DNA of 64,000 nt, from assembly GCA_031253795.1 (NCBI GenBank), contig JAIRVR010000055.1, positions 62,001 to 126,000 of the forward strand. The letters are read 5' to 3'. The notes beneath the pieces were generated by a model. That model had not been told where the DNA came from. It made no database searches and saw only the letters and a list, made by a program, of their open reading frames with translations. This DNA comes from Burkholderiaceae bacterium (GTDB taxonomy: Bacteria > Pseudomonadota > Gammaproteobacteria > Burkholderiales > Burkholderiaceae_C). Shown here one piece after another: positions 1-64,000 of this stretch (position 1 is the first letter of the stretch; the number at the start of each line of letters is the position of its first letter). Both the position numbers and the translations under genes were made by a program.

Positions 1-2078
1 TCAAGACGGACAACGCCTCCTCGGCCAAGTTCACAGCCCCCCTGGTGGACACGCCCAAGACGGTGCAGGTCATCAACGAGGAAATCCTCAAGCAGACCGG
101 CGCCACCAGCCTGCAGGATGCGCTGCGCTCCACCCCCGGTATCACCTTCGGCAACGGCGAAGGCGGCAACCCCTCGGGCGACCAGCCCTTCATCCGCGGC
201 ATGGACGCCCAGGCCAGCACCTTCGTGGACGGCATGCGCGACATTGCCGCCGGCACGCGCGAGGTCTTCAATCTGGAAGCCGTGGAAGTCATCAAGGGCG
301 CCGACTCGGCCTATGCCGGCCGTGGCGGCGCGGGCGGCTCCATCAATCTGGTGACCAAGAAGGCCAAGAACGAGAACTTCATTTCGGGCGACGTGGGCCT
401 GGGCACGGACAGCTACAAGCGCGCCACCATCGACGCCAACCGCGTGCTGGGCGAAGGCGTGGGCCTGCGCCTGAATGCCATGGTGCATGACGCCGACGTG
501 CCGGGCCGCAGCGGCCCCGAGAACAAGCGCTGGGGCATCGCCCCCACCGTGACCTTCGGCATGGGCACACCCACCGAGGTTTCGCTGTCCTGGCAGCATC
601 TGCAGACCGACAACATCCCCGACGGCGGCGTGCCCTACCTGTACAGCAGCACGGCCGCCGCAGGCCTGCGCGGCGGCAGCGTGGTGCGCCCCACCTACGG
701 CAACAACCGCGACAACTGGTACGGCCTGACCAGCCGCGACTACGAAAAGGAAAAGAGCGACCTTTTCACGGCCACGGTGGAGCACAAGTTCACCGATACC
801 AACAAGTTCCGCAACAGCCTGCGCTACAGCAAGTCCGAGCAGGACTACCTGTGGACCCAGCCCGACGACAGCAAGGGCAACGTGGTCAACGGCTACGTGT
901 TCCGCCGCGGCAATGCCCGCGTGGCCGACATCAAGACGCTGCAGAACCTGTCCGAGTTCACGGGCAAGGCCCAGACCGGCAGCGTGGGCCACAGCTATGC
1001 CTTCGGCCTGGAACTGTCCAAGGAAAAGGCCGAGTCGCGCACCGCCGCCCTGCAGGCCACCAACACCACCTGCACGGCCGCCAGCCTGTGGTGCGCCTCG
1101 CTCAACAACCCGGACAGCAGCCCGCTGTGGAACCTGCCCGTGACGCTGGGCGACCCCAGCCACAACCAGATCGACACTGTCGCCCTGTACGGCTTCGACA
1201 CGCTCAAGCTCAACGAGCAGTGGCTGGTCAATGCCGGCCTGCGCATGGACCATTACAAGGTCAGCTCCTCCGGCCCCGCCGCGCGCACCACGCCAGCCTA
1301 TGACGTCAGCCGCTCGGACACGCTGTTCAACTACCAGCTGGGCCTGGTCTACAAGCCGGCCAGCAACGGCAGCATCTACACCAGCATCGGCACGTCCTCG
1401 CGTCCCGGCGGCTCCATGCTGGGCAACGGCAACGAAGACCTGGGCATCACCACGGACCAGCTGGCCAATCTGGCCCCCGAAAAAACCCGTTCGCTGGAAC
1501 TGGGCACCAAGTGGGACCTGATGCAAAAGCGCCTGGCGCTGACGGCCGCCCTGTTCCGCAACGAGGTGACCAATGCCCGCATCACGGACAACGGCGTCAC
1601 CTACATGGCCGGCAACAAGGTGGTCAACGGCGTGGAGCTGGGCTTTTCGGGCAGCGTGCTGCCGGGCCTGAGCGTCTTCGGCGGCTACACCTACATGGAC
1701 AGCGAGCAAAAGAACATGGGCACGGGCAACATCGCCAACGGCCAGCCGTTCCCGAACACGCCCAAGCACAGCTTCAGCCTGTGGACCAGCTACAAGCCCA
1801 TGGCCAAGCTGACCGTCGGCCTGGGCATCTACGCCCAGAGCAGCGTCAACCAGAGCTACATCCGCTCCACCGTGGACGGCGGCATCGTCACCAAGGGCGC
1901 CAGCGGCTATGCCCGCTACGATGCCATGGTGGCCTACCAGATCGACCGCAACCTGACCGTGCAGCTGAATCTGTACAACCTGGGCGACAAGGTCTACTAC
2001 AGCGGCATCCGTTCGCCGCACTACGCCACCATGGCGGCAGGCCGTTCGGCCGTGGCCTCGCTCAAGTGGACCTACTGA
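1..2078 (+). CDS. TonB-dependent siderophore receptor (catecholate/Fiu-like), 5' truncated by window edge
   Basis: Frame is open from the window start; plug motifs (DTPKTVQVINEEIL, LRSTPGITFGNGEGG, EVIKGADSAYAGRGGAGGSINLVTK) and C-terminal beta-barrel ending in aromatic (LKWTY). Confidence 0.9.
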   Translation, partial: KTDNASSAKFTAPLVDTPKTVQVINEEILKQTGATSLQDALRSTPGITFGNGEGGNPSGDQPFIRGMDAQASTFVDGMRDIAAGTREVFNLEAVEVIKGADSAYAGRGGAGGSINLVTKKAKNENFISGDVGLGTDSYKRATIDANRVLGEGVGLRLNAMVHDADVPGRSGPENKRWGIAPTVTFGMGTPTEVSLSWQHLQTDNIPDGGVPYLYSSTAAAGLRGGSVVRPTYGNNRDNWYGLTSRDYEKEKSDLFTATVEHKFTDTNKFRNSLRYSKSEQDYLWTQPDDSKGNVVNGYVFRRGNARVADIKTLQNLSEFTGKAQTGSVGHSYAFGLELSKEKAESRTAALQATNTTCTAASLWCASLNNPDSSPLWNLPVTLGDPSHNQIDTVALYGFDTLKLNEQWLVNAGLRMDHYKVSSSGPAARTTPAYDVSRSDTLFNYQLGLVYKPASNGSIYTSIGTSSRPGGSMLGNGNEDLGITTDQLANLAPEKTRSLELGTKWDLMQKRLALTAALFRNEVTNARITDNGVTYMAGNKVVNGVELGFSGSVLPGLSVFGGYTYMDSEQKNMGTGNIANGQPFPNTPKHSFSLWTSYKPMAKLTVGLGIYAQSSVNQSYIRSTVDGGIVTKGASGYARYDAMVAYQIDRNLTVQLNLYNLGDKVYYSGIRSPHYATMAAGRSAVASLKWTY

Positions 2079-2128
2079 TCCACGGCCGGGGCGGCGCCCC
2101 GGCATGATCCAGCGCAGACAAGCGCCCG

Positions 2129-2161
2129 GGCCCCGCAGGTTTTGCGATCTGCGGGGCCTTT
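2129..2161 (+). terminator. Rho-independent-like terminator
   Basis: ggccccgcag-gttttgcgat-ctgcggggcc-ttt just after the receptor stop codon. Confidence 0.6.
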
Positions 2162-2209
2162 GACGCTGCACACTTGCACAATCCGCGTTCAGCTCCCAGG
2201 ACCCCCGCC

Positions 2210-2890
2210 ATGATGCTCCGCATACCTGCCCTGCTCAGCCCCGACGAAGTGCGCCAGTGCCGCCAGGCCCTGGAGCAGGCCGCGTGGCAGGATGGCCGTG
2301 CCACGGCCGGCCACCTCGCGGCCCAGGTCAAGGCCAACCTGCAGCTGCCGCTGGACAGCCCCGCGGGCCAGGCCATGGGCAACCTCATTCTCGACAGGCT
2401 GGGCGCCAGCCCGCTGTTCATGTCGGCGGCCCTGCCGCTGAAGGTGCTGCCGCCGCGCTTCAACCGCTACGAGGGCGGCGGCACCTATGGCAACCACATC
2501 GACAACGCCATCTTCACCATCCCGGGCACGGCCATCAAGGTGCGCAGCGACGTCTCGACCACGGTGTTCTTCAGCGAGCCCGAGGAATACGAGGGCGGCG
2601 AGCTGGTGGTGGAGGACAGCTTCGGCCACCAGAGCGTCAAGCTGGCCGCGGGCGACGCCATCGTCTACCCCGGCACCAGCCTGCACCGCGTCAATCCCGT
2701 GACGCGTGGCACACGCTATGCCAGCTTCTTCTGGACCCACAGCCTGGTGGCCTCGGACGAGAAGCGCCGCCTGCTGTTCGACCTGGACCAGCAGATCCAG
2801 CAGCTGACCGCGCGCCACCCGGGCGACCCCAGCCTGGCAGCCCTGTCGGGCACCTACCACAACCTCCTGAGGATGTGGTCCCAGGCCTGA
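2210..2890 (+). CDS. Fe(II)/2OG-dependent PKHX-type hydroxylase (PiuC/YbiX family)
   Basis: [22 protein letters not shown]..., [49 protein letters not shown]; typical partner of a siderophore receptor. Confidence 0.88.
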
Positions 2891-2917
2891 TCCCCGGCGC
2901 GCGGCCGGGGCGCCGCG

Positions 2918-5404
2918 TCAGAACCTGTACCGTGCGGTCAGCAGTACGTTCCGGGGATCGCCGTACACGCCCGTTCCATAGGAGCCCAGGCCCGGCATAT
3001 AGGTTTTGTCGAACAGGTTGTTGATGTTCAGCGTCACCGACCACTGGCGGTCCACGTCGTAGCGCGCCATCAGGCCAACGAGCGCGTAGGCATGCTGGTC
3101 GGCCCGGTAATACGGTGCCGAGGGCTGCTGGTAGTAGGTCAGGCTCTGCCAGGCCAGCGATCCGCCCACGGTCCACTGCGGGTTGATCCGGTAGCTGGTG
3201 CTGAGCTTGAACAGGTGGCGCGGCTGGTTGGTGTTGACGGCACTGAGAATGACATCGGGCTGGGCTGGCGCGCGCGAGCTGCGGTAGGTGTAGCCACCAT
3301 AGATGCTCCAGGCCGGCGTGATGCTGCCCGAGACCTCCAGCTCCACGCCCTTGCTGGTCACGCCATCGATGGGCGCATAGACTTCCTCGCCGGTTTCCGG
3401 GTTGGCGCTGACATATTGCGCAGCGTTCTTCTGCTGGATGTGGAACAGGGCCAGCGAGGCATTGAGCCGGCCGTCCAGGAACTCGCCCTTGACGCCGACC
3501 TCCTTGCTCTTGCCCGTCAGCGGCGGCAGGGGACTGCCGGCCTGGTCCTTGTAGTAGGTCTGGGGATTGAAGATGTCGGTGTAACTGGCGTACAGCGAAA
3601 ACTGGCGGTTCAGGTCATAGACCACGCCCGCATAGGGAACGGTCTTGTGGGCCACACGCAGCTGGTTGCCCACGCTGTAGCTGCCGTCCAGGCCCGTGGT
3701 GTCGTCCAGCATGTCGTACCAGCTCACACGGGCGCCGAGGATGACCGACAGGTCGTCCGTGGGGCGCAGGCGCGTGGCGCCGAAGGCCCCCTTCTCCACG
3801 ATGCGCGTCATGCGGTGGTTGCGCAACTGGAAATCCGGTCGCGGCACCAGGCCATCCCACTCGAAGTAGTTGCCCACGGGGCCATAGGCGTTGGTATAGC
3901 CGGGTGCATTGCGGCGCTGGCGCGACCAGCTGGCGCCCAGCGTCAGCTCGTGTTCGCGCCCCAGCCACTGGAACGGTCCCGACAGCACGGCGTTCACCGA
4001 CTGGGTGGTGGCGTCGGTGGGAATCTTGTTGGACAGCATGTTGATCCCCAGGCCCGTGACCGGGTTCACCGTGCCGTGGGCCGCCACGCCGACCTCCACG
4101 TCGCGCGACTGGCGCAGCCGGCTGGCGGACAGGTCCAGCTTCCAGCCATTGCCGAAGTGGTGCTTGAGGTCGGCGAACAGATTGGTGCTGTCGTTGTCCC
4201 AGTAGGACCAGCGCGCCGCGGGATTGAGCGAGGTGGGGAAGTTCGTGCGGCGGCCATCGCTGAAGAACAGCGGGATGTGGCCGAAGCTGGCACCGTTGGC
4301 ACGGGTCTGCATGTGGTCTATCCCCAGGCTGGCCACCGTGGACGACCCCAGGTCCGCCTCGACGATGCCGTACAGGCTGCGCACGTTGCGGCTGTAGTCG
4401 TCCACCTGGGACTTCGCGTTCTGCGCCACGGCCACCACGCGCGCGCGCACGCGGCCGTCCTCCGTCAGCGGCGTGGAAATATCGCCCACGCTGCGCAGCC
4501 GGTCATGGCTGCCTATGGCCGCCTCGGCCGAGGCCTGGAATGTCTTGGTGGGCCGCTTGCGCACCAGGTTGACCACGGCCGACGGATAGCCCGCGCCCGT
4601 CAGCAGGCCGGTCGCACCCTTGACCACCTCCACGCGGTCGTAGATGGCGCTGTCGGCCAGCGAGGTCGTGTACTGGTTGGCCGAATCCATGGTGTTGGGC
4701 ACGCCGTCGAACTGGAAGTTCTCGATGGCATAGCCGCGCGAATAAAAGGTGGTGCGCTCGCTGTCGTTGCGGCCCACGGTGATGCCCGTGGTCTTTTCCA
4801 GCACCTCGGGCAGGCTGGTCAGGCCCTGGTCGTCCATCTGCTGGCGCGTGATCACGCTGACCGACTGCGGCGTCTCGCGCAGCGACAGGCCAAGGCGCGT
4901 AGCGGTGCTGGTCTGGCGCGTGGTGTAGGAGCCCGTGCCCTCGGAGGTGGCGCTGCGCTCGCTGGCCGCCGTGACGGTCACCGTGGCCAGCGCCGCGCCC
5001 TCGGCAGCGGACACCGGCAACGCCGGCGCCACCGGTGCGCGGCGCAGCACATAGCCGCCGCCCTGGGCCACGGCCTCCAGCCCGCTGCCGGCCAGCAGGG
5101 CCGCCAGGCCTTCACGCACCGAATAGCTGCCGCGCAGCGCCGGGCCCGACTTGCCGGCCGTCAGGCTGCCATCGGCCGTCAGCAGGATGCCGGCCTGGGT
5201 GGCAAAGGCGTTGAGGGCGCGGTCCAGCGGGGCAGCGGGCAGATCAAAGCGCTGCGCGGCCGCAGACGCCGGCACTTGCTGGGCCTGGACGGCCGTGGTG
5301 GCCAGGCAGCCCCCGAGGCCGGCCTGCAGGGCCAGGGCCCAGACGGTTTTGGCAAAGGCCGGGGAGGCCGGCGTCGGTCGCGCGCCGTGCACGGGGTGCG
5401 GCAT
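2918..5404 (-). CDS. TonB-dependent siderophore receptor with N-terminal secretin/TonB (STN) signalling domain
   Basis: N-terminal STN-like region (RFDLPAAPLDRALNAFATQAGILLTAD), plug (LRETPQSVSVITRQQMDDQGL), C-terminal ARYRF; start chosen at MPHPVHG (5404). Confidence 0.9.
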   Translation of the reverse strand: MPHPVHGARPTPASPAFAKTVWALALQAGLGGCLATTAVQAQQVPASAAAQRFDLPAAPLDRALNAFATQAGILLTADGSLTAGKSGPALRGSYSVREGLAALLAGSGLEAVAQGGGYVLRRAPVAPALPVSAAEGAALATVTVTAASERSATSEGTGSYTTRQTSTATRLGLSLRETPQSVSVITRQQMDDQGLTSLPEVLEKTTGITVGRNDSERTTFYSRGYAIENFQFDGVPNTMDSANQYTTSLADSAIYDRVEVVKGATGLLTGAGYPSAVVNLVRKRPTKTFQASAEAAIGSHDRLRSVGDISTPLTEDGRVRARVVAVAQNAKSQVDDYSRNVRSLYGIVEADLGSSTVASLGIDHMQTRANGASFGHIPLFFSDGRRTNFPTSLNPAARWSYWDNDSTNLFADLKHHFGNGWKLDLSASRLRQSRDVEVGVAAHGTVNPVTGLGINMLSNKIPTDATTQSVNAVLSGPFQWLGREHELTLGASWSRQRRNAPGYTNAYGPVGNYFEWDGLVPRPDFQLRNHRMTRIVEKGAFGATRLRPTDDLSVILGARVSWYDMLDDTTGLDGSYSVGNQLRVAHKTVPYAGVVYDLNRQFSLYASYTDIFNPQTYYKDQAGSPLPPLTGKSKEVGVKGEFLDGRLNASLALFHIQQKNAAQYVSANPETGEEVYAPIDGVTSKGVELEVSGSITPAWSIYGGYTYRSSRAPAQPDVILSAVNTNQPRHLFKLSTSYRINPQWTVGGSLAWQSLTYYQQPSAPYYRADQHAYALVGLMARYDVDRQWSVTLNINNLFDKTYMPGLGSYGTGVYGDPRNVLLTARYRF

Positions 5405-5507
5405 GAAAAATTCCTTTCGATGGATGGAGGACGAGGCCATTCAGGGATGGCTGTTGTCTCTATCCCGAACGAGATTCCCAAAGCGGCACGGCCTGGCGAA
5501 AAAAAGT

Positions 5508-6470
5508 TCAGATGGATCCCACGGTGACCCACCACCGCGTGCGCCGGTGCACGCGCACGGGCAGCGCACCCTGCAGCGACGCCAGCGTGGCATCCGTGTC
5601 GTCCAGCGAAAACACGCCCGAGACGATCTGCCCGGCCACGGCCGGATCGCAGCGCAGTACGCCACGGCGGTAGCGCGAAAGCTCGGCGACGAAGTCGTCC
5701 AGGCGCATGCGCTCGGCCACCAGCAGGCCACGGACCCAGGCGGCGTCGGCCTGTGGCGCCAGCGCGCCGGCCTGCGCGGATGCCTGCCCCCAATCCGCCC
5801 ATTGCCCGGCCTGCACGCGCACGGACGGGCCCTGCAGCGGCGCCACGGCCACCGCCCCCTCATACACCTCGACCCGGTCGCGGCCCTGGCCGCCGCCGTC
5901 CAGCCGCACGGAAAACCGCGTGCCCAGGGCCTGGAGCCTGCCCTGCGGCGTCTCCACGATGAAGGGCCGGTGGGCAGCGGCGGGGTCGGGCGCCGTGCGC
6001 ACGTGGATGGCGCCTGCGCGCAGCACAAGCCGGCGCTCCGTGTCCGTGTAGTGCAGGTCCACGGCGCTGTGCGTGTCCAGCGTGACCCGCGAACCATCGG
6101 CCAGAACCTGCTCGCGCCGCTCGCCCGTGTCCGTGCGCAGCGCCGCCAGCCGGCCGCTGTGCTGCAGCGCACCATGTCCGGCATACAGCGCCACCCCCAT
6201 CCCCGCGCCCCAGGCCAGCACACGCAATGCCTTGCGCCTGGCTGCGACCGGCGCGCGGGCCGTGCGCAGGGTGTGCGATGCCAGACCCGGCGGCACGGCC
6301 TGCAGGCGCTGCTGCATCTGCATGAGCTGCTGCCAGGCCTGTTCATGGCGGGCATCGGCCGCACGCCAGGCGGCCAGAGCCTGCTGCTCGGTCTCCGTGG
6401 CACTGCCCGAAAGCACCGTGGCCAGCCAGTCGAAGGCCTGATCCATGGCCTGGTCGGCAACCTGCGTCAT
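5508..6470 (-). CDS. FecR-family anti-sigma/sigma regulator
   Basis: DUF4880-like N-terminus and FecR core (LADGSRVTLDTHSAVDLHYTDTERRLVLRAGAIHVRTA); 4-bp overlap with upstream sigma factor gene. Confidence 0.88.
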   Translation of the reverse strand: MTQVADQAMDQAFDWLATVLSGSATETEQQALAAWRAADARHEQAWQQLMQMQQRLQAVPPGLASHTLRTARAPVAARRKALRVLAWGAGMGVALYAGHGALQHSGRLAALRTDTGERREQVLADGSRVTLDTHSAVDLHYTDTERRLVLRAGAIHVRTAPDPAAAHRPFIVETPQGRLQALGTRFSVRLDGGGQGRDRVEVYEGAVAVAPLQGPSVRVQAGQWADWGQASAQAGALAPQADAAWVRGLLVAERMRLDDFVAELSRYRRGVLRCDPAVAGQIVSGVFSLDDTDATLASLQGALPVRVHRRTRWWVTVGSI

Positions 6471-6976
6471 TCCATCAGCGCCTGGAAACAGGCCTGCAGC
6501 GCATCGCGCATGTGCTTGCGCACCGTGCGCTCGGCCGCGCCCACGCGCGGCGCGATCTCGGCATAGGTCAGTCCCTCGAACTGCGACAGCATGAAGACCT
6601 CGCGCACGCGCGGCGGCAGGGCGTCCAGCATGGCATCGATGCGCACCAGGGTCTGCAGCGCAATGGCACGGTCCTGGGGCGAAGGCATCTGGGGCTCGGG
6701 CAACAGGGCCAGAGCCTCCAGGTAGGCGGCCTCTAGCCGGCGCCGGCGCAGCAGGTCCACCACCAGCCCCTTGGCGATCTGCACCAGGTAGGCGCGCGGC
6801 TCCTCGCCCTGCGGCAGGCGGCGCGAGACGATGAGGCGCACCCAGGTGTCCTGCGACAGGTCCGCCGCATCGAAGGCATTGCCCATGCGCCGGCGCAGCC
6901 AGCCCAGCAGCCAGGGCTGGTGCGCCTGGTACAGGGCGTGGATGGGGTCTGTAGCGGAAGGTTCGGAGTACGGCAT
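6467..6976 (-). CDS. ECF sigma factor, FecI family
   Basis: IHALYQAHQPWLLGWLRRRMGNAFDAADLSQDTWVRLI ... VREVFMLSQFEGLTYAEIAPRVGAAERTVRKHM. Confidence 0.88.
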   Translation of the reverse strand: MPYSEPSATDPIHALYQAHQPWLLGWLRRRMGNAFDAADLSQDTWVRLIVSRRLPQGEEPRAYLVQIAKGLVVDLLRRRRLEAAYLEALALLPEPQMPSPQDRAIALQTLVRIDAMLDALPPRVREVFMLSQFEGLTYAEIAPRVGAAERTVRKHMRDALQACFQALME

Positions 6977-7050
6977 CGGAACGGGGGTGCACTGGAGCAC
7001 CACGAAGCGCAATCCCGCGCCACGGCGCAAAGAGGCCATGGCACGCAAAA

Positions 7051-7069
7051 GCGAATGGTTCTTATTATC
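7051..7069 (-). promoter_or_regulatory. Putative Fur box upstream of FecI-type sigma factor
   Basis: GATAATAAGAACCATTCGC on minus strand matches 13-14 of 19 positions of the consensus GATAATGATAATCATTATC by eye; 75 bp upstream of the start. Confidence 0.5.
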
Positions 7070-7089
7070 TCGTTATTCCGCCAGCCGTC

Positions 7090-9537
7090 TCAGAAACGGT
7101 ACTTGAGGTTCAGCGTCACATTGCGCGTGGCCGCGTAGTAGCCCGTGTAGAACGTGGTGTCCAGGCCCTGCAGGTACTGCTTATTGAAGAGGTTGTTGAG
7201 GTTCAGCGTGGCCGACCACTGGCGGTCGAACTCGTAGCGCGCCATCAGATTGACCACGGCATAGGCCTTTTGCTCGGCGGTGACGGCCTTGCCCAGTTGC
7301 CAGGGCGTGGCCGTGAAATAGATGCGGTCCTGCCAGTTCACACCGCCACCCAGCGTCAGGCCGGTGAAGGCGCCGCCGAAGCGGTAGCTGGTCCACAGCC
7401 TGGCCATCTGGCGCGGGAATACCGTGCGTATGCGCTGGCCGCCTGCGTCTTCGGTGGTGTTGTAGTTGTAGCTGGCGCCGACCTGCCAGCCAGGCGCGAT
7501 TTCGCCGTTGACCTCGAAGTCCAGGCCCTGGGTCCGCGCGCCCTTGACGGCACGGTAGGCCGCCAGCGCCGGCGAGGTGCCCGGCACGGTCTGGCCCGTG
7601 TCGACTTCGGCCAGGTTGTCCTGGCGCACCCAGTACAGCGCCGCCGAGCTGGCCAGGCGGCCGCCGAGGAATTCGCTCTTGATGCCCAGCTCGTAGTTGT
7701 CGCCCTCGCGTGGATCGAGCACGGCGCCGTTGCGGTCGCGCTGGCTCTGGGGCTTGAAGATGCTGGTGTAGCTGGCGTACAGGGAGTGGGTGTCGTTCAG
7801 ATCGTAGACGATGCCGCCGTAGGGCGTGACGGCGGCGCTCTCGCGCATGCTGACCACGCTGCTGCGCGGCGCCAGCGCGGCCGAGGCATAGAGCGTGGAC
7901 AGCCGGTAACGATAGTTGCTGACGCGCGCCCCCAGGATCACCGACAGGTCGTCACGCGGCTTCAGGCGCAGCACGCCGTAGGCACCGTACTGCTTTTGCC
8001 AGGTGTCGTAGTCCATGAGCTTGTCGGCGGCCGCCACGGGCAGGCCCGTTTCATTGTTCCAGCGGTAGATGTTGACCTCACGGCCCTCGATGTCGTCGTC
8101 GGCAGGCTCGTGCTGGTTGTCGTACTCGGCCCAGTTCAGCCCCAGTACCGCCTCATGGCGACGGCCCCATAGCTGCAGCGGCCCCTGCACCGAGGCGTCC
8201 AGGCCGGTCTGGCGCTGCCAGGCGCGGCTGTAGCCGCCGTACAGCATCACCCCCTCACCGGTCTCACGGTCCGGGAAACCCCAGCTGGCATCGGCCGAGG
8301 CGCCGCTGCGCTTGCCGCGCAGGTGGTTGGCCGAGAGCTTGAGCGTCCAGTCCCCGGGCAAGGGCTTTTCCAGCGTGGCGAACAGGTTGTAGGCCTCGAT
8401 GCGGTTGGTATTCCAGCGCGCGCCGGCGTTCATCGAGGGACTGAAATGCGTGGGCGATCCATCGCTGTAGAACAGCGGCAGCCCGCTGCCCGAGCCACCA
8501 CGCGGATTGCTGTTCTGGTAGTGCAGGCCGGCGGTCAGCAAAGAGCCGTCCGGCAGGTCCGCTTCCGCCACGCCGTACAGCGTCTGCTTTTTCTCCTCGT
8601 AGTACTGGACATGGGTTCCCCCCTGTTCGGCGGCAGCCACGAAGCGGCCGCGGCCGCGGCCATCCTCGGCGAGCGGCCCGGACACATCGATCTCGCCGCG
8701 GCGACGCCCCCAGGAGCCCAGGCCCACGCCGGCATGGCCCTGGAATGCGCGCGTGGGTTTCTTGCGCACCAGGTTGATGGTGCCCGAGGGATCGCCCGCG
8801 CCCACCAGCAGCCCGGCCGCGCCGCGCAGCACCTCCACCCGGTCGTAGATCACCAGGTCGGACTGCGTCTGTGGGATGTTCTGCGTCACCACGTCGGTGG
8901 CCGTGGCAATTCCGTCGTACTGGTAGTTGTCGATGGCATAGCCACGCGAATAGATGGTGTAGCGGCTGGCCCCGATGTTCTGCACCGACAGGCCGGGCGT
9001 CTGCTCCAGCACTTCGGCCAGGCTGTCCATGCCCTGGTCGTCCATGCGCTGGCGCGTGACCACGCTCACCGACTGCGGTGTCTCGCGCAGCGACAGTGCC
9101 AGCCGCGTGGCCGTGCCGCTGGGTCCCCTGGCCGCGTAGCTGCCCGTGCCCTCGGAGGTGGCGCTGCCTTCGGCCTCGGCGGTCACGGTGACCGTGGCCA
9201 GCATCGTGCCCGTGCATGGCGCCGGCAAGGCCTGCTCCACCCGCCGCAGCGCATAACCGCTGCCCTGGCGCACGGCCTGCCAGGACGTGCCGGCCAGCAA
9301 GGCCTCGAAAGCGCCCTCCACGGTGTGGTTGCCTTGCAGGCCGGGGCTGCGCAGGCCCGCCGTCTGCCCGGCCGTGAAGATCAGGGCCACGCCCGCCTGG
9401 GCGGCGGCGCTGCGCAGTGCGGCATCCAGGGGACCGGCAGCGATGTCGTAGCGGTGCTGGGCCTGGGCCAGCACGGCGGCAGGCATCACGACGATGGCCA
9501 GCGCCAGTGCATGGCGGGACATGAAAAGGGTTTGCAT
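7090..9537 (-). CDS. TonB-dependent siderophore receptor with N-terminal STN domain
   Basis: YDIAAGPLDAALRSAAAQAGVALIFTAG STN region; LRETPQSVSVVTRQRMDDQGM plug; ends LNLKYRF; start at MQTLFMSRHALA. Confidence 0.9.
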   Translation of the reverse strand: MQTLFMSRHALALAIVVMPAAVLAQAQHRYDIAAGPLDAALRSAAAQAGVALIFTAGQTAGLRSPGLQGNHTVEGAFEALLAGTSWQAVRQGSGYALRRVEQALPAPCTGTMLATVTVTAEAEGSATSEGTGSYAARGPSGTATRLALSLRETPQSVSVVTRQRMDDQGMDSLAEVLEQTPGLSVQNIGASRYTIYSRGYAIDNYQYDGIATATDVVTQNIPQTQSDLVIYDRVEVLRGAAGLLVGAGDPSGTINLVRKKPTRAFQGHAGVGLGSWGRRRGEIDVSGPLAEDGRGRGRFVAAAEQGGTHVQYYEEKKQTLYGVAEADLPDGSLLTAGLHYQNSNPRGGSGSGLPLFYSDGSPTHFSPSMNAGARWNTNRIEAYNLFATLEKPLPGDWTLKLSANHLRGKRSGASADASWGFPDRETGEGVMLYGGYSRAWQRQTGLDASVQGPLQLWGRRHEAVLGLNWAEYDNQHEPADDDIEGREVNIYRWNNETGLPVAAADKLMDYDTWQKQYGAYGVLRLKPRDDLSVILGARVSNYRYRLSTLYASAALAPRSSVVSMRESAAVTPYGGIVYDLNDTHSLYASYTSIFKPQSQRDRNGAVLDPREGDNYELGIKSEFLGGRLASSAALYWVRQDNLAEVDTGQTVPGTSPALAAYRAVKGARTQGLDFEVNGEIAPGWQVGASYNYNTTEDAGGQRIRTVFPRQMARLWTSYRFGGAFTGLTLGGGVNWQDRIYFTATPWQLGKAVTAEQKAYAVVNLMARYEFDRQWSATLNLNNLFNKQYLQGLDTTFYTGYYAATRNVTLNLKYRF

Positions 9538-9635
9538 GGAGAGGTCCTGTGTTCCGAGGTCGAAAATCAAAGTGCTCGAAAACCAGGAAGCGCGAGACGC
9601 GCAATCGGGTCACCCCCGGCGCAAAAAAATCCGCG

Positions 9636-10691
9636 TCAGCGCCCGGCGGCCTCCACCACCACCCACCAGCGCGTGCGCCAGCGCACCTGCACGGGCAGTG
9701 CTCCGGGCAGCATGGCCAGCACGGCATCCGTGCCGTCGGTGCCGCCTTCGTCCAACGGAAATACGCCCGAGAACCGCAGCCCGGCCACGGCCGGCTCGGC
9801 ACGCAGCCAGCCGGGGCGATAGCGGCCCAGCTCGGCCAGAAAGTCGTCCAGGCGCTGGTCGTCCACCCACAGCCGCCCGTGGGTCCAGGCATCGTCACCC
9901 GCTCCCGCGGGCGCGGGCGCGCCCCAGGCCGCGGGCCCGAAGTCCACGGCCTGCCCCGCCTCCAGCCGCAGCACCGACGCACCGGCACGCGGGCGCAATT
10001 CCACGGCGCCCTCGAACACAGCCACGCGCGCGCCAGCCTCGCCGCTGCGCACCACGAAGCGGGTGCCCAGCGCCCGCACCCGGCCATGGTCCGTCTCGAC
10101 CACGAAAGGCTGTGCGCCCAGCTGACCCGGCGGGTGGGCGGTGGTGAACAGCGCCTGGCCGGCCACCAGGCGCAGCCGGCGCTGCGTGCCGTCGAAATGC
10201 AGGGCCACGGCGCTGCCCGGGCCCAGCAGCATGTCCGTGCCGTCGGGCAGGGTCCAGCGGCGGCGCTGCGTGCCCGTCGAATAATCGGCGGCCATCTGCT
10301 GCCACTGCGGCGTGCCGCTGGCCAGCCAGGTCGCGCCAGCGGCCGTGCCCAGGCCGGCCAGCAGGCCCAGCAGGCGCCTGCGTGCGGCCCTGGGTGCCGC
10401 CGAGAGCCCCTGGTAGCCCGCGCCCCCGGCATTGAGCCCCGGCAGCGCGCCGGTGACGGCCTGCAGGTGGGCCCAGGCGCGGCCGTGGGCTGCATCTTCA
10501 TCAAGCCAGCGCTGCCAGCGCGCGCGGTCGGCATCCGAGGCCTGGCCCGACTGCAGCAGCGCGAACCAGCCGGCCGCCGCACGCGCCACGGCCGGCGCCA
10601 GGGGCTGGCCCAGGGCCTGTAGCGCCCTGCCTGCGGACGGCGGCAGGCCGCCGGACAGGTGCAGGGACTCGGTGGGCGGTACCCGGTCCAT
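9636..10691 (-). CDS. FecR-family regulator
   Basis: DADRARWQRWLDEDAAHGRAWAHLQAV (DUF4880-like), LPDGTDMLLGPGSAVALHFDGTQRRLRLVAGQALFTTAHP; overlaps sigma factor stop at 10691. Confidence 0.87.
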   Translation of the reverse strand: MDRVPPTESLHLSGGLPPSAGRALQALGQPLAPAVARAAAGWFALLQSGQASDADRARWQRWLDEDAAHGRAWAHLQAVTGALPGLNAGGAGYQGLSAAPRAARRRLLGLLAGLGTAAGATWLASGTPQWQQMAADYSTGTQRRRWTLPDGTDMLLGPGSAVALHFDGTQRRLRLVAGQALFTTAHPPGQLGAQPFVVETDHGRVRALGTRFVVRSGEAGARVAVFEGAVELRPRAGASVLRLEAGQAVDFGPAAWGAPAPAGAGDDAWTHGRLWVDDQRLDDFLAELGRYRPGWLRAEPAVAGLRFSGVFPLDEGGTDGTDAVLAMLPGALPVQVRWRTRWWVVVEAAGR

Positions 10692-11188
10692 CAGGACAGC
10701 GCCAGCAGGAAGCAGCGCTCGTAGCCCTGGGCCAGGTAGCGCTTGACACTGGTCATGGACACGCCCAGGCGCGCGGCGATGTCCGCATAGCTCAGGCCTT
10801 CGAGATGGGCCAGCAAAAAGGCTTCGCGCACCTTGGGAGCCAGGGCGTCCAGCGCCTGGTCCAGGGCCTGCAACGATTGCAGGGCCATCAGCCGCTCCTC
10901 TGGCGAGGGCGCGAGATCGGGCGGCAGCAGGGCCAGGGTATCGAGGTAGGCACGCTCCAGCAGCCGGCGCCGGTGCTGGCGGATCACCAGATGGCGGGCC
11001 ACGGTGGCCAGAAAGGGGCGCGGCTGCTCGATGCGGCCGGCCATGCCCGAGGTGATCACGTTGACGAAGGTGTCATGCGCGATGTCGGAGGCCTCGAACA
11101 CATTGCCGAGCTTGTGGCGCAGCCACGACTGCAGCCAGCCATGGTGTTCGACGTAGAGGGTGTGTACGGGATCGGCCGGTGCGGACAT
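10691..11188 (-). CDS. ECF sigma factor, FecI family
   Basis: HTLYVEHHGWLQSWLRHKLGNVFEASDIAHDTFVNVI ... VREAFLLAHLEGLSYADIAARLGVSMTSVKRYL. Confidence 0.88.
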   Translation of the reverse strand: MSAPADPVHTLYVEHHGWLQSWLRHKLGNVFEASDIAHDTFVNVITSGMAGRIEQPRPFLATVARHLVIRQHRRRLLERAYLDTLALLPPDLAPSPEERLMALQSLQALDQALDALAPKVREAFLLAHLEGLSYADIAARLGVSMTSVKRYLAQGYERCFLLALS

Positions 11189-11247
11189 GGGGGCGGTTGC
11201 CGCCCTGGCCGGCCTGTGCGGCGGGCTCCGGGCGGGCAGGCTCGGTT

Positions 11248-11266
11248 GAGAATGGTTCGCATTCTA
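11248..11266 (-). promoter_or_regulatory. Putative Fur box upstream of second FecI-type sigma factor
   Basis: Minus strand TAGAATGCGAACCATTCTC; partly palindromic AGAATG-N5-CATTCT; about 13/19 to the Fur consensus by eye. Confidence 0.45.
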
Positions 11267-11311
11267 AACAGGAGCCGCCCCGCTCAACGGAGCCGCCGAT
11301 GGAAAGCCGCT

Positions 11312-12751
11312 TCAGAAGCTTTCGTGGGCGCCCAGATAGCGCCACTGTCCCGCAGGCAGATTGCCCAGCGTCACACGGCCGATGCGGATGCGCTTGAGCC
11401 CCACGACACGCAGGCCCACCAGCTCGCACATGCGGCGGATCTGGCGCTTCTTGCCTTCCGTCAGCACGAAGCGCAGCTGCTCGGGGTTCTGCCAGTCCAC
11501 CTGGGCGGGCTTGAGCGCCTCGCCGTCCAGCGACAGGCCATGGCGCAGGCGCTCCAGCTGATCGGCCGGGAACACCGTCTGCACGTCGACATCGCGATCG
11601 CCATAGGTCACGCGCACCAGGTATTCCTTGTCCACCTCCGAGTCCTCGCCGATGATCTGGCGCGCGACACGGCCGTCCTGGGTCATGACCAGCAGGCCCA
11701 CGGAATCGATGTCCAGGCGGCCGCAGGGCGCCAGGCCCTTGAGCTGCGAGAAGTTGAAGCGCGTGCGGCTGCCGTCCTGGTTCCAGTGGTTCTGGGGCGT
11801 GATCAGGGTCACGGCCGGCTCGTGGCCATCCTCGGCCTGGCCGCTGACATAGCCCACGGGCTTGTGGATCAGGATGGTGACCTGCTGGTCCTGGCGCTCG
11901 CGCGCCTCGCGTTCGACCGTGATGCGGTCGCTGGCCACCACGTTCTGGCCCATGACGGCGACTTCGCCGTTCACGCGCACCCAGCCCTTGTCCACCCATT
12001 CGTCGGCCTCGCGGCGAGAGCACAGGCCCATGTCGGCCAGGCGCTTGTTGATGCGCACGGCACCAGGCACCTGTTCCTGGACGGGCGCAGGGGCACGCTT
12101 GACGGGAATCTCGGGGCTGGCCGTGCCAGCGCCGGGCCGGTAGGTGCGGATGCCGCTGAGCGGGCGATAGGCGGGCTCCGCCGCCGGCGCATCGCGGCGC
12201 GGACCGCGGGCGTCGTCACGGCGCGGGCCGCGCGCATCCTCGCGGGGGCGGTCACGAAAGCCGTCGCGCGGGCCGCCGCGCTGCGCGTCGCGCGGACGGT
12301 CGTCGGACCGGCCATGGCTGCGCTCGGCGCGCTCGGGACGGTCAAAGCGCTCGGAACGCTCGGGGCGGTCGCGCCGGTCGTCCTGGCGCGCGGGACGCGG
12401 CGGCCTGGCGTCGCGCTGTTCGCGGCCTTCGCCACCATCACGCTCACGCCATTCGCCACGCGGGCGCGAGCGGTCCAGGTCTTCGGCACGGCCAAAGCCG
12501 CTCGAACGCGGGCGGGCATCGCCGCCGCCACGCGGACCTGCAGGGCCGCGCGCATCGCGCCGGTCGCCGCGGTCATTGCGCTCGCCACGCGCAGGGCGTG
12601 CGCCCTGGGATTTGCCGGCGGCAGGGCGGCGGGAATCGGCCGGCGCCTCGGCGGCCGGCTTGGCGGGCCGCCGCAGCACGGGGCGCGCGGACGGAGCGTC
12701 CGCCTCATCGGCCTCGGGCCGGGACGGTGGGGGGGAAGAAGGGGATGACAT
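11312..12751 (-). CDS. Pseudouridine synthase (RsuA/RluB/RluF family) with ~230-aa Arg/Asp/Gly-rich N-terminal extension
   Basis: S4 domain (INKRLADMGLCSRREADEWVDKGWVRVNG) and synthase core (GRLDIDSVGLLVMTQDGRVARQI, LTEGKKRQIRRMCELVG). Confidence 0.88.
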   Translation of the reverse strand: MSSPSSPPPSRPEADEADAPSARPVLRRPAKPAAEAPADSRRPAAGKSQGARPARGERNDRGDRRDARGPAGPRGGGDARPRSSGFGRAEDLDRSRPRGEWRERDGGEGREQRDARPPRPARQDDRRDRPERSERFDRPERAERSHGRSDDRPRDAQRGGPRDGFRDRPREDARGPRRDDARGPRRDAPAAEPAYRPLSGIRTYRPGAGTASPEIPVKRAPAPVQEQVPGAVRINKRLADMGLCSRREADEWVDKGWVRVNGEVAVMGQNVVASDRITVEREARERQDQQVTILIHKPVGYVSGQAEDGHEPAVTLITPQNHWNQDGSRTRFNFSQLKGLAPCGRLDIDSVGLLVMTQDGRVARQIIGEDSEVDKEYLVRVTYGDRDVDVQTVFPADQLERLRHGLSLDGEALKPAQVDWQNPEQLRFVLTEGKKRQIRRMCELVGLRVVGLKRIRIGRVTLGNLPAGQWRYLGAHESF

Positions 12752-13226
12752 TTGGCCGCCATTGTCGCCCGCCACGCCGTCGCGCGGTGCCGCCCTGCCT
12801 CCAATACGGGCTTTGCGCTCGGCTATCGGGGCGGGGCGGCGGGGTCGCGGGCCCAGGTGGCGGCCGCCGCCGCCGGCACCTCGCCTGCGCTGTATTCCTT
12901 CGTATATGCATCACTTCATGGCATTTTCATGAAATCAAATCCCGTGGGATTATCAAATGGCGTCATCCATGCCATTTGCAGTTCATTGCATGGGTTTCGG
13001 CCATTTACTTTTTGAACACCATGTAAAAAACTGTTTTATTCACCTCACCACTCCATTGGGGGGCATGGCTGCAATGGCCAATGGACCGGCATTGCCTGCG
13101 CCGTCCCATCCTAGAATGGCCCGCGTCAAAGAACCAGGGGGCCAATCTGCACAATGGCCCGGGCGGCCGCCTCGCCGGCACATGGGGACGATGACACGGT
13201 CTCACTCCCATTCAACAAGGAAAATC

Positions 13227-13766
13227 ATGAGCGATACATCCAGGCTATCCGATCCCATGCCGTTGAAAGAACAATTCAAGGCCTTGTTCACCACCCGGCA
13301 GGATTTCTCGCAAATTCAATGGTCCGATATGGAAACCGCCATTGGTGCCAACGCCGACAAATACCGTCCGCTATGGGAGCGCATGGCCAGCGGCCAGAAA
13401 GGATTTTTCGCCTCTCTGAGCCCCTGCTGGACGGCCATCCCCTTCATGGGCGTATCGTGGGCCATTGCGCGCCGGATCTACGCCTATGCCGCGGTCGCCT
13501 TCTTGACCTTGATGGTCATCAACCTGCTGATGCCCGATCGCGGCGCCACGGCCCGCGTACTGGGCATCGCCCTGTTCATCTCCTTCACGGTCAAGCGCAC
13601 CTACCTGCAATGGCTGGTCACCCACATACAGCGCATCGACCAGATGGGACTGAGCGGCCCGGCCCGCGACGATGCATTGCGCCAGGTGGGTGGCCTGGAC
13701 CAGAAGAACGGCTGGATTTCCTTTGCCGTCCTGCTGGCCCTCGGTCTCGTGCTGTCGGTCTTCTGA
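13227..13766 (+). CDS. Uncharacterised membrane protein (possibly DUF2628-like)
   Basis: MSDTSRLSDPMPLKEQF...; three or more hydrophobic segments (IYAYAAVAFLTLMVINLLM, VLGIALFISFTV, WISFAVLLALGLVLSVF); family assignment weak. Confidence 0.6.
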   Translation: MSDTSRLSDPMPLKEQFKALFTTRQDFSQIQWSDMETAIGANADKYRPLWERMASGQKGFFASLSPCWTAIPFMGVSWAIARRIYAYAAVAFLTLMVINLLMPDRGATARVLGIALFISFTVKRTYLQWLVTHIQRIDQMGLSGPARDDALRQVGGLDQKNGWISFAVLLALGLVLSVF

Positions 13767-13782
13767 GGCCGGCACCCGCCGT

Positions 13783-14607
13783 TCAGCGCTCCGCAGGCAG
13801 CCGGTCGCACAGGGCCACCAGTTGCGCGAGCTGGGGCCCCACATCCCGGATCAGCGCCCGGCCCGGCATGCGCAGGCCGGGCACGGCGCAATTGAACAGC
13901 AGGCGGCGCGTGCCATAGCGGATGCGCGAGGCCGCGCCCACGGCGCAGACGCCCAGGCCGGAGTCCCCCAGATTCACCGCGAAGCCACGCGCCGCATAGT
14001 GGTCGAGGCTCTCCCTGGCGTTGTGCAGGCAGCGCGCATATTCGTCGGGCCGCTGGCTGCGCACCCGCTGCAGGAACCGTTGCTGCTCGCCGGCCCCGAG
14101 CTGGGCCAGGCCCGCCCGGCCCATGGCGGTTTCCAGCACGCCGCGCACCGCACCCACGCCCGGCCGCTTGAGCGTGCCGCCCTCCCAGGCGCAGGTTTCC
14201 AGGTAGACCACGTCCAGATCCATGGCCACGCCCACCGACACCGCCCCCTTCACACGGTCGGCCAGGGCCTGCATGGGCAGGCGCAGCTGGGCCAGTTGCG
14301 GGGTGTTGATCACATACGGATAGCCCAGGGCCACGGCGGCCGGACCGACGAAGTAGCGGTCCAGCCGCTCATCGTGGTCCAGGTAGCCCATGGTCTGCAG
14401 GCTGCGGCACAGGCGCGACACCGTGGGCCGGGGCAGGCCCAGGCGCCGGGCCAGCTCGCTGTTGGCATGTGGCCGCGGGTCGCTGACGAAGCATTGCAAA
14501 ATCATCAGCCCCTTGGCCAGCGTGCCCGCGAAATAAGGGTCCTGCTCGCGGATGCGGCAGACATCCTGCGAGTCCCTGGGCTGGTGGGCGATCGGTGCTT
14601 GGGTCAC
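13783..14607 (-). CDS. IclR-family transcriptional regulator
   Basis: GLMILQCFVSDPRPHANSELARRLGLPRPTVSRLCRSLQTMGYL HTH and IclR effector domain; GTG start at 14607 inferred. Confidence 0.85.
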   Translation of the reverse strand: MTQAPIAHQPRDSQDVCRIREQDPYFAGTLAKGLMILQCFVSDPRPHANSELARRLGLPRPTVSRLCRSLQTMGYLDHDERLDRYFVGPAAVALGYPYVINTPQLAQLRLPMQALADRVKGAVSVGVAMDLDVVYLETCAWEGGTLKRPGVGAVRGVLETAMGRAGLAQLGAGEQQRFLQRVRSQRPDEYARCLHNARESLDHYAARGFAVNLGDSGLGVCAVGAASRIRYGTRRLLFNCAVPGLRMPGRALIRDVGPQLAQLVALCDRLPAER

Positions 14608-14646
14608 GCAGCGATTGTGCGGATGCCAGGCGCCGCCGCGCAACTG

Positions 14647-14665
14647 CGTTTCAATAATTGAAACG
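14647..14665. promoter_or_regulatory. Perfect 19-bp palindrome, putative IclR-family operator
   Basis: CGTTTCAAT-A-ATTGAAACG between divergent IclR gene and acyl-CoA dehydrogenase. Confidence 0.6.
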
Positions 14666-14706
14666 GCATTGCAGCCTTCGCCGCCGCGCTTTCTACAGTG
14701 CGGCCC

Positions 14707-15858
14707 ATGATCCAAGACGACGCCCGCCTGCAGGCCCTGATTGCAGACATCCGCCATTTCGTCCGCCACCGCTGGCATCCGCTGGAAGCGCAGATCGAGC
14801 GCGATGACGAGATCCCGCTCTCCGTGGTCCAGGAACTGCGTGACAAGGGCTACTTCGGCTGGAGCATTCCCCAGGCCTACGGCGGCCTGGGCCTGAGCAC
14901 CGAAGAACTGGTGCTGTGCGCCTTCGAGCTGTCCCAGGCCTCGGTGGCGCTGCGTGCCCGCGTGGGCACCAACACGGGCATCGGCTCCGAGGCCCTGGTG
15001 GCCGATGGCACCGAGGCGCAAAAACAGCGCTGGCTGCCGCGCATGGCGCGTGGCGAACTCACGGCCTGCCTGGCGCTGACCGAGCCCGAGGCCGGATCCG
15101 AAGCCAGCAACATCCAGACCACGGCACGCCGCGAGGGCGACCACTACGTGCTCAACGGCACGAAGCGCTTCATCACCAACGCGCCGCTGGCCGATGTCTT
15201 CACCGTCATCGCCCGAACGCAGGAGGGCAGCACGGGCAGCGAGGGGCTCACGGCCTTTTTCGTGGAGCGTTCGCAGGGCCTGTCCACCGGACAGCCCTAC
15301 CGCAAGATGGGCCAGGCCGGCTCCCCCGTGTCGGATGTGCACTTCAGGGACTGCCGCGTGCCGGCCGACCAGATCATCGGCGAGCGCGAAGGCCAGGGCT
15401 TCAGGACGGTGATGAAGGTGCTCAACAAGCAGCGCCTGCACCTGGCCGCCCTGTGCACGGGCCCGGCCATGCGCATGCTCGACCTGGCCCTGGAGCATGT
15501 GGTCCGGCGCCGCCAGTTCGGCCAGCCGGTGGCGAACTTCCAGCTGGTGCAGGCCCTGCTGGCCGACAGCCGCACCGAGATCTTCGCGGCCCGCTCGATG
15601 GTCCTGGAAGCCGCCCGTGCCCGCGACCGCGGCGAGGACGTGGCCCTGACGGCCTCCATGTGCAAGTACTTCGCCTCCGAGATGTGCGGCCGCGTGGCCG
15701 ACCGCGCCGTGCAGATGTTCGGCGGTGCCGGCTACGTGGCCGACTTCAGCCCCATCGAGCGCTACTTCCGCGATGTGCGCCTGTTCCGCCTGTACGAGGG
15801 CACCAGCCAGATCCACCAGCTCAACATTGCCAAGCGCATGCTGCAGGAAGGGGCCTGA
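14707..15858 (+). CDS. Acyl-CoA dehydrogenase
   Basis: LTEPEAGSEASNIQTTA, GTKRFITNAPLADVFTV, MCKYFASEMCGRVADRAVQMFGGAGYVADFSPIERYFRDVRLFRLYEGTSQIHQLNIAKRM. Confidence 0.93.
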   Translation: MIQDDARLQALIADIRHFVRHRWHPLEAQIERDDEIPLSVVQELRDKGYFGWSIPQAYGGLGLSTEELVLCAFELSQASVALRARVGTNTGIGSEALVADGTEAQKQRWLPRMARGELTACLALTEPEAGSEASNIQTTARREGDHYVLNGTKRFITNAPLADVFTVIARTQEGSTGSEGLTAFFVERSQGLSTGQPYRKMGQAGSPVSDVHFRDCRVPADQIIGEREGQGFRTVMKVLNKQRLHLAALCTGPAMRMLDLALEHVVRRRQFGQPVANFQLVQALLADSRTEIFAARSMVLEAARARDRGEDVALTASMCKYFASEMCGRVADRAVQMFGGAGYVADFSPIERYFRDVRLFRLYEGTSQIHQLNIAKRMLQEGA

Positions 15859-15860
15859 TC

Positions 15861-17024
15861 ATGGCCGCACCGACCCGCGAGCAGGTACGCGACTTCGTCC
15901 AGGCATGCTGCCTCCCCCGCGAAAGCCGTGCGCATGTGCACGACCCGCTGGCCCTGGACGCCACGCTGGCCGAGCTGCGGCCGCTGGCGCGCGAGCGCGG
16001 CCTGTATCTGCCCACCCTGCCGCAGCGCTTCGGTGGACTGGGGCTGGGCTGGGTCGAACGCGCGCCCCTGCTGGAAGAAGCGGGCCGCAGCTACCTGGGA
16101 CCGGCCGCCATGAACTGCGCCGCGCCCGACCAGCCCAACATGATCAGCCTGCTGCAGCAAGGCCGGCCCGACCAGCACCAGCGCTACCTGCAGCCCCTGG
16201 CCGACGGCCGGTTGCGTTCCTGCTTCGCGATGACGGAGCCGGCACCCGGTGCGGGCTCCGACCCGTCCATGCTGATGACGCAGGCCCGGCGCGTGGCCAA
16301 CGGCTGGGAGCTGGAAGGGCGCAAGTGGTTCATCACGGGCGCCGTCGGAGCCGCCTTCGCCATCGTGCTCGCACAGACGGAGGAAGGCCCCACGCAGTTC
16401 ATCGTGGACATGGACACTCCGGGCATGGGGCTGGTTCGCAGCATTCGCTCCAGCGACCCCTTTGCCGTCGGCGGCCACGGCGAACTGCGCCTGCAGGCCT
16501 GCCGCGTGCCCGACGACGCCGTTCTCGGCGAGCCGGGACTGGGCCTGCAGTACGCGCAGCAGCGGCTGGAGCCGGCGCGTCTGTCCCACTGCATGCGCCT
16601 GGCGGGGCGCGCGCGCCGCGCGCTGGAACTGGCCCAGGACCATGTGCTGCGGCGGCACTCCTTCGGCAGCCCGCTGGCCGATCTGCAGCAGATCCAGGCG
16701 ATGGTGGCCGATGCACACATCGACCTCTACGCCAGCCGGTTGATGGTGGCGGACTGCGCCGCCCGCATGGATGCGGGCCAGCCTGTCAAGACCGAGTCCG
16801 CCATGGCCAAGGTTTTCGTTTCCGAGGCCCTGAACCGCGTCGCGGACCGGGCCGCGCAGATGGCCGGTGCCCACGGCATGGACGAGGAAGCCCCCATCGC
16901 CCTGATTCAGCGCGAACTGCGGCCGTTTCGCATCTACGACGGTGCCTCAGAACTGCATCGCGCAACGCTGGGGCGTCGATTTCTCAAGCGCCGCCAGGCA
17001 CCCGACCCCCGAGGAGACAGATGA
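15861..17024 (+). CDS. Acyl-CoA dehydrogenase family protein
   Basis: MTEPAPGAGSDPSMLMTQARR, GRKWFITGAVGAAFAIV, AKVFVSEALNRVADRAAQMAGAHGM; begins 2 nt after upstream stop. Confidence 0.9.
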   Translation: MAAPTREQVRDFVQACCLPRESRAHVHDPLALDATLAELRPLARERGLYLPTLPQRFGGLGLGWVERAPLLEEAGRSYLGPAAMNCAAPDQPNMISLLQQGRPDQHQRYLQPLADGRLRSCFAMTEPAPGAGSDPSMLMTQARRVANGWELEGRKWFITGAVGAAFAIVLAQTEEGPTQFIVDMDTPGMGLVRSIRSSDPFAVGGHGELRLQACRVPDDAVLGEPGLGLQYAQQRLEPARLSHCMRLAGRARRALELAQDHVLRRHSFGSPLADLQQIQAMVADAHIDLYASRLMVADCAARMDAGQPVKTESAMAKVFVSEALNRVADRAAQMAGAHGMDEEAPIALIQRELRPFRIYDGASELHRATLGRRFLKRRQAPDPRGDR

Positions 17025-17989
17025 TGACCATCCCCGCCACGCACCCCCTGGTGCTGTTGACCGCGCTGTGGGCCGCCGCCCCGGCCCATGCCGCCTTTCC
17101 GGATCGGCCCGTGCGCGTGATCGTGCCCTTCCCGGCCGGAGGCAGCACCGACCTGGTCGCCCGTGCCCTGTCCGTCGAACTGGGCCAATCCCTGGGGCAG
17201 CCCGTCGTGGTGGAAAACAGGCCCGGCGCCGGCAGCCTGGTCGGCTCCGAGTTGGTCGCACGCGCCGCGCCCGACGGCTACACCCTGCTGATGGCGGGCC
17301 TGAGCAATGTCTTCCTGCCCGACGTGCACACCAACCTCAAATGGAACCCGCTGGCCGACTACGAGTACATCGGCCTGGTGGCCGATCTGCCCAACGTCAT
17401 CGCCGTCAATGCCCAGACACCCTACAGGACGCTGGCCGACCTGGTGGCCGCCGACAGGGCCCGGCCCGGCGCCCTGTCCTTCGGCTCGGCCGGCACGGCC
17501 ACGCCCTCGCACCTGGTCTGCGAGATGGTCAACCACCGCATGGGCACGAAGATGCAGCACCTGCCCTACAAGGGCAACGCGCCAGCGGTCAACGACCTCA
17601 TGGCCGGCCACATCCCCGTGATGTGCAACAACCTGGGTGGCACCCTGCCCTACATGCAGGCAGGGCAGATCCGCATCCTGGCCCAGACCGGCAAGAGCCG
17701 TTCGGCGGCAGCCCCCGACATCCCCACCTTCGGCGAGCTGGGCATGGCCGGCCTGGAGGCCGGCCTGTGGATGGGCCTGGCCGCGCCCAAGGGCACGCCC
17801 GAGCAGGTCATCGCCCGCATCAACCAGGCGCTGGCCAGGACCATGGCCTTGCCCGGGACACGCGACAAGCTGGCGCGGCTGGGTGCAACGCCCCTGCCCA
17901 CCTCGGCCGCCGCCTTCCACCAGCGCGTGGCCGACGATCGCCGGGCCTGGGAACCCGTCCTGAAGAACCTGGACCTGAAAGGCAACTGA
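17021..17989 (+). CDS. Bug-family (TctC-like) periplasmic substrate-binding protein
   Basis: FPDRPVRVIVPFPAGGSTDLVARAL, PGAGSLVGSELVARAAPDGYTLL, FGSAGTATPSHL. Confidence 0.92.
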   Translation: MMTIPATHPLVLLTALWAAAPAHAAFPDRPVRVIVPFPAGGSTDLVARALSVELGQSLGQPVVVENRPGAGSLVGSELVARAAPDGYTLLMAGLSNVFLPDVHTNLKWNPLADYEYIGLVADLPNVIAVNAQTPYRTLADLVAADRARPGALSFGSAGTATPSHLVCEMVNHRMGTKMQHLPYKGNAPAVNDLMAGHIPVMCNNLGGTLPYMQAGQIRILAQTGKSRSAAAPDIPTFGELGMAGLEAGLWMGLAAPKGTPEQVIARINQALARTMALPGTRDKLARLGATPLPTSAAAFHQRVADDRRAWEPVLKNLDLKGN

Positions 17990-19197
17990 TGGAACGCCAT
18001 GGCTATCCCCTCGAGGGCGTGCGCATCCTGGACATGGCCACCGTGCTGGCCGCGCCGTTCTCGGCCACGCTGTGCGGCGACCTCGGCGCCGAGGTGGTCA
18101 AGCTGGAGCTGCCCGGCGGCGGTGACACCCTGCGCAGCCTGGCGCCCGTGCACCAGGGCCATGCCATCTTCTGGAAAACGGCCAACCGGGGCAAGCAGGG
18201 CATCTCGCTGGACGTGCGCAAGGCCGAAGGCCGTGCGCTGTTCCTGCGGCTGATCGCGGATTTCGACGTGCTCGTGGAGAACTTCCGCACCGGCACCCTG
18301 GACCGCTGGGGCCTGGACCTGGCCACGCTGCATGCGCACAACCCGCGCCTGATCGTGCTGCGCGTGACGGGCTTCGGCCAGACCGGCCCCTACGCCCGCC
18401 GCCCCGGCTTTGCGCGCATCTTCGAGGCCATGAGCGGCTTCGCCCATCTGACGGGAGAAGCCGATGGCCCGCCACAGCACATGAATTACCCGTTGGGCGA
18501 CGTGGTGGCAGGCCTGTTCGGCGCCTTCGCCATCGCGGCGGCCCTGGCCGAGCGCAACGCCCTGCCCGCAAGCGAACAGCGCGGCCTGGAAATCGACCTG
18601 TCCGCCTCCGAGGCCCTGCTGCGCCTGCTGGATCCGCTGGCGGCCGAATACGAACTCGGCGGCCTGGCGCGCGGGCGCATGGGCTCGCGCGCCGGCTACA
18701 CGGCGCCATCCAACGTCTACCAGACCCGTGACGGCGCCTGGCTGACCGTGGTGGCCACGGGCGACGCCATCTTCGCGCGGCTGTGCCAGGCCATGGGCCA
18801 GGCCCCGCTGGCCTCGGATCCGCGATTCGCCGACAACGCTGCGCGCATACGCCATCTGGAGGACCTCGACGCCATCGTCGCCCGCTGGTGCCGCGGAAAC
18901 GACCTGGACCAGGCCGCCCAGGCGCTGTCTGCCCAGGAGATTCCGTTCAGCAAGATCCACTCGGCCCGGGACGCGCTGGCAGACCCGCATTTCGCGGCGC
19001 GCGGCAGCTTCATCGCGCTGGCGGACCCCGATCTGGGCACGCTCACGGCACCGGCGCCCGTGCCCCGCTTCACCGGCCGCATGGCGCCCTCGCCCCGCAC
19101 GGGTCCGGCCACAGGCCAGGACAACGCGGCCATCTACACCACGCTGGGACTGGATGCGCAGCAGCAGGAGAGATTGCGTCTGGATGGCGTGATCTGA
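17989..19197 (+). CDS. CaiB/BaiF family CoA-transferase
   Basis: GVRILDMATVLAAPFSATLCGDLGAEVVKLELPGGGDTLR, NRGKQGISLDVRKAEGRALFLRLIADFDVLVENFRTGTLDRWGL. Confidence 0.93.
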   Translation: MERHGYPLEGVRILDMATVLAAPFSATLCGDLGAEVVKLELPGGGDTLRSLAPVHQGHAIFWKTANRGKQGISLDVRKAEGRALFLRLIADFDVLVENFRTGTLDRWGLDLATLHAHNPRLIVLRVTGFGQTGPYARRPGFARIFEAMSGFAHLTGEADGPPQHMNYPLGDVVAGLFGAFAIAAALAERNALPASEQRGLEIDLSASEALLRLLDPLAAEYELGGLARGRMGSRAGYTAPSNVYQTRDGAWLTVVATGDAIFARLCQAMGQAPLASDPRFADNAARIRHLEDLDAIVARWCRGNDLDQAAQALSAQEIPFSKIHSARDALADPHFAARGSFIALADPDLGTLTAPAPVPRFTGRMAPSPRTGPATGQDNAAIYTTLGLDAQQQERLRLDGVI

Positions 19198-19207
19198 GAT
19201 CCGGCCC

Positions 19208-19936
19208 TCAGGCCGCCCGGCGTGGGGCGCTGAACTGGCCGCTGCGCAGGGCCTCGAGGTCGATGACGCGCAGGCCGCCGTACTCGACCACGATGGCTTT
19301 CTCGCGCTGCAGCACGGCCAGGGCCTCGTTGACGCGCTGGCGCGACAGGCCCACGAGGTAGGCCAGCTCCTGCTGGGTGATGCGCAGCACATCGCCCACG
19401 CCCGGGTACAGCAGCGGATGGAACAGGGCCGCCAGGCTGCGCGCCACGCGCAGGTCGGGATTGGTCAGGCGGTCGATTTCACGCGCCGCGATGAACTGGC
19501 CCAGGCGCTCGTTGAGCTGGCTCATGACGAAGCGGTTGAAGCCGATGGAGTGGTCCAGCAGCCAGTGGAAGGTGTCGATGGGCAGGCCGCCCACCACGCT
19601 CTTGCGTATCGCCTGCACGTTGTAGCGATAGGGCTCGCGCTTGACGGCCGTGCCCTCGCCAAACCAGCCTCCGGGCGGCAGGCCGGCCAGGGTCATGCTG
19701 GCACCGTCCACGCCGTCCGTGTTCATCTTGAGCAGGCCTTCGACCACGCCGAACCAGTAGGTGGGAGCCCGGCCCGTGCGGCAGACATAGTCGCCAGGCT
19801 GGGCGTCACCGACGACCAGCATCTTGATGGCGCGCTCGCGCTCGGCCGGCTGCAGCACGGCGAGCCAGGGAATGCCCTGCAGTTCCTCGGGCCGGGGAAC
19901 GCGGCGGCGCTGGTGCAGCGACAGTTCCTGGCTCAT
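19208..19936 (-). CDS. Crp/Fnr-family transcriptional regulator
   Basis: cNMP-binding-like N-terminus, HTH ITQQELAYLVGLSRQRVNEALAVLQREKAIVVEYGGLRVIDLEAL. Confidence 0.87.
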   Translation of the reverse strand: MSQELSLHQRRRVPRPEELQGIPWLAVLQPAERERAIKMLVVGDAQPGDYVCRTGRAPTYWFGVVEGLLKMNTDGVDGASMTLAGLPPGGWFGEGTAVKREPYRYNVQAIRKSVVGGLPIDTFHWLLDHSIGFNRFVMSQLNERLGQFIAAREIDRLTNPDLRVARSLAALFHPLLYPGVGDVLRITQQELAYLVGLSRQRVNEALAVLQREKAIVVEYGGLRVIDLEALRSGQFSAPRRAA

Positions 19937-20362
19937 GGACAAGGGCCTGGTTCGCGGGCCGGCCGGGCGGCGATGCAGAAAGCGCAGGCGACACAGGCCG
20001 CGCGGCCGAGGCGGCGGCAGGGACAACGGTTTGATGGCGACGGCCTGGCTGCCATGCGCACCCCATGAGCGATTGTGGACACGCCACAAGCATTGCCCGA
20101 GCCCGGCGGCTCGCGTGAGCGGGATTTCCACGATGGCGCAGGCCCGGTGCGCACGGCGGACAACGCAAGCCCCGCCACGGGGTGTGCGACCGTTTTGGCA
20201 CCTTTTGCACCGGCGCGTTTTCCCGATGATGACTTTCCCGCGGATTGTCGTCAAACAGACACCACGACGTCAAAGCTAGTCCTAGCATCCATGTCCAGTT
20301 GAGTCGCCGCCGGGACTGCCATGGCCTGCGGCGTCCATTCACCGAACTTCCAAGGACCTGGA

Positions 20363-22297
20363 ATGACGACCACGTTCCCGCACCTGCTGCTCAAGCATGC
20401 CGCCGAGCGCCCGCAGGCACCGGCGCTGCGCGAGAAGGAATACGGCATCTGGCAGACCTGGAGCTGGAGCGAGGCCGCCGCGACCGTGCGCCACATGGCC
20501 TGCGGCCTGGCCGCCCTGGGCATGGTGCGCGGCCAGAACCTGGCCTTCGTCAGCGACAACCGTCCCCATGTCTACATGGGCTTCATCGCCGTGCAGGCCC
20601 TGGGCGCCGTGCCCATTCCGCTGTACCAGGATGCCGTGGCGGCCGAGATGCGCTTTGTCATCGAGGACGCCGAGATCGCCTTCGCCTTCGCCGAAAACCA
20701 GGAGCAGGTGGACAAGCTGCTGGAGGTTCGCGAGAACCTGCCCGGCATACGCCACATCATCTATGACGACCCGCGCGGCATGCGCCACTACGACCAGCCG
20801 GGCCTGATCAGCACCGAAGCCCTGCTGCAGAAGGGCCGGGAATGGGATGCGGCCCATCCGGGTGCCTGGGATGCCATGCTGGCCGCGCTGTCGCCCGACG
20901 ATGTCTCGGTCATCCTCTACACCTCGGGCACCACGGGCAAGCCCAAGGGCGTGTGCCAGACGCACCGCAGCTTCGGCGATTCGGCGCGCGGCGGCATCGA
21001 GGTGGACCGCCTGGGGCCGGGCGACAACGTGATCTCCTACCTGCCGCCCGCCTGGGTCGGCGACCATCTGTTCTCGTTCGCGCAGTGGCTGGCTGCCGGC
21101 TTCACCATCAACTGCCCCGAGTCGGCATCCACCGTGTCCATCGATCTGCGCGAGATCGGGCCCAGCTACTACTTCGCCCCGCCGCGCATTTTCGAGGGCA
21201 TGCTGACCTCGGTGTCCATACGCATGGAGGACGCGGCCCCGTTCAAGCAGTGGATGTACGGCCGTGCCATGCAGGTCGCCCGCCGCGTGGGCGCGGACAT
21301 CCTGGATGGCAAGGCCGTGGGCCTGCTGGACCGCATGAAGTACGCGCTGGGCGATCTGTGCGTCTATGGCCCGCTGCGCAATGCCATGGGCCTGTCGCGC
21401 ATCCGCGTGGCCTATACAGCCGGCGCGGCCATCGGCCCCGAACTGTTCCGCTTCTTCCGCTCCATCGGGATCAATCTCAAGCAGCTGTATGGCCAGACCG
21501 AGACCTGCGCCTATGTCTGCATACAGCGCGACGGCCAGGTGGAGCTCAGCAGCGTGGGACAGGCCGCGCCCGGCATCGAGCTGCGCATCGCCGACAACGG
21601 CGAGGTGCTGCTCAAGGGCGTTTCCGTGCTCAAGGAATACTACAAGCGTCCCGACGCCACGGCCGAGGTCATCGACGCGCAGGGCTGGTTCCACACGGGC
21701 GACGCGGGCCTGATCGACGCCAGCGGCCAGCTGCGCATCATCGACCGCGCCAAGGACGTGGGCAAGACCAGCCGCGGCGCCATGTTCGCGCCCAACTACA
21801 TCGAGAACAAGCTCAAGTTCTTCCCCCAGATCAAGGAGGCCGTGTGCTTCGGCCATGGCCGCGACCAGGTCTGCGCCTTCATCAACATCGACTACGAGGC
21901 CGTGGGCAACTGGGCCGAGCGCCAGGGCCTGCCCTATGGCGGCTATGTGGACCTGGCATCCAAGGCCAGGGTGCTGGACATGGTGGCCGACTGCGTGGCC
22001 CAGGTCAACGCCGACCTGGCCGCCGAGGCCGGCATGGCCGACACCCAGGTGGCCCGCTTCCTGGTGCTGCACAAGGAGCTGGACCCCGACGACGACGAAC
22101 TGACCCGCACGCGCAAGGTGCGCCGCGGCTTCATCGCCGACAAGTACGGCGTGCTGGTCGATGCGCTGTACACGGGGCGGCGCGAGCAGTTCATCGAGAC
22201 CCAGGTGAAGTTCGAGGACGGCCGCACGGGCAGCGTCAGCGCCACGCTGTCCATCATCGACGCCAGGACGCATCCCGCGTCCGCGGCCCGGGCCTGA
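20363..22297 (+). CDS. AMP-dependent long-chain acyl-CoA synthetase
   Basis: VILYTSGTTGKPKGVCQTHRS, LYGQTETCAYV, GWFHTGDAGLIDASGQLRIIDRAKDVGKTSRGAMFAPNYIENKLK. Confidence 0.92.
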   Translation: MTTTFPHLLLKHAAERPQAPALREKEYGIWQTWSWSEAAATVRHMACGLAALGMVRGQNLAFVSDNRPHVYMGFIAVQALGAVPIPLYQDAVAAEMRFVIEDAEIAFAFAENQEQVDKLLEVRENLPGIRHIIYDDPRGMRHYDQPGLISTEALLQKGREWDAAHPGAWDAMLAALSPDDVSVILYTSGTTGKPKGVCQTHRSFGDSARGGIEVDRLGPGDNVISYLPPAWVGDHLFSFAQWLAAGFTINCPESASTVSIDLREIGPSYYFAPPRIFEGMLTSVSIRMEDAAPFKQWMYGRAMQVARRVGADILDGKAVGLLDRMKYALGDLCVYGPLRNAMGLSRIRVAYTAGAAIGPELFRFFRSIGINLKQLYGQTETCAYVCIQRDGQVELSSVGQAAPGIELRIADNGEVLLKGVSVLKEYYKRPDATAEVIDAQGWFHTGDAGLIDASGQLRIIDRAKDVGKTSRGAMFAPNYIENKLKFFPQIKEAVCFGHGRDQVCAFINIDYEAVGNWAERQGLPYGGYVDLASKARVLDMVADCVAQVNADLAAEAGMADTQVARFLVLHKELDPDDDELTRTRKVRRGFIADKYGVLVDALYTGRREQFIETQVKFEDGRTGSVSATLSIIDARTHPASAARA

Positions 22298-22311
22298 GGG
22301 GAGACGCTGAA

Positions 22312-23097
22312 ATGGCACACAAGAAGATCGGCGATGTCATCCTGGACATCCAGAACATCAGCCTGCGCTTCGGCGGCGTCAAGGCGCTGACCGACATCTC
22401 GTTCAATGTGCGCGAGCACGAGATCCGCTCCATCATCGGACCCAACGGCGCGGGCAAGAGCTCCATGCTCAACTGCATCAACGGCGTGTACACGCCGTCC
22501 GAGGGTTCCATCACCTTCCGCGGCAGGACCTTCGGCCACATGAACAGCCGCCAGGTCGCCGAAATGGGCGTGGCGCGCACCTTCCAGAACCTGGCGCTGT
22601 TCAAGGGCATGAGCGTGATCGACAACATCATGTCGGGCCGCAATCTCAAGATCAAAAGCGGCATCCTGATGCAGGCGCTGCGCCTGGGCCCGGCCCAGCG
22701 CGAAGAGATCCGCCACCGCGAGTTCGTCGAGCACATCATCGACTTCCTCGAAATCCAGGCCTATCGCAAGACACCCGTGGGCCAGTTGCCCTACGGCCTG
22801 CAAAAGCGCGTGGACCTGGGCCGTGCCCTGGCCATGGAGCCCCAGGTGCTGCTGCTGGACGAGCCCATGGCCGGCATGAACGTGGAGGAAAAGCAGGACA
22901 TGTGCCGCTTCATCCTCGACGTCAACGACGAGTTCGGCACCACCATCGTGCTCATCGAGCACGACATGGGCGTGGTCATGGACATCAGCGACCGTGTCGT
23001 GGTGCTGGACTACGGCAAGAAGATCGGCGACGGTGCACCCGACGAGGTACGCCAGAACGAAGACGTGATCCGTGCCTATCTCGGCACCAGCCACTGA
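22312..23097 (+). CDS. Branched-chain amino acid-type ABC transporter ATP-binding protein (LivG-like)
   Basis: Walker A GPNGAGKSSMLNCING; Walker B VLLLDEPMAGMN; VNDEFGTTIVLIEHDMGVVMDISDRVVVLDYG. Confidence 0.92.
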   Translation: MAHKKIGDVILDIQNISLRFGGVKALTDISFNVREHEIRSIIGPNGAGKSSMLNCINGVYTPSEGSITFRGRTFGHMNSRQVAEMGVARTFQNLALFKGMSVIDNIMSGRNLKIKSGILMQALRLGPAQREEIRHREFVEHIIDFLEIQAYRKTPVGQLPYGLQKRVDLGRALAMEPQVLLLDEPMAGMNVEEKQDMCRFILDVNDEFGTTIVLIEHDMGVVMDISDRVVVLDYGKKIGDGAPDEVRQNEDVIRAYLGTSH

Positions 23098-23105
23098 AAT
23101 GGCAT

Positions 23106-23200
23106 ACCCCCTGAGTCGCTGCGCTCCTTCCCCCTGGAAGGGGGGCACGCGGGAAACCGGCGACACCCTCGGTACGAGGCGGCTCTTCCTCGGTGTCTCC
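23106..23200 (+). repeat. Intergenic two-hairpin repeat, copy 1
   Basis: ccctgagtcgctgcgctccttccccctggaaggggggc...cgacaccctcggtacgaggcggctcttcctcggtgtctccggc; shared cores with copies 2-6. Confidence 0.75.
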
Positions 23201-23269
23201 GGCTTTTGGCCGCGACAGTTTCATGCGATATCGGTGTCCCGCAGCACTATGGAGAACTGAGAGGTCATC

Positions 23270-24199
23270 ATGGGATTTTTTCTGGAAACGCTGTTCGGCG
23301 GCCTCATGGTGGGCACGCTGTACGCGCTGATCGCCATCGGCTTCGTGCTGATCTTCAAGGCCTCGGGCGTGTTCAATTTCGCCCAGGGTGCCATGGTGCT
23401 GTTCTCGGCCCTGGCCATGGCGCGGTTTTCCGAGTGGATACCGAAATGGACCGGCATGGAGGCCGGCTGGTTCACCAACCTGCTGGCCATCGGCGTGGCC
23501 CTGGCCATCATGGTGGTTGTGGCCTGGGTGATCGAGCGCCTGGCACTGCGCCACCTGGTCAACCAGGAGCCCATCACGCTGCTGATGGCCACGCTGGGTA
23601 TCGCCTACCTGCTCGACGGGCTGGGCCCCATGATCTTCGGCAGCGCCGTCTACAGCATCAACGTGGGCATGCCCAAGGACCCCATGTTCATCCTCGACGG
23701 CCTGTTCGAGGGTGGGGTGCTGCTGAGCCAGGAAGACCTGTACGCGGCCTGCATCGCAGCCCTGCTGGTGGCCGCGCTCAGCGTGTTCTTCCAGAAGACC
23801 AAGACCGGCCGCGCGCTGCGCGCCGTGGCCGACGACCACCAGGCGGCCCAGTCCATCGGCATCCCGCTGTCGCGCATCTGGGTCATCGTCTGGTCGGTGG
23901 CCGGCGGCGTGGCCCTGGTGGTGGGCATCATCTGGGGCTCCAAGCTGGGTGTGCAGTACTCGCTGTCCCTGGTGGCTCTCAAGGCCCTGCCCGTGGTCAT
24001 CCTGGGCGGCCTGACCTCGCTGCCCGGAGCCATCATCGGCGGCCTGATCATCGGCGTGGGCGAAAAGCTCTCCGAGGTCTACCTGGGCCCCATGGTCGGC
24101 GGCGGCATCGAAACCTGGTTCGCCTACGGCCTGGCACTGTGCTTCCTGCTCGTGCGGCCCCAGGGATTGTTTGGTGACAAGATCATCGACCGTGTTTGA
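23270..24199 (+). CDS. ABC transporter permease (LivH-like)
   Basis: GTLYALIAIGFVLIFKASGVFNFAQGAMVLF, GRALRAVADDHQAAQSIGI. Confidence 0.92.
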   Translation: MGFFLETLFGGLMVGTLYALIAIGFVLIFKASGVFNFAQGAMVLFSALAMARFSEWIPKWTGMEAGWFTNLLAIGVALAIMVVVAWVIERLALRHLVNQEPITLLMATLGIAYLLDGLGPMIFGSAVYSINVGMPKDPMFILDGLFEGGVLLSQEDLYAACIAALLVAALSVFFQKTKTGRALRAVADDHQAAQSIGIPLSRIWVIVWSVAGGVALVVGIIWGSKLGVQYSLSLVALKALPVVILGGLTSLPGAIIGGLIIGVGEKLSEVYLGPMVGGGIETWFAYGLALCFLLVRPQGLFGDKIIDRV

Positions 24200-24222
24200 C
24201 CGACATTCCGGAGAACCTGCAC

Positions 24223-25287
24223 ATGTTTTATCGTGAGAACGGTCAATTCAAGACGAGCTACGCATCCGACCAGCAGATCTTCGGCGTGGCCCAGGACCGC
24301 TGGGCCATCCTCGCCCTGCTGGCCATCGCCTTCCTGGTCATTCCCTTCAGCGTCAGCGACTACACCTTCCAGGCGGTGCTGATCCCGTTTCTGATCATGT
24401 CGCTGGCCGCCCTGGGCCTGAACATCCTCGTGGGCTATTGCGGGCAGATCTCGCTGGGCACGGGCGCCTTCATGGCCGTGGGCGCCTACGCGGCCTACAA
24501 CCTGCAGGCGCGCTTCGACGGCATGCCCTTGCTGGTGGCCCTGATCGGCGGCGGCGTGCTGGCCATGGTCTTCGGTGTGATCTTCGGCCTGCCCAGCCTG
24601 CGCATCCGCGGCCTGTACCTGGCCGTGGCCACCCTGGCCGCCCAGTTCTTCATGGACTGGCTGACCAGCCGCGCCGCGTGGGTGACCAACAATTCTTCCT
24701 CGGGCTCGGTCAGCGCGGGACCGCTGTCCATCGCGGGCTGGAAGATCGACACGCCCATGGAGAAATACCTGCTGTGCCTGGGCATTCTGTGCGTGCTGGG
24801 CCTGGCTGCCAAGAACCTGGTGCGCAGCGCCATCGGCCGCGAATGGATGGCCATGCGCGACATGGACGTGGCCGCCGCCGTGATCGGCATACGCCCGACC
24901 TACGCCAAGCTCAGCGCCTTCGCCGTCAGCAGCTTCATCGTCGGCGTGGCCGGCGCGCTCTGGGGCTTCGTGCACCTGGGCGCATGGGAACCCGCAGCCT
25001 TCAGCCTGGACCGTTCGCTGCAGCTGCTATTCATGATCATCATCGGCGGCCTGGGCTCGGTGGTGGGCAGCATCTTCGGCGCGGCCTTCTTCGTGCTGCT
25101 GCCCCTGCTGCTCAACCAGGTGCCGCACTGGCTGGGCCTGCCGCTGTCCACGGCCACGGCCACCTATCTGGAGCACATGATCTTCGGCGCGCTGATCGTG
25201 TTCTTCCTGATCGTGGAACCGCATGGACTTGCCAAGCTTTGGGCAACGGCCCGACAAAAACTCCGTGTCTGGCCATTTCCTCACTGA
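24223..25287 (+). CDS. ABC transporter permease (LivM-like)
   Basis: ALGLNILVGYCGQISLGTGAFMAVGAYAAYNL, GLPSLRIRGLYLAVATLAAQFF; ATG at 24223 preferred over upstream TTG. Confidence 0.92.
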   Translation: MFYRENGQFKTSYASDQQIFGVAQDRWAILALLAIAFLVIPFSVSDYTFQAVLIPFLIMSLAALGLNILVGYCGQISLGTGAFMAVGAYAAYNLQARFDGMPLLVALIGGGVLAMVFGVIFGLPSLRIRGLYLAVATLAAQFFMDWLTSRAAWVTNNSSSGSVSAGPLSIAGWKIDTPMEKYLLCLGILCVLGLAAKNLVRSAIGREWMAMRDMDVAAAVIGIRPTYAKLSAFAVSSFIVGVAGALWGFVHLGAWEPAAFSLDRSLQLLFMIIIGGLGSVVGSIFGAAFFVLLPLLLNQVPHWLGLPLSTATATYLEHMIFGALIVFFLIVEPHGLAKLWATARQKLRVWPFPH

Positions 25288-25293
25288 GATGGG

Positions 25294-25343
25294 ACACCCC
25301 CCGAGTCGCTTCGCGGCCGGCACAGGCCCTTCCCCGGTGTCCC
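25294..25343 (+). repeat. Intergenic two-hairpin repeat, copy 2 (short variant)
   Basis: acaccccccgagtcgcttcgcggccggcacaggcccttccccggtgtccc. Confidence 0.6.
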
Positions 25344-25473
25344 GGATCCCGGCCTCGCCAGCTCCCGGCATGGCGCCGGGAAATATGGGATGTTTGATTC
25401 TGATCGACGCAAGGCGCCACAGAGTGCCGGATAACCGGGGAATCCTCCCCTGCAACCTCTAGGAGACAACGTC

Positions 25474-26790
25474 ATGATGTTCAAGAAAGTCGCCATCGCC
25501 GCAGCCACCGTCGCCGCTGGAATCGGCGGCCTCGTGGCGGCCCCTGCCGCCCAGGCCCAGGAGCAGTTCGTACCGCTGCTGGTCTACCGCACGGGCCAGT
25601 TCGCGCCCCTGGGCATTCCATGGGCCGACGGCAAGCAGGACTACATCAAGCTGGTCAACGCCAAGGGCGGCATCAACGGCGTGAAGATCGCCTACGAGGA
25701 ATGCGAAACGGCCTACGACACGGCCAAGGGCGTGGAATGCTATGAGCGCCTGAAGGCCAAGGGCGGTGGCGCCGCGGGCTTCGACCCGCAGTCCACGGGC
25801 ATCACCTTCGCCGTGACCGACAAGGCGCCCGGCGACAAGATGCCCATCATCACCACGGGCTACGGCCTGTCGCAGTCGGCCGACGGCAAGGTGTTCGAGT
25901 GGAACTTCCCGCTGCTGGGCAATTACTGGACGGCGGCGGACTCCATCATCCAGGACATTCTCAAGAAGGAAAAGGGCAGCCTCAAGGGCAAGAAGATCGC
26001 CCTGGTCTACCATGACTCGCCCTACGGCAAGGAGCCCATCCCGCTGCTGCAGAAACGCGCGGCCAAGGAAGGCTTCGATCTGACCCTGCTGCCCGTGACC
26101 GCTCCCGGCGTGGAGCAGAAATCCACCTGGCTGCAGATCCGCCAGCAGCGCCCCGACTATGTGCTGCTGTGGTCGGCCGGCGTGATGACGCCCACGGCCG
26201 TGCGCGAGGCCCAGGCCACGGGCTACCCCCGCGAGAAGATGTACGCCATCTGGTGGGCAGGCTCGGACCATGACGTCAAGGACATCGGCGCGGGCGCCAA
26301 GGGCTACAACACCGTGACCATCCACAACACGGCCGAATACGACAAGGTGCACGACGAAGTCAAGGGCATGGTCTATGACAAGGGCCAGGGCACGGCCACC
26401 GATCCCAAGGAACTGGGCGCCATGGCCCATACGCGCGGCATGGTGATCTCCATGCTGCAGGTCGAGGCCATCCGCACGGCGCAGGAGAAATTCGGCAAGG
26501 GCAAGGTCATGACCTCCGAGCAGGTGCGCTGGGGCCTGGAGAACCTGAACCTGACGCAGGAACGCCTCAACGAACTGGGCTTCGGCAAGATCATCCGCCC
26601 CATCAAGACCAGCTGCGACAACCACCTGGGCACCGATTGGTCGCGCATCGCCCAGTGGGACGGTGCCAAGTGGAAGGTGGTCTCCGACTGGTACCAGGCC
26701 GACAAGTCCATGGTCGATCCGCTGGTCAAGGAGTACGCCGACAAGTACGCCAAGGAAAAGAACGTGAAAACACGGACCTGCACCCCCTGA
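25474..26790 (+). CDS. ABC transporter substrate-binding protein (LivK/periplasmic-binding type 6)
   Basis: Signal peptide; FVPLLVYRTGQFAPLGIPWADGKQDYIKLVNAKGGINGVKIAYEECETAYDTAKGVECYERLK. Confidence 0.9.
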   Translation: MMFKKVAIAAATVAAGIGGLVAAPAAQAQEQFVPLLVYRTGQFAPLGIPWADGKQDYIKLVNAKGGINGVKIAYEECETAYDTAKGVECYERLKAKGGGAAGFDPQSTGITFAVTDKAPGDKMPIITTGYGLSQSADGKVFEWNFPLLGNYWTAADSIIQDILKKEKGSLKGKKIALVYHDSPYGKEPIPLLQKRAAKEGFDLTLLPVTAPGVEQKSTWLQIRQQRPDYVLLWSAGVMTPTAVREAQATGYPREKMYAIWWAGSDHDVKDIGAGAKGYNTVTIHNTAEYDKVHDEVKGMVYDKGQGTATDPKELGAMAHTRGMVISMLQVEAIRTAQEKFGKGKVMTSEQVRWGLENLNLTQERLNELGFGKIIRPIKTSCDNHLGTDWSRIAQWDGAKWKVVSDWYQADKSMVDPLVKEYADKYAKEKNVKTRTCTP

Positions 26791-26880
26791 GGCGCTGGCG
26801 CGCCTTCCCCCTCTCTACTTGCTTCGCAAGGGAGGGGGACGACACCCTCGCGGCGGGGCGGCCCTTGCTCGGTGTCCCTG
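26782..26880 (+). repeat. Intergenic two-hairpin repeat, copy 3
   Basis: ccccctgaggcgctggcgcgccttccccctctctacttgcttcgcaagggagggggacgacaccctcgcggcggggcggcccttgctcggtgtccctg; starts at the end of the preceding ORF. Confidence 0.75.
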
Positions 26881-26953
26881 AGCTGGGATGCGCCCCCTGC
26901 GCAGACTGTTCCGAGAGTTGCGGCCGCCGCACTCCGCTTTCGTTTCAACGCCC

Positions 26954-27799
26954 ATGGACGACGCCATGACCACCGAATCCCATCCTGCCCCGGCCGCCAG
27001 CGCTCCGCTGCTCGTGGTCAACGGCATCGAAGTCATTTACAACCATGTGATCCTGGTGCTCAAGGGCGTGTCGCTCCAGGTGCCGCGCGAGAGCATCGTG
27101 GCCATCCTCGGCGGCAATGGCGCGGGCAAGACCACGACGCTGCGCGCCATCTCCAACCTGCTCAAGGGCGAGCGCGGCGAAGTGACCAAGGGCACGATCG
27201 AGCTGGAAGGCGAGCGCATCGAAAGCCTCAGCCCCTCCGACCTGGTGCAGCGCGGCGTGGTCCAGGTCATGGAGGGGCGCCATTGCTTCGCCCACCTGAC
27301 CATCGAGGAAAACCTCATGACCGGCAGCTATACGCGCACCGACAGGGGCGAGATCGCCGCCAACCTCGAAAAGGTCTACAACTATTTCCCGCGCCTGAAG
27401 ACGCGCCGCACCTCGCAGGCCGCCTACACCTCGGGCGGCGAGCAGCAGATGTGCGCCATCGGCCGTGCGCTGATGGCCAATCCGCGCATGGTGCTGCTGG
27501 ACGAGCCCTCCATGGGCCTGGCGCCGCAGATCGTCGAAGAGGTGTTCAACATCGTGCGTGACCTCAACAGCAAGGAAAAGGTCACCTTCCTGCTGGCCGA
27601 GCAAAACACCAACATGGCCCTGAAGTATTCGGACTATGGCTACATCATGGAAAGCGGCCGCATCGTCATGGACGGGGCCGCATCGGAGCTGGCCAGCAAC
27701 GAAGACGTCAAGGAGTTCTACCTGGGCGTGGGCGGCGGCGAGCGCAAGAGTTTCAAGGATGTCAAAAGCTACAAGCGGCGCAAGCGCTGGCTGGCTTGA
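26954..27799 (+). CDS. ABC transporter ATP-binding protein (LivF-like)
   Basis: GGNGAGKTTTLRAISNLLKGERGEVTKG, SGGEQQMCAIGRALMANPRMVLLDEPSMGLAPQIVEEVF. Confidence 0.92.
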   Translation: MDDAMTTESHPAPAASAPLLVVNGIEVIYNHVILVLKGVSLQVPRESIVAILGGNGAGKTTTLRAISNLLKGERGEVTKGTIELEGERIESLSPSDLVQRGVVQVMEGRHCFAHLTIEENLMTGSYTRTDRGEIAANLEKVYNYFPRLKTRRTSQAAYTSGGEQQMCAIGRALMANPRMVLLDEPSMGLAPQIVEEVFNIVRDLNSKEKVTFLLAEQNTNMALKYSDYGYIMESGRIVMDGAASELASNEDVKEFYLGVGGGERKSFKDVKSYKRRKRWLA

Positions 27800-27801
27800 T
27801 G

Positions 27802-27915
27802 CTCCCCCTGAGTCGCTTCGCGCCTTCCCCCTCTCTCACTCGCTTCGCGAGGGAGGGGGACGACACCCTCGGTGCGGGGCGGCGCGGCCGGCCCAGGCCC
27901 TTCCTCGGTGTCCCC
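27802..27915 (+). repeat. Intergenic two-hairpin repeat, copy 4
   Basis: ccccctgagtcgcttcgcgccttccccctctctcactcgcttcgcgagggagggggacgacaccctcggtgcggggcggcgcggccggcccaggcccttcctcggtgtccc. Confidence 0.8.
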
Positions 27916-28024
27916 CGGGTCGGGCCGCGCCAGTCTCATGGACTGGTCGTGATGTGCGAAGGACTGCTGGGTTTTTCAATGAAATGGTCGCGACCCGTCT
28001 GAAACTCCATCCACAGGAATTGCC

Positions 28025-29272
28025 ATGAGTGCCTTCTACGACGCGCTGGAGACGCGCACCCCCGACGAACGCGAGGCGGCGCTGATGGCCGCACTGCCCC
28101 GGCAGGTCGCCCATGCGCAGCAGCGCTCGGCCGCCTTCGCCGAGATCCTGGCAGGCGTCGATGCCTCGCAGGTGAACAGCCGCGAGGCCCTGGCTCGGCT
28201 GCCCGTGACGCGCAAGCACGAGCTGCTGCAGCGCCAGGCCGCACAGCGGCCGGCGCGCATCTTCGGCGGCTTCAATGCCATCGGCCTGGGCCAGGACATG
28301 CCTCGGCTGTTCGGCAGCCCGGGCCCCATCTACGAGCCGGAGAGCCGCCGCCCCGACTACTGGCGCATGGCGCGTGCGCTGTACGCCTCGGGTTTTCGGC
28401 CCGGTGAGCTGGTCCACAACTGTTTCAGCTACCACTTCGTGCCCGCGGGTTCGATGATGGAAAGCGGTGCCCATGCGCTGGGCTGCACGGTGTTCGCCGG
28501 GGGCACGGGCCAGACCGAGCAGCAGGTGCAGGCCATGGCCGACCTGCAGCCCGCAGGCTATGTGGGCACGCCCAGCTTTCTGAAGATCATCGTGGAGAAA
28601 TCCCTGGAGATGGGCCTGCCCATCGCATCCGTGACCAAGGCCATGGTCTCGGGCGAGGCCTTCCCGCCTTCGCTGCGCGACTGGCTGGCCGAGCGCGGCA
28701 TCGCGGGCTACCAGTGCTATGCCACGGCCGATCTGGGCCTGATCGCCTATGAAACCGAGGCGCGCGAAGGCCTGGTGCTGGACGAACAGGTCATCGTGGA
28801 GATCGTGCGCCCCGGCACGGGCGACCCCGTGGCCCCTGGCGAAGTGGGCGAGCTGGTGGTCACCACGCTCAACCCCGACTATCCGCTGGTGCGCTTCGGC
28901 ACGGGCGATCTGTCGGCCGTGCTGCCCGGCGCCTGCCCCACGGGCCGCACCAATGCCCGCATCAAGGGCTGGATGGGCCGCGCCGACCAGACCACCAAGG
29001 TGCGCGGCATGTTCGTGCACCCGGGCCAGATCGCCGAGGTCGTGCGCCGCTTCCCCCAGGTGGGGCGTGCGCGACTCGTGGTGTCGGGCGAAATGGCCAA
29101 CGACCAGATGCAATTGCTGGTGGAAACGCGCGAAACCTCGCCGGGCCTGGCCCAGCAGTTGTCGGATGCCGTGCGCGAAGTCACCAAACTGCGCGGCGAT
29201 GTGCAAATGGTGCTGCCCGGAACCCTGCCCAATGACGGCAAGGTGATCGAAGACGCAAGATCCTATCGATAG
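28025..29272 (+). CDS. Phenylacetate-CoA ligase-like (PaaK family) AMP-binding enzyme
   Basis: LARLPVTRKHELLQRQ, GEAFPPSLRDWLAERGIAGYQCYATADLGLIAYE, VRFGTGDLSAVL, GWMGRADQTTKVRGMFVHPGQIAEVVRRF. Confidence 0.88.
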   Translation: MSAFYDALETRTPDEREAALMAALPRQVAHAQQRSAAFAEILAGVDASQVNSREALARLPVTRKHELLQRQAAQRPARIFGGFNAIGLGQDMPRLFGSPGPIYEPESRRPDYWRMARALYASGFRPGELVHNCFSYHFVPAGSMMESGAHALGCTVFAGGTGQTEQQVQAMADLQPAGYVGTPSFLKIIVEKSLEMGLPIASVTKAMVSGEAFPPSLRDWLAERGIAGYQCYATADLGLIAYETEAREGLVLDEQVIVEIVRPGTGDPVAPGEVGELVVTTLNPDYPLVRFGTGDLSAVLPGACPTGRTNARIKGWMGRADQTTKVRGMFVHPGQIAEVVRRFPQVGRARLVVSGEMANDQMQLLVETRETSPGLAQQLSDAVREVTKLRGDVQMVLPGTLPNDGKVIEDARSYR

Positions 29273-29503
29273 CCCCGGGCGGCTGGGCCGCTTCCCGGGA
29301 GGGTGGCGCGCCCGGGAAAATCTGACATCTGTCAAGACCCCAAGGGTTTGCACTAGATCAATCGCAAGGGAATCTGCTGCGGCGCAATAGAAACAATTCT
29401 TAAAATCCGTCTCCTCGTGCATTCGGTTTCATTTGCGTGTTTGCCCTGTCGGGCAAACGGGCAGCCCCCCCTATCATTTGCACGCTATTTACTTGGAGAC
29501 ACT

Positions 29504-30493
29504 ATGAAAGCATTGTTCAAGATCGCAGCGATTGCGCTGGCCGCCGGTGCGGCTGTCGGCGCCCACGCCCAGGACTATCCTGCCGCTGGCAAGACGATCA
29601 CCCTCATCGTGCCGTTCACCGCAGGTGGCCCCACCGACAAGGTGGCCCGCGATCTGGCCGAGTCCATGCGCAAGCAACTGAACAATGCGACCATCGTGGT
29701 GGACAACGCCGACGGCGCCGGCAGCACCATCGGCACGGCCAAGGCTGCGCGCGCCCGTCCTGACGGCTACACCCTGCTGATCAACCACATCGGCATGTCC
29801 ACGATCCCTTCGCTGTACCGCAAGCTGTCGTTCAACGTGCTCAACGACTTCGAGTACGCCGGCATCATCAACGATGTGCCCATGACCGTGATCGGCCGCC
29901 CCTCGCTGCCGGCCAAGAACTTCGCCGAAGTCAAGGACTGGATCGCCAAGAACCAGGGCAAGGTCAACCTGGCCAATGCCGGCATCGGTTCCGCCTCCCA
30001 CCTCTGCGGCCTGATGCTGCAGGCGTCCATGAAGACCGAAATGACGCCCGTTCCCTACAAGGGCGCGGCACCCGCCATCGCCGACCTGATCGGCAATCAG
30101 GTCGACCTGCTGTGCGACCAGACCACCAACACCACGGGCCAGATCACGGCCAAGAAGGTCCAGGCCTATGCCGTGACCACGCCCAAGCGCCTGGCCATGC
30201 CCGCGCTCAAGGACCTGCCGACCCTGGCCGAAGTGGGCGTGCCCGACTTCCAGGTCACCATCTGGCACGGCCTGTACGCGCCCAAGGGCACGCCGGCCGA
30301 TATCGTCAAGAAGGTCAACGAAGCCATGAAGGCCGCGCTCAAGGACCCCGAGTTCATCAAGCGCCAGGAAGCCCTGGGCGCCGTGATTGCCAGCGATGGC
30401 CGCATCGAGCCCGAAGGCCACAAGAAGTTCGTCCAGGCCGAGATCGAAAAATGGGGCAAGGTCATCAAGGCCGCCGGCACCTACGCCGACTGA
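29504..30493 (+). CDS. Bug-family (TctC-like) periplasmic substrate-binding protein
   Basis: AAGKTITLIVPFTAGGPTDKVARDLAESMRKQL, DGAGSTIGTAKAARARPDGYTLL. Confidence 0.92.
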   Translation: MKALFKIAAIALAAGAAVGAHAQDYPAAGKTITLIVPFTAGGPTDKVARDLAESMRKQLNNATIVVDNADGAGSTIGTAKAARARPDGYTLLINHIGMSTIPSLYRKLSFNVLNDFEYAGIINDVPMTVIGRPSLPAKNFAEVKDWIAKNQGKVNLANAGIGSASHLCGLMLQASMKTEMTPVPYKGAAPAIADLIGNQVDLLCDQTTNTTGQITAKKVQAYAVTTPKRLAMPALKDLPTLAEVGVPDFQVTIWHGLYAPKGTPADIVKKVNEAMKAALKDPEFIKRQEALGAVIASDGRIEPEGHKKFVQAEIEKWGKVIKAAGTYAD

Positions 30494-30524
30494 GTCCGGA
30501 CTCCTCCAGTCGAAGGATCGCGTG

Positions 30525-30554
30525 AAAAAGCCCGGCTCCGGCCGGGCTTTTTTT
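30525..30554 (+). terminator. Rho-independent terminator
   Basis: aaaaagcccggc-tccg-gccgggcttttttt downstream of the Bug gene. Confidence 0.85.
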
Positions 30555-30571
30555 CGTCCGGGAGCAGGCCC

Positions 30572-31072
30572 TCAGGGTCCGGGGCCCCGCAAGGCCATGG
30601 ATGCCTGCCAGCCTTCGCGCCGCTGGCGCAGGGTGTACAGATTGCTCTGCGCGTTCTGCGGCCCTTCGTAATAGCCTCCACGGACCAGGCATTCGGTGAG
30701 GCTGGCATTGCAGTGCACCACCTCGGCCCCGAACATCAGGGCAGGCCGCCCGCTGGCACGGTCCACCACGCGTTCGCCGCGCTGGCCCGTATCGCAGGCC
30801 GAGGCCGGTTTGACCAGCACCTGGTGGCGCAGCTCCGCCAGGGTCTGGGCATCGGGGTCCATCAGCGCCCAGCCACGTCCCTGGCCCACGCAATAGGCGG
30901 CGGCCTTCTCGCCCAGGTTGGAGGCGTTGTCGATGAACAGCCTTTCGTAGACCGCGGCGGCCGCGCCCGGGGGGGCGGGAGTCGCCGGCAGGGTCGGCGC
31001 GCTGGTGGAGCAGGCCGACAGCAGGCACAAGGCGGCGAGCCCGGCCAGCGCGTGCGGGAAAGAGGAACGCAT
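30572..31072 (-). CDS. Putative lipoprotein, unknown function
   Basis: Signal peptide with lipobox-like LLSACST; no recognised domain. Confidence 0.65.
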   Translation of the reverse strand: MRSSFPHALAGLAALCLLSACSTSAPTLPATPAPPGAAAAVYERLFIDNASNLGEKAAAYCVGQGRGWALMDPDAQTLAELRHQVLVKPASACDTGQRGERVVDRASGRPALMFGAEVVHCNASLTECLVRGGYYEGPQNAQSNLYTLRQRREGWQASMALRGPGP

Positions 31073-31122
31073 GGAAATCCTTGTTGCGGCGGGCCGCGGC
31101 GCGGCCCGCCCCTGTCTGTGCC

Positions 31123-31455
31123 TTACCAGGTCACGTCGCTGTCTTCGGCCGCACTGCGGCGCAGCATGTCGATCAGCGGCATGGCGCGCTGGCGCAGGCT
31201 GACCGCGTCGGCGGCGCCACCGGCCTCATCGCCGCCGTCGTCCTGCGCACCGTCCTCGGGCTGGGCGCGGCGGCGCGCCTCGTCGTCGGCCACGGCTGCT
31301 TCCAGCGCCGCGATGGCGGCAGGAATCTGTTCGGCCGTGATGATGCCGCTGCCATCGGGCGTCTTGCCGATGATCTCGAGCAGCCGGCGCCCGTTGGACT
31401 CCAGCATGATGACATCGGCCGTGGCCCGGGATTTGAATTTGTAGAGCATCGCCAT
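31123..31455 (-). CDS. DUF1840-family protein
   Basis: MAMLYKFKSRATADVIMLESNGRRLLEIIGKTPDGSGIITAEQIPAAIAALE. Confidence 0.75.
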   Translation of the reverse strand: MAMLYKFKSRATADVIMLESNGRRLLEIIGKTPDGSGIITAEQIPAAIAALEAAVADDEARRRAQPEDGAQDDGGDEAGGAADAVSLRQRAMPLIDMLRRSAAEDSDVTW

Positions 31456-31501
31456 CCTTTCCGTGGCCGGCGGCGGACCGCTTCGCGGCGGCTGTCGCCG
31501 C

Positions 31502-32773
31502 TCAGGATCCACCCCGGTACATGTATTCGCGGTTGAAAGCATAGCCGGACTGGGCACCCACCATGGGTCCTGAGCGCATTTGCCCGTCGGGGCGTATGCA
31601 CAGGATCTGATGCAGTGCCGTCCAGCCGCGCTCGAAGCCCATGGCGCACCCCGCCAGATAGAGCCGGTAGGCCCTGAGCACCTTGGCGGCGCCATCGGCA
31701 TCGATGTGCCGCTCCAGTATGCGCTGGGCCTCGGGCAGCCGGTTCTCCAGAGCGTCGGACCAATTCCACAGAGTGCGTGCGTAATGGGGACGCAGATTCT
31801 CCGTGTCCACCATCTCCAGACCGCTCTTGCCCGCATCGTGCAGCACACGGCTGATGTGCATGAGCTCGCCGCCCGGGAAGATGTAGCGGTCGATGAAGTC
31901 CCCCATGCCGGCGCCGACCTGGGTGTTGTCCACCCCGCCGGCCGTGATGCCATGGATCAGGGCCTGGCCGCCGGGCCGCAGCAGCTGGTGTACGGTCTCG
32001 AAGTACTCGGGCAGTTTGGCCTGGCCCACATGCTCGAACATGCCCACCGAGGCGATCTTGTCGAAGGGCTGGTCCTTGGGCAGCTGGCGGTAGTCGAGCA
32101 GCTGCATGTCCACGCGCCCTTCCAGGCCCTTGTCGCGGATGAGCTGCTGCACATGGCGGTGCTGGTTGTGCGACAGCGTGATGCCCGTGGCATGCACGCC
32201 ATGGTGCTCGGCGGCCCACAGCAGCAACCCTCCCCAACCTGCGCCGATGTCCAGAAAGCGCTCGCCGGGCTTGAGGTCCAGCTTGCGGCAGATGTGCTCG
32301 AGCTTGGCCTCCTGGGCCTCGGCCAGGCCCATCTGCGGATCACGGAAGTAGGCGCAGGAATAGACGCGGCGCGGATCCAGCCACAGCCCGTAGAAGTCGT
32401 CGGAAATGTCGTAGTGGAACTGGATCTGCTGTGCATCGCGCGCCAGCGTGTGCGCTGCCATGGAACGCATGCGCGCCATGGCCTGCACCCACCAGCGCGA
32501 GGTGCCGCGCACAGGGTCGGCCTGCAGCAGGCTGGCCGCCGCACCCATCACGTCGCGCATGTGCCCTTCCACGAGCACCTGGCCCTCGACGACGGCACTG
32601 CCCAGGGTGCCGATCTGCCCGGCCGCGAGATTGGCCATGGCCGCGAGCGACTGGAAATGCAGCACGACCGGGGCATCCGCAGGACCGGCGCGCTTGCCCG
32701 AGGGCAGGACCACGGCCACGGAAACGGGAAGAGACGCCAGCCGCGCCTCGATGGAGCTCAGCACTTGTGTCAT
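31502..32773 (-). CDS. cfa: Cyclopropane-fatty-acyl-phospholipid synthase family SAM methyltransferase
   Basis: HYDISDDFYGLWLDPRRVYSCAYF, LDIGAGWGGLLLWAAEHHGVHATGITLS, FDKIASVGMFEHVGQAKLPEYF. Confidence 0.92.
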   Translation of the reverse strand: MTQVLSSIEARLASLPVSVAVVLPSGKRAGPADAPVVLHFQSLAAMANLAAGQIGTLGSAVVEGQVLVEGHMRDVMGAAASLLQADPVRGTSRWWVQAMARMRSMAAHTLARDAQQIQFHYDISDDFYGLWLDPRRVYSCAYFRDPQMGLAEAQEAKLEHICRKLDLKPGERFLDIGAGWGGLLLWAAEHHGVHATGITLSHNQHRHVQQLIRDKGLEGRVDMQLLDYRQLPKDQPFDKIASVGMFEHVGQAKLPEYFETVHQLLRPGGQALIHGITAGGVDNTQVGAGMGDFIDRYIFPGGELMHISRVLHDAGKSGLEMVDTENLRPHYARTLWNWSDALENRLPEAQRILERHIDADGAAKVLRAYRLYLAGCAMGFERGWTALHQILCIRPDGQMRSGPMVGAQSGYAFNREYMYRGGS

Positions 32774-32861
32774 GGCTGTCCATTCTTGACAGCATCCCGC
32801 ACTGCGTCAACCGCCTGTGTGACGAGTGCGCAGCCGACTGGAGCCCACCCTGCGCAGCCGC

Positions 32862-33470
32862 TCAGGCGATCAGTTTCTGGTAGGCCACGCGCGTTGCCGG
32901 CGACACGGAAGCAAGCACTTGCTCATGGGGGGTTTTGTGGCGTGCCACCAGGCGTACCGAGGCAATGGCGCGGGACTTGCAATACCAGTGGCAGGTGTAC
33001 TGCATGAGCAACAGTTCGGCCGTCATCATGAAGGCGCGAGCCCGGCGTTCCTCCTCGCTGGCGCTGTCGCACACGCGCACGGAGGCAATGCCTCGCGCAT
33101 GCAGCTGCATGGCCTCGCGCATGTCGAAGCCGGCCTGGGGGAACCAGCGGTCCAGGTAAGGCAGGGCCAGGGGCAAGGTGCTCACACGCGTGAGCTCGGG
33201 CTCGGCCTGGGCGAACTCCTTGGCGAAGCGCTGCAGCTGCTCGACCAGGCTGGCCTCGGTGTTGTCCAGCACGGTCCAGACCTGGGCCCGGCGCTGCCCG
33301 TCGGTCTCGCCCAGGGCGCGCATATAGCCTTCGATCAGGCCGCCCATGAGCTTCTCGATCTGGAAACGGCCCAGGTACTGGGCCAGCAGCACGGTATGGC
33401 GGCGCTGCTGCTGGGCCTTGAGCAGGTAGATTCCGGTGAAGACAATGATTGCCAGCGTGAAGATGTCCAT
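32862..33470 (-). CDS. Conserved protein with N-terminal TM segment, unknown function
   Basis: MDIFTLAIIVFTGIYLLKAQQQRRHTVLLAQYLGRFQIEKLMGG...; C-terminal part of a longer open frame. Confidence 0.65.
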   Translation of the reverse strand: MDIFTLAIIVFTGIYLLKAQQQRRHTVLLAQYLGRFQIEKLMGGLIEGYMRALGETDGQRRAQVWTVLDNTEASLVEQLQRFAKEFAQAEPELTRVSTLPLALPYLDRWFPQAGFDMREAMQLHARGIASVRVCDSASEEERRARAFMMTAELLLMQYTCHWYCKSRAIASVRLVARHKTPHEQVLASVSPATRVAYQKLIA

Positions 33471-33491
33471 GAAACAGCGAAGGAGGCTCGG

Positions 33492-34787
33492 GTGCGTGAA
33501 ACCACGAGTGTAGTCAGGCGCGCCTTGTCCGCGTTTTTGCCGGTCATCACCCTGGCGCTGGCGGGCTGCGCCTCCACGGGCGCGGGCGACGGCCTGGGCT
33601 ACTACTGGCAAAGCCTGCGCGGCCAGTGGCACATCCTCCAGGCCAGCCGCCCCATCGACGTCTGGCTGCAAGACGAAGGCCTGCCCCCGGCCCTGCGCCA
33701 GCGCCTGGAGGGCGCGCAGCGCATGCGGGCCTTTGCCAGCGAAACTCTGGGCCTGCCCGACAACGCCAGCTACCGCCGCTATGCCGATCTGGGCCGGCCT
33801 TTCGCCGTATGGAACGTGGTCGCCGCACCACACGACAGCCTGGAGTTGCAGCGCTGGTGCTTTCCTGTGGCCGGCTGCGTGGGCTATCGCGGCTACTTCG
33901 CCGAAGCCGATGCCCGCACCCAGGCCACCAGGCTCCAGGGCCAGGGCCAGGGCCTGGAAGTCAGCGTCTACGGCGTGCCCGCGTATTCCACGCTGGGCTA
34001 TCTGAACTGGCTGGGCGGCGACCCCCTGCTCAACACCTTCGTCACCTGGGGTGAAGGGGAGTTCGCCGGCCTGCTGTTCCACGAACTGGCGCACCAGGTG
34101 GTCTACGTGGCGGGGGACACGGCGTTCAACGAGTCCTTTGCGACCACGGTGGAACGCCTGGGCACCCAGCACTGGCTGGCCCTGGACGCCTCCACCGCCG
34201 CGCGCACGCGCTGGGATGCCGGTCAGTTGCGCCGCAATCAGTGGCGCGCGCTGACCGGTCGCACGCGGCAGGCCCTGCAGCAGCTGTATCAGGCGCATGG
34301 CCAGGACGGCGCCACGGCGGACGGTCCGGACCTGGAGGTGGCCAAGGCGGCCATCTATGGCCAGCTGCGCGCCGACTACGCCGTGTTGCGCGCGCAGTGG
34401 CAGGCCCAGGACGGCCCCCTGCTCACCACCGAAGCCCTGCGCGAGCTCCACGCGCGCAACCAGTCACGGCTTGACCAGTGGGTGATCGAGGCCAACAACG
34501 CCAGCTTCGGCGCCCTGGCGGCCTACGACGACTGGGTGCCAGCCTTCACCGCGCTATGGCAGGAGCAGCAACGCGAAGCCAGCGCTGCGGGCCAGCCAGC
34601 CGAAATCCAGGTCTGGCAGCGCTTTTATGCCGAGGTCCGGCACTGGGCCGCCCTGCCGGCCGAGCAGCGCACGGCCCGGTTGTGCGAGCGCATGCCGGCC
34701 CATGCGCCGCTGCCGCCGGCCTGCACCCCCCATCAGGGCAGCGCGTCGGCATCGGCGTCGGAAAATACCTCGCGCCTGGGCAGCTGA
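33492..34787 (+). CDS. Predicted aminopeptidase (COG4324-like zinc peptidase), lipoprotein signal
   Basis: GTG start preceded by GAAGGAGG; lipobox LALAGC; HELAHQVVYVAGDTAFNESFATTVE. Confidence 0.82.
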   Translation: MRETTSVVRRALSAFLPVITLALAGCASTGAGDGLGYYWQSLRGQWHILQASRPIDVWLQDEGLPPALRQRLEGAQRMRAFASETLGLPDNASYRRYADLGRPFAVWNVVAAPHDSLELQRWCFPVAGCVGYRGYFAEADARTQATRLQGQGQGLEVSVYGVPAYSTLGYLNWLGGDPLLNTFVTWGEGEFAGLLFHELAHQVVYVAGDTAFNESFATTVERLGTQHWLALDASTAARTRWDAGQLRRNQWRALTGRTRQALQQLYQAHGQDGATADGPDLEVAKAAIYGQLRADYAVLRAQWQAQDGPLLTTEALRELHARNQSRLDQWVIEANNASFGALAAYDDWVPAFTALWQEQQREASAAGQPAEIQVWQRFYAEVRHWAALPAEQRTARLCERMPAHAPLPPACTPHQGSASASASENTSRLGS

Positions 34788-36175
34788 ATGCGCGCCAGAA
34801 GCCCGCGGCCCTGGCCTGGCACGGGAGATTGCAGCTCCAGGTGGCCGCCATGCTGGGCCACGATCATGGAAACGATGGACAGGCCCAGGCCATAGCCCGG
34901 CGGCTCCGGTTCCGAGGCGCCATGCAGGGGTGCAAGCAGGCCGTCCACATGGCGCACATGGCGTTCACGCGCACTGACCAGGTCGGCACGGGCCATGCCG
35001 GGGCCGTCGTCGCGCACCTGGACCACATGGCTGTCGCACACTTCGAGCACCACCTCGGCTCCGCCGCTGTAGCGCAGCGCGTTCTCCACCAGGTTGCGCA
35101 AGGCGATGGCCAGGGTGTCCACATCGCCGGACACGGACTGGCAGGGCTGCTCGGGCAGCACCACATCCAGCCGCAACTGGGAGGCCTGGGACTGTTGCCA
35201 GAACTCGGCAGCCACCGTGCTGGCCAGCGCGTCCAGGCGCACGTCGTCCTGGGCCAGAGCCGATCCCGAGGCCGCGCGCGACAGCTGCAACAGCTTTTCC
35301 GTGCGCTGGCGCAACCGCTCCAGTGCCTCGTGGGCCGCGCGCACGTCGGCGTTGTCCACGCCCGTGTCCAGCGCCGTGCGCAGGCGCAGCGTGGCCACGG
35401 CCAGCGGAGTGCGCAGCTCATGGGCCGCGTTGGCGGCCACCGAGCGCTCCGTCTGCAGCGCATAGGACAGGCGCTGCATCAAGTGGTTGATGCCCCGGCC
35501 CAGCCGCCACAGCTCGCGCGGCATGGGCAGCAGGTCCAATGCCTCCAGGTTGGTGCCGCCGCGCTCGCTCAGCTGCAGCTGCATGTCGCGCAGCACACGC
35601 AGGCGCCGGCGCGCCGTCACGCGCAGCGCCCAGCCCATGAGGGCCAGCATCACCAGCATGACGGACACCAGGGTGAGCAAGGCCCGCTGCAGGGCCTGCC
35701 TGCGTTCGACCAGGGGGTCGGCCAGCGTCAGAAACACGGACTGCCGCGGATGGGCCACCACATACATGCGCCAGCCCTGGCGTTCGTAAAAGCCCTCGCG
35801 CATGGGAACGGGAAAAGCCTCGACCGGCGCAGCCTGGGTGCGCAGCAGCACGTCGCCGTACTGGTTCTGCAGCTGGTAGACAAGATCTTCGCCGCCGTCG
35901 TCCGTGTCGCCACGCATCTGGGCCATATGGGGCCGCTGAACGCCGTCCTCCGAATGGTCCTGCTGTTCGAGCTGGTGGACGGCCACTTCGAGCAGGCGGT
36001 GGGCGCTGTCCATCATTTCCTGGTCGAAATTGCGGTGCACGATGTGACTGACATACCAGGCCAGGGCCAGCACGCAGACCAGCCAGACGGCGGCGAGCGC
36101 CAGCGTCAGGTCGCGGGCCAGCTGGTCGGCCAGCCGCGGTGGCAGCACGGGGCCGCGTCGCCAGCGGTCAGCCAT
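34733..36175 (-). CDS. Two-component sensor histidine kinase
   Basis: AANAAHELRTPLAVATLRLRTAL (H box), NLVENALRYSGGAEVVLEV (N box), VRDDGPGMARADL, GYGLGLSIVSMIVAQHGG. Confidence 0.9.
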   Translation of the reverse strand: MADRWRRGPVLPPRLADQLARDLTLALAAVWLVCVLALAWYVSHIVHRNFDQEMMDSAHRLLEVAVHQLEQQDHSEDGVQRPHMAQMRGDTDDGGEDLVYQLQNQYGDVLLRTQAAPVEAFPVPMREGFYERQGWRMYVVAHPRQSVFLTLADPLVERRQALQRALLTLVSVMLVMLALMGWALRVTARRRLRVLRDMQLQLSERGGTNLEALDLLPMPRELWRLGRGINHLMQRLSYALQTERSVAANAAHELRTPLAVATLRLRTALDTGVDNADVRAAHEALERLRQRTEKLLQLSRAASGSALAQDDVRLDALASTVAAEFWQQSQASQLRLDVVLPEQPCQSVSGDVDTLAIALRNLVENALRYSGGAEVVLEVCDSHVVQVRDDGPGMARADLVSARERHVRHVDGLLAPLHGASEPEPPGYGLGLSIVSMIVAQHGGHLELQSPVPGQGRGLLARIQLPRREVFSDADADALP

Positions 36176-36842
36176 GCTCGGTCACCAGCCGGTAGCCCGT
36201 GCCACGCACGGTCAGGATGCGGTCGCGGCCCAGCTTGCGGCGCAGCCGGCTGATGAAGACCTCGAGCGTATTGCTGTCGGCTTCGGCGTCGAAACCGTAC
36301 AGCGCATCCAGCAGGTGTTCGCGCGCATGCACGCGCCCCGGCTGGGCCGTGAGCACGCGCAGCAGTGCCCACTCCTTGGGCGTGAGCAGCAAAGTGCGGC
36401 CCGCATCGCGCACCATTTCACGGGCGAGGTCGATCTCCAGGGTACCCAGGCGCAGCACGGCATCCTGCCCGGCCTGCATGCCGCCGCCACGCCGGCTGAT
36501 GGCGCGCAGCCGCGCCAGCAGCTCCTCCGGGTCATAGGGTTTGACCAGATAGTCGTCGGCGCCCGCGTCGAGCCCACGGATACGGTCGCTGACCTGGTCG
36601 CGTGCCGTCAGCACGATGGTCACGGGGGGCTGCTCCAGGCGGCGCAGCGTCGGCAGCAGGGCCAGGCCATCGCCATCGGCCAGGTGCAGGTCCAGCAGCA
36701 CGGCCGCATAGCGGGCACTCGCCAGGCAGGTGCGGGCCCGCGACAGCGAGGGCACGCTGTCGATCAGAAAGGATTTGGAACGCAGATAGCCACTGACCGC
36801 CTGGGCCAGGGCCTCGTCGTCTTCGACCAGCAGGATTCGCAT
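36168..36842 (-). CDS. OmpR/PhoB-family response regulator (PmrA/QseB-like)
   Basis: MRILLVEDDEALAQAVSGYL, AVLLDLHLADGDGLALL, GADDYLVKPYDPEELLARL, winged-helix C-terminus SNTLEVFISRLRRKLGRDRILTVRGTGYRL. Confidence 0.92.
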   Translation of the reverse strand: MRILLVEDDEALAQAVSGYLRSKSFLIDSVPSLSRARTCLASARYAAVLLDLHLADGDGLALLPTLRRLEQPPVTIVLTARDQVSDRIRGLDAGADDYLVKPYDPEELLARLRAISRRGGGMQAGQDAVLRLGTLEIDLAREMVRDAGRTLLLTPKEWALLRVLTAQPGRVHAREHLLDALYGFDAEADSNTLEVFISRLRRKLGRDRILTVRGTGYRLVTEHG

Positions 36843-37099
36843 GGGAAAGGGGCAATGGGCGCGGCACAGCCCATCTGAATGCAGACTGCTCGCAGGGATT
36901 GGATGATATGGGCTTCTCAATTCTAGGCGGGAGCACGCCTCGGAATGCCTGCTCCCGGCCGGGCCTGTGCCGCAGCCCCCGAAGACCGCCGGCAGCCTCG
37001 CCATTGTGGCCAAAGGCTTCGGCTTCCACCTGATCAAGGCGAACTGCCGCCGGATATCGCCAGGCGCCCTATCTGCCTGCCGCGGCCGATTCAACCTGA

Positions 37100-37132
37100 A
37101 TGCAATATGAACGCAATATTCAGGCAATCTTA
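37100..37132 (+). promoter_or_regulatory. Three tandem 11-bp direct repeats, putative response-regulator binding site
   Basis: ATGCAATATGA / ACGCAATATTC / AGGCAATCTTA with GCAAT at 37102, 37113 and 37124; overlaps inverted repeat CCTGAAT...ATTCAGG (37095-37124). Confidence 0.6.
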
Positions 37133-37157
37133 AGCTGCCAAATCTAGGCTGGCGCCC

Positions 37158-38903
37158 ATGTCAGAACGACCGTTCGCGGCCCCGCGCCTTGCCCGTCCCA
37201 ACTCCTCCGATCAGCCTGCCGACAGGATCACGCCCTCGGGCGCCCTGGCCCTGCTGCGCCATGGCTGGAGCGCCCCGCGTTCGGCGCAATCCGTAGTCCT
37301 GCTGCTGTCGCTGTGGCTGCTGGCCACCACGAACTGGGCGCTGTGGCTGCGCCTGCCCCACCTGGAAGGCTATGACGGCAGCCTGACCGCGCTCACGCTG
37401 CGCCTGCTGCCCCTGGGGCTGGGCGGCATCCTGATGCTGCTGTCGCTGACGGCATGGCCACGCGGCATGAAGCCGCTGTGGATCGCCCTGCTGGTGGTTG
37501 CCGGCTGCGCCCAGTATTTCATGATCGCCTACGGCACGGTCATGGACAGCGGCATGGTGGGCAACATCATGCAGACCGATTGGCGCGAGAGCAGCGACCT
37601 GTTCAACCCCAAGCTGCTGGTGCAGCTGCTGCTGGTCGCCGGCCTGCCCACGGTCTGGCTGGTGCAGCTGCCCATCATCCGCCCGCGCCGCACCATGCAG
37701 ACCATGCTGCGCACCGTGGCCCTGCTGGCGGCCGCATTGCTGCTGCTCGCGATTTCGGTGTTTGCCTCCTACCGGGAGCTGGCGCCCGTGGTGCGCAACA
37801 ACCTGTGGATGCGCCACATGCTCAACCCCGTCAGCCCCGTGCTGGCCACGCTGGACGCTGCGCTCAAGCCCATTTTGCGGCCCAATCGCCCCTTTGCCAG
37901 CATCGCCGCCGGCGCCACGCTGGGCGCCACCTATGCCGCCGAGCGCAAGCCCCCGCTCTTCGTGATCGTGGTCGGAGAAACGGCGCGCGCCGCCAACTGG
38001 GGCCTGAACGGCTATGGCCGCGACACCACGCCCGAACTGGCCAGGCGCAAGGTCCTGAACTGGAGCAATGTCACGTCCTGCGGCACCAGCACGCGCGAAT
38101 CCGTGCCCTGCATGTTCTCCCACCTGGGCCGTGCGGGCTTCTACAAAAGCAAGGTGGACTACGACAACCTGGTGGACGTGCTGTACAACGCAGGCCTGGC
38201 CGTGCTGTGGCTGGACAACCAGGCCGGCTGCAAGGGCGTGTGCGAACGCATTCCCAACGCCAGCACGGCGGACCGGCTGGACACGGCGGAAGGCAAGGCC
38301 CTGTGCTCGAGCGACGGTGAATGCCTGGACGGCATCATGCTCAGCGGCCTGGACAAACGCATCGCCGCCCTGCCCGCCGATCGCCGCGAACGCGGCGTGG
38401 TCCTGGTCATGCATGAAATGGGCAGCCACGGGCCGGCCTATTACAAGCGCTCCACCCCCGAGACCAAGGTCTTCCAGCCCGAGTGCCTGACCAACGCCCT
38501 GTCCAGCTGCACGCGCGAGCAGGTGGTCAACGTCTACGACAACTCCATACGCTACAACGACCATTTCCTGTCGCAGACCATCGACTGGCTGGCCGGCCAG
38601 CAATCGCACTACCAGACGGCCATGCTCTACATGTCCGACCATGGCGAGTCCCTGGGCGAGATGGGCATCTACCTGCACGGCATGCCCTATGCCATGGCGC
38701 CCGACGAGCAAAAGCACATTCCCATGGTCGCCTGGCTGGGCAATCTGGGCGACCGCACGCGTGTGTCCGAAACCTGCCTGCGCGGCCAGCTCGACCAGCC
38801 GCTGTCGCACGACAACCTCTACCACACGACCCTGGGCCTGCTCGACGTGGTCAGCCCCACCTACCAGAAATCGCAGGATGCCTTCGCGGCCTGCCGCAGC
38901 TGA
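37158..38903 (+). CDS. eptA: Phosphoethanolamine--lipid A transferase (EptA/MCR-like sulfatase fold)
   Basis: FVIVVGETARAANWGLNGYGRDTTPELARRKVLNWSNVTSCGTSTRESVPCMFSHLGR, LDNQAGCKGVCERIP, MHEMGSHGPAYYKR, YMSDHGESLGEMGIYLHGMPYA. Confidence 0.93.
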   Translation: MSERPFAAPRLARPNSSDQPADRITPSGALALLRHGWSAPRSAQSVVLLLSLWLLATTNWALWLRLPHLEGYDGSLTALTLRLLPLGLGGILMLLSLTAWPRGMKPLWIALLVVAGCAQYFMIAYGTVMDSGMVGNIMQTDWRESSDLFNPKLLVQLLLVAGLPTVWLVQLPIIRPRRTMQTMLRTVALLAAALLLLAISVFASYRELAPVVRNNLWMRHMLNPVSPVLATLDAALKPILRPNRPFASIAAGATLGATYAAERKPPLFVIVVGETARAANWGLNGYGRDTTPELARRKVLNWSNVTSCGTSTRESVPCMFSHLGRAGFYKSKVDYDNLVDVLYNAGLAVLWLDNQAGCKGVCERIPNASTADRLDTAEGKALCSSDGECLDGIMLSGLDKRIAALPADRRERGVVLVMHEMGSHGPAYYKRSTPETKVFQPECLTNALSSCTREQVVNVYDNSIRYNDHFLSQTIDWLAGQQSHYQTAMLYMSDHGESLGEMGIYLHGMPYAMAPDEQKHIPMVAWLGNLGDRTRVSETCLRGQLDQPLSHDNLYHTTLGLLDVVSPTYQKSQDAFAACRS

Positions 38904-38925
38904 GCTGCGGGGCGCACCGGGGTGA

Positions 38926-39423
38926 TCAGGGCCGTTTCCAGAAACCCTGGTGCAGGGCCAGCATCTCGTCGCGCAGGGCCGGCACCGGGCCCATGACCTG
39001 CACGGCGCGCTGGCCGCGCGCGAACACTTCGCGGCAGGGCAGGGACAGCGTGGGGTTGTCGGCATGGTCACCGGTCAGCGCCAGCAGCTCGGTCTCCTCG
39101 GCGCCGTAGAGAACCCGGCCGATGCCCGCCCAGTAGATGGTGCCCGCGCACATGGCGCAGGGCTCGAACGTGGTCACCAGGGTACAGCGGGCCAGGTAGG
39201 CGCCAGGGTAGTTGGCGGCCGCCGTGCGCGCCAGCGTGGACTCCGCGTGGTTGACGGTGTCGATATTGCCCTGCTCGGCCAGCACGGTCTCGCCATCGGG
39301 TGCCACCAGCAGCGCGCCGAAGGGGTGGCGGCCCATGGACAGGGCGCGCCCGGCCACGGCCGCGGCGCGCCGCAGCAGCAGCGCGGCCTGGTCGGGGGAC
39401 AGTGCCTGCATGGCCGACCTCAT
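38926..39423 (-). CDS. CDA-fold nucleoside/nucleobase deaminase
   Basis: HPFGALLVAPDG, NHAESTLAR, TTFEPCAMCAGTIYWAGIGRVLYGAEE (HAE...PCxxC zinc motif). Confidence 0.88.
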   Translation of the reverse strand: MRSAMQALSPDQAALLLRRAAAVAGRALSMGRHPFGALLVAPDGETVLAEQGNIDTVNHAESTLARTAAANYPGAYLARCTLVTTFEPCAMCAGTIYWAGIGRVLYGAEETELLALTGDHADNPTLSLPCREVFARGQRAVQVMGPVPALRDEMLALHQGFWKRP

Positions 39424-40187
39424 TCGCCCTGCGACCCGCGGTGCGCCCAGCCCGTGGTGCGCTTTTCGATGACGCTGAACAGCTCGTACATGGCCATGGC
39501 CATGGCGCCCACCACGATGAGGCCGGCAAAGGCCAGGCCCATCTGCATGGACGATCCCGCCGAGACCAGCAGATAGCCGATGCCCTCGTTGGCGGCCGTC
39601 ATCTCGCTGACCGTGGTGCCCACGAAGGCCAGGGTGATGGCCACCTTGAGCGAGCCGTAGAAATACGGCATGGAGCGCGGCAGGCCGACCTTGATCAGCA
39701 CGTCCCAGCGCCGCGCGCCCAGCACGCGCAGCACGTCCTCGAGCTCGGGCTCCAGCGTGGCCAGGCCCGTGGCGATGTTGACCATGATGGGGAAAAAACT
39801 GATCAGAAAGGCCGTCAGGATGGCCGGCCCCGCGCCGATGCCGAACCACACCACCAGAATGGGCACGAAGGCCGCCTTGGGCAGGGCGTTGAAGGCCGTC
39901 ATCAGCGGATAGAAGGCCGCATAGGCCAGGCGCGACGAGCCGATGAGAAAGCCCAGCAGCACGCCCACGACAATGGCCAGGCCGAAGCCTGCCATGGTCA
40001 CCCAGTAGGTGCGCCAGGCATGGGCGGCGATGATGCCGCTGAACTCGGCCAGCTGCTTGCCGATGGCCCAGGGGCTGGGAAAGATGAACTCCGAGACCTC
40101 GAAGGCCGAGCAGATGAGCTGCCACAGCAGGATGACCGCCAGCAGCAGCACCCAGGGGGCCCAGCGTTCCGCGTATTTCTTGTGCAT
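39420..40187 (-). CDS. ABC transporter permease, NitT/TauT type
   Basis: TYWVTMAGFGLAIVVGVLLGFLIGSS, FNALPKAAFVPILVVWFGIGAGPAILTAFLISFFPIMVN. Confidence 0.92.
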   Translation of the reverse strand: MHKKYAERWAPWVLLLAVILLWQLICSAFEVSEFIFPSPWAIGKQLAEFSGIIAAHAWRTYWVTMAGFGLAIVVGVLLGFLIGSSRLAYAAFYPLMTAFNALPKAAFVPILVVWFGIGAGPAILTAFLISFFPIMVNIATGLATLEPELEDVLRVLGARRWDVLIKVGLPRSMPYFYGSLKVAITLAFVGTTVSEMTAANEGIGYLLVSAGSSMQMGLAFAGLIVVGAMAMAMYELFSVIEKRTTGWAHRGSQGE

Positions 40188-40206
40188 GGGAAAGATCCGA
40201 TTCGCT

Positions 40207-41043
40207 TTACTGGTGGATGGCCGTGCCGGTCTTGCGCATGGCGCCGATATGGCCTCGCAGCTCGTGCACGATGTCGGTGAACTCGCGCGTATAGGTCAGC
40301 TCCAGGTCGCGCGGGCGCGGCAGGGTGATGTCGCGGCGCACGACGAAGCGGCCCGGGCCCTTGCTCATGACGTAGACGGTATCGGCCAGGAACACGCTTT
40401 CGCGCAGGTCGTGGGTGACCAGAATGACGTTGAAGCCCTGCTCGGCCTGCAGGTCGCGCAGCACGCACCACAGCTCCTCGCGCGTGAAGGCATCGAGCGC
40501 GCCGAAAGGCTCGTCCAGCAGCAGCATCTGGGGTTCATGGATGAGGGCGCGGCAGATGCTGGCGCGCTGCTGCATGCCGCCCGACAGCTGCCACGGGTAT
40601 TTGTCCTCGAAGCCGCCCAGGCCCACCTTCTGCAGCAGGGCACGCGCGCGGGCCTCGTATTCCTTGCGCTTGTGGCGGAACTGGGAACGGTGCGGCTCCA
40701 CGATTTCCAGCGGCAGCAGCACGTTGTCCACCGTGGTGCGCCAAGGCAGAAGCGACGGGGCCTGGAAGGCCATGCCCGAGATCTTGAGCGGGCCGGTCAC
40801 GCGCTGGCCATCGACCAGCACCCGGCCCATGGAAGGCATTTTCAGCCCCGTGGTCAGCTTCATGAAGGTGGACTTGCCGCAGCCCGAGGGGCCGACGATG
40901 GCGATGAACTCGCCGCGCCGCACCTGCAGGTCGATGGCCTCGACCGCGAAATGGTTGGCGCGCAGCAGCTCCTCGTTGTAGGCAAGCCAGACATCGCGGA
41001 ACTCGACGAAGAATTCGCCGGAATCGGAGTGGGGTTTGTTCAT
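40207..41043 (-). CDS. ABC transporter ATP-binding protein, NitT/TauT type
   Basis: GPSGCGKSTFMKLTTGL, LSGGMQQRASICRALIHEPQMLLLDEPFGALDAFTRE, VILVTHDLRESVFLADTVYVMSKGPG. Confidence 0.93.
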   Translation of the reverse strand: MNKPHSDSGEFFVEFRDVWLAYNEELLRANHFAVEAIDLQVRRGEFIAIVGPSGCGKSTFMKLTTGLKMPSMGRVLVDGQRVTGPLKISGMAFQAPSLLPWRTTVDNVLLPLEIVEPHRSQFRHKRKEYEARARALLQKVGLGGFEDKYPWQLSGGMQQRASICRALIHEPQMLLLDEPFGALDAFTREELWCVLRDLQAEQGFNVILVTHDLRESVFLADTVYVMSKGPGRFVVRRDITLPRPRDLELTYTREFTDIVHELRGHIGAMRKTGTAIHQ

Positions 41044-41098
41044 AGCAGACAGGGGTTGGCCCGCGGCGCGGCAGGGGCGGTGGCGCGCCGCGTGCGGA

Positions 41099-42124
41099 TC
41101 ATTTCTTGGGCAGGATGTTCAGCTCGGCCGCCGACGGCAGGAAGCTGCCGTTCCAGACCTCGGCCGGGTTGACGCGCGTCTTGGTCGCGTACACGTCCGA
41201 AACCTGGGAGGCCATCAGCGACAGGCGTGTGGGAACGACCTGGCCGAAGCCTTCGGCACGCGCATCGGCGCTGTTGACCACGGTGTCGATGGCCAGCTGC
41301 AGGCGGCGTGTCTCCAGCTGGGTGTTGACGATCCCGTCGCGCTCCTTCACGTAGGCGATGGCGGCACCCGGGTTGGCGATGACCTCCCTGGCACCCTTGG
41401 TGAAGGCCTGCAGGAAGGCCTTGATGGCTGCCGGGTTCTCCTTGATGAGCCTGGGGCTGGCGATGATGGCGTTGCCGTAGAGCTTCACGCCGTGCTCGGC
41501 ATAGGGCATGACGACCACGTCGGCGGGCTTGATGCCGCGCGCTTCCAGGTTCAGCAGCGAGGTGAAGGTAAATCCCGTGATGGCGTCCACGTCGCCGCGC
41601 ACCAGCATGGTTTCACGCAGCGGCGGGTCCATGGCCGTCCACTGCACGCCGCCGACCTGGTTGGCCTTGGCGAACAGCGGGAAGGCGCGCCGGCCCGCAT
41701 CGAACACGGGTGCGCCCAGCTTCTTGCCCGTCAGGTCCGCGGCCTTGGCGATACCGCTTTTCTTGAGCGCCATGACCGAGGCCGGCGTGTTGTTGTAGAC
41801 CATCATGATGGCCACGGGCTTGCCCGGCATGTCGGGGTTGTTGGCCTGGAACTCCATCAGCGCCGCAATGTCGGCAAAGCCCAGGTCATAGGCGCCCGAG
41901 GCCACGCGCTGCACCACGCCGCCCGAGCCGCTGCCGGCATCGATGCTCACGTCCAGGCCTGCGTCCTTGAAGTAGCCCTTGGCAGCCGGCTGCAGGAAGA
42001 AGGCGGCCGGACCCTCGAAGCGCCAGTCGAGCTGGAACTTCAGCGGCGTGGCGGCCTGGGCAGGGGCCAGGGCGGCGCTGGCGGACAAGGCCAGGACGGT
42101 GTGCAGGAACAGTCGTTTTTGCAT
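41099..42124 (-). CDS. ABC transporter substrate-binding protein, NMT1/SsuA-like
   Basis: LKFQLDWRFEGPAAFFLQPAAKGYFKDAGLDVSIDAGSGSGGVVQRVASGAYDLGFADIAALMEF. Confidence 0.9.
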   Translation of the reverse strand: MQKRLFLHTVLALSASAALAPAQAATPLKFQLDWRFEGPAAFFLQPAAKGYFKDAGLDVSIDAGSGSGGVVQRVASGAYDLGFADIAALMEFQANNPDMPGKPVAIMMVYNNTPASVMALKKSGIAKAADLTGKKLGAPVFDAGRRAFPLFAKANQVGGVQWTAMDPPLRETMLVRGDVDAITGFTFTSLLNLEARGIKPADVVVMPYAEHGVKLYGNAIIASPRLIKENPAAIKAFLQAFTKGAREVIANPGAAIAYVKERDGIVNTQLETRRLQLAIDTVVNSADARAEGFGQVVPTRLSLMASQVSDVYATKTRVNPAEVWNGSFLPSAAELNILPKK

Positions 42125-42160
42125 GGTGGCTTCCTCTCTGATGGCAATGAAAAAAAGGGC

Positions 42161-42673
42161 TCAGCTTTTCCAGGCGCCTTGGTGCGATGCCGAGGCCTCG
42201 GCGATCAGCGCCGGTCCTATGCACTCGATGGCGTGGGACGCGGTGTCGAACACATCGCGGCAGGACAGCTCGGCATCCTTCTGGTCCAGGCGCTCGCCGC
42301 GGAATGCGCGCAGGCGCACGGCATCGATGCCATAGACCACGCGGCCTATGGCCGACCAGAAAATGGCACCCGCGCACATCACGCAGGGCTCGGCCGAGGA
42401 GTACAGGGTGGCGCCGGCCAGGGCCTGGCGGTCATGGAGCGGGCTGGCCAGGCGGATGGCCGACAGCTCGGCATGGGCCGTGCAGTCGCCGCTTTCGCCG
42501 TTGGCGTTGCAGGCCTCGGCAATGACCTGGCCGCCCGCATCCACGATGAGGGCACCGAAGGGGCGGTTGCCACGCGCGCGGGCCCGGTCGGCCAGGGCGA
42601 TGGCACGGCGCAGGTACATGCCGTCGGGTTCGGCGAGCCGGGCCTCGGCGGGCAGGCAGACGGTGCTGTCCAT
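42161..42673 (-). CDS. CDA-fold nucleoside/nucleobase deaminase
   Basis: RPFGALIVDAGGQVIAEACN, AHAELSAIRLA, YSSAEPCVMCAGAIFWSAIGRVVYGIDA. Confidence 0.88.
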   Translation of the reverse strand: MDSTVCLPAEARLAEPDGMYLRRAIALADRARARGNRPFGALIVDAGGQVIAEACNANGESGDCTAHAELSAIRLASPLHDRQALAGATLYSSAEPCVMCAGAIFWSAIGRVVYGIDAVRLRAFRGERLDQKDAELSCRDVFDTASHAIECIGPALIAEASASHQGAWKS

Positions 42674-42683
42674 GTCCGCCTCC

Positions 42684-43700
42684 TCAGGCCTTGGCCATGC
42701 GCGCAGCCAGCGGCGGCAGCAGGCCACGATGGAACAGCGCATCGGGCGCGGGCACGGACTTGAGGTCGAAGGCATGGCCGACCTGCTCCACCTGGCGGGC
42801 CAGCAGCTGGGGATCGATATCGCCCAGGCCATGGCGGCGCGTATCGGGCGCGGCCAGGTACTGGGAGGTGATGGCCCAGCGCGCGGCCTCCAGCTTCTCG
42901 TCCAGGATGGGCTCGCGCTGGCGCACGGCCGCCACGGCCAGCGCGGGCTGGGCCAGGCATTCGACGATGGCGCGGTTGCTGGCGCGCAGAAAGGCCGCCA
43001 CCACCGCCGGCTGCTCGGCCAGCAGCGCGCTGGAGGCCAGGATGGCATTGCCGTACAGCTGCACGCCCGCATCGGTATAGCGCAGCACCGACAGCTCCTC
43101 GGGCTTGATGCGCGCGAACAGCGACACGGCCGAATCGTGGAAATAGGTGGCCGCGTCCACATCGCCGCGCACCACGACGTTGTCGCGCGCCGAGAACTCG
43201 GTGGTGGACCACGAGAACAGGTCGGCCGGCAGGTTCTGGCGCTGCGCCACCAGAGGCCAGACGCGGCGCGTGGACTCCACGGCCGCGGCCGCCACCTTCT
43301 TGCCCTTGAGACTGGCGAAGTCCGCCGTGATGCCGCGGTCCTTGCGGCCGATGATGGCGAAGGGCGCGCGGTTGTAGTACTGGTAGACGGCCTGCACGCG
43401 CGCCGCTCCCGGATTCTGTGCCTGGAACTCGATCAGGGCGCTGATGTCGCCCAGGCCCAGCTGGTACGCCCCGCTGGCCACGCGCGTGATCGATGCCACC
43501 GAGCCCGATCCCACGTCGATGGACACATCCAGTCCCTCGTCGCGGTAGTAGCCTTTTTGCAGCGCCAGAAAGAAGGGCGCGGTCTGCGAAGTCACGCGGA
43601 AGTCCAGCGTGAATTTCAGGGCGACGGGGGGCTTGCCCTGGGCCAGGGCGGCCCCGGCACAGGCGGCGGGCAGGGCGGCGAGGAAATGACGGCGTTGCAT
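42684..43700 (-). CDS. ABC transporter substrate-binding protein, NMT1/SsuA-like (paralogue of 41099-42124)
   Basis: LKFTLDFRVTSQTAPFFLALQKGYYRDEGLDVSIDVGSGSVASITRVASGAYQLGLGDISALIEF. Confidence 0.9.
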   Translation of the reverse strand: MQRRHFLAALPAACAGAALAQGKPPVALKFTLDFRVTSQTAPFFLALQKGYYRDEGLDVSIDVGSGSVASITRVASGAYQLGLGDISALIEFQAQNPGAARVQAVYQYYNRAPFAIIGRKDRGITADFASLKGKKVAAAAVESTRRVWPLVAQRQNLPADLFSWSTTEFSARDNVVVRGDVDAATYFHDSAVSLFARIKPEELSVLRYTDAGVQLYGNAILASSALLAEQPAVVAAFLRASNRAIVECLAQPALAVAAVRQREPILDEKLEAARWAITSQYLAAPDTRRHGLGDIDPQLLARQVEQVGHAFDLKSVPAPDALFHRGLLPPLAARMAKA

Positions 43701-43803
43701 GGTGGGGAACTCTCAGGCCTCGATCAAACGATGGGACCGGCCGGAGCCAGGGCCCCCGCCGATGCGACATGAGCAATTTCCGGGCAACGCGCCCGGGGGC
43801 ACG

Positions 43804-43821
43804 TGCTGAACGCTTCTACTC
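43804..43821 (-). repeat. Left arm of perfect 18-bp inverted repeat
   Basis: tgctgaacgcttctactc; reverse complement recurs at 44133-44150. Confidence 0.9.
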
Positions 43822-43849
43822 GTTGGGTCTTGTATGCAAATGGCGTACC

Positions 43850-43960
43850 ACCCCCTGAGCCGCTGCGCGGCTTCCCCTTCTCCGCGCGCTGCGCGAGGCA
43901 GGGGGAGGACAGGCGCGCCGCGGGGCGGGGCGCCCGGCACAGGCCCTTGCCCGGTGCACC
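43850..43960 (+). repeat. Intergenic two-hairpin repeat, copy 5
   Basis: accccctgagccgctgcgcggcttccccttctccgcgcgctgcgcgaggcagggggaggacaggcgcgccgcggggcggggcgcccggcacaggcccttgcccggtgcacc. Confidence 0.65.
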
Positions 43961-44132
43961 TCGCCCAGGGCCGCGCCCGTTTCCAGCGCTCCGGCATGCA
44001 TCAGCCTGGTGCATAGCCCGCCAGATGCGGGCAAGACGCCAGGCGCTGGCGCCGAACTGCACCACGATGGAACCTGGCGGAGGGATTCAGGCCGGCGCGG
44101 GCTGGCGCGCTGTTTGCTTGGGAAGTCGGCAA

Positions 44133-44150
44133 GAGTAGAAGCGTTCAGCA
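44133..44150 (+). repeat. Right arm of perfect 18-bp inverted repeat
   Basis: gagtagaagcgttcagca. Confidence 0.9.
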
Positions 44151-44173
44151 TGCCGGCCCTGCCGGTGCGGGTC

Positions 44174-44310
44174 ATTGCTCTTGAAGCGGGTGGGAAGGTG
44201 CCTGGTGGCCCGCCCTGCCCTGTTCACCACTTCAAGAGCGATGCGCGGACCGCCCTGCCACTGGGCGTGCGGTCCGTCGCGTCCCTTGTCATGGCCGTCG
44301 CGGCCAAGGA
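44174..44310 (+). promoter_or_regulatory. Structured 5' leader (candidate riboswitch/cis-regulatory RNA) of the 2OG dioxygenase gene
   Basis: attgctcttgaag/cttcaagagcgat long stem; CGGACCGC-N15-GCGGTCCG hairpin (44246-44276); CCTT/GGCC...GGCC/AAGG hairpin covering the likely SD (44306-44310). Confidence 0.45.
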
Positions 44311-44318
44311 AACCGACC

Positions 44319-45329
44319 ATGAACACGCTTGCCAACCCCGTACTGCCATCCGGATACGCCCTGGACGAACTCGCCAAGGAGGCCCGCATGGGCGGCCAGG
44401 GGCAGGAAACACGCTCGCGCGAGGTGCGCGTCATCGACATCTCCGACTTCGAACGGCGCAAGGCCGAGATCGCCGAGGCGATCTGGCAGGCTTCGGTGGA
44501 GATCGGCTTTTTCCAGGTGTCCGGCCATGGCATCGCACAGGCCGACATCGATGCCGCCTTCGGGCGCGCCGAGCAGTTGTTCGCCCTCCCGCGCGAGGTC
44601 AAGGCCCAGTGGCCCCTGTCGCGCAATGCGGGCTGGGAACACAAGGCCCAGATACGCCCGTCCACACGCACGCCCGACCAGAAGGAGTCCTACCAGGTCA
44701 CGCGGCCGCGCATGGCCGGCCTGTGGCCTACCGAGCAGGAACTGCCGGGTTTTCAGCAAGCCACCCTGGCCTTCGAGCGCCAGTGCTGGCAGGTGGGCAT
44801 GCGCCTGCTGTCCTGCTTTGCCCACCAGCTCGGCTTTGACGCCGATTTCTTCACGCGTGCCCACGACCCCGCGGTGCCGGCCTACCAGAGCACGCTGCGC
44901 ATGCTGCACTACTTTGCGGCCGACCCCGCCCTCAAGGACGAGCTGGGCCTGTGGCGCGCGGGCGCCCATACCGACTTCGACTGCCTGACCCTGCTCTTTC
45001 AGCGCGCGGGCCAGGGTGGCCTGCAGGTGCTGCCGGGCAAGGAAATGGAAGGCCAGCAATGGACGCCCGTGGACCCCGTGCCGGGCGTCATCACCTGCAA
45101 TATCGGCGACATGCTCACCCGCTGGAGCGACGACCAGCTGCCCAGCAACTTCCACCGCGTGCGCAACCCGCTGCCCCACGAATACCAGGGTGCGCGCTAC
45201 AGCCTGGCCTTCTTCTGCCAGGCCAACGAGGACGCCGTGATCGAGGGACCGGGAAAAAAGTACCCGCCCATCACGGGCGCCGAATACCTGCGCCAGCGCA
45301 TCAGCGCCAATTTCAGCAATCGGTACTGA
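44319..45329 (+). CDS. 2-oxoglutarate/Fe(II)-dependent dioxygenase (isopenicillin N synthase-like)
   Basis: VRVIDISDFERRKAEIAEAIWQASVEIGFFQVSGHGI; HTDFDCLTLLFQ (HxD); FHRVRNPLPHEYQGARYSLAFF (H...RxS). Confidence 0.92.
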   Translation: MNTLANPVLPSGYALDELAKEARMGGQGQETRSREVRVIDISDFERRKAEIAEAIWQASVEIGFFQVSGHGIAQADIDAAFGRAEQLFALPREVKAQWPLSRNAGWEHKAQIRPSTRTPDQKESYQVTRPRMAGLWPTEQELPGFQQATLAFERQCWQVGMRLLSCFAHQLGFDADFFTRAHDPAVPAYQSTLRMLHYFAADPALKDELGLWRAGAHTDFDCLTLLFQRAGQGGLQVLPGKEMEGQQWTPVDPVPGVITCNIGDMLTRWSDDQLPSNFHRVRNPLPHEYQGARYSLAFFCQANEDAVIEGPGKKYPPITGAEYLRQRISANFSNRY

Positions 45330-45407
45330 GCTCCGGGGCAGCGGTGCTGCCCCAGAAACGGCAAGGCCCCGGGGTCCGGGGCCTGGTCCGCGATCGGTGC
45401 TGGCGAT

Positions 45408-45662
45408 TCAGCGCAGCGAGTCGATCAGGGCGATGTACTGCTGTTTGGCCTCGTCGGGCGTGGTGTCCTTGAGCTTTTCCCAGGCATCCCACTTGGCGCG
45501 GCCCACCATGTCGGTGAAGCTGGGCTTCTTGGCCTCGTTGTCGCCCTCGGTGGCCTGCTTGTACAGGGCGTAGATCCTCAGCAGGGTGGCGTTGTCGGGG
45601 CGCTCGCTGATCGAGGTGGAGTTCTTGACGGCGGCCTCGAAGGCGGCGTTGAGATCGGACAT
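45408..45662 (-). CDS. Acyl-CoA-binding protein (ACBP)
   Basis: MSDLNAAFEAAVKNSTSISERPDNATLLRIYALYKQATEGDNEAKKPSFTDMVGRAKWDAWEKLKDTTPDEAKQQYIALIDSLR. Confidence 0.92.
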   Translation of the reverse strand: MSDLNAAFEAAVKNSTSISERPDNATLLRIYALYKQATEGDNEAKKPSFTDMVGRAKWDAWEKLKDTTPDEAKQQYIALIDSLR

Positions 45663-45721
45663 GGGAGGTCTCCTGGTTGGCTTTCGTATAGCGGCACAGT
45701 GTAGCCAAAAAAACGCGATTT

Positions 45722-45735
45722 AGCACGATCGTGCT
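45722..45735. promoter_or_regulatory. Perfect 14-bp palindrome upstream of ACBP gene, putative operator
   Basis: AGCACGATCGTGCT, 60 bp upstream of the ACBP start. Confidence 0.5.
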
Positions 45736-45785
45736 TTTTTGTTCCATCCTTCCCGGTCCCATGGCACCCGGCGCCGCCGCGCCGG

Positions 45786-46994
45786 TCAGCGCGTGGGCTC
45801 GGCCAGCCAGCGCTGGGCCAGCAGGACCCAGAAGCTGGCGCCCTGGGGAATGAGGGCGTCGTTGAAGTCGTAGCTGGGGTTGTGCAGGGTGCAGGGACCG
45901 CCGCCATGGCCCAGGGACCGGTGGTCGCCGTCCCCGTTGGCGATGAAGCAGTAGGCGCCGGGCTTTTCCAGCAGCATGAAGGCGAAGTCCTCGGCGCCCA
46001 TGGAGGCCTCCTGGGGCAGCACATGCTCCTCGCCCACCACCTCGGCCATCACACGGCGCGCGAACTCGGCTTCGGGGGCAGCGTTGATGGTGGGCGGGTA
46101 GTTGCGGTGGAACTCGAATTCGCAGCGCGTGTCGTGGGCCGTGCAAATGCTCTCGGCCAGGGCCTTCATGCGCTTTTCGATCAGATCCAGCACCTCCAGG
46201 CTGAAGGTGCGCACCGTGCCCTGCAGTTCCACGCTGTCGGGCACGACATTGGTGGCCTCGCCCGCATGCACCATGGTGACGGAGACCACGCCGGCCTCGA
46301 TGGGCTTGACGTTGCGGCTGACGATGGTCTGCAGGCCCAGGATGAGCTGGGCCGCCACGGGCACGGGATCGACCACCATGTGCGGCATGGCCGCGTGGCC
46401 GCCCTTGCCGCGCACGACGATGCGGAACTCGTTGCTGGAGGCCATGGCCGGACCCGGCCCCACGGCCATGGTGCCGGCCGGCATGCCGGGCCAGTTGTGC
46501 ATGCCGAAGACGGCCTGCATGGGGAACCGGGTGAACAGGCCGTCCTCGACCATTTCGCGCGCACCGCCACCGCCTTCCTCGGCGGGCTGGAAGATCAGGT
46601 GGACCGTGCCCTCGAAGCTGTCGCGGTGGGCCGCCAGATACTGGGCCGCAGCGAGCAGCATGGCCACATGGCCGTCATGGCCACAGGCGTGCATCTTGCC
46701 CGCATGGCGGCTGGCGTGCTCGAAGCGGTTGAACTCCTGCATGGGCAGGGCGTCCATGTCGGCGCGCAGGCCGAGGGCGCGGCCGCAGGCGCCGCCGTCG
46801 CGGCCATGGACGGTGCCGACCACGCCGGTGCGGCCCAGGCCACGGTGCACCGCAATGCCCCATTCCTGCAGCTGGTGCGCCACCAGGTCGGCGGTGCGCA
46901 CTTCCTCGAAGCACAGTTCGGGATGGGCATGGATGTCGCGGCGCAACGCGGTGATGGCGGGTGCCGTGTCCAGCAGTTCCTGCAGCAGGGCCAT
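45786..46994 (-). CDS. M20 family amidohydrolase (hippurate hydrolase-like)
   Basis: RRDIHAHPELCFEEVRTADLVA, MHACGHDGHVAMLLAAAQYLA, FQPAEEGGGGAREMVEDGLF. Confidence 0.92.
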   Translation of the reverse strand: MALLQELLDTAPAITALRRDIHAHPELCFEEVRTADLVAHQLQEWGIAVHRGLGRTGVVGTVHGRDGGACGRALGLRADMDALPMQEFNRFEHASRHAGKMHACGHDGHVAMLLAAAQYLAAHRDSFEGTVHLIFQPAEEGGGGAREMVEDGLFTRFPMQAVFGMHNWPGMPAGTMAVGPGPAMASSNEFRIVVRGKGGHAAMPHMVVDPVPVAAQLILGLQTIVSRNVKPIEAGVVSVTMVHAGEATNVVPDSVELQGTVRTFSLEVLDLIEKRMKALAESICTAHDTRCEFEFHRNYPPTINAAPEAEFARRVMAEVVGEEHVLPQEASMGAEDFAFMLLEKPGAYCFIANGDGDHRSLGHGGGPCTLHNPSYDFNDALIPQGASFWVLLAQRWLAEPTR

Positions 46995-47019
46995 ATCATT
47001 CTCCTTGTGATGCGCTACC

Positions 47020-48168
47020 TTACACCCTGACCTTGCCGTCGCCGGTCAGCATGGACAACTCCACGAAGCGTGCCTTGGCCTGGGGCTTGAAGGCCACCGG
47101 GAACCCGGCCACCTGCTGGCCATTCATGGCTTCCAGGGCCGACACCAGGGCGTCGCGCTGGGGCTTGCCCGAGGACGAGGCCTGGCGCAGCGCGTCGCTG
47201 AAGACGCGCGCCGCCAGATAGCCTTCCATGCTGGCGTAATTGGCCTGGACCTTGCTGCCGCCTTTCTGGATGGCCGCCAGGAACTCGCGCGTGAGCGGGC
47301 GCGAGGTCTGGAAGGGCGAGGGCACGACCTGGGTGACCACCACGCCTTCGGCCTCCTTGCCCAGGGCCTCGGCCAGGGCCTGGGTGCCCACGAAGGACAC
47401 GTTGAAGAACTGGCCGCCGAAGCCGGCCTGGCGTGCGGCGCGCACAAAGGCCGCGCTGGCGCCATAGGTCGTGATCTGGATGACGGCGTCGGCGCCCAGC
47501 GGCACCAGGGCCTTGACGGCCCGGGCTACGTCCGAGGAGTTGCGCTCCACCGTGGCCGCGCCCACGGGCTCCAGCCCCTTGGCCGCCAGCGCCGCCTTGA
47601 CGCCTTCGAAACCGGCCTGGCCATAGGCATCGTTCTGGTGGAAGACGGCAATCTTTTTAAGGCCCAGGCCCGTGAGCTGGCGCACCATCAGGGCGGTCTC
47701 GTCGGCATAGGAAGCGCGCAGGTTGAACACCAGGCCCGAAAGCGTGCTCTGGCGCAGCGATTCCGCCCCGGTCATGGGGGCGAACAGCGGCACGCGCGCC
47801 TTTTGCAGCAGGGGCAGCGCCGCCATGCTGGTGGCCGTGCCCACATAGCCGAAGAGGGCAAACACATCGTCGGACAGAAAGCGCTGGGTGTTGGCCGCAC
47901 AGCGCTCGGGCTCGTAGCCGTCGTCCAGCACGCGCAGCTCGATGGAGCGCCGCCCCACGCCGCCCTGGGCATTGAGCTGGTCGAAGAAAAGCCTGGCGCC
48001 CTCATGGAAGGGCTGGCCCAGTTGGGCCGAAGGGCCGGTCATGGCACAGGACTGGCCCAGCACGATGGTGCCCTCCTGCGCCTGCGCGGCGGCTGCCCAT
48101 CCCAGGGCCGCCGCGCCCGTTGCCGCCATGAATTGCCTGCGGCTGAAAGCCGCCTCTGGTCTGTGCAT
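47020..48168 (-). CDS. LivK-like ABC transporter substrate-binding protein with Tat-like signal
   Basis: FSRRQFMAATGAAALGWAAAAQAQEGTIVLGQSCAMTGPSAQLGQPFHEGARLFFDQLNAQGGVGRRSIELRVLDDGYEPERCAANTQRFL. Confidence 0.9.
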   Translation of the reverse strand: MHRPEAAFSRRQFMAATGAAALGWAAAAQAQEGTIVLGQSCAMTGPSAQLGQPFHEGARLFFDQLNAQGGVGRRSIELRVLDDGYEPERCAANTQRFLSDDVFALFGYVGTATSMAALPLLQKARVPLFAPMTGAESLRQSTLSGLVFNLRASYADETALMVRQLTGLGLKKIAVFHQNDAYGQAGFEGVKAALAAKGLEPVGAATVERNSSDVARAVKALVPLGADAVIQITTYGASAAFVRAARQAGFGGQFFNVSFVGTQALAEALGKEAEGVVVTQVVPSPFQTSRPLTREFLAAIQKGGSKVQANYASMEGYLAARVFSDALRQASSSGKPQRDALVSALEAMNGQQVAGFPVAFKPQAKARFVELSMLTGDGKVRV

Positions 48169-48353
48169 GAAATACCCGTGTTGATCGCTGTTGCCGGTGC
48201 CTGCCCCCTCGGCAGCCCGCCGCAAGGGTCCGCATAATAAAGACAAGCGATCACCACCGCGTGCCGGCCCGGGGCCACCCCTGGACCTTGACGGCCTTTC
48301 ATGGTTTTCACGGCATTTTCGCGGTTCCCTCTCCCAAAAACAGAAGCTGCCCC

Positions 48354-50429
48354 ATGTCCACCGCCTCGCAATCCACCAAGGTCCTGGGCGCCTGCCCCCA
48401 CGACTGCCCCGACACCTGCTCCCTGGTCACCACGGTGGAGAACGGCGTCGCCACCCGGGTCCAGGGCAACCCCGCCCATGGCCACACGGGCGGCGTGCTC
48501 TGCGCCAAGGTCAGCAAGTACGCCGAACGCAGCTACCACCCCGAGCGCGTGCTCACGCCGCTGAAGCGCAGCGGACCCAAGGGCAGCGGCCAGTTCACGC
48601 CCGTGTCCTGGGACGAGGCCCTGGCCGACATCGCGGCGCGGCTGTCGGCCATGGCCTGCCGCGACCCCGAAGCCATCCTGCCCTACAGCTATGCGGGCAC
48701 CATGGGCCTGGTGCAGGGCGAGAGCATGGACCGGCGCTTTTTCCACCAACTGGGCGCCTCGCTGCTGGACCGCACCATCTGCTCCAGCGCGGGCGGCGAG
48801 GCCCTGGCCCTGACCTATGGCGGCAAGCTGGGCATGCGCGTGGAGCATTTCGCCGACAGCCCGCTGATCCTGATCTGGGGCAGCAACAGCATAGGCAGCA
48901 GCCTGCATTTCTGGCGCTACGCGCAGGAGGCCAAGCGCAAGGGCGCACGCCTGGTCTGCATCGACCCGCGCAAGACCGAGACCGCCGACAAATGCCACGA
49001 GCATCTGCAGCTGCTGCCCGGCACGGACGCGGCACTGGCCCTGGCCCTGATGCACGAGCTCATCGCCAACGACTGGCTGGACCACGACTACATCGCCCGC
49101 CACACCCTGGGTTGGGAGGAGCTCCGGGCCCGCGCCCTGCAATGGCCGCCCGAACGCGCCGCCCAGGTCTGCGGCCTGCCCGTGGAGCAGATCCGCCAGC
49201 TGGCACGCGACTACGGCACGACGGCACCCGCGGCCATACGCCTGAACTACGGCGTGCAGCGCGCGCGCGGCGGCGGCAATGCGGTGCGCGCCATCGCCTG
49301 CCTGCCGGCCCTGGTCGGCGCCTGGCGCCACCGCGCTGGCGGCCTGCTGCTGTCGAGCTCGGGCGCCTTGCCGGCCCTGCGCGCCCACCTGCAAATGCCC
49401 GGGCTGCTGGGCGACCGCCGGCCGCGCACCATCAACATGAGCACCATCGGCGACGCCCTGCTTCATCCTGGCGGCACGGATTTCGGCACGCAGGTACAGG
49501 CCATCGTGGTCTACAACAGCAACCCCGTGTCCGTGGCCCCCGAGTCGGCCAAGGTGGTGGCAGGCTTCGCGCGCGAGGACCTGTTCACCGTGGTGCTGGA
49601 GCAGTTCATGACCGACACGGCCGACCTGGCCGACTATGTGCTGCCCGCCACCACCCAGCTCGAGCACTGGGACATCCACGGCAGCTACGGCCACACCGAT
49701 GTGCTGCTCAACCGCCCGGCCATCGCCCCCCTGGGCCAGTCGCGCAGCAATGCCCGCATCTTCCGCGACCTGGCCGCCCACATGGCGCGCCACGACCCGG
49801 CCTTCGGCGCCGCCCATTTCCACACCGACGACGAGCAGCTGTGCCGCGAGGCCGTGGACCCCGGCAAGGTCGATTTCGCCCGGTTGCTGGAGCAGGGCCA
49901 CGCGCGCCTGGACCTGCCCGAGGCCCCGTTTGCCGAGGGCGGCTTCGCCACCGCCTCGGGCCGCTGCGAATTCGCCAGCGCCGAGCTGGCGCGGCGCGGC
50001 CTGGACCCGCTGCCCGATTACCTGCCCAACTACGAAACCGCCGACACCGACGCCCGCTACCCGCTGGCCATGATTTCGCCGCCTGCCCGCAACTTCCTCA
50101 ACAGCAGCTTCGTCAATGTCACCAGCCTGCGCAATATGGAAGGCCGCCCCCTGGTCGAGCTGCACCCCGACGACGCGGCCGCGCGCGGCGTGGCCGAGGG
50201 CGACCGGGTGCGCGTCTTCAATGACCGCGGCAGCTACGAATGCCATGCCACGCTCAACGGCCGTGCGCGCAAGGGCGTGGTCAACGGCCTGGGCATCTGG
50301 TGGCGCAAGCACGGCGACAACGGCACCAATGTCAATGAGCTGACCCACCAGCGCCTGACCGACCTGGGCCGTGCACCCAGCTTCTACGACTGCGCCGTTC
50401 AGGTGCAGCGCATGGCCGTGCCGGCCTGA
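48354..50429 (+). CDS. Molybdopterin-dependent oxidoreductase (formate dehydrogenase/anaerobic dehydrogenase-like)
   Basis: CPHDCPDTCSLVTTVENGVATRVQGNPAHGHTGGVLCAKVSKY cluster motif; ILIWGSNSIGSSLHFWRYAQEAKRKGARLVCIDPRKTETADKC; C-terminal VELHPDDAAARGVAEGDRVRVFNDRGSY. Confidence 0.9.
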   Translation: MSTASQSTKVLGACPHDCPDTCSLVTTVENGVATRVQGNPAHGHTGGVLCAKVSKYAERSYHPERVLTPLKRSGPKGSGQFTPVSWDEALADIAARLSAMACRDPEAILPYSYAGTMGLVQGESMDRRFFHQLGASLLDRTICSSAGGEALALTYGGKLGMRVEHFADSPLILIWGSNSIGSSLHFWRYAQEAKRKGARLVCIDPRKTETADKCHEHLQLLPGTDAALALALMHELIANDWLDHDYIARHTLGWEELRARALQWPPERAAQVCGLPVEQIRQLARDYGTTAPAAIRLNYGVQRARGGGNAVRAIACLPALVGAWRHRAGGLLLSSSGALPALRAHLQMPGLLGDRRPRTINMSTIGDALLHPGGTDFGTQVQAIVVYNSNPVSVAPESAKVVAGFAREDLFTVVLEQFMTDTADLADYVLPATTQLEHWDIHGSYGHTDVLLNRPAIAPLGQSRSNARIFRDLAAHMARHDPAFGAAHFHTDDEQLCREAVDPGKVDFARLLEQGHARLDLPEAPFAEGGFATASGRCEFASAELARRGLDPLPDYLPNYETADTDARYPLAMISPPARNFLNSSFVNVTSLRNMEGRPLVELHPDDAAARGVAEGDRVRVFNDRGSYECHATLNGRARKGVVNGLGIWWRKHGDNGTNVNELTHQRLTDLGRAPSFYDCAVQVQRMAVPA

Positions 50430-50493
50430 GCGCGGGCATGCCGGCCGCGCCCGGCACAATGGACTGCATCGCCACCACCGACAGGAGATGCCC

Positions 50494-52191
50494 ATGCTGC
50501 AAACCGCCATGGTCGCCGTCCGCGACCGGGCCCGGCTGCAGGAGATCGTCGGCGTGCTGCTGCGCTTCGGGCTCGCCGACCTGGTCGATACCCTGGGCCT
50601 GGGCCGCTTCGCCGCGCAGGCCGTGCGCTCCGAGGGGCCGCCGGACACCAGCCGGCCCGAACGCCTGCGCATGGCGCTGGAGCACCTGGGCCCCAGCTTC
50701 GTCAAGCTGGGCCAGATCCTGGCCACGCGCTCGGACCTGCTCGCCCCCGAATGGACCACGGCCCTGCAGCGCCTGCACAGCCATGCGGCCGCCCTGCCCT
50801 GGGACACGGTTCAACCGCTGATCGAGCAATCGCTGGGCCTGCCCGTGGACGAAGTGTTCACGCAGTTCGAGCGCGAGCCCCTGGCCTCGGCCTCCATGGC
50901 CCAGGTCTACCGCGCGCTCCTGCCCGCCACCGAGGCCGGCGAGGAAGCCGCCGAGGTGGTGGTCAAGGTCCAGCGCCCCGGCCTGCGCCCGCGCATCGAA
51001 GCCGACCTGCGCCTGCTGGAGCACCTGGCGCGCCTGGCCCAGGCCCAGTGGCCGCACTGGGCACGCTACCGCCCGCGCGAACTCACGCGCCAGTTGGGCC
51101 AGGCGCTGCGCGAAGAGCTGGACTTCAGCATCGAGGCCCACAACGGCGATGCCGTGGCACGGCATTTCGCCGGCCAGCCCGAGATCGCCGTGCCGCGCGT
51201 GCACTGGGCCTTGAGCGGCCCGCGCCTGCTGGTACAGGACTATCTGCCGGGCGTGCCGGCCTCGGCCGTGGCCGCCGACCCGCTGCTCGACGGCCCCTTG
51301 CTGGCACGGCGTGGCGCCCAGGCCTTTTTGCAGATGGTGCTGCGCGACGGCCTGTTCCACGCCGACCCCCATCCCGGCAACCTGCTGGCCCTGGCCGGCA
51401 ACCGCGTGGGCTTCATCGACTTCGGCATGGTGGGCCGGCTGTCACCCCAGCGCCGGCGCCAGGTGCTGGGACTGGTGCACGCCCTGGTCGAAGGCCAGGG
51501 CCGCAGCCTCAGCGGCGTCCTGCTGGACTGGAGCGCCGAAGGCGAGCAGCTGGGCCGGGCGCCCCCGCCCTCGGCCGCGCGCATCGAGGCGGCCGTCGAG
51601 GGATTTGTCACGCGCCATGGTCCCGGCGGCAGCGGCGGACGGCTGGTGCTGTCGCGGGCACTGCCGGACTTCATGGCCCTGGCCCGCGAAACCGGCGTGG
51701 CCCTGCCGGCCGACATGGCCCTGCTGCTCAAGGCCCTGGTCACGGCCGACCAGGTGCTGCTGCAGCTCGATCCGCAGTTCGACGTGGTGGCCACGGCCAC
51801 CCCCCTGGTGCGCGCCCAGCTGCTGCAGCGCTACTCGCTGCGCAACCTGGTACGCCAGCGCCGGGCGGCCACGCTGCAATGGATGGAGCTGGCTGACGAT
51901 GCGCCGCACACGCTGCGCCTGCTCATGCAGCGGCTGCGCTCGGGCCGGCTGCAGGCCGACCTGGACATACGCCACATCGACCGCCTGTCCCTGGCGCTGG
52001 AGCGCGCCGCCACGCGCATGGCCCTGGCCGTGGTGGCCGGCGCCTTCATCCTGGGACTGGCCCCCGGCCTGCTGACCATGGGGCCGCGCCTGTGGGGCGT
52101 CCCCCTGTTCGCAGCCCTGGGCGTGGCCGGCGCGGCCGCCAGCCTGGCCGTGCTGTTCATCACCATGCGCAGGCAAAAGGCGCTGGACTGA
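50494..52191 (+). CDS. ABC1/UbiB-family atypical kinase
   Basis: LGPSFVKLGQILATRSDLLAPEWTTALQRL, ASASMAQVYRALL, DGLFHADPHPGNLLALAGNRVGFIDFGMVGRL; C-terminal TM segments. Confidence 0.92.
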   Translation: MLQTAMVAVRDRARLQEIVGVLLRFGLADLVDTLGLGRFAAQAVRSEGPPDTSRPERLRMALEHLGPSFVKLGQILATRSDLLAPEWTTALQRLHSHAAALPWDTVQPLIEQSLGLPVDEVFTQFEREPLASASMAQVYRALLPATEAGEEAAEVVVKVQRPGLRPRIEADLRLLEHLARLAQAQWPHWARYRPRELTRQLGQALREELDFSIEAHNGDAVARHFAGQPEIAVPRVHWALSGPRLLVQDYLPGVPASAVAADPLLDGPLLARRGAQAFLQMVLRDGLFHADPHPGNLLALAGNRVGFIDFGMVGRLSPQRRRQVLGLVHALVEGQGRSLSGVLLDWSAEGEQLGRAPPPSAARIEAAVEGFVTRHGPGGSGGRLVLSRALPDFMALARETGVALPADMALLLKALVTADQVLLQLDPQFDVVATATPLVRAQLLQRYSLRNLVRQRRAATLQWMELADDAPHTLRLLMQRLRSGRLQADLDIRHIDRLSLALERAATRMALAVVAGAFILGLAPGLLTMGPRLWGVPLFAALGVAGAAASLAVLFITMRRQKALD

Positions 52192-52261
52192 TGCTCGGAA
52201 ACACCGAGAAAGCAGGACCAGCACTCCAGCACGAAAGCCGGGCGCAGCGCCCAGAACTGGC

Positions 52262-52352
52262 GTGCCCCCAGACCAGGGGCAGCGAGCAAGGGCCGCCCCG
52301 CAGCGGGGCTGCCGTCCACCTTGGGGGAAGGCGTGCAGCGCCTCAGGGAGTC
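52262..52352 (-). repeat. Intergenic two-hairpin repeat, copy 6 (inverted orientation)
   Basis: Reverse complement ctccctgaggcgctgcacgccttcccccaaggtggacggcagccccgctgcggggcggcccttgctcgctgcccctggtctgggg matches the core of copy 3. Confidence 0.65.
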
Positions 52353-53325
52353 AATCCAACTTCACGCCCGCGCTTTTGATGATGGCGCCCCAGCGCTTGG
52401 ACTCGGCGCGCGACATGGCCAGGAACTGCTCGGGCGTGCCGGGCAGGGCCTCCATGCCGAAATCCTGCATGCGTTTGACCACAGGCGGGCTGGCCAGGGC
52501 CTTGTTGAGTTCGGCATTCAGGCGCTGGACGACGGCCGCCGGCATATGGGCCGGTCCCAGAATGCCCTGGAAGGCATAGACCTCGGTATCGGGCACACCC
52601 ACCTCGGCCAGCGTGGGCAGCTCGGGCAGGCCCGGCACACGCCTGGCCGTGCCTATGGCCAGCGCCCTGACCTTGCCCGACTGGATGACGGGAAGGCCCG
52701 AGGCCAGGTCCAGGAACATGCAGGGCACCTGGCCGCCCATGACGTCGGCCAGGGCAGGCGCCGCGCCACGGTAGGGGATGTGGGTGAGGAAGGTGCCCGT
52801 ACGCTTCTTGAACATCTCCATGGCCAGGTGGTGGGGCGAGCCATTGCCGGGCGAGGCATAGTTGACCTGGCCCGGATGTGCCTTCACATAGGCCAGGAAT
52901 TCCTTGAAGCTCCTGGCCTCGAAGTTCGGGTTGACCACGAGGGCCATGGGGAAGCGGCTGATGCCTCCGATGTAGGTGAAATCCTTTTCGGGATGGAAGG
53001 CCAGCTTGCTGAACAGATGCTCGTTGTAGGCCAGCACGGCGTTGTCGGCCGACATGATGGTGTAGCCATCGGGCTTGGCCGTGGCCACGATCTGGGCACC
53101 GATATTGGTCGAGGCGCCCGGGCGGTTGTCCACCACGATGGTCTGGTTCAGCGTCTGGCGCATGGCTTCGGCCACGGTGCGCGCCAGCACGTCGGTGCCG
53201 CCGCCCGGCGGATAGGGCACGACCCAGCGGATGGTGCTGGAAGGCCAGTCCTGCGCCCGGGCAAGGGGCGCGGCCAGGCCGGCCGATGTGGCCGCCATGG
53301 CGGCCAGAAGTTGTCTGCGGTCCAT
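52351..53325 (-). CDS. Bug-family (TctC-like) periplasmic substrate-binding protein
   Basis: MDRRQLLAAMAATSAGLAAPLARAQDWPSSTIRWVVPYPPGGGTDVLARTVAEAMRQTL. Confidence 0.9.
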   Translation of the reverse strand: MDRRQLLAAMAATSAGLAAPLARAQDWPSSTIRWVVPYPPGGGTDVLARTVAEAMRQTLNQTIVVDNRPGASTNIGAQIVATAKPDGYTIMSADNAVLAYNEHLFSKLAFHPEKDFTYIGGISRFPMALVVNPNFEARSFKEFLAYVKAHPGQVNYASPGNGSPHHLAMEMFKKRTGTFLTHIPYRGAAPALADVMGGQVPCMFLDLASGLPVIQSGKVRALAIGTARRVPGLPELPTLAEVGVPDTEVYAFQGILGPAHMPAAVVQRLNAELNKALASPPVVKRMQDFGMEALPGTPEQFLAMSRAESKRWGAIIKSAGVKLD

Positions 53326-53414
53326 TGTTGTCTCCTGTGTGGGTAAGGTGGATGGGATGTCTGCCGCGCCTTGTGGTGGGCTTCGCCTGGTTGTGGCGGC
53401 GCGGCAGCTGTGGG

Positions 53415-54413
53415 TCAGGGCCTGTCCGGCGGCGGGAACTGCACGCGCTGCGGCTGGAATCCCTGTGCCGCCAGCAGGGCCGGCAGGCCCTGGGGGCCGA
53501 CCATGTGCAGGGCCCCCACGGCCACGAAGACGCTGCGGCCCGCGCGCATCTCGCGCACCATGGCCTCGGCCATGGCCGGATTGCGGCCATCGATGGCGCG
53601 CGCGTACTGCTCGCGTTCCGCGGCGCTGTCCATGCAGTGGCACCAGTCGGGCAGGCTTTCGAGCAACTGCAGCCGCCCGTCGGCCCAGGCCTGGGCAATG
53701 GTGGACAGCTTGCTGCCGGCGCCACCGCCTTCCAGCTGCTCCAGGCCCGATCGCACGCTGTCGGTGGCGCGCACGGGGTCGTCGGACAGCAGCTCGCGCA
53801 ACTGGCGCTCGGGCGTTTCCAGCCCCAGCACGGGCTTGCCCAGGGCCTTGGCCGTACCGGCCAGCGCGGCATCGATGCCATAGGCCGGATCCAGCCCTTC
53901 GCGCCTTCCGGCCAGGGCCAGCAGGGCCATGACCTGGGCTTCAGGACGCAGACCGGTCAGTTCGGGGCCGGCACAGGCGGCCTGCCGCTGTGCAGCCAGA
54001 CGGCGCTCCAGGTCCTCGGGCAGGGGCGGGGCGTCGGGCCGCGCGCGCAGGCCCTGCTGCAGGGCCTGCAAAACGGCCGGGTCCAGCAGGTCCAGTTCCA
54101 GCGCCAGCCGGTCAGAACCGCGCAGGGCCGAAAGCACCGTGGGGCCGGGCACGCTCCAGTCCAGGCGTGCCGTGTGCACCGTGCCATAGAGCCAGCTGCT
54201 GCGCCCGCCATGCTCGACGCGCCACAGCAGGCCGCGGTCCCGCGCCCCGCGCAGCAGGGTGCGCAGCTGCTCCGGTCCCGGCATGGCGGCGGCGGGCGGG
54301 CAGTCCGCCGCCTGGGCCCAGGCCATGCCGCCCGGCACCAGCAGGGCCGCGGCCAGGCCGCGGCGCAGCCACCGGCCCATGGCCGGCATCCAGCGCACAA
54401 GGGTGCCTGTCAT
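53415..54413 (-). CDS. TraB/GumN-family protein
   Basis: HGGRSSWLYGTVHTARLDWSVPG, ...ARAIDGRNPAMAEAMVREMRAGRSVFVAVGALHMVGPQGLPALLAAQGF. Confidence 0.85.
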   Translation of the reverse strand: MTGTLVRWMPAMGRWLRRGLAAALLVPGGMAWAQAADCPPAAAMPGPEQLRTLLRGARDRGLLWRVEHGGRSSWLYGTVHTARLDWSVPGPTVLSALRGSDRLALELDLLDPAVLQALQQGLRARPDAPPLPEDLERRLAAQRQAACAGPELTGLRPEAQVMALLALAGRREGLDPAYGIDAALAGTAKALGKPVLGLETPERQLRELLSDDPVRATDSVRSGLEQLEGGGAGSKLSTIAQAWADGRLQLLESLPDWCHCMDSAAEREQYARAIDGRNPAMAEAMVREMRAGRSVFVAVGALHMVGPQGLPALLAAQGFQPQRVQFPPPDRP

Positions 54414-55432
54414 GGGGTGGGCTCGGAAATGGCCTGGTCGATGGCGCCGAACACGCTCTGTCCGTCCTTGCCCTTCATCTCTATGCGGATGGAGTCGCCA
54501 AAGCGCATGAACTCGGTCTTGGGTGCGCCGTCCTGGAGGATCTCCATGCAGCGCTTTTCGGCGATGCAGCTGTAGCCCCGGGGCCACTCCATGCGCCTGT
54601 CCTTGCCCTTGCCGGCTTCCACGCCCCTGTTGCTCACCGTGCCGCTGCCCACGATGGAGCCCGCACGCATATTGCGCGTCTTGCAGACGTGGGCGATGAG
54701 CTGGCCGAAGTGAAAGGCCATGTCCTCGCCCGCATCGCACATGCCCACCTTGCGTCCGTTCCAGGTGGACTGCAGGGTCAGGTGCAGGCGGCCGCCTTTC
54801 CAGGCATCACCCAGCTCGTCCAGCGTCACGGCGACGGGACTGAAGGCCGTGGCGGGCTTGGACTGCAGGAAGCCGAAACCTTTTTCCAGCTCGGCCGGGA
54901 TCAGGTTGCGCAGGCTGACATCGTTGGCCAGCATCACCAGGCGGATGGCCGACAGCGCCTGCTCGGGCGTGCTGCCCATGTCCACATCGCCCGTGACGAC
55001 GGCGATCTCGGCCTCGAAATCGATGCCCATGGCCATGCTGGGCACGACCACGTCGTCGCAGGGCCCCAGGAAATCGTCGCTGCCGCCCTGGTACATCAGG
55101 GGGTCGGTATAGAAGTTGGCGGGCACTTCGGCGCCGCGCGCCTTGCGCACCAGCTCCACATGGTTGATATAGGCCGATCCATCGGCCCACTGGTAGGCGC
55201 GGGGCAGCGGCGCCATGCACTGGCGCGGATCGAAGGCGAAGGCATGCGGCGCCTTGCCGCTGTTGAGCAGATGGGACAGGTCCTGCAACTGGGGTGCCAT
55301 ATAGGCCCAGTCGTCCAGCACCTGCTGCAGGCGGCTCGCGATGCCGGTCGCATAATGGGCCTGGCTCAGGTCGCGTGACACCACGACCAGTTGCCCATCC
55401 CGCGATCCATCCTTGTAAGTGGCAAGTTTCAT
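54410..55432 (-). CDS. Fumarylacetoacetate hydrolase family protein
   Basis: MKLATYKDGSRDGQLVVVSRDLS; DFEAEIAVVTGDVDMGSTPEQALSAIRLVMLANDVSLRNLIP; RAGSIVGSGTVSNRGVEAGKG. Confidence 0.92.
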   Translation of the reverse strand: MKLATYKDGSRDGQLVVVSRDLSQAHYATGIASRLQQVLDDWAYMAPQLQDLSHLLNSGKAPHAFAFDPRQCMAPLPRAYQWADGSAYINHVELVRKARGAEVPANFYTDPLMYQGGSDDFLGPCDDVVVPSMAMGIDFEAEIAVVTGDVDMGSTPEQALSAIRLVMLANDVSLRNLIPAELEKGFGFLQSKPATAFSPVAVTLDELGDAWKGGRLHLTLQSTWNGRKVGMCDAGEDMAFHFGQLIAHVCKTRNMRAGSIVGSGTVSNRGVEAGKGKDRRMEWPRGYSCIAEKRCMEILQDGAPKTEFMRFGDSIRIEMKGKDGQSVFGAIDQAISEPTP

Positions 55433-55502
55433 GCTGCTCCCGTTGGCCAAGGCCCGCATCCGGGCACGCGGGCCCGAGGCACCCCCGCCACGAATTACGA
55501 TA

Positions 55503-55520
55503 AGTTAAATTGATTTAACT
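55503..55520. promoter_or_regulatory. AT-rich 18-bp palindrome, putative IclR-family operator
   Basis: AGTTAAAT-TG-ATTTAACT between divergent FAA-hydrolase and IclR genes. Confidence 0.6.
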
Positions 55521-55543
55521 AAACAAAACCAAATTCTATTGCA

Positions 55544-56326
55544 ATGGACAAGGAACGTGCAGGGATCCAGTCGGTCGAGGTCGGCTTTGCTTTGCTGGAG
55601 GCACTGACGCGCTCGCGTGGCGCGCTGATGCTCAAGGATCTGGCCGCCGAGGCCGGCATGAGCGCGGCCAAGGCCCACCGCTACCTGGTGAGTTTTCAGC
55701 GCATAGGCCTGGTGACCCAGGATGCGCGCACCTCGCGCTATGACCTGGGCCCGGCCTCGCTGAAGCTGGGCTTGGCCTCGCTGGCCCGGCTGGAGCCGGT
55801 GCGCCTGGCGCGCGAGCGCATGCCGGACCTGATGGAGCAGATACAGCACACGGCGGCCATCGCCGTCTGGGGCAACCACGGGCCGACCATCGTGCACTGG
55901 GAAGAGTCGGCCCAGTCGGTCACGGCCAATCTGCGCCTGGGCGATGTCATGCCCATGCTGGCCTCGGCCACGGGCCGCTGCTTCGCGGCCTGGCTGCCGC
56001 GCGAGGTGACGGCACCGCTGCTGGAACCCGAGGTGGAGCGTGCGCGCCGCAGCCAGCGCCAGGACCTGCCGCTGACGCCCGAGGCCATCGATGCCATGCT
56101 GGCCGAGGTGCGAGCCCATGGCACGGCCCGGGTGGTGGACACGGTGCTGCCCGGCATCGTGGCCTTTTGCACGCCGGTCTTCGACTCCTCGGGCCACATC
56201 GTGCTGGGCCTGACCACGCTGGGCTCGGTGGCGACCTTCGACCCCGCCTATGGCGGTGCCATTGACGCGCCGCTGCGCCAGGCCTGCCAGCAGCTGTCCA
56301 GCGACCTGGGCTGGGGCATACAGTGA
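55544..56326 (+). CDS. IclR-family transcriptional regulator
   Basis: GIQSVEVGFALLEALTRSRGALMLKDLAAEAGMSAAKAHRYLVSFQRIGLV. Confidence 0.92.
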   Translation: MDKERAGIQSVEVGFALLEALTRSRGALMLKDLAAEAGMSAAKAHRYLVSFQRIGLVTQDARTSRYDLGPASLKLGLASLARLEPVRLARERMPDLMEQIQHTAAIAVWGNHGPTIVHWEESAQSVTANLRLGDVMPMLASATGRCFAAWLPREVTAPLLEPEVERARRSQRQDLPLTPEAIDAMLAEVRAHGTARVVDTVLPGIVAFCTPVFDSSGHIVLGLTTLGSVATFDPAYGGAIDAPLRQACQQLSSDLGWGIQ

Positions 56327-57480
56327 CACGCCGCCGGGGCCTGCCCGTGGTCACGGCCGCCGTGCTGGCAGGCCATGCGCTGCTCCTGCTGGGCCTGCCC
56401 CTGTGGAATGTGGCGCCCGTGGCGCGCACCGAGGTGGCGGCGATGCAGACGCGCGCACTGGCCCTGCCCCAGCCGCCCGCGCTACCTCCTGCGGCCGAAT
56501 CCGCCCCCAGCGCCAGGCCTGCGGCACCGCCGCGGCCCCGCCGCCAGGCCGCGCCCCGGCCGGCTCCCGAGCCTGCACCGCTGGACACCCCCATCCGCGA
56601 AACCGTGGAGCCCCTGGCAGGTTCCACGGCAGCGCCCTCAGCGCCCTCAGCGCAGGAAGGCGCCACGGCCGATGCTCCGGCCCAGGCCGCGGCCGAGGCG
56701 GCCGGCAGCGCCGCCAGCCAGGAAGCGGCCCCCGTGCAGCCTGCAGCCGCTGCGGCAGCCCCGGCCGCCGAAGGCCAGGCCAGGGGCATGGAAGTGCATG
56801 CCGCCGACGGCACGCCCATGCCCTCCGGCGATGCCCTGCCCATCCAGTTGCCAGATCCGGCCCGCCTGTCCTTCTCGGTCACGGGCCAGGCCAAGCGCTT
56901 CGACTATTCGGCCAATGCCGAACTGGTGTGGCGCCATGCCAATGGCCAGTACCAGGCCAGCCAGGAGGTCAGCCTGTTCCTGCTGGGCTCGCGCTCCCAG
57001 TCCAGCGAGGGCCGCATCACCGACCAGGGCCTGGAGCCCGGCCGATTCGAGGACAAGGCACGCAAGCTGCAGACGGCCCAGCTGGATTTCGGCCAGCAGC
57101 GCGCGCATTTCAGCGCGGGCACGCCCGACGCCGTCATCGCCCCCGGCGCCCAGGACCGGCTCAGCGTCTTCCTGCAGCTGTCGGCCCTGCTGGGGGCCGC
57201 GCCCCAGCGCTATCCGCAGGGCACGCAGATCGGCTTCATCACCGTCAGCGCGCGCCGCGCCGACCGCTGGACCTTCCGCGTGGGCGCCATGGAAACCCTG
57301 GACCTGCCGGCCGGCAGCCTGCAGGCGCTGCGCCTGGACAAGGTGCGCCAGGGCGCGGACGACCAGGACGCATCGCTGTGGCTGGCGCCCTCGCTGCAGT
57401 ATCTGCCGGTGCGCATACGCCTGGCCCAGGACAACGGCGACTTCGCCGACCTGCAGCTCAAATCCCGGCAGGCACCCTGA
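56323..57480 (+). CDS. DUF3108-like protein with Pro/Ala-rich N-terminal region
   Basis: N-terminal TM then Pro/Ala-rich linker; RLSFSVTGQAKRFDYSANAELVWRHANGQYQASQEVSLFLLGSRSQSSEGRITDQGLEPGRFEDK. Confidence 0.78.
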   Translation: MTRRRGLPVVTAAVLAGHALLLLGLPLWNVAPVARTEVAAMQTRALALPQPPALPPAAESAPSARPAAPPRPRRQAAPRPAPEPAPLDTPIRETVEPLAGSTAAPSAPSAQEGATADAPAQAAAEAAGSAASQEAAPVQPAAAAAAPAAEGQARGMEVHAADGTPMPSGDALPIQLPDPARLSFSVTGQAKRFDYSANAELVWRHANGQYQASQEVSLFLLGSRSQSSEGRITDQGLEPGRFEDKARKLQTAQLDFGQQRAHFSAGTPDAVIAPGAQDRLSVFLQLSALLGAAPQRYPQGTQIGFITVSARRADRWTFRVGAMETLDLPAGSLQALRLDKVRQGADDQDASLWLAPSLQYLPVRIRLAQDNGDFADLQLKSRQAP

Positions 57481-57720
57481 CGAATCGGGCCTTTTTCGGC
57501 CAGGCCGCGCCCCCTGTGCGCCGGTAGTCCGCCGCTGGCAGCCCCCCCGCCGCACCGCCTACCACATCGCGGCCTGCGGCGTCCGCCACGGCGCATGGAA
57601 ATCCGTGGAATACTGTGTGCAAGCGCCCATCCAGGTCAAAAACTTCCGGGTTCTTGAAATACGGCGCTTCGCAGCCATCTTGACTGTGCAATGCCCCGCA
57701 AGGGGCAAGAAAGGAACACC

Positions 57721-58014
57721 ATGCAAATGCTTTACGACTCCGAATCCTTTGTGGTGCTCCATCTGCGTCCCGACATGGACCCGGACGCCTCCAAGGACGC
57801 GGCGGCCGCCGACGCCCCGCCCCAGCTGCCGCGCCATGGCTTCGAAATCGTGGACAAGCGCTCGGGCAAGGAGGTCTACCTGGACGGTTCCTGGGCCGAG
57901 ATGTTCCAGAAACAGATCATCGCCTGGCAGCAGGACGCACCGACCGAGGAAGAGGTCGAGGACGCGCTCGAACGCTATGCGGGCCTGGCCCAGCAACCCG
58001 TCGTGGTCCACTGA
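57721..58014 (+). CDS. Small conserved protein (DUF3567-like)
   Basis: MQMLYDSESFVVLHLRPDMDPD...GFEIVDKRSGKEVYLDGSWAEMFQKQIIAWQQDAPTEEEVEDALERYAGLAQQPVVVH; SD ggggcaagaaagga upstream. Confidence 0.78.
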   Translation: MQMLYDSESFVVLHLRPDMDPDASKDAAAADAPPQLPRHGFEIVDKRSGKEVYLDGSWAEMFQKQIIAWQQDAPTEEEVEDALERYAGLAQQPVVVH

Positions 58015-58055
58015 CCCGGCCGTACCCTGGCACCGGCTCGCCGGGCCGCACACAA

Positions 58056-58088
58056 GCCTGCCGCATCACGGTGCGTGGCAGGCTTTTT
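58056..58088 (+). terminator. Rho-independent terminator overlapping the 3' end of the convergent gene
   Basis: gcctgcc-gcatcacggtgcgt-ggcaggc-ttttt; stem spans the stop codon region (58066) of the minus-strand gene. Confidence 0.75.
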
Positions 58089-59169
58089 CTTTGCCCGCAG
58101 CACGCCCTTCGAACCAGCGGTAGAACGGCGCCACCAGCAGCAGCACGGCGATCAGCCGGCAGACCTGGAAGGCCGTGACCACGGGCACGCCCAATTGCAG
58201 CACCTTGGCCGTGATGGCCATCTCCGTGATGCCGCCAGGCGAAGTGCCCAGCAGCAGGGTGACCCATGGCAGGTCCACGGCCAGGTGCAGCAGCCAGGCA
58301 AATCCCGCACAGATCACCATCAGGCCCACGGTGCCCGCGGCCACCGACCCCAGCCAGCGCGGCGCCGTGTGCAGGAATTCGCGCCTGAAGCGCACGCCCA
58401 GGCTGATGCCGATGACCAGCTGGGCCGCGTTGACCAGGCCCTGGGGCACGGCCGACAGCTCCTGCCCGCACATGGTCAGCAGCATGGACACCACCAGGGC
58501 GCCCAGGAACCATGGGTTGGCGCGCCCCAGCCGCACCATGGCCCAGGCGCCCAGGCCGGTGAGCACGGCCAGCAGGGCCAGGCCCGGCCATTCGACGATG
58601 CGTATGCTGGGCGGGGTCAGTCCTTCGAGGCCGTGCAGCCCGCTCCACTGCAGCGCGAAGGGAATGCTCACGGTGACGATGACCAGGCGCAGGCTGTGGC
58701 TGGCGGCCACCAGGTCGGTGCGGGCGTTCTCTCGCTCGGCCAGCAGGGTCATTTCCGAGGCCGCGCCGATGGCGCCCGCGAAATACGTGGTCGCGCGCAG
58801 CTCGCCGGCAGGGATCTGCGGCATGCGCGGCGCATGGATGCGGTACAGCCAGGCGCCGAAGCCCCAGCCCAGCAGCAGGGCCCAGGCGATGGCCAGGACG
58901 ATGGCCCACCACAGGCCCGCGATGAGCTGGACCACGGCCGGCGTGACGTACAGGCCCAGCGAGGCGCCGATGACCCACTGGCCCGCATTGCGCAGCCGGC
59001 CCGCGCTGGCCGTGGGTGCTCCCAGGATGGAGGCCAGCGAGACGGCGATCAGCGGCCCCAGCATCCAGGGCAGGGGCGTGCGCAGCCACAGGCACAACTG
59101 GGCGGCCGCGAAGGCGCCGAGCAGGGTCAGCGAAATACGGAGCGGGGAAACGGGCGGGCGCGCGGACAT
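58066..59169 (-). CDS. AbrB-family membrane protein (putative ammonia monooxygenase-type transporter/regulator)
   Basis: Many TM segments; RTPLPWMLGPLIAVSLASILGAPTASAGRLRNAGQWVIGASLGLYVTP; TSPGGITEMAITAKVLQLGVPVVTAFQVCRLIAVLL. Confidence 0.85.
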   Translation of the reverse strand: MSARPPVSPLRISLTLLGAFAAAQLCLWLRTPLPWMLGPLIAVSLASILGAPTASAGRLRNAGQWVIGASLGLYVTPAVVQLIAGLWWAIVLAIAWALLLGWGFGAWLYRIHAPRMPQIPAGELRATTYFAGAIGAASEMTLLAERENARTDLVAASHSLRLVIVTVSIPFALQWSGLHGLEGLTPPSIRIVEWPGLALLAVLTGLGAWAMVRLGRANPWFLGALVVSMLLTMCGQELSAVPQGLVNAAQLVIGISLGVRFRREFLHTAPRWLGSVAAGTVGLMVICAGFAWLLHLAVDLPWVTLLLGTSPGGITEMAITAKVLQLGVPVVTAFQVCRLIAVLLLVAPFYRWFEGRAAGKEKACHAP

Positions 59170-59245
59170 GGCAGGCGGGCATCGGGGGGCGGCGAAGCCT
59201 CCGAGTATCGCCGCAGCTCCGACTGCACGCTGGCGCCTTGGCGGC

Positions 59246-59830
59246 TCAGCGAGGCCGGGCACCGCGCCGCGCCGCCATCTCCTGCCCCATGGCAGCCTGC
59301 GCCGGCGCAGGCAAAAGGCCCCGCGTCGGCGGATAGGCCAGGCGTTCTTCCATCTCGATATGGCCGGCATAGCAGGCCGCGAAGTGCTCGAACAAGGCCT
59401 CGTCGTACCCGCCGAAGCCCGTGAGCCGCCCCTCGGCCAGGCCCATCAGCGGCAGGCGGGCCCGGGCCCAGTCCGCCGCCATCTCGCCATGCTCGCGCTG
59501 CAGGCGGTGGACCAGGGCCACCGTGGGGGCGTCGCCGCCCTCCAGCAGCGGCGGGAACACATGCCGCTCCTCGTCCTCGTGGTGTAGGGGTGCGGCCTGG
59601 TCGAAATAGCGCAGCACGTCGCGCGCGGCCTGGCGCGCATCCTCGTCGCAGCCCCGCTCGCGCAGGTGGAGGCACAGGCGCTGAAGCAGCGCCAGCGTAC
59701 GCTGCACGCGCTCATGGCAGGCTTCGAGCATTTCGAAAGGCTGCTCGAAGCCCACGGCCGGACCTCTCCACAAAGGCAGCGCGGCCGCCTTCATGGAAGA
59801 TGGTGCAATGCCCATGGTCTGTCCTTTCAT
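59246..59830 (-). CDS. Hemerythrin domain-containing protein
   Basis: CHERVQRTLALLQRLCLHL, ALRYFDQAAPLHHEDEERHVFPPLL-type HHxxE pattern, LFEHFAACYAGHIEMEERLAYP. Confidence 0.85.
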   Translation of the reverse strand: MKGQTMGIAPSSMKAAALPLWRGPAVGFEQPFEMLEACHERVQRTLALLQRLCLHLRERGCDEDARQAARDVLRYFDQAAPLHHEDEERHVFPPLLEGGDAPTVALVHRLQREHGEMAADWARARLPLMGLAEGRLTGFGGYDEALFEHFAACYAGHIEMEERLAYPPTRGLLPAPAQAAMGQEMAARRGARPR

Positions 59831-59916
59831 GCGATCGGCTGTCTATGATGGCCGCCGTACCGGCAAAGCGTGCGGCCGCTGCAGGCCGCGCCCGCACGGG
59901 GCACCGAGGCCTCCGC

Positions 59917-60372
59917 ATGAACAGCGACAGCGACTATCTCGAATCCATTCTCCACCACGACATCCCCCTGACCCGCGACATGGGGCTGACGGTGCTCGAC
60001 TGGCAGAACGGCAGGCTGCGGCTGGGCCTGCCACTGCAGCCCAACCTCAACCACAAGCACACCATGTTTGGCGGCAGCCTCTACTGCGGCGCCGTGCTGG
60101 CCGGCTGGGGCTGGCTGCACCTGCGCCTGCGGCAGGGGGGCGTGGACGATGGCCACATCGTGATCCAGGAGGGGCAGATCAGCTACCCGCTGGCCATCAC
60201 CACCGACGCCACGGCCATCTGCGAAGCGCCGGACCCGGCGCTGTGGCAGCGCTTTGTCGCCACCTACCGCCGCCATGGCCGGGCACGCCTGACCCTGCAG
60301 TCGCGCCTGCTGAACGCGGGCAGCGACGCCACGGCGGTGCGCTTCACCGGGCAGTACGTGCTGCACCGCTAG
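59917..60372 (+). CDS. YiiD C-terminal-like putative thioesterase (hotdog fold)
   Basis: IPLTRDMGLTVLDWQNGRLRLGLPLQPNLNHKHTMFGGSLYCGAVLAGWGWLHLRL. Confidence 0.85.
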   Translation: MNSDSDYLESILHHDIPLTRDMGLTVLDWQNGRLRLGLPLQPNLNHKHTMFGGSLYCGAVLAGWGWLHLRLRQGGVDDGHIVIQEGQISYPLAITTDATAICEAPDPALWQRFVATYRRHGRARLTLQSRLLNAGSDATAVRFTGQYVLHR

Positions 60373-60389
60373 GCGCGGCCCCGCGCCCT

Positions 60390-63300
60390 TCATCCGCAGC
60401 TGCCCAGGTGGCCGCAGGCCGTGCAGTATTCGCAGCCGTCCTTGCGGATGACCGCATGGGCACCGCATTCCTCGCACTTGCGGCCGGCCATGACCATGGG
60501 GTCGCTGGCCACGGGCGGCGCCTCGGGCGAAGGCGAAGACGCAGGCGGCGCACCACCGCCACGCCGCGCGAGGATGTTCTGCACCGCGTAGGCAATGGCC
60601 GCCACCTCGGAGTCGTGCCACATGGGCACGCGCGCCCCGTCATCGCGCACATGGGTGCCCAGGCGCACGGGGCCGCGGTCCCAGGCCACCTTGCGCATGT
60701 CGCTCAGCGCGCGCTCCAGAAAGCCGCCGCGCGCGGCCAGTGACAGCAGGCGCATGCTGGATGTCACCCACTGCTGGGACTCGCCGCTCTGGCCCACGGG
60801 CATGAAGAACTCGATGGCGCGGTCCACGCTGCGGCCGTCGGCCAGGACCACGGGCAGGAAGGAGACGACCAGGTACAGGCGCTTGGGGCCTTGCTGGGTC
60901 CAGTACTCGATCTTCTCGGCCACGGCATCCAGCGCGCCCTGGGGCCGGCTTTCGATGACGCTGCGCAACGGGTCGGGGGCGGACAGGGCTGCGGCCGGTG
61001 CCGCTTCGCTCGCCGCCGGTGCCTCGGCCTGGAGCACGGCGCCCAGGATGGTGTTGGGCCGGTAGGTGGCCAGGCCCTTGAGGCCGGCGCGCCATGCCTG
61101 CAGGTACAGGTCCTTGAAATCCTCGTAGGCGTAGTCGGCCGCCACGTTCACGGTCTTGGAGATGGCCGTGTCCACGTAGGGCTGGACGGCCTGCATCATG
61201 GCGATGTGGTCGGCCGCCGCCATCTGCAGCGCGCTGACGAAGTAGTCGGGCAATTGCGCCACATCGCCGCCCAGGGCACGGAACAGCCGCCAGGCATGGT
61301 CCTCGACCGCGTACTCGGCGCTGCCGCCATCGGCCGTGCGCTTTCTGCGGGTGTACGTCCAGGAAAACGGCGGCTCTATGCCGTTGGAGGCGTTGTCGGC
61401 AAAGGCCAGGCTGACCGTTCCCGTGGGCGCGATGGACAGCAGATGGCTGTTGCGTATGCCATGCACGCGGATTCGCTCCTGCAGGGCCGCAGGCAGGCGG
61501 CTGGCAAAGCTGCCGGGCGCCAGGTATCCGTCGGCGTCGAACCGGGGGAAGGCACCCTTGTCGCGCGCCAGCTCCACCGAGGCGCCATAGGCCGCGTCAC
61601 GCATGTGTTCGGCGATGCGCGCGGCCATGGCGCGGCCTTCGGCCCGGTCATAGCGCAGGCGCAGCATGGCCAGCGCATTGCCCATGCCCGTGAAGCCCAC
61701 GCCGATGCGTCGCTTGGCCTCGCTTTCCGCACGCTGCTGGGGCAGGGGCCACCAGGTCAGGTCCAGCACATTGTCGAGCGCGCGCACCTGCACGGCCACG
61801 GCGCGGCCAAAGGCCTCGAAGTCGAAGTCCGGCGTGCCCGCAAAGCCGAAGGGGTGACGCACGAAGCGCGTGAGGATGATGGGTCCGAGGTCGCAGCAGC
61901 CATAGGGGGGCAGGGGCTGCTCGCCGCAGTTGTGCACATACAGGCCATTGGCATCGAAGGCGTGGCAGTCGGCCACGGTGACGTCATAGACCATTTCCTC
62001 GCCACCGTCTTCCAGGGCCTGCACGGTGGCGGTGAAGCGCTCGCGGTCGGGATGGCGCCGGCAATCCGCCAGCGCATGCTCCAGGCGCCCGGCCTTGTCC
62101 GTGTCGGCCAGGCCGATGCGCTCGGCAAAAATGACCAGGTTGTCGCCGCTGAGCACCAGCTCATGCTGCGCCTGGGCCGCATAGTCACGCAGGCCTGCCT
62201 TGCCGTCGGGCATGGCGCGCACCTGGGCCGGCCGCCGGTTTTCGTAGAGCGTCGACGCCATGCCCAGCCGCAGCAGCATGCGCTGCACGCAGCGAAGCAG
62301 CACCATATCGCTCTGGGACAGGCGCAGGCTCGCACCCTTGTTCTGCGCTCCCTGCATGGAACCATCGGTGTCGAACAGGCCGCGCAGCAGCCCCGTGCAA
62401 AAAGCACTGGAGCACTGTTCCATGGCCGGGGTAATGTGCTTGCGCCCCGGCTCCATGCCCATGGCCAGCGCCAGGTCGCGCAATGCCGCACTTTCCATGC
62501 GTGCCTCTGCGCGATCCGCGACGGGACGCTGGAACCCCCGGAAGTCCGCACGGTGGTGGTGGAGCGTGGCGGCCGCCGCCTCGGCGGCACGGATGATGCC
62601 TGCCGCACCCGTGGTGGCAAAGGGCTGCGCGTTGGCTCCGCCTGCGACCTGGCGCAGCGCGGGCGCCCAGACACTGATCACGGCCTTGTCCGCCCGCAGT
62701 GTTCCTTCGCCCATCAGCAGGCCCAGCAGGTAGCCCTCGGCCTCGCTGCCTCGCCCATCCCAGCCGGTGAGCGCACGATGGTTGTGCAGCAGGATCTCGT
62801 CCCCGGGCACCAATCGGGAAGCAGGTATCCATTCGGCCTGCGTGGTGTAGCGGGTACGGCGCGCGACACGGCGCACCCGGTGATCGGCCGTCAGGCGCAG
62901 CGCATGGCCTTCGCGCGTGGTCAGCCGCAGCACGGGCATGCGGCCCGTGGCAAAAAATCCGGCGCTCTCCGTGGCAAACACCTGTCCATCGACCACGGCC
63001 CCGAACGGCCGGCCGATCAGGTCGGCCACCTGGGCCGGCCCGGACTCCGTGAACACCCAGGTATCGGCGGTGACACAGGGATTCGTCGCCGCGATGTCTT
63101 CGCAGTAGCGCAGGTTGTTGTCGGTGTTGATGTGGTCCAGGAAGAGGATGCCGGGCTCGGCGAAGTCGTAGGCCGAGCGCATGATGGTGTCCCACAGCGC
63201 GCGCGCCGCCACGCTCTGGTAAACCCATTGGCCGTCACCGCGCTGGTGCGCGCCCTGCTCCAGCAGGGCCGTGCCGGGACGCGCACGGTGCACGAGCTGC

Positions 63301-63968
63301 CAGGGCCCGTCCTCGGCCACGGCCTGCATGAAGGCATCGCTGACGCCCACCGAGACGTTGAAGTTGTTCCAGCGCCCCGGCGTGCGCTTGGCCGTGATGA
63401 ACTCGAGCACATCCGGATGGTCGATGCGCAGCACACCCATCTGGGCGCCGCGCCGCGCGCCCGCGCTTTCCACCGTGGCGCAGGACTGGTCGAAGACGTT
63501 GATGTAGCTGCAGGGCCCCGAGGCCAGCGAGGCCGTGGCGCGCACCTCGGCGCCCTTGGGCCGTATGCGCGAGAAGTCATAGCCGACGCCACCGCCGCGG
63601 CGCATGGTTTCGGCAGCCTCGCGCAGTGCCTCGTAAATGCCGGGATAGCCGCCCTCGTCCATGCCCTGGATGCAGTCGCCCACGGGCTGGACGAAGCAGT
63701 TGATCAGCGTGGCCTGCAAATCCGTGCCGGCCGCGCTCATGATGCGGCCCGCGCCGATGGCCCCGGCCTGCAGGTTGGCCAGGAACAGGGCTTCGCACTC
63801 CTCGCGACGGGCCTCGGGTTCGACCGAGGCCAGGGCGCGCGCCACACGCGCATACAACTGGTCCACGCCCGTCTCGCCGTTCTTGAGGTACTTCTCGCGC
63901 AGCACATCGAGGCTGATGGGCTGCATTTCGGCCGCGTCCAGCGCACGGTCCAGCTTGTCGCGTTGCAT
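60390..63968 (-). CDS. nrdJ: Adenosylcobalamin-dependent (class II) ribonucleoside-diphosphate reductase, intein-containing precursor
   Basis: TLINCFVQPVGDCIQGM, AETMRRGGGVGYDFSRIRPKGAEV, split finger-loop motif AATNP//CGEQPLPPYGCCDLGPI, IAPTGTVSLAFADNASNGIEPPF, C-terminal CxxC...CxxC zinc-ribbon. Confidence 0.95.
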   Translation of the reverse strand: MQRDKLDRALDAAEMQPISLDVLREKYLKNGETGVDQLYARVARALASVEPEARREECEALFLANLQAGAIGAGRIMSAAGTDLQATLINCFVQPVGDCIQGMDEGGYPGIYEALREAAETMRRGGGVGYDFSRIRPKGAEVRATASLASGPCSYINVFDQSCATVESAGARRGAQMGVLRIDHPDVLEFITAKRTPGRWNNFNVSVGVSDAFMQAVAEDGPWQLVHRARPGTALLEQGAHQRGDGQWVYQSVAARALWDTIMRSAYDFAEPGILFLDHINTDNNLRYCEDIAATNPCVTADTWVFTESGPAQVADLIGRPFGAVVDGQVFATESAGFFATGRMPVLRLTTREGHALRLTADHRVRRVARRTRYTTQAEWIPASRLVPGDEILLHNHRALTGWDGRGSEAEGYLLGLLMGEGTLRADKAVISVWAPALRQVAGGANAQPFATTGAAGIIRAAEAAAATLHHHRADFRGFQRPVADRAEARMESAALRDLALAMGMEPGRKHITPAMEQCSSAFCTGLLRGLFDTDGSMQGAQNKGASLRLSQSDMVLLRCVQRMLLRLGMASTLYENRRPAQVRAMPDGKAGLRDYAAQAQHELVLSGDNLVIFAERIGLADTDKAGRLEHALADCRRHPDRERFTATVQALEDGGEEMVYDVTVADCHAFDANGLYVHNCGEQPLPPYGCCDLGPIILTRFVRHPFGFAGTPDFDFEAFGRAVAVQVRALDNVLDLTWWPLPQQRAESEAKRRIGVGFTGMGNALAMLRLRYDRAEGRAMAARIAEHMRDAAYGASVELARDKGAFPRFDADGYLAPGSFASRLPAALQERIRVHGIRNSHLLSIAPTGTVSLAFADNASNGIEPPFSWTYTRRKRTADGGSAEYAVEDHAWRLFRALGGDVAQLPDYFVSALQMAAADHIAMMQAVQPYVDTAISKTVNVAADYAYEDFKDLYLQAWRAGLKGLATYRPNTILGAVLQAEAPAASEAAPAAALSAPDPLRSVIESRPQGALDAVAEKIEYWTQQGPKRLYLVVSFLPVVLADGRSVDRAIEFFMPVGQSGESQQWVTSSMRLLSLAARGGFLERALSDMRKVAWDRGPVRLGTHVRDDGARVPMWHDSEVAAIAYAVQNILARRGGGAPPASSPSPEAPPVASDPMVMAGRKCEECGAHAVIRKDGCEYCTACGHLGSCG
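61929..63077 (-). mobile_element. 383-aa intein with LAGLIDADG homing-endonuclease domain inside the class II RNR
   Basis: Block A CVTADTWVFTESGPAQV; block B LRLTADHRVRRV; DOD motifs EGYLLGLLMGEGTLR and TGLLRGLFDTDGSMQ; block F/G VYDVTVADCHAFDANGLYVHN followed by C+1 (CGEQPLPPYG). Confidence 0.95.
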
Positions 63969-64000
63969 GCTGACTCTCCCATGGTCGGGTGGGGCCCGCC

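Follow-up and report, generated by a model that had tools for sequence, protein, structure and literature searches.

The 2OG-Fe(II) dioxygenase gene in the window (the whole stretch of 64,000 nt analyzed here) is preceded by a leader able to form several large hairpins, which raises the question of whether this leader is a riboswitch and, if so, which way it switches. A preliminary description had proposed a xanthine/NMT1-motif riboswitch at 44174-44318 and had named a covariance-model search against that family as a check. This search returned a full-length match to RF03054 (E of 1e-9 for the window), with a score that bears out the proposed identity (Table 1). The proposed position was right for the platform but not for the sensor, which lies mostly upstream, at 44128-44185; 44186-44318 is the expression platform, not the sensing part. 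P1 is formed by CAAGAGTA (44130-44137) and TGCTCTTG (44176-44183), which pair over 8 bp, and the AGAAGCG and CATTG junction bases are present. The window aptamer has the same conserved core as the RF03054 class, GAGTAGAAGCG ... GGG-CATTGCTC, and this core is shared by the aligned relatives. The family match makes 44128-44185 a candidate xanthine/urate-binding aptamer; for the aptamer of S. plymuthica, the published account gives a KD for xanthine of about 3.7 µM. The source assembly, which is 59% complete, contains two RF03054 matches only, this one on the forward strand and one at 43826-43766 on the reverse strand.

Table 1. Positions of the aptamers, the platform strands, and the surrounding genes in the window
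Feature	Position	Strand	Basis or remark
Xanthine (NMT1) riboswitch aptamer, RF03054	44128-44185	+	Rfam cmscan, 55.8 bits (gathering 36); model 1-56, full length
P1 3' strand plus tail (switching strand), ATTGCTCTTGAAG	44174-44186	+	Partners: P1 5' strand or 44230-44242
Anti-P1 strand, CTTCAAGAGCGAT	44230-44242	+	13-bp complement of 44174-44186
Middle hairpin, GATGCGCGGACCGC...GCGGTCCGTCGCGTC, between anti-P1 and anti-SD	44240-44283	+	In MFE fold
Anti-SD strand (CCCTTG, 44283-44288) and SD-burying hairpin	44283-44309	+	CCTT/AAGG plus GGCC/GGCC
Shine-Dalgarno (SD), AAGGA	44306-44310	+	Sequence
2OG-Fe(II) dioxygenase (DIOX_N + 2OG-FeII_Oxy), controlled gene	44319-45329	+	Pfam, E 5.5e-20 and 3.7e-16
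Second xanthine aptamer, RF03054, divergent	43766-43826	-	47 bits (gathering 36); precedes NMT1 transporter gene
NMT1/THI5-like periplasmic binding protein, behind second aptamer	42684-43700	-	Pfam NMT1, E 1.4e-30
TadA/guanine-deaminase-like deaminase, same operon as NMT1/THI5-like gene	42161-42673	-	Pfam dCMP_cyt_deam_1, E 2.1e-24
Second NMT1-like binding protein	41099-42124	-	Pfam NMT1, E 5.9e-34
ABC transporter ATPase (40207-41043) and permease (39420-40187)	39420-41043	-	Pfam ABC_tran, BPD_transp_1
Second cytidine/guanine-deaminase-like ORF, 3' of permease	38926-39423	-	Sequence only

The xanthine riboswitch (NMT1 motif, RF03054) was described by Yu & Breaker (2020, PMC7373994), and its crystal structure has been reported (PMC8266621). 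The 2020 paper lists pcbC-like dioxygenase, NMT1, and tadA genes and describes a back-to-back pair in Hydrogenophaga intermedia, whose tested riboswitch was picked for its short aptamer-to-RBS distance. The window has the same genes and the same divergent double arrangement as this reporter locus; it differs in its long leader, with about 135 nt from the aptamer to the ATG and an extra strand-exchange layer. The gene context invoked in the preliminary description, an IPNS-like 2OG dioxygenase, an NMT1-domain transporter, and deaminases, matches the published set (PMC7373994). Because the genes and the back-to-back pair are already published, the window riboswitch adds one more example to a known class, in a setting that is known as well; the class, ligand, genes, and layout are all on record, and the direction of control is the point of interest.

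The dioxygenase is an IPNS-like protein of 336 residues. Among solved structures, thymine dioxygenase (5c3p, E 6.9e-33), a nucleobase oxidase, is the one closest to it. The window enzyme is 93% identical to those of the nearest named relatives, Delftia acidovorans and D. tsuruhatensis, and the source bacterium is Delftia-like. We considered a start at 44388, with AAGGAGG, in place of 44319 and rejected it, since relatives have an SD, an ATG, and a conserved frame upstream of KEARMG; 44319 is therefore the preferred start. Inside the gene, 44375-44390 carries AAGGAGG and the ATG at 44388, a perfect-looking internal start that is conserved through the KEARM codons and could give a shorter protein. 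On the other strand, the deaminase-like ORF 3' of the permease probably closes the transporter operon, judging by its sequence. A simple scan for sigma-70 promoters between the divergent genes found none. The motif was present in 29 of 53 genomes sampled at the genus level, 56 of 300 at the family level, 18 of 398 at the order level, and 4 of 369 at the class level, these samples overlapping; the 29 genus genomes mostly had two matches, many of them close by on opposite strands. Elsewhere in the window, 37158-38903 (+) encodes an EptA-like phosphoethanolamine-lipid A transferase, scoring above the cutoff of NF028537 and far below those of the MCR models, and is seemingly an ordinary chromosomal gene.

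All of the pairings listed in the preliminary description were found in the sequence where it had placed them. The switching strand ATTGCTCTTGAAG forms 13 pairs, one of them G-U, with CTTCAAGAGCGAT; CGGACCGC (44246-44253) pairs with GCGGTCCG (44269-44276); and CCTTGTCATGGCCGTCGCGGCCAAGG (44284-44309) makes a hairpin over most of the AAGGA, ahead of the ATG at 44319. The alternative proposed for GCGA (44238-44241), in the first stem or the second hairpin, is also real in the sequence. GGGTGGG and CCCGCCC could pair as an inner stem, although those bases have other partners in the MFE fold. Burial of the SD is predicted in the MFE fold of the window leader, although the direction of switching is unreadable from this leader. 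Because the stem between 44174-44186 and 44230-44242 uses the P1 3' strand, it is a competitor of P1, as expected of a riboswitch platform. In the ligand-free ensemble, 0.88 of 44174-44186 was paired downstream and the probability of P1 was 0.01. The downstream complement of the P1 3' strand includes an 11-bp run that exceeds those in 100 of 100 shuffles of the leader, and a word and its complement alternate along the leader (CAAGAG, CTCTTG, CAAGAG, CCCTTG, CAAGG).

The reading that we favor, with a probability of roughly 85%, is that the leader acts on the dioxygenase gene as a translational xanthine/urate riboswitch. When bound, xanthine would hold P1 and free 44230-44242; when no ligand is present, the 13-bp competitor would win over P1. 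The CAAGAG word, freed or captured, would then determine which partner the anti-SD CCCTTG (44283-44288) takes, CAAGAG or the Shine-Dalgarno (CAAGG), and the ligand would alter ribosome access through strand exchange, not transcription termination. Within this explanation we lean slightly toward ligand-ON, because related short leaders pair the P1 3' strand directly with the SD.

The hairpins 3' of the aptamer are very stable and might instead end transcription, intrinsically or through Rho, under the control of the aptamer. This is improbable, as none of the stems downstream of the aptamer is followed by a U-tract and, according to PMC7373994, the class has almost no terminator stems. A search for a GC stem plus U-tract between the aptamer and the dioxygenase gene found none; the sole terminator-like site, at 44093-44112, is upstream of the aptamer. 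That the stems are incidental to a GC-rich coding or repeat region, with no regulatory leader, is hardly credible: the region is indeed GC-rich, and an in-frame ORF from TTG 44175 continues into the dioxygenase, but the Rfam match, the stability of the fold, and the conservation of anti-P1 in diverging sequence all argue against it. This stability was marked, the MFE of 44165-44330 being -84.8 kcal/mol versus -67.4 (sd 4.0) for shuffled sequences (z of -4.35), with 0 of 200 shuffles as stable. A coding N-terminal extension from TTG 44175 was rejected in its own right, as aptamer-to-ATG lengths in relatives (193, 190, 191, 192, 176, and 215 nt) differ by non-multiples of 3; the leader is therefore not coding.

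Related leaders were taken from 139 non-redundant aptamers, 113 of which had a usable start site, with the start codons of relatives picked by rule. Across seven Delftia-type leaders, 98.8% of cells in the anti-P1 helix were paired, and since 10 of its 12 counted pairs were invariant, these leaders neither support nor contradict the pairing. The middle hairpin had two pairs changed on both sides, no more than in shuffles. RNAalifold, from which the register of the SD hairpin was taken, gave one UA/GC exchange preserved on both sides of that hairpin (columns 193:205) and one inner-stem pair that varies freely yet stays paired. Among the seven leaders, covariation of the platform helices did not rise above shuffles, a point against the translational riboswitch. 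The anti-P1 strand is conserved amid otherwise diverging leader sequence: the complement of the P1 3' strand, CTTCAAGAGC or near it, recurs at variable distance in Delftia- and Acidovorax-type dioxygenase leaders, and such a complement is kept at variable spacing in leaders of Delftia, Acidovorax, Paracidovorax, and Pigmentiphaga. For leaders longer than 90 nt, tails were more complementary to the downstream RNA of their own leader than after re-pairing with the RNA of other leaders, with a z of 7.8 (6.8 for the variable tail alone), and for leaders of 60 nt or less, complementarity of the own tail to the SD region gave a z of 3.7 (2.8 for the tail only); these are upper estimates, because leaders were treated as independent though many are related. 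CCTTG recurs between anti-P1 and the SD in most Delftia- and Acidovorax-type leaders, where its possible partners are the SD (CAAGG/CGAGG), anti-P1 (CAAGAG), or the P1 5' strand. The native P1 had a probability above 0.5 in just 7 of the 113 ligand-free ensembles, which indicates that the platform outcompetes P1.

The direction of switching was examined by forcing P1 as a proxy for the ligand-bound state and computing the ease of SD opening in the 113 leaders. In 50 leaders, forcing P1 made the SD open more readily (change below -1 kcal/mol), as against 3 in which it closed the SD (above +1). Compared to shuffled leaders at the 10% level, 51 were ON-like and 7 OFF-like, with about 11 expected of each, and with longer flanks the numbers were 41 and 11. 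For the window leader, the change in SD opening ranged from -0.76 to +0.53 kcal/mol, varying with the flanks, and no direction is claimed for it because the value is near zero and flank dependent. The folding of this leader thus gives no clear sign of SD control either way, which counts against the translational reading. The folding models thus lean toward ligand-ON for the class, contrary to the published class-wide OFF. Xanthine riboswitches may in many or most cases, and most clearly in short leaders, be translation ON switches in which the P1 3' strand is the anti-SD and ligand-stabilized P1 frees the ribosome site, a reading to which we give a little under an even chance. For the second, divergent aptamer, the P1 3' strand CTCATGTC of Delftia and Comamonas relatives can pair with GACCTGAG over a weak SD (7 of 8 positions, by eye), the probability of this SD pairing being 0.93 in two leaders (L010 and L018) and 0.12 in the window.

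The same riboswitch with its published polarity, in which xanthine turns the gene OFF, is also a serious possibility, if one that we would not quite bet on. Here, the P1 5' strand (GGCAAG, 44128-44133) would hold the anti-SD (CTTGTC/CTTGCC) in the absence of ligand and leave the SD open, and upon binding, P1 would reclaim its 5' strand and the anti-SD would close on the SD. RNAalifold on the seven Delftia-type leaders does offer a GGCAAG:CUUGCC pairing (columns 1-6 with 185-190), and in the H. intermedia reporter the ligand-blind aptamer mutant M4 was expressed above the wild type (PMC7373994). In the accessible text of Yu & Breaker 2020 (PMC7373994), the OFF polarity of the class rests on this one mutant in an E. 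coli reporter, and no in-cell ligand titration was found. The M4 reporter is nevertheless real evidence, while the ON direction derived from folding is a prediction. An explanation of the M4 result as an accidental effect of a junction mutation on SD pairing was rejected, as in silico A-to-U changes of two junction A's in 22 short leaders had mostly small, inconsistent effects. Against OFF stand the forced-P1 results, with either flank length, and the short leaders in which the SD itself is the partner of the P1 3' strand, such as L027, L007, L163, and L004, with a pairing probability of 0.96 to 1.00 in the ligand-free ensemble. If the ON reading were true, the published class-wide OFF label would be wrong or confined to some leaders. 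The NMT1 transporters and 2OG dioxygenases would then likely be inducible purine catabolism and import genes, switched on by their substrate, and not feedback-repressed producers of xanthine and urate, and the search for the substrates of these genes would change course.

In the add adenine riboswitch of V. vulnificus, the P1 3' strand is the anti-SD, and ligand-stabilized P1 frees the SD. The same logic is predicted for the short-leader xanthine relatives, although aptamer and ligand are unrelated, whereas the window leader has additional strands between P1 and the SD. The TPP riboswitch of E. coli thiM also has a strand-exchange platform upstream of the translation start, and its P1 3' strand holds the anti-SD; the window leader shares such a platform, but its P1 3' strand carries the SD-like CAAGAG instead.

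Two other groups of leaders were distinctive. In the long leaders L054, L168, L014, and L019, the P1 3' strand has as its partner an SD-like CTTCAGGAG that lies a long way 5' of the real SD, as if an insertion had displaced the SD of a short leader, which was then retained as a switch strand. Four leaders of dioxygenase genes from the gammaproteobacterium Acinetobacter (L088, L095, L100, and L101) are AT-rich and combine the same aptamer with an unrelated platform, in which a stem of the GATTGGGTCA/TGACCC type lies close to the SD; L095, L100, and L101 folded in a strongly ON-like manner.

Follow-up and report, generated by a model that had tools for sequence, protein, structure and literature searches.

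A predicted homing intein directly before the catalytic cysteine of a class II ribonucleotide reductase in a Burkholderiaceae bacterium

A putative class 1 intein in nrdJ

The window analysed here, a stretch of 64,000 nucleotides from a Burkholderiaceae bacterium, contains an nrdJ gene for an adenosylcobalamin-dependent (class II) ribonucleotide reductase (RNR). Judged from its sequence, a 383-aa block within this gene is a complete class 1 intein that includes a LAGLIDADG endonuclease domain and is placed directly before the catalytic cysteine. We consider it very probable (about 0.93) that this is a mobile, homing-endonuclease-bearing intein lying between Pro297 and the catalytic Cys298 of the enzyme.

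The gene is a single open reading frame on the minus strand, as are all features described below, and encodes a product of 1192 aa (60390..63968). The whole product scores 539 bits against the NrdJ_Z family model TIGR02504 (cut-off 400) and matches NrdJ of Thermotoga, and its Pfam barrel domain, PF02867, is split so that it flanks the 383-aa block on both sides. The N-extein (residues 1-297, 63078..63968) ends in DIAATNP, the intein comprises residues 298-680 (61929..63077), where a LAGLIDADG homing-endonuclease domain splits the HINT splicing domain, and the C-extein (512 aa, 60393..61928) ends in a Cys-rich CxxC...CxxC tail. With a slash marking each splice junction, the boundaries read DIAATNP/CVTADTWVF and GLYVHN/CGEQPLPPYGCCDLG. 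The open frame, coordinates, junctions, 383-aa length and 809-aa product are exactly those given in a first-pass annotation of this DNA, which left out the strand.

Removal of the 383-aa block is expected to yield a complete enzyme. When EDIAATNP is joined to the start of the C-extein, TNPCGEQPL is restored within an 809-aa class II RNR that matches Thermotoga maritima NrdJ (1xje, E=5e-66; 1xje/1xjk, about 1e-66), and the joined TNPCGE aligns with the TNPCGE of 1xje. The Cys+1 residue (61926..61928), residue 298 of the spliced enzyme, is thereby aligned with C322 of Thermotoga NrdJ, the thiyl-radical cysteine, so that the +1 residue of the intein is the catalytic cysteine of NrdJ, as the first-pass annotation had proposed. 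More broadly, C91, C298 and C309 align with the C134 region, C322 and C333 of the Thermotoga enzyme, whose established roles are those of the catalytic cysteine and the redox cysteine pair. Family score, catalytic cysteine and redox cysteine pair all mark the host protein as a class II RNR (NrdJ). Between 57691 and 60372 of the window, the neighbours of nrdJ encode a DUF3567 protein, an AbrB-family membrane protein, a hemerythrin-domain protein and a YiiD_C thioesterase-like protein; none of the seven neighbours tested was recognised as a mobile-element gene.

A class 1 intein is expected to carry a defined set of splicing residues, and conservation was counted over 81 complete alleles of the NrdJ intein. 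The N-terminal nucleophile Cys1 (63075..63077) is conserved in 81/81, as are T63 and H66 of the block B TxxH motif (T63-A-D-H66, 62880..62891), the terminal Asn383 and Cys+1, while the penultimate His382 (61929..61934 together with Asn383) is found in 80 of the 81. Pro at position -1 (63078..63080) is likewise present in every allele. The whole class 1 set named in the earlier annotation is thus in place.

Profile searches agree with this assignment to varying degrees. Pfam LAGLIDADG_3 is matched with E=2.9e-21, and NCBIfam intein_Cterm scores 20.7, above its cut-off of 15.6; Pfam Intein_splicing (E=1.5e-07, 31.8 bits) and NCBIfam intein_Nterm (23.1) fall slightly below their cut-offs of 35.8 and 24.5, respectively. 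An AlphaFold2 model of the intein, built from 43 aligned relatives, has a mean pLDDT of 93.7 and matches full-length inteins from residue 1 to residue 383, with Z scores of 26.8 for TliVMA, 26.1 for PI-PfuI and 22.6-24.2 for PI-SceI structures. Many mini-inteins are matched at Z of about 16-20, compared with 22-27 for full inteins. A removable in-frame insert, the full set of splicing residues and the HINT fold together place the element in class 1.

The alternative that the block is a normal NrdJ insertion domain, or a non-functional insert that disrupts the gene, found no supporting evidence. The nrdJ genes of three sisters in the same genus (G289, G340 and G331) are empty at the exact codon: they lack exactly these 383 codons, their exteins are 90-93% identical, and they match residues 1-298 and 681-1192 of the query back to back. 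The normal-domain explanation is thereby ruled out by alignment. Every splicing residue is conserved across alleles down to 58% identity, and the predicted model has an intein fold, so that we regard a block that is anything other than an intein as exceedingly improbable. The empty sister alleles, the profile scores and the whole-length fold match thus bear out the identification made in the first-pass annotation.

Proposed splicing and homing

Following translation, the Pro-Cys bond would be attacked by Cys1 of the intein (N-S shift), and the catalytic cysteine would serve as the +1 nucleophile, giving a branched intermediate. Cyclisation of Asn383, assisted by His382, and a last S-N shift would then produce TNPCGE and an active RNR. 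Since the catalytic cysteine is blocked in the precursor and splicing must free its thiol, unspliced NrdJ should be inactive, which we consider a sound deduction. In homing, the target of the LAGLIDADG domain would be the DNA of empty nrdJ alleles, cut where the codons of the gene are most conserved, with an occupied allele then serving as template for repair. Such a site would be favoured because it cannot drift and because imprecise deletion of the intein would destroy the enzyme.

The genome (an assembly of 77 contigs, 59% complete) also contains class I nrdB and a class I nrdA broken by contig ends (G000:C6:30102-31574 and G000:C17:5-1852). Given these genes, the cell should be able to survive even if NrdJ splices slowly or not at all.

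Distribution of occupied and empty alleles

The first-pass annotation had considered such an intein less routine in a betaproteobacterial chromosome, a view that the distribution does not support. With exact patterns, which miss some variants (one empty allele reads CGEEPL), the occupied junction (NPCVTAD) was found in 46 of 399 species genomes of the bacterial family of the window and the empty junction (NPC[GA]EQP) in 183, so that about one nrdJ in five is occupied. When GTDB was scanned with a single genome for each species, 210 relatives of the intein were obtained. The best 80 of these come from betaproteobacteria, namely Delftia, Comamonas, Acidovorax, Paracidovorax, Polaromonas, Hydrogenophaga, Rhodoferax, Ramlibacter, Pelomonas, Azohydromonas, Sideroxydans and others, together with unplaced Proteobacteria and a MAG that bears the title Chitinophaga pinensis, and all those that could be read are inserted at NP/C. 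Rarity in betaproteobacteria is therefore rejected. InBase lists RIR1 inteins for Acidovorax and Polaromonas as well. For the NP/CGE site in betaproteobacteria, we found no literature description beyond PMC4465626.

Searches of 72,556 plasmid and 50,697 phage records revealed no close relative that could have acted as donor; the best match there is of the SPbeta type, at about 30% identity over half the query; carriage by a plasmid or known phage was rejected on this basis. A recent phage donor was not found among viral contigs either, which give only relatives of 29-44% identity. The element is an ordinary homing intein of a well-known kind and is not rare in betaproteobacteria. A single copy such as that in the window is ordinary, and the family is a good natural experiment: sister species provide many alleles of a single gene, some occupied and some empty, from which intein gain and loss could be measured.

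Movement within the genus

Transfer of an intein between hosts is expected to leave its synonymous divergence (dS) out of step with that of the host gene. Three nrdJ genes in the genus are occupied, those of the window, D. tsuruhatensis NBRC 16741 and Delftia PS-11. The D. tsuruhatensis gene is nested among empty alleles, with extein dS of only 0.06-0.10 to G340, G331 and G289. Between D. tsuruhatensis and Delftia PS-11, intein dS is 0.15 (95% 0.11-0.20) and extein dS 0.29 (0.24-0.34); movement of the intein later than the split between the host genes would be expected to leave inteins closer to each other than their exteins, as here. The window copy shows the opposite sign, with intein dS exceeding extein dS relative to both D. 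tsuruhatensis (0.69 and 0.38) and Delftia PS-11 (0.72 and 0.45), and the intein-extein difference was at or below zero in 0/2000 codon bootstraps. Either the window copy was separately acquired from another donor or synonymous sites in the intein evolve faster, and the reversed sign in the D. tsuruhatensis/PS-11 pair argues against a uniform rate effect. Because intein and host dS disagree in both directions within one genus, we conclude that the element moves. The patchy occurrence of the intein in the family points the same way, and both observations bear indirectly on cleavage of empty alleles. The earlier suggestion of recent acquisition is thus upheld as regards mobility within the genus, although these values provide no date for the window copy.

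Third-position GC is lower in the intein than in the exteins of all three occupied genes (0.82 against 0.885-0.90 in the window, and 0.75 against 0.90-0.94 in D. tsuruhatensis). Across 78 loci, intein and extein trees share 31/75 splits, where chance would give 0.3. Of the 29 intein splits with strong support, 6 are contradicted by extein splits that are themselves strong. Intein and extein have mostly a common history, with some horizontal movement.

State of the endonuclease and the question of regulation

The LAGLIDADG domain has two helices, and both motifs keep an acidic residue, as the first-pass annotation had noted. Motif 2 (LRGLFDTDG, 62361..62387) is intact, with Asp238. In motif 1 (LLGLLMGEG, 62703..62729), the acidic residue is Glu124 (codon 62706-62708), a substitution found in the window copy alone; the other 80 of the 81 alleles have Asp. 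The accompanying claim of an intact endonuclease is therefore less certain than it was made there, and we regard nuclease activity of the window intein, as read from its sequence, as uncertain. One possible reading, tentative and in our view distinctly short of even odds, is that Glu124 has weakened or killed the nuclease and left a splicing-competent but non-homing intein, late in the homing cycle and passed on vertically until loss or reduction to a mini-intein. Beyond the singular residue itself, this is consistent with a higher dN/dS in the endonuclease region (0.25) than in the splicing region (0.09) between the window and D. tsuruhatensis, and with other alleles in which a catalytic acid was lost while splicing residues were kept: L034 (N238), L081 (A238) and L148 (G133; Asp to His in motif 1). 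However, other LAGLIDADG enzymes use Glu successfully to bind metal (E117 of I-DmoI, according to structure entry titles), so that the nuclease is not necessarily dead; moreover, frame and fold are undisturbed, as are the remaining nuclease motifs, and dN/dS in the endonuclease region is still well below 1. The Glu codon (GAA, where the Delftia copies have GAT) may even be a single-base assembly error, given the low completeness of the genome. A working, mobile intein with a possibly weakened nuclease most likely describes the window copy, whose splicing and cleavage activity we infer. Nuclease decay with splicing residues kept was also observed in L150 (G222), which has a 53-aa insertion.

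The splice junction raises a separate question. In other inteins, Pro at -1 reportedly prevents the N-S shift with which splicing begins (PMC13123727), and efficient splicing of the window intein is thus not self-evident. The same residue is native to the NrdJ inteins in all alleles, which should therefore hold a solution to a problem that stops other inteins. Pro is also the native -1 residue of the Mth RIR1 intein, where it was reportedly exchanged for another residue so that splicing would improve. One could imagine a post-translational switch, in which a Cys1/Cys+1 disulfide or a slow Pro-Cys bond frees the class II RNR only under reducing or low-oxygen conditions, complementing the oxygen-dependent class I enzyme. 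Cysteine at both junctions of 81/81 alleles is compatible with such a switch, as is the occurrence of class I nrdA and nrdB alongside nrdJ in this genome. There are also precedents: the P. abyssi PolII intein is inhibited when Cys1 and Cys+1 form a disulfide (reviewed in PMC5874633), and an intein in Aquifex RNR R2 left the spliced enzyme with higher iron loading and greater activity (PMC8772380). However, the insertion site itself fixes Cys at +1, whose conservation therefore does not speak for regulation, and the absence of the intein from most relatives with the same nrdJ, and from close sister species, argues against a switch that is needed. Since Pro at -1 and Cys at +1 are both imposed by the site, neither the Pro-Cys junction nor the disulfide precedent shows regulation here, and we consider the switch very unlikely. 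Slightly less likely still is the stronger proposal that the family is specialised for a Pro-Cys scissile bond, with the host catalytic thiol as second nucleophile, and that redox-gated splicing is the activation switch of the class II RNR.

Comparison with known inteins

The closest counterparts of the window intein, as read here to be a mobile class 1 element, are the other Burkholderiales NrdJ inteins (of Delftia tsuruhatensis, Acidovorax, Paracidovorax, Polaromonas, Hydrogenophaga, Pelomonas and others), which share its host gene, insertion codon and splicing residues at 58-82% identity and belong to the same length class (377-390 aa in most). The window copy differs from them in having Glu124 for Asp and in an intein dS to the Delftia copies that exceeds that of the host gene. 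Outside this order, the NrdJa intein of Azotobacter chroococcum NCIMB 8003 (aa 321-690, LAGLIDADG_3) is said to be present in a few gamma- and betaproteobacteria (PMC4465626). Likened from its published description rather than from sequence, this gammaproteobacterial intein resembles that of the window in host enzyme type, endonuclease family and approximate position and size. An RNR intein has also been described in Methylococcus (PMC517821), and split RNR genes in phages (PMC3653736).

Phage inteins occupy the corresponding site in other RNR types. The BnrdE intein of SPbeta (Bacillus phage SPBc2) precedes the homologous cysteine (SNL/C ... GN/CSE) and is about 30% identical over its C-terminal half, but it resides in a phage class Ib NrdE and ends in Gly-Asn, where the window intein has His-Asn. 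Viral contigs (IMG/VR) yielded 31 relatives, whose identity is 29-44% and whose insertion point is NP/C in almost every case. Unlike the window intein, these phage class II RNR inteins (319-371 aa) interrupt a monomeric-type host, the hosts tested being RTPR-type class II RNRs (RNR_Alpha, RNR-II_ins_dom). One phage-contig class II RNR (L117:1586-7072) carries two inteins (K/C...HN/CVVAGG and NP/C...HN/CGEQ) and perhaps a third, starting at FEL/CVSSDTY. Two phage inteins of the same family as the window intein (L133 and L138) are inserted one residue later, at NPC/S with Ser at +1, as is NrdJ-1, whose insertion reads NPC/SEI (PMC13123727). The NrdJ-1 split intein has the HINT fold (8ubs, Z 18.8) and interrupts the RNR active-site loop, as the window intein does, but lies one residue later (+1 Ser), is split and has no endonuclease. 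PI-PfuI (Pyrococcus RIR1 intein 1), TliVMA and PI-SceI share the whole-length HINT and LAGLIDADG fold with the window intein, at only 16-18% identity and at other insertion sites.

A second, diverged intein (about 30% identity) was observed at the same NP/C codon within the family of the window, in L151 (G114) and L152 (G030); the loci analysed here do not include G139 (L149) and G054 (L153). Its C-terminal end, FNGLVTGQ/C with Gln, resembles the FNGIVTGN/C of SPbeta. Since it occupies the same codon, at least two diverged intein lineages have chosen one residue, the catalytic cysteine. There are at least two such lineages in one bacterial family, in addition to the phage ones, all on the catalytic cysteine codon.
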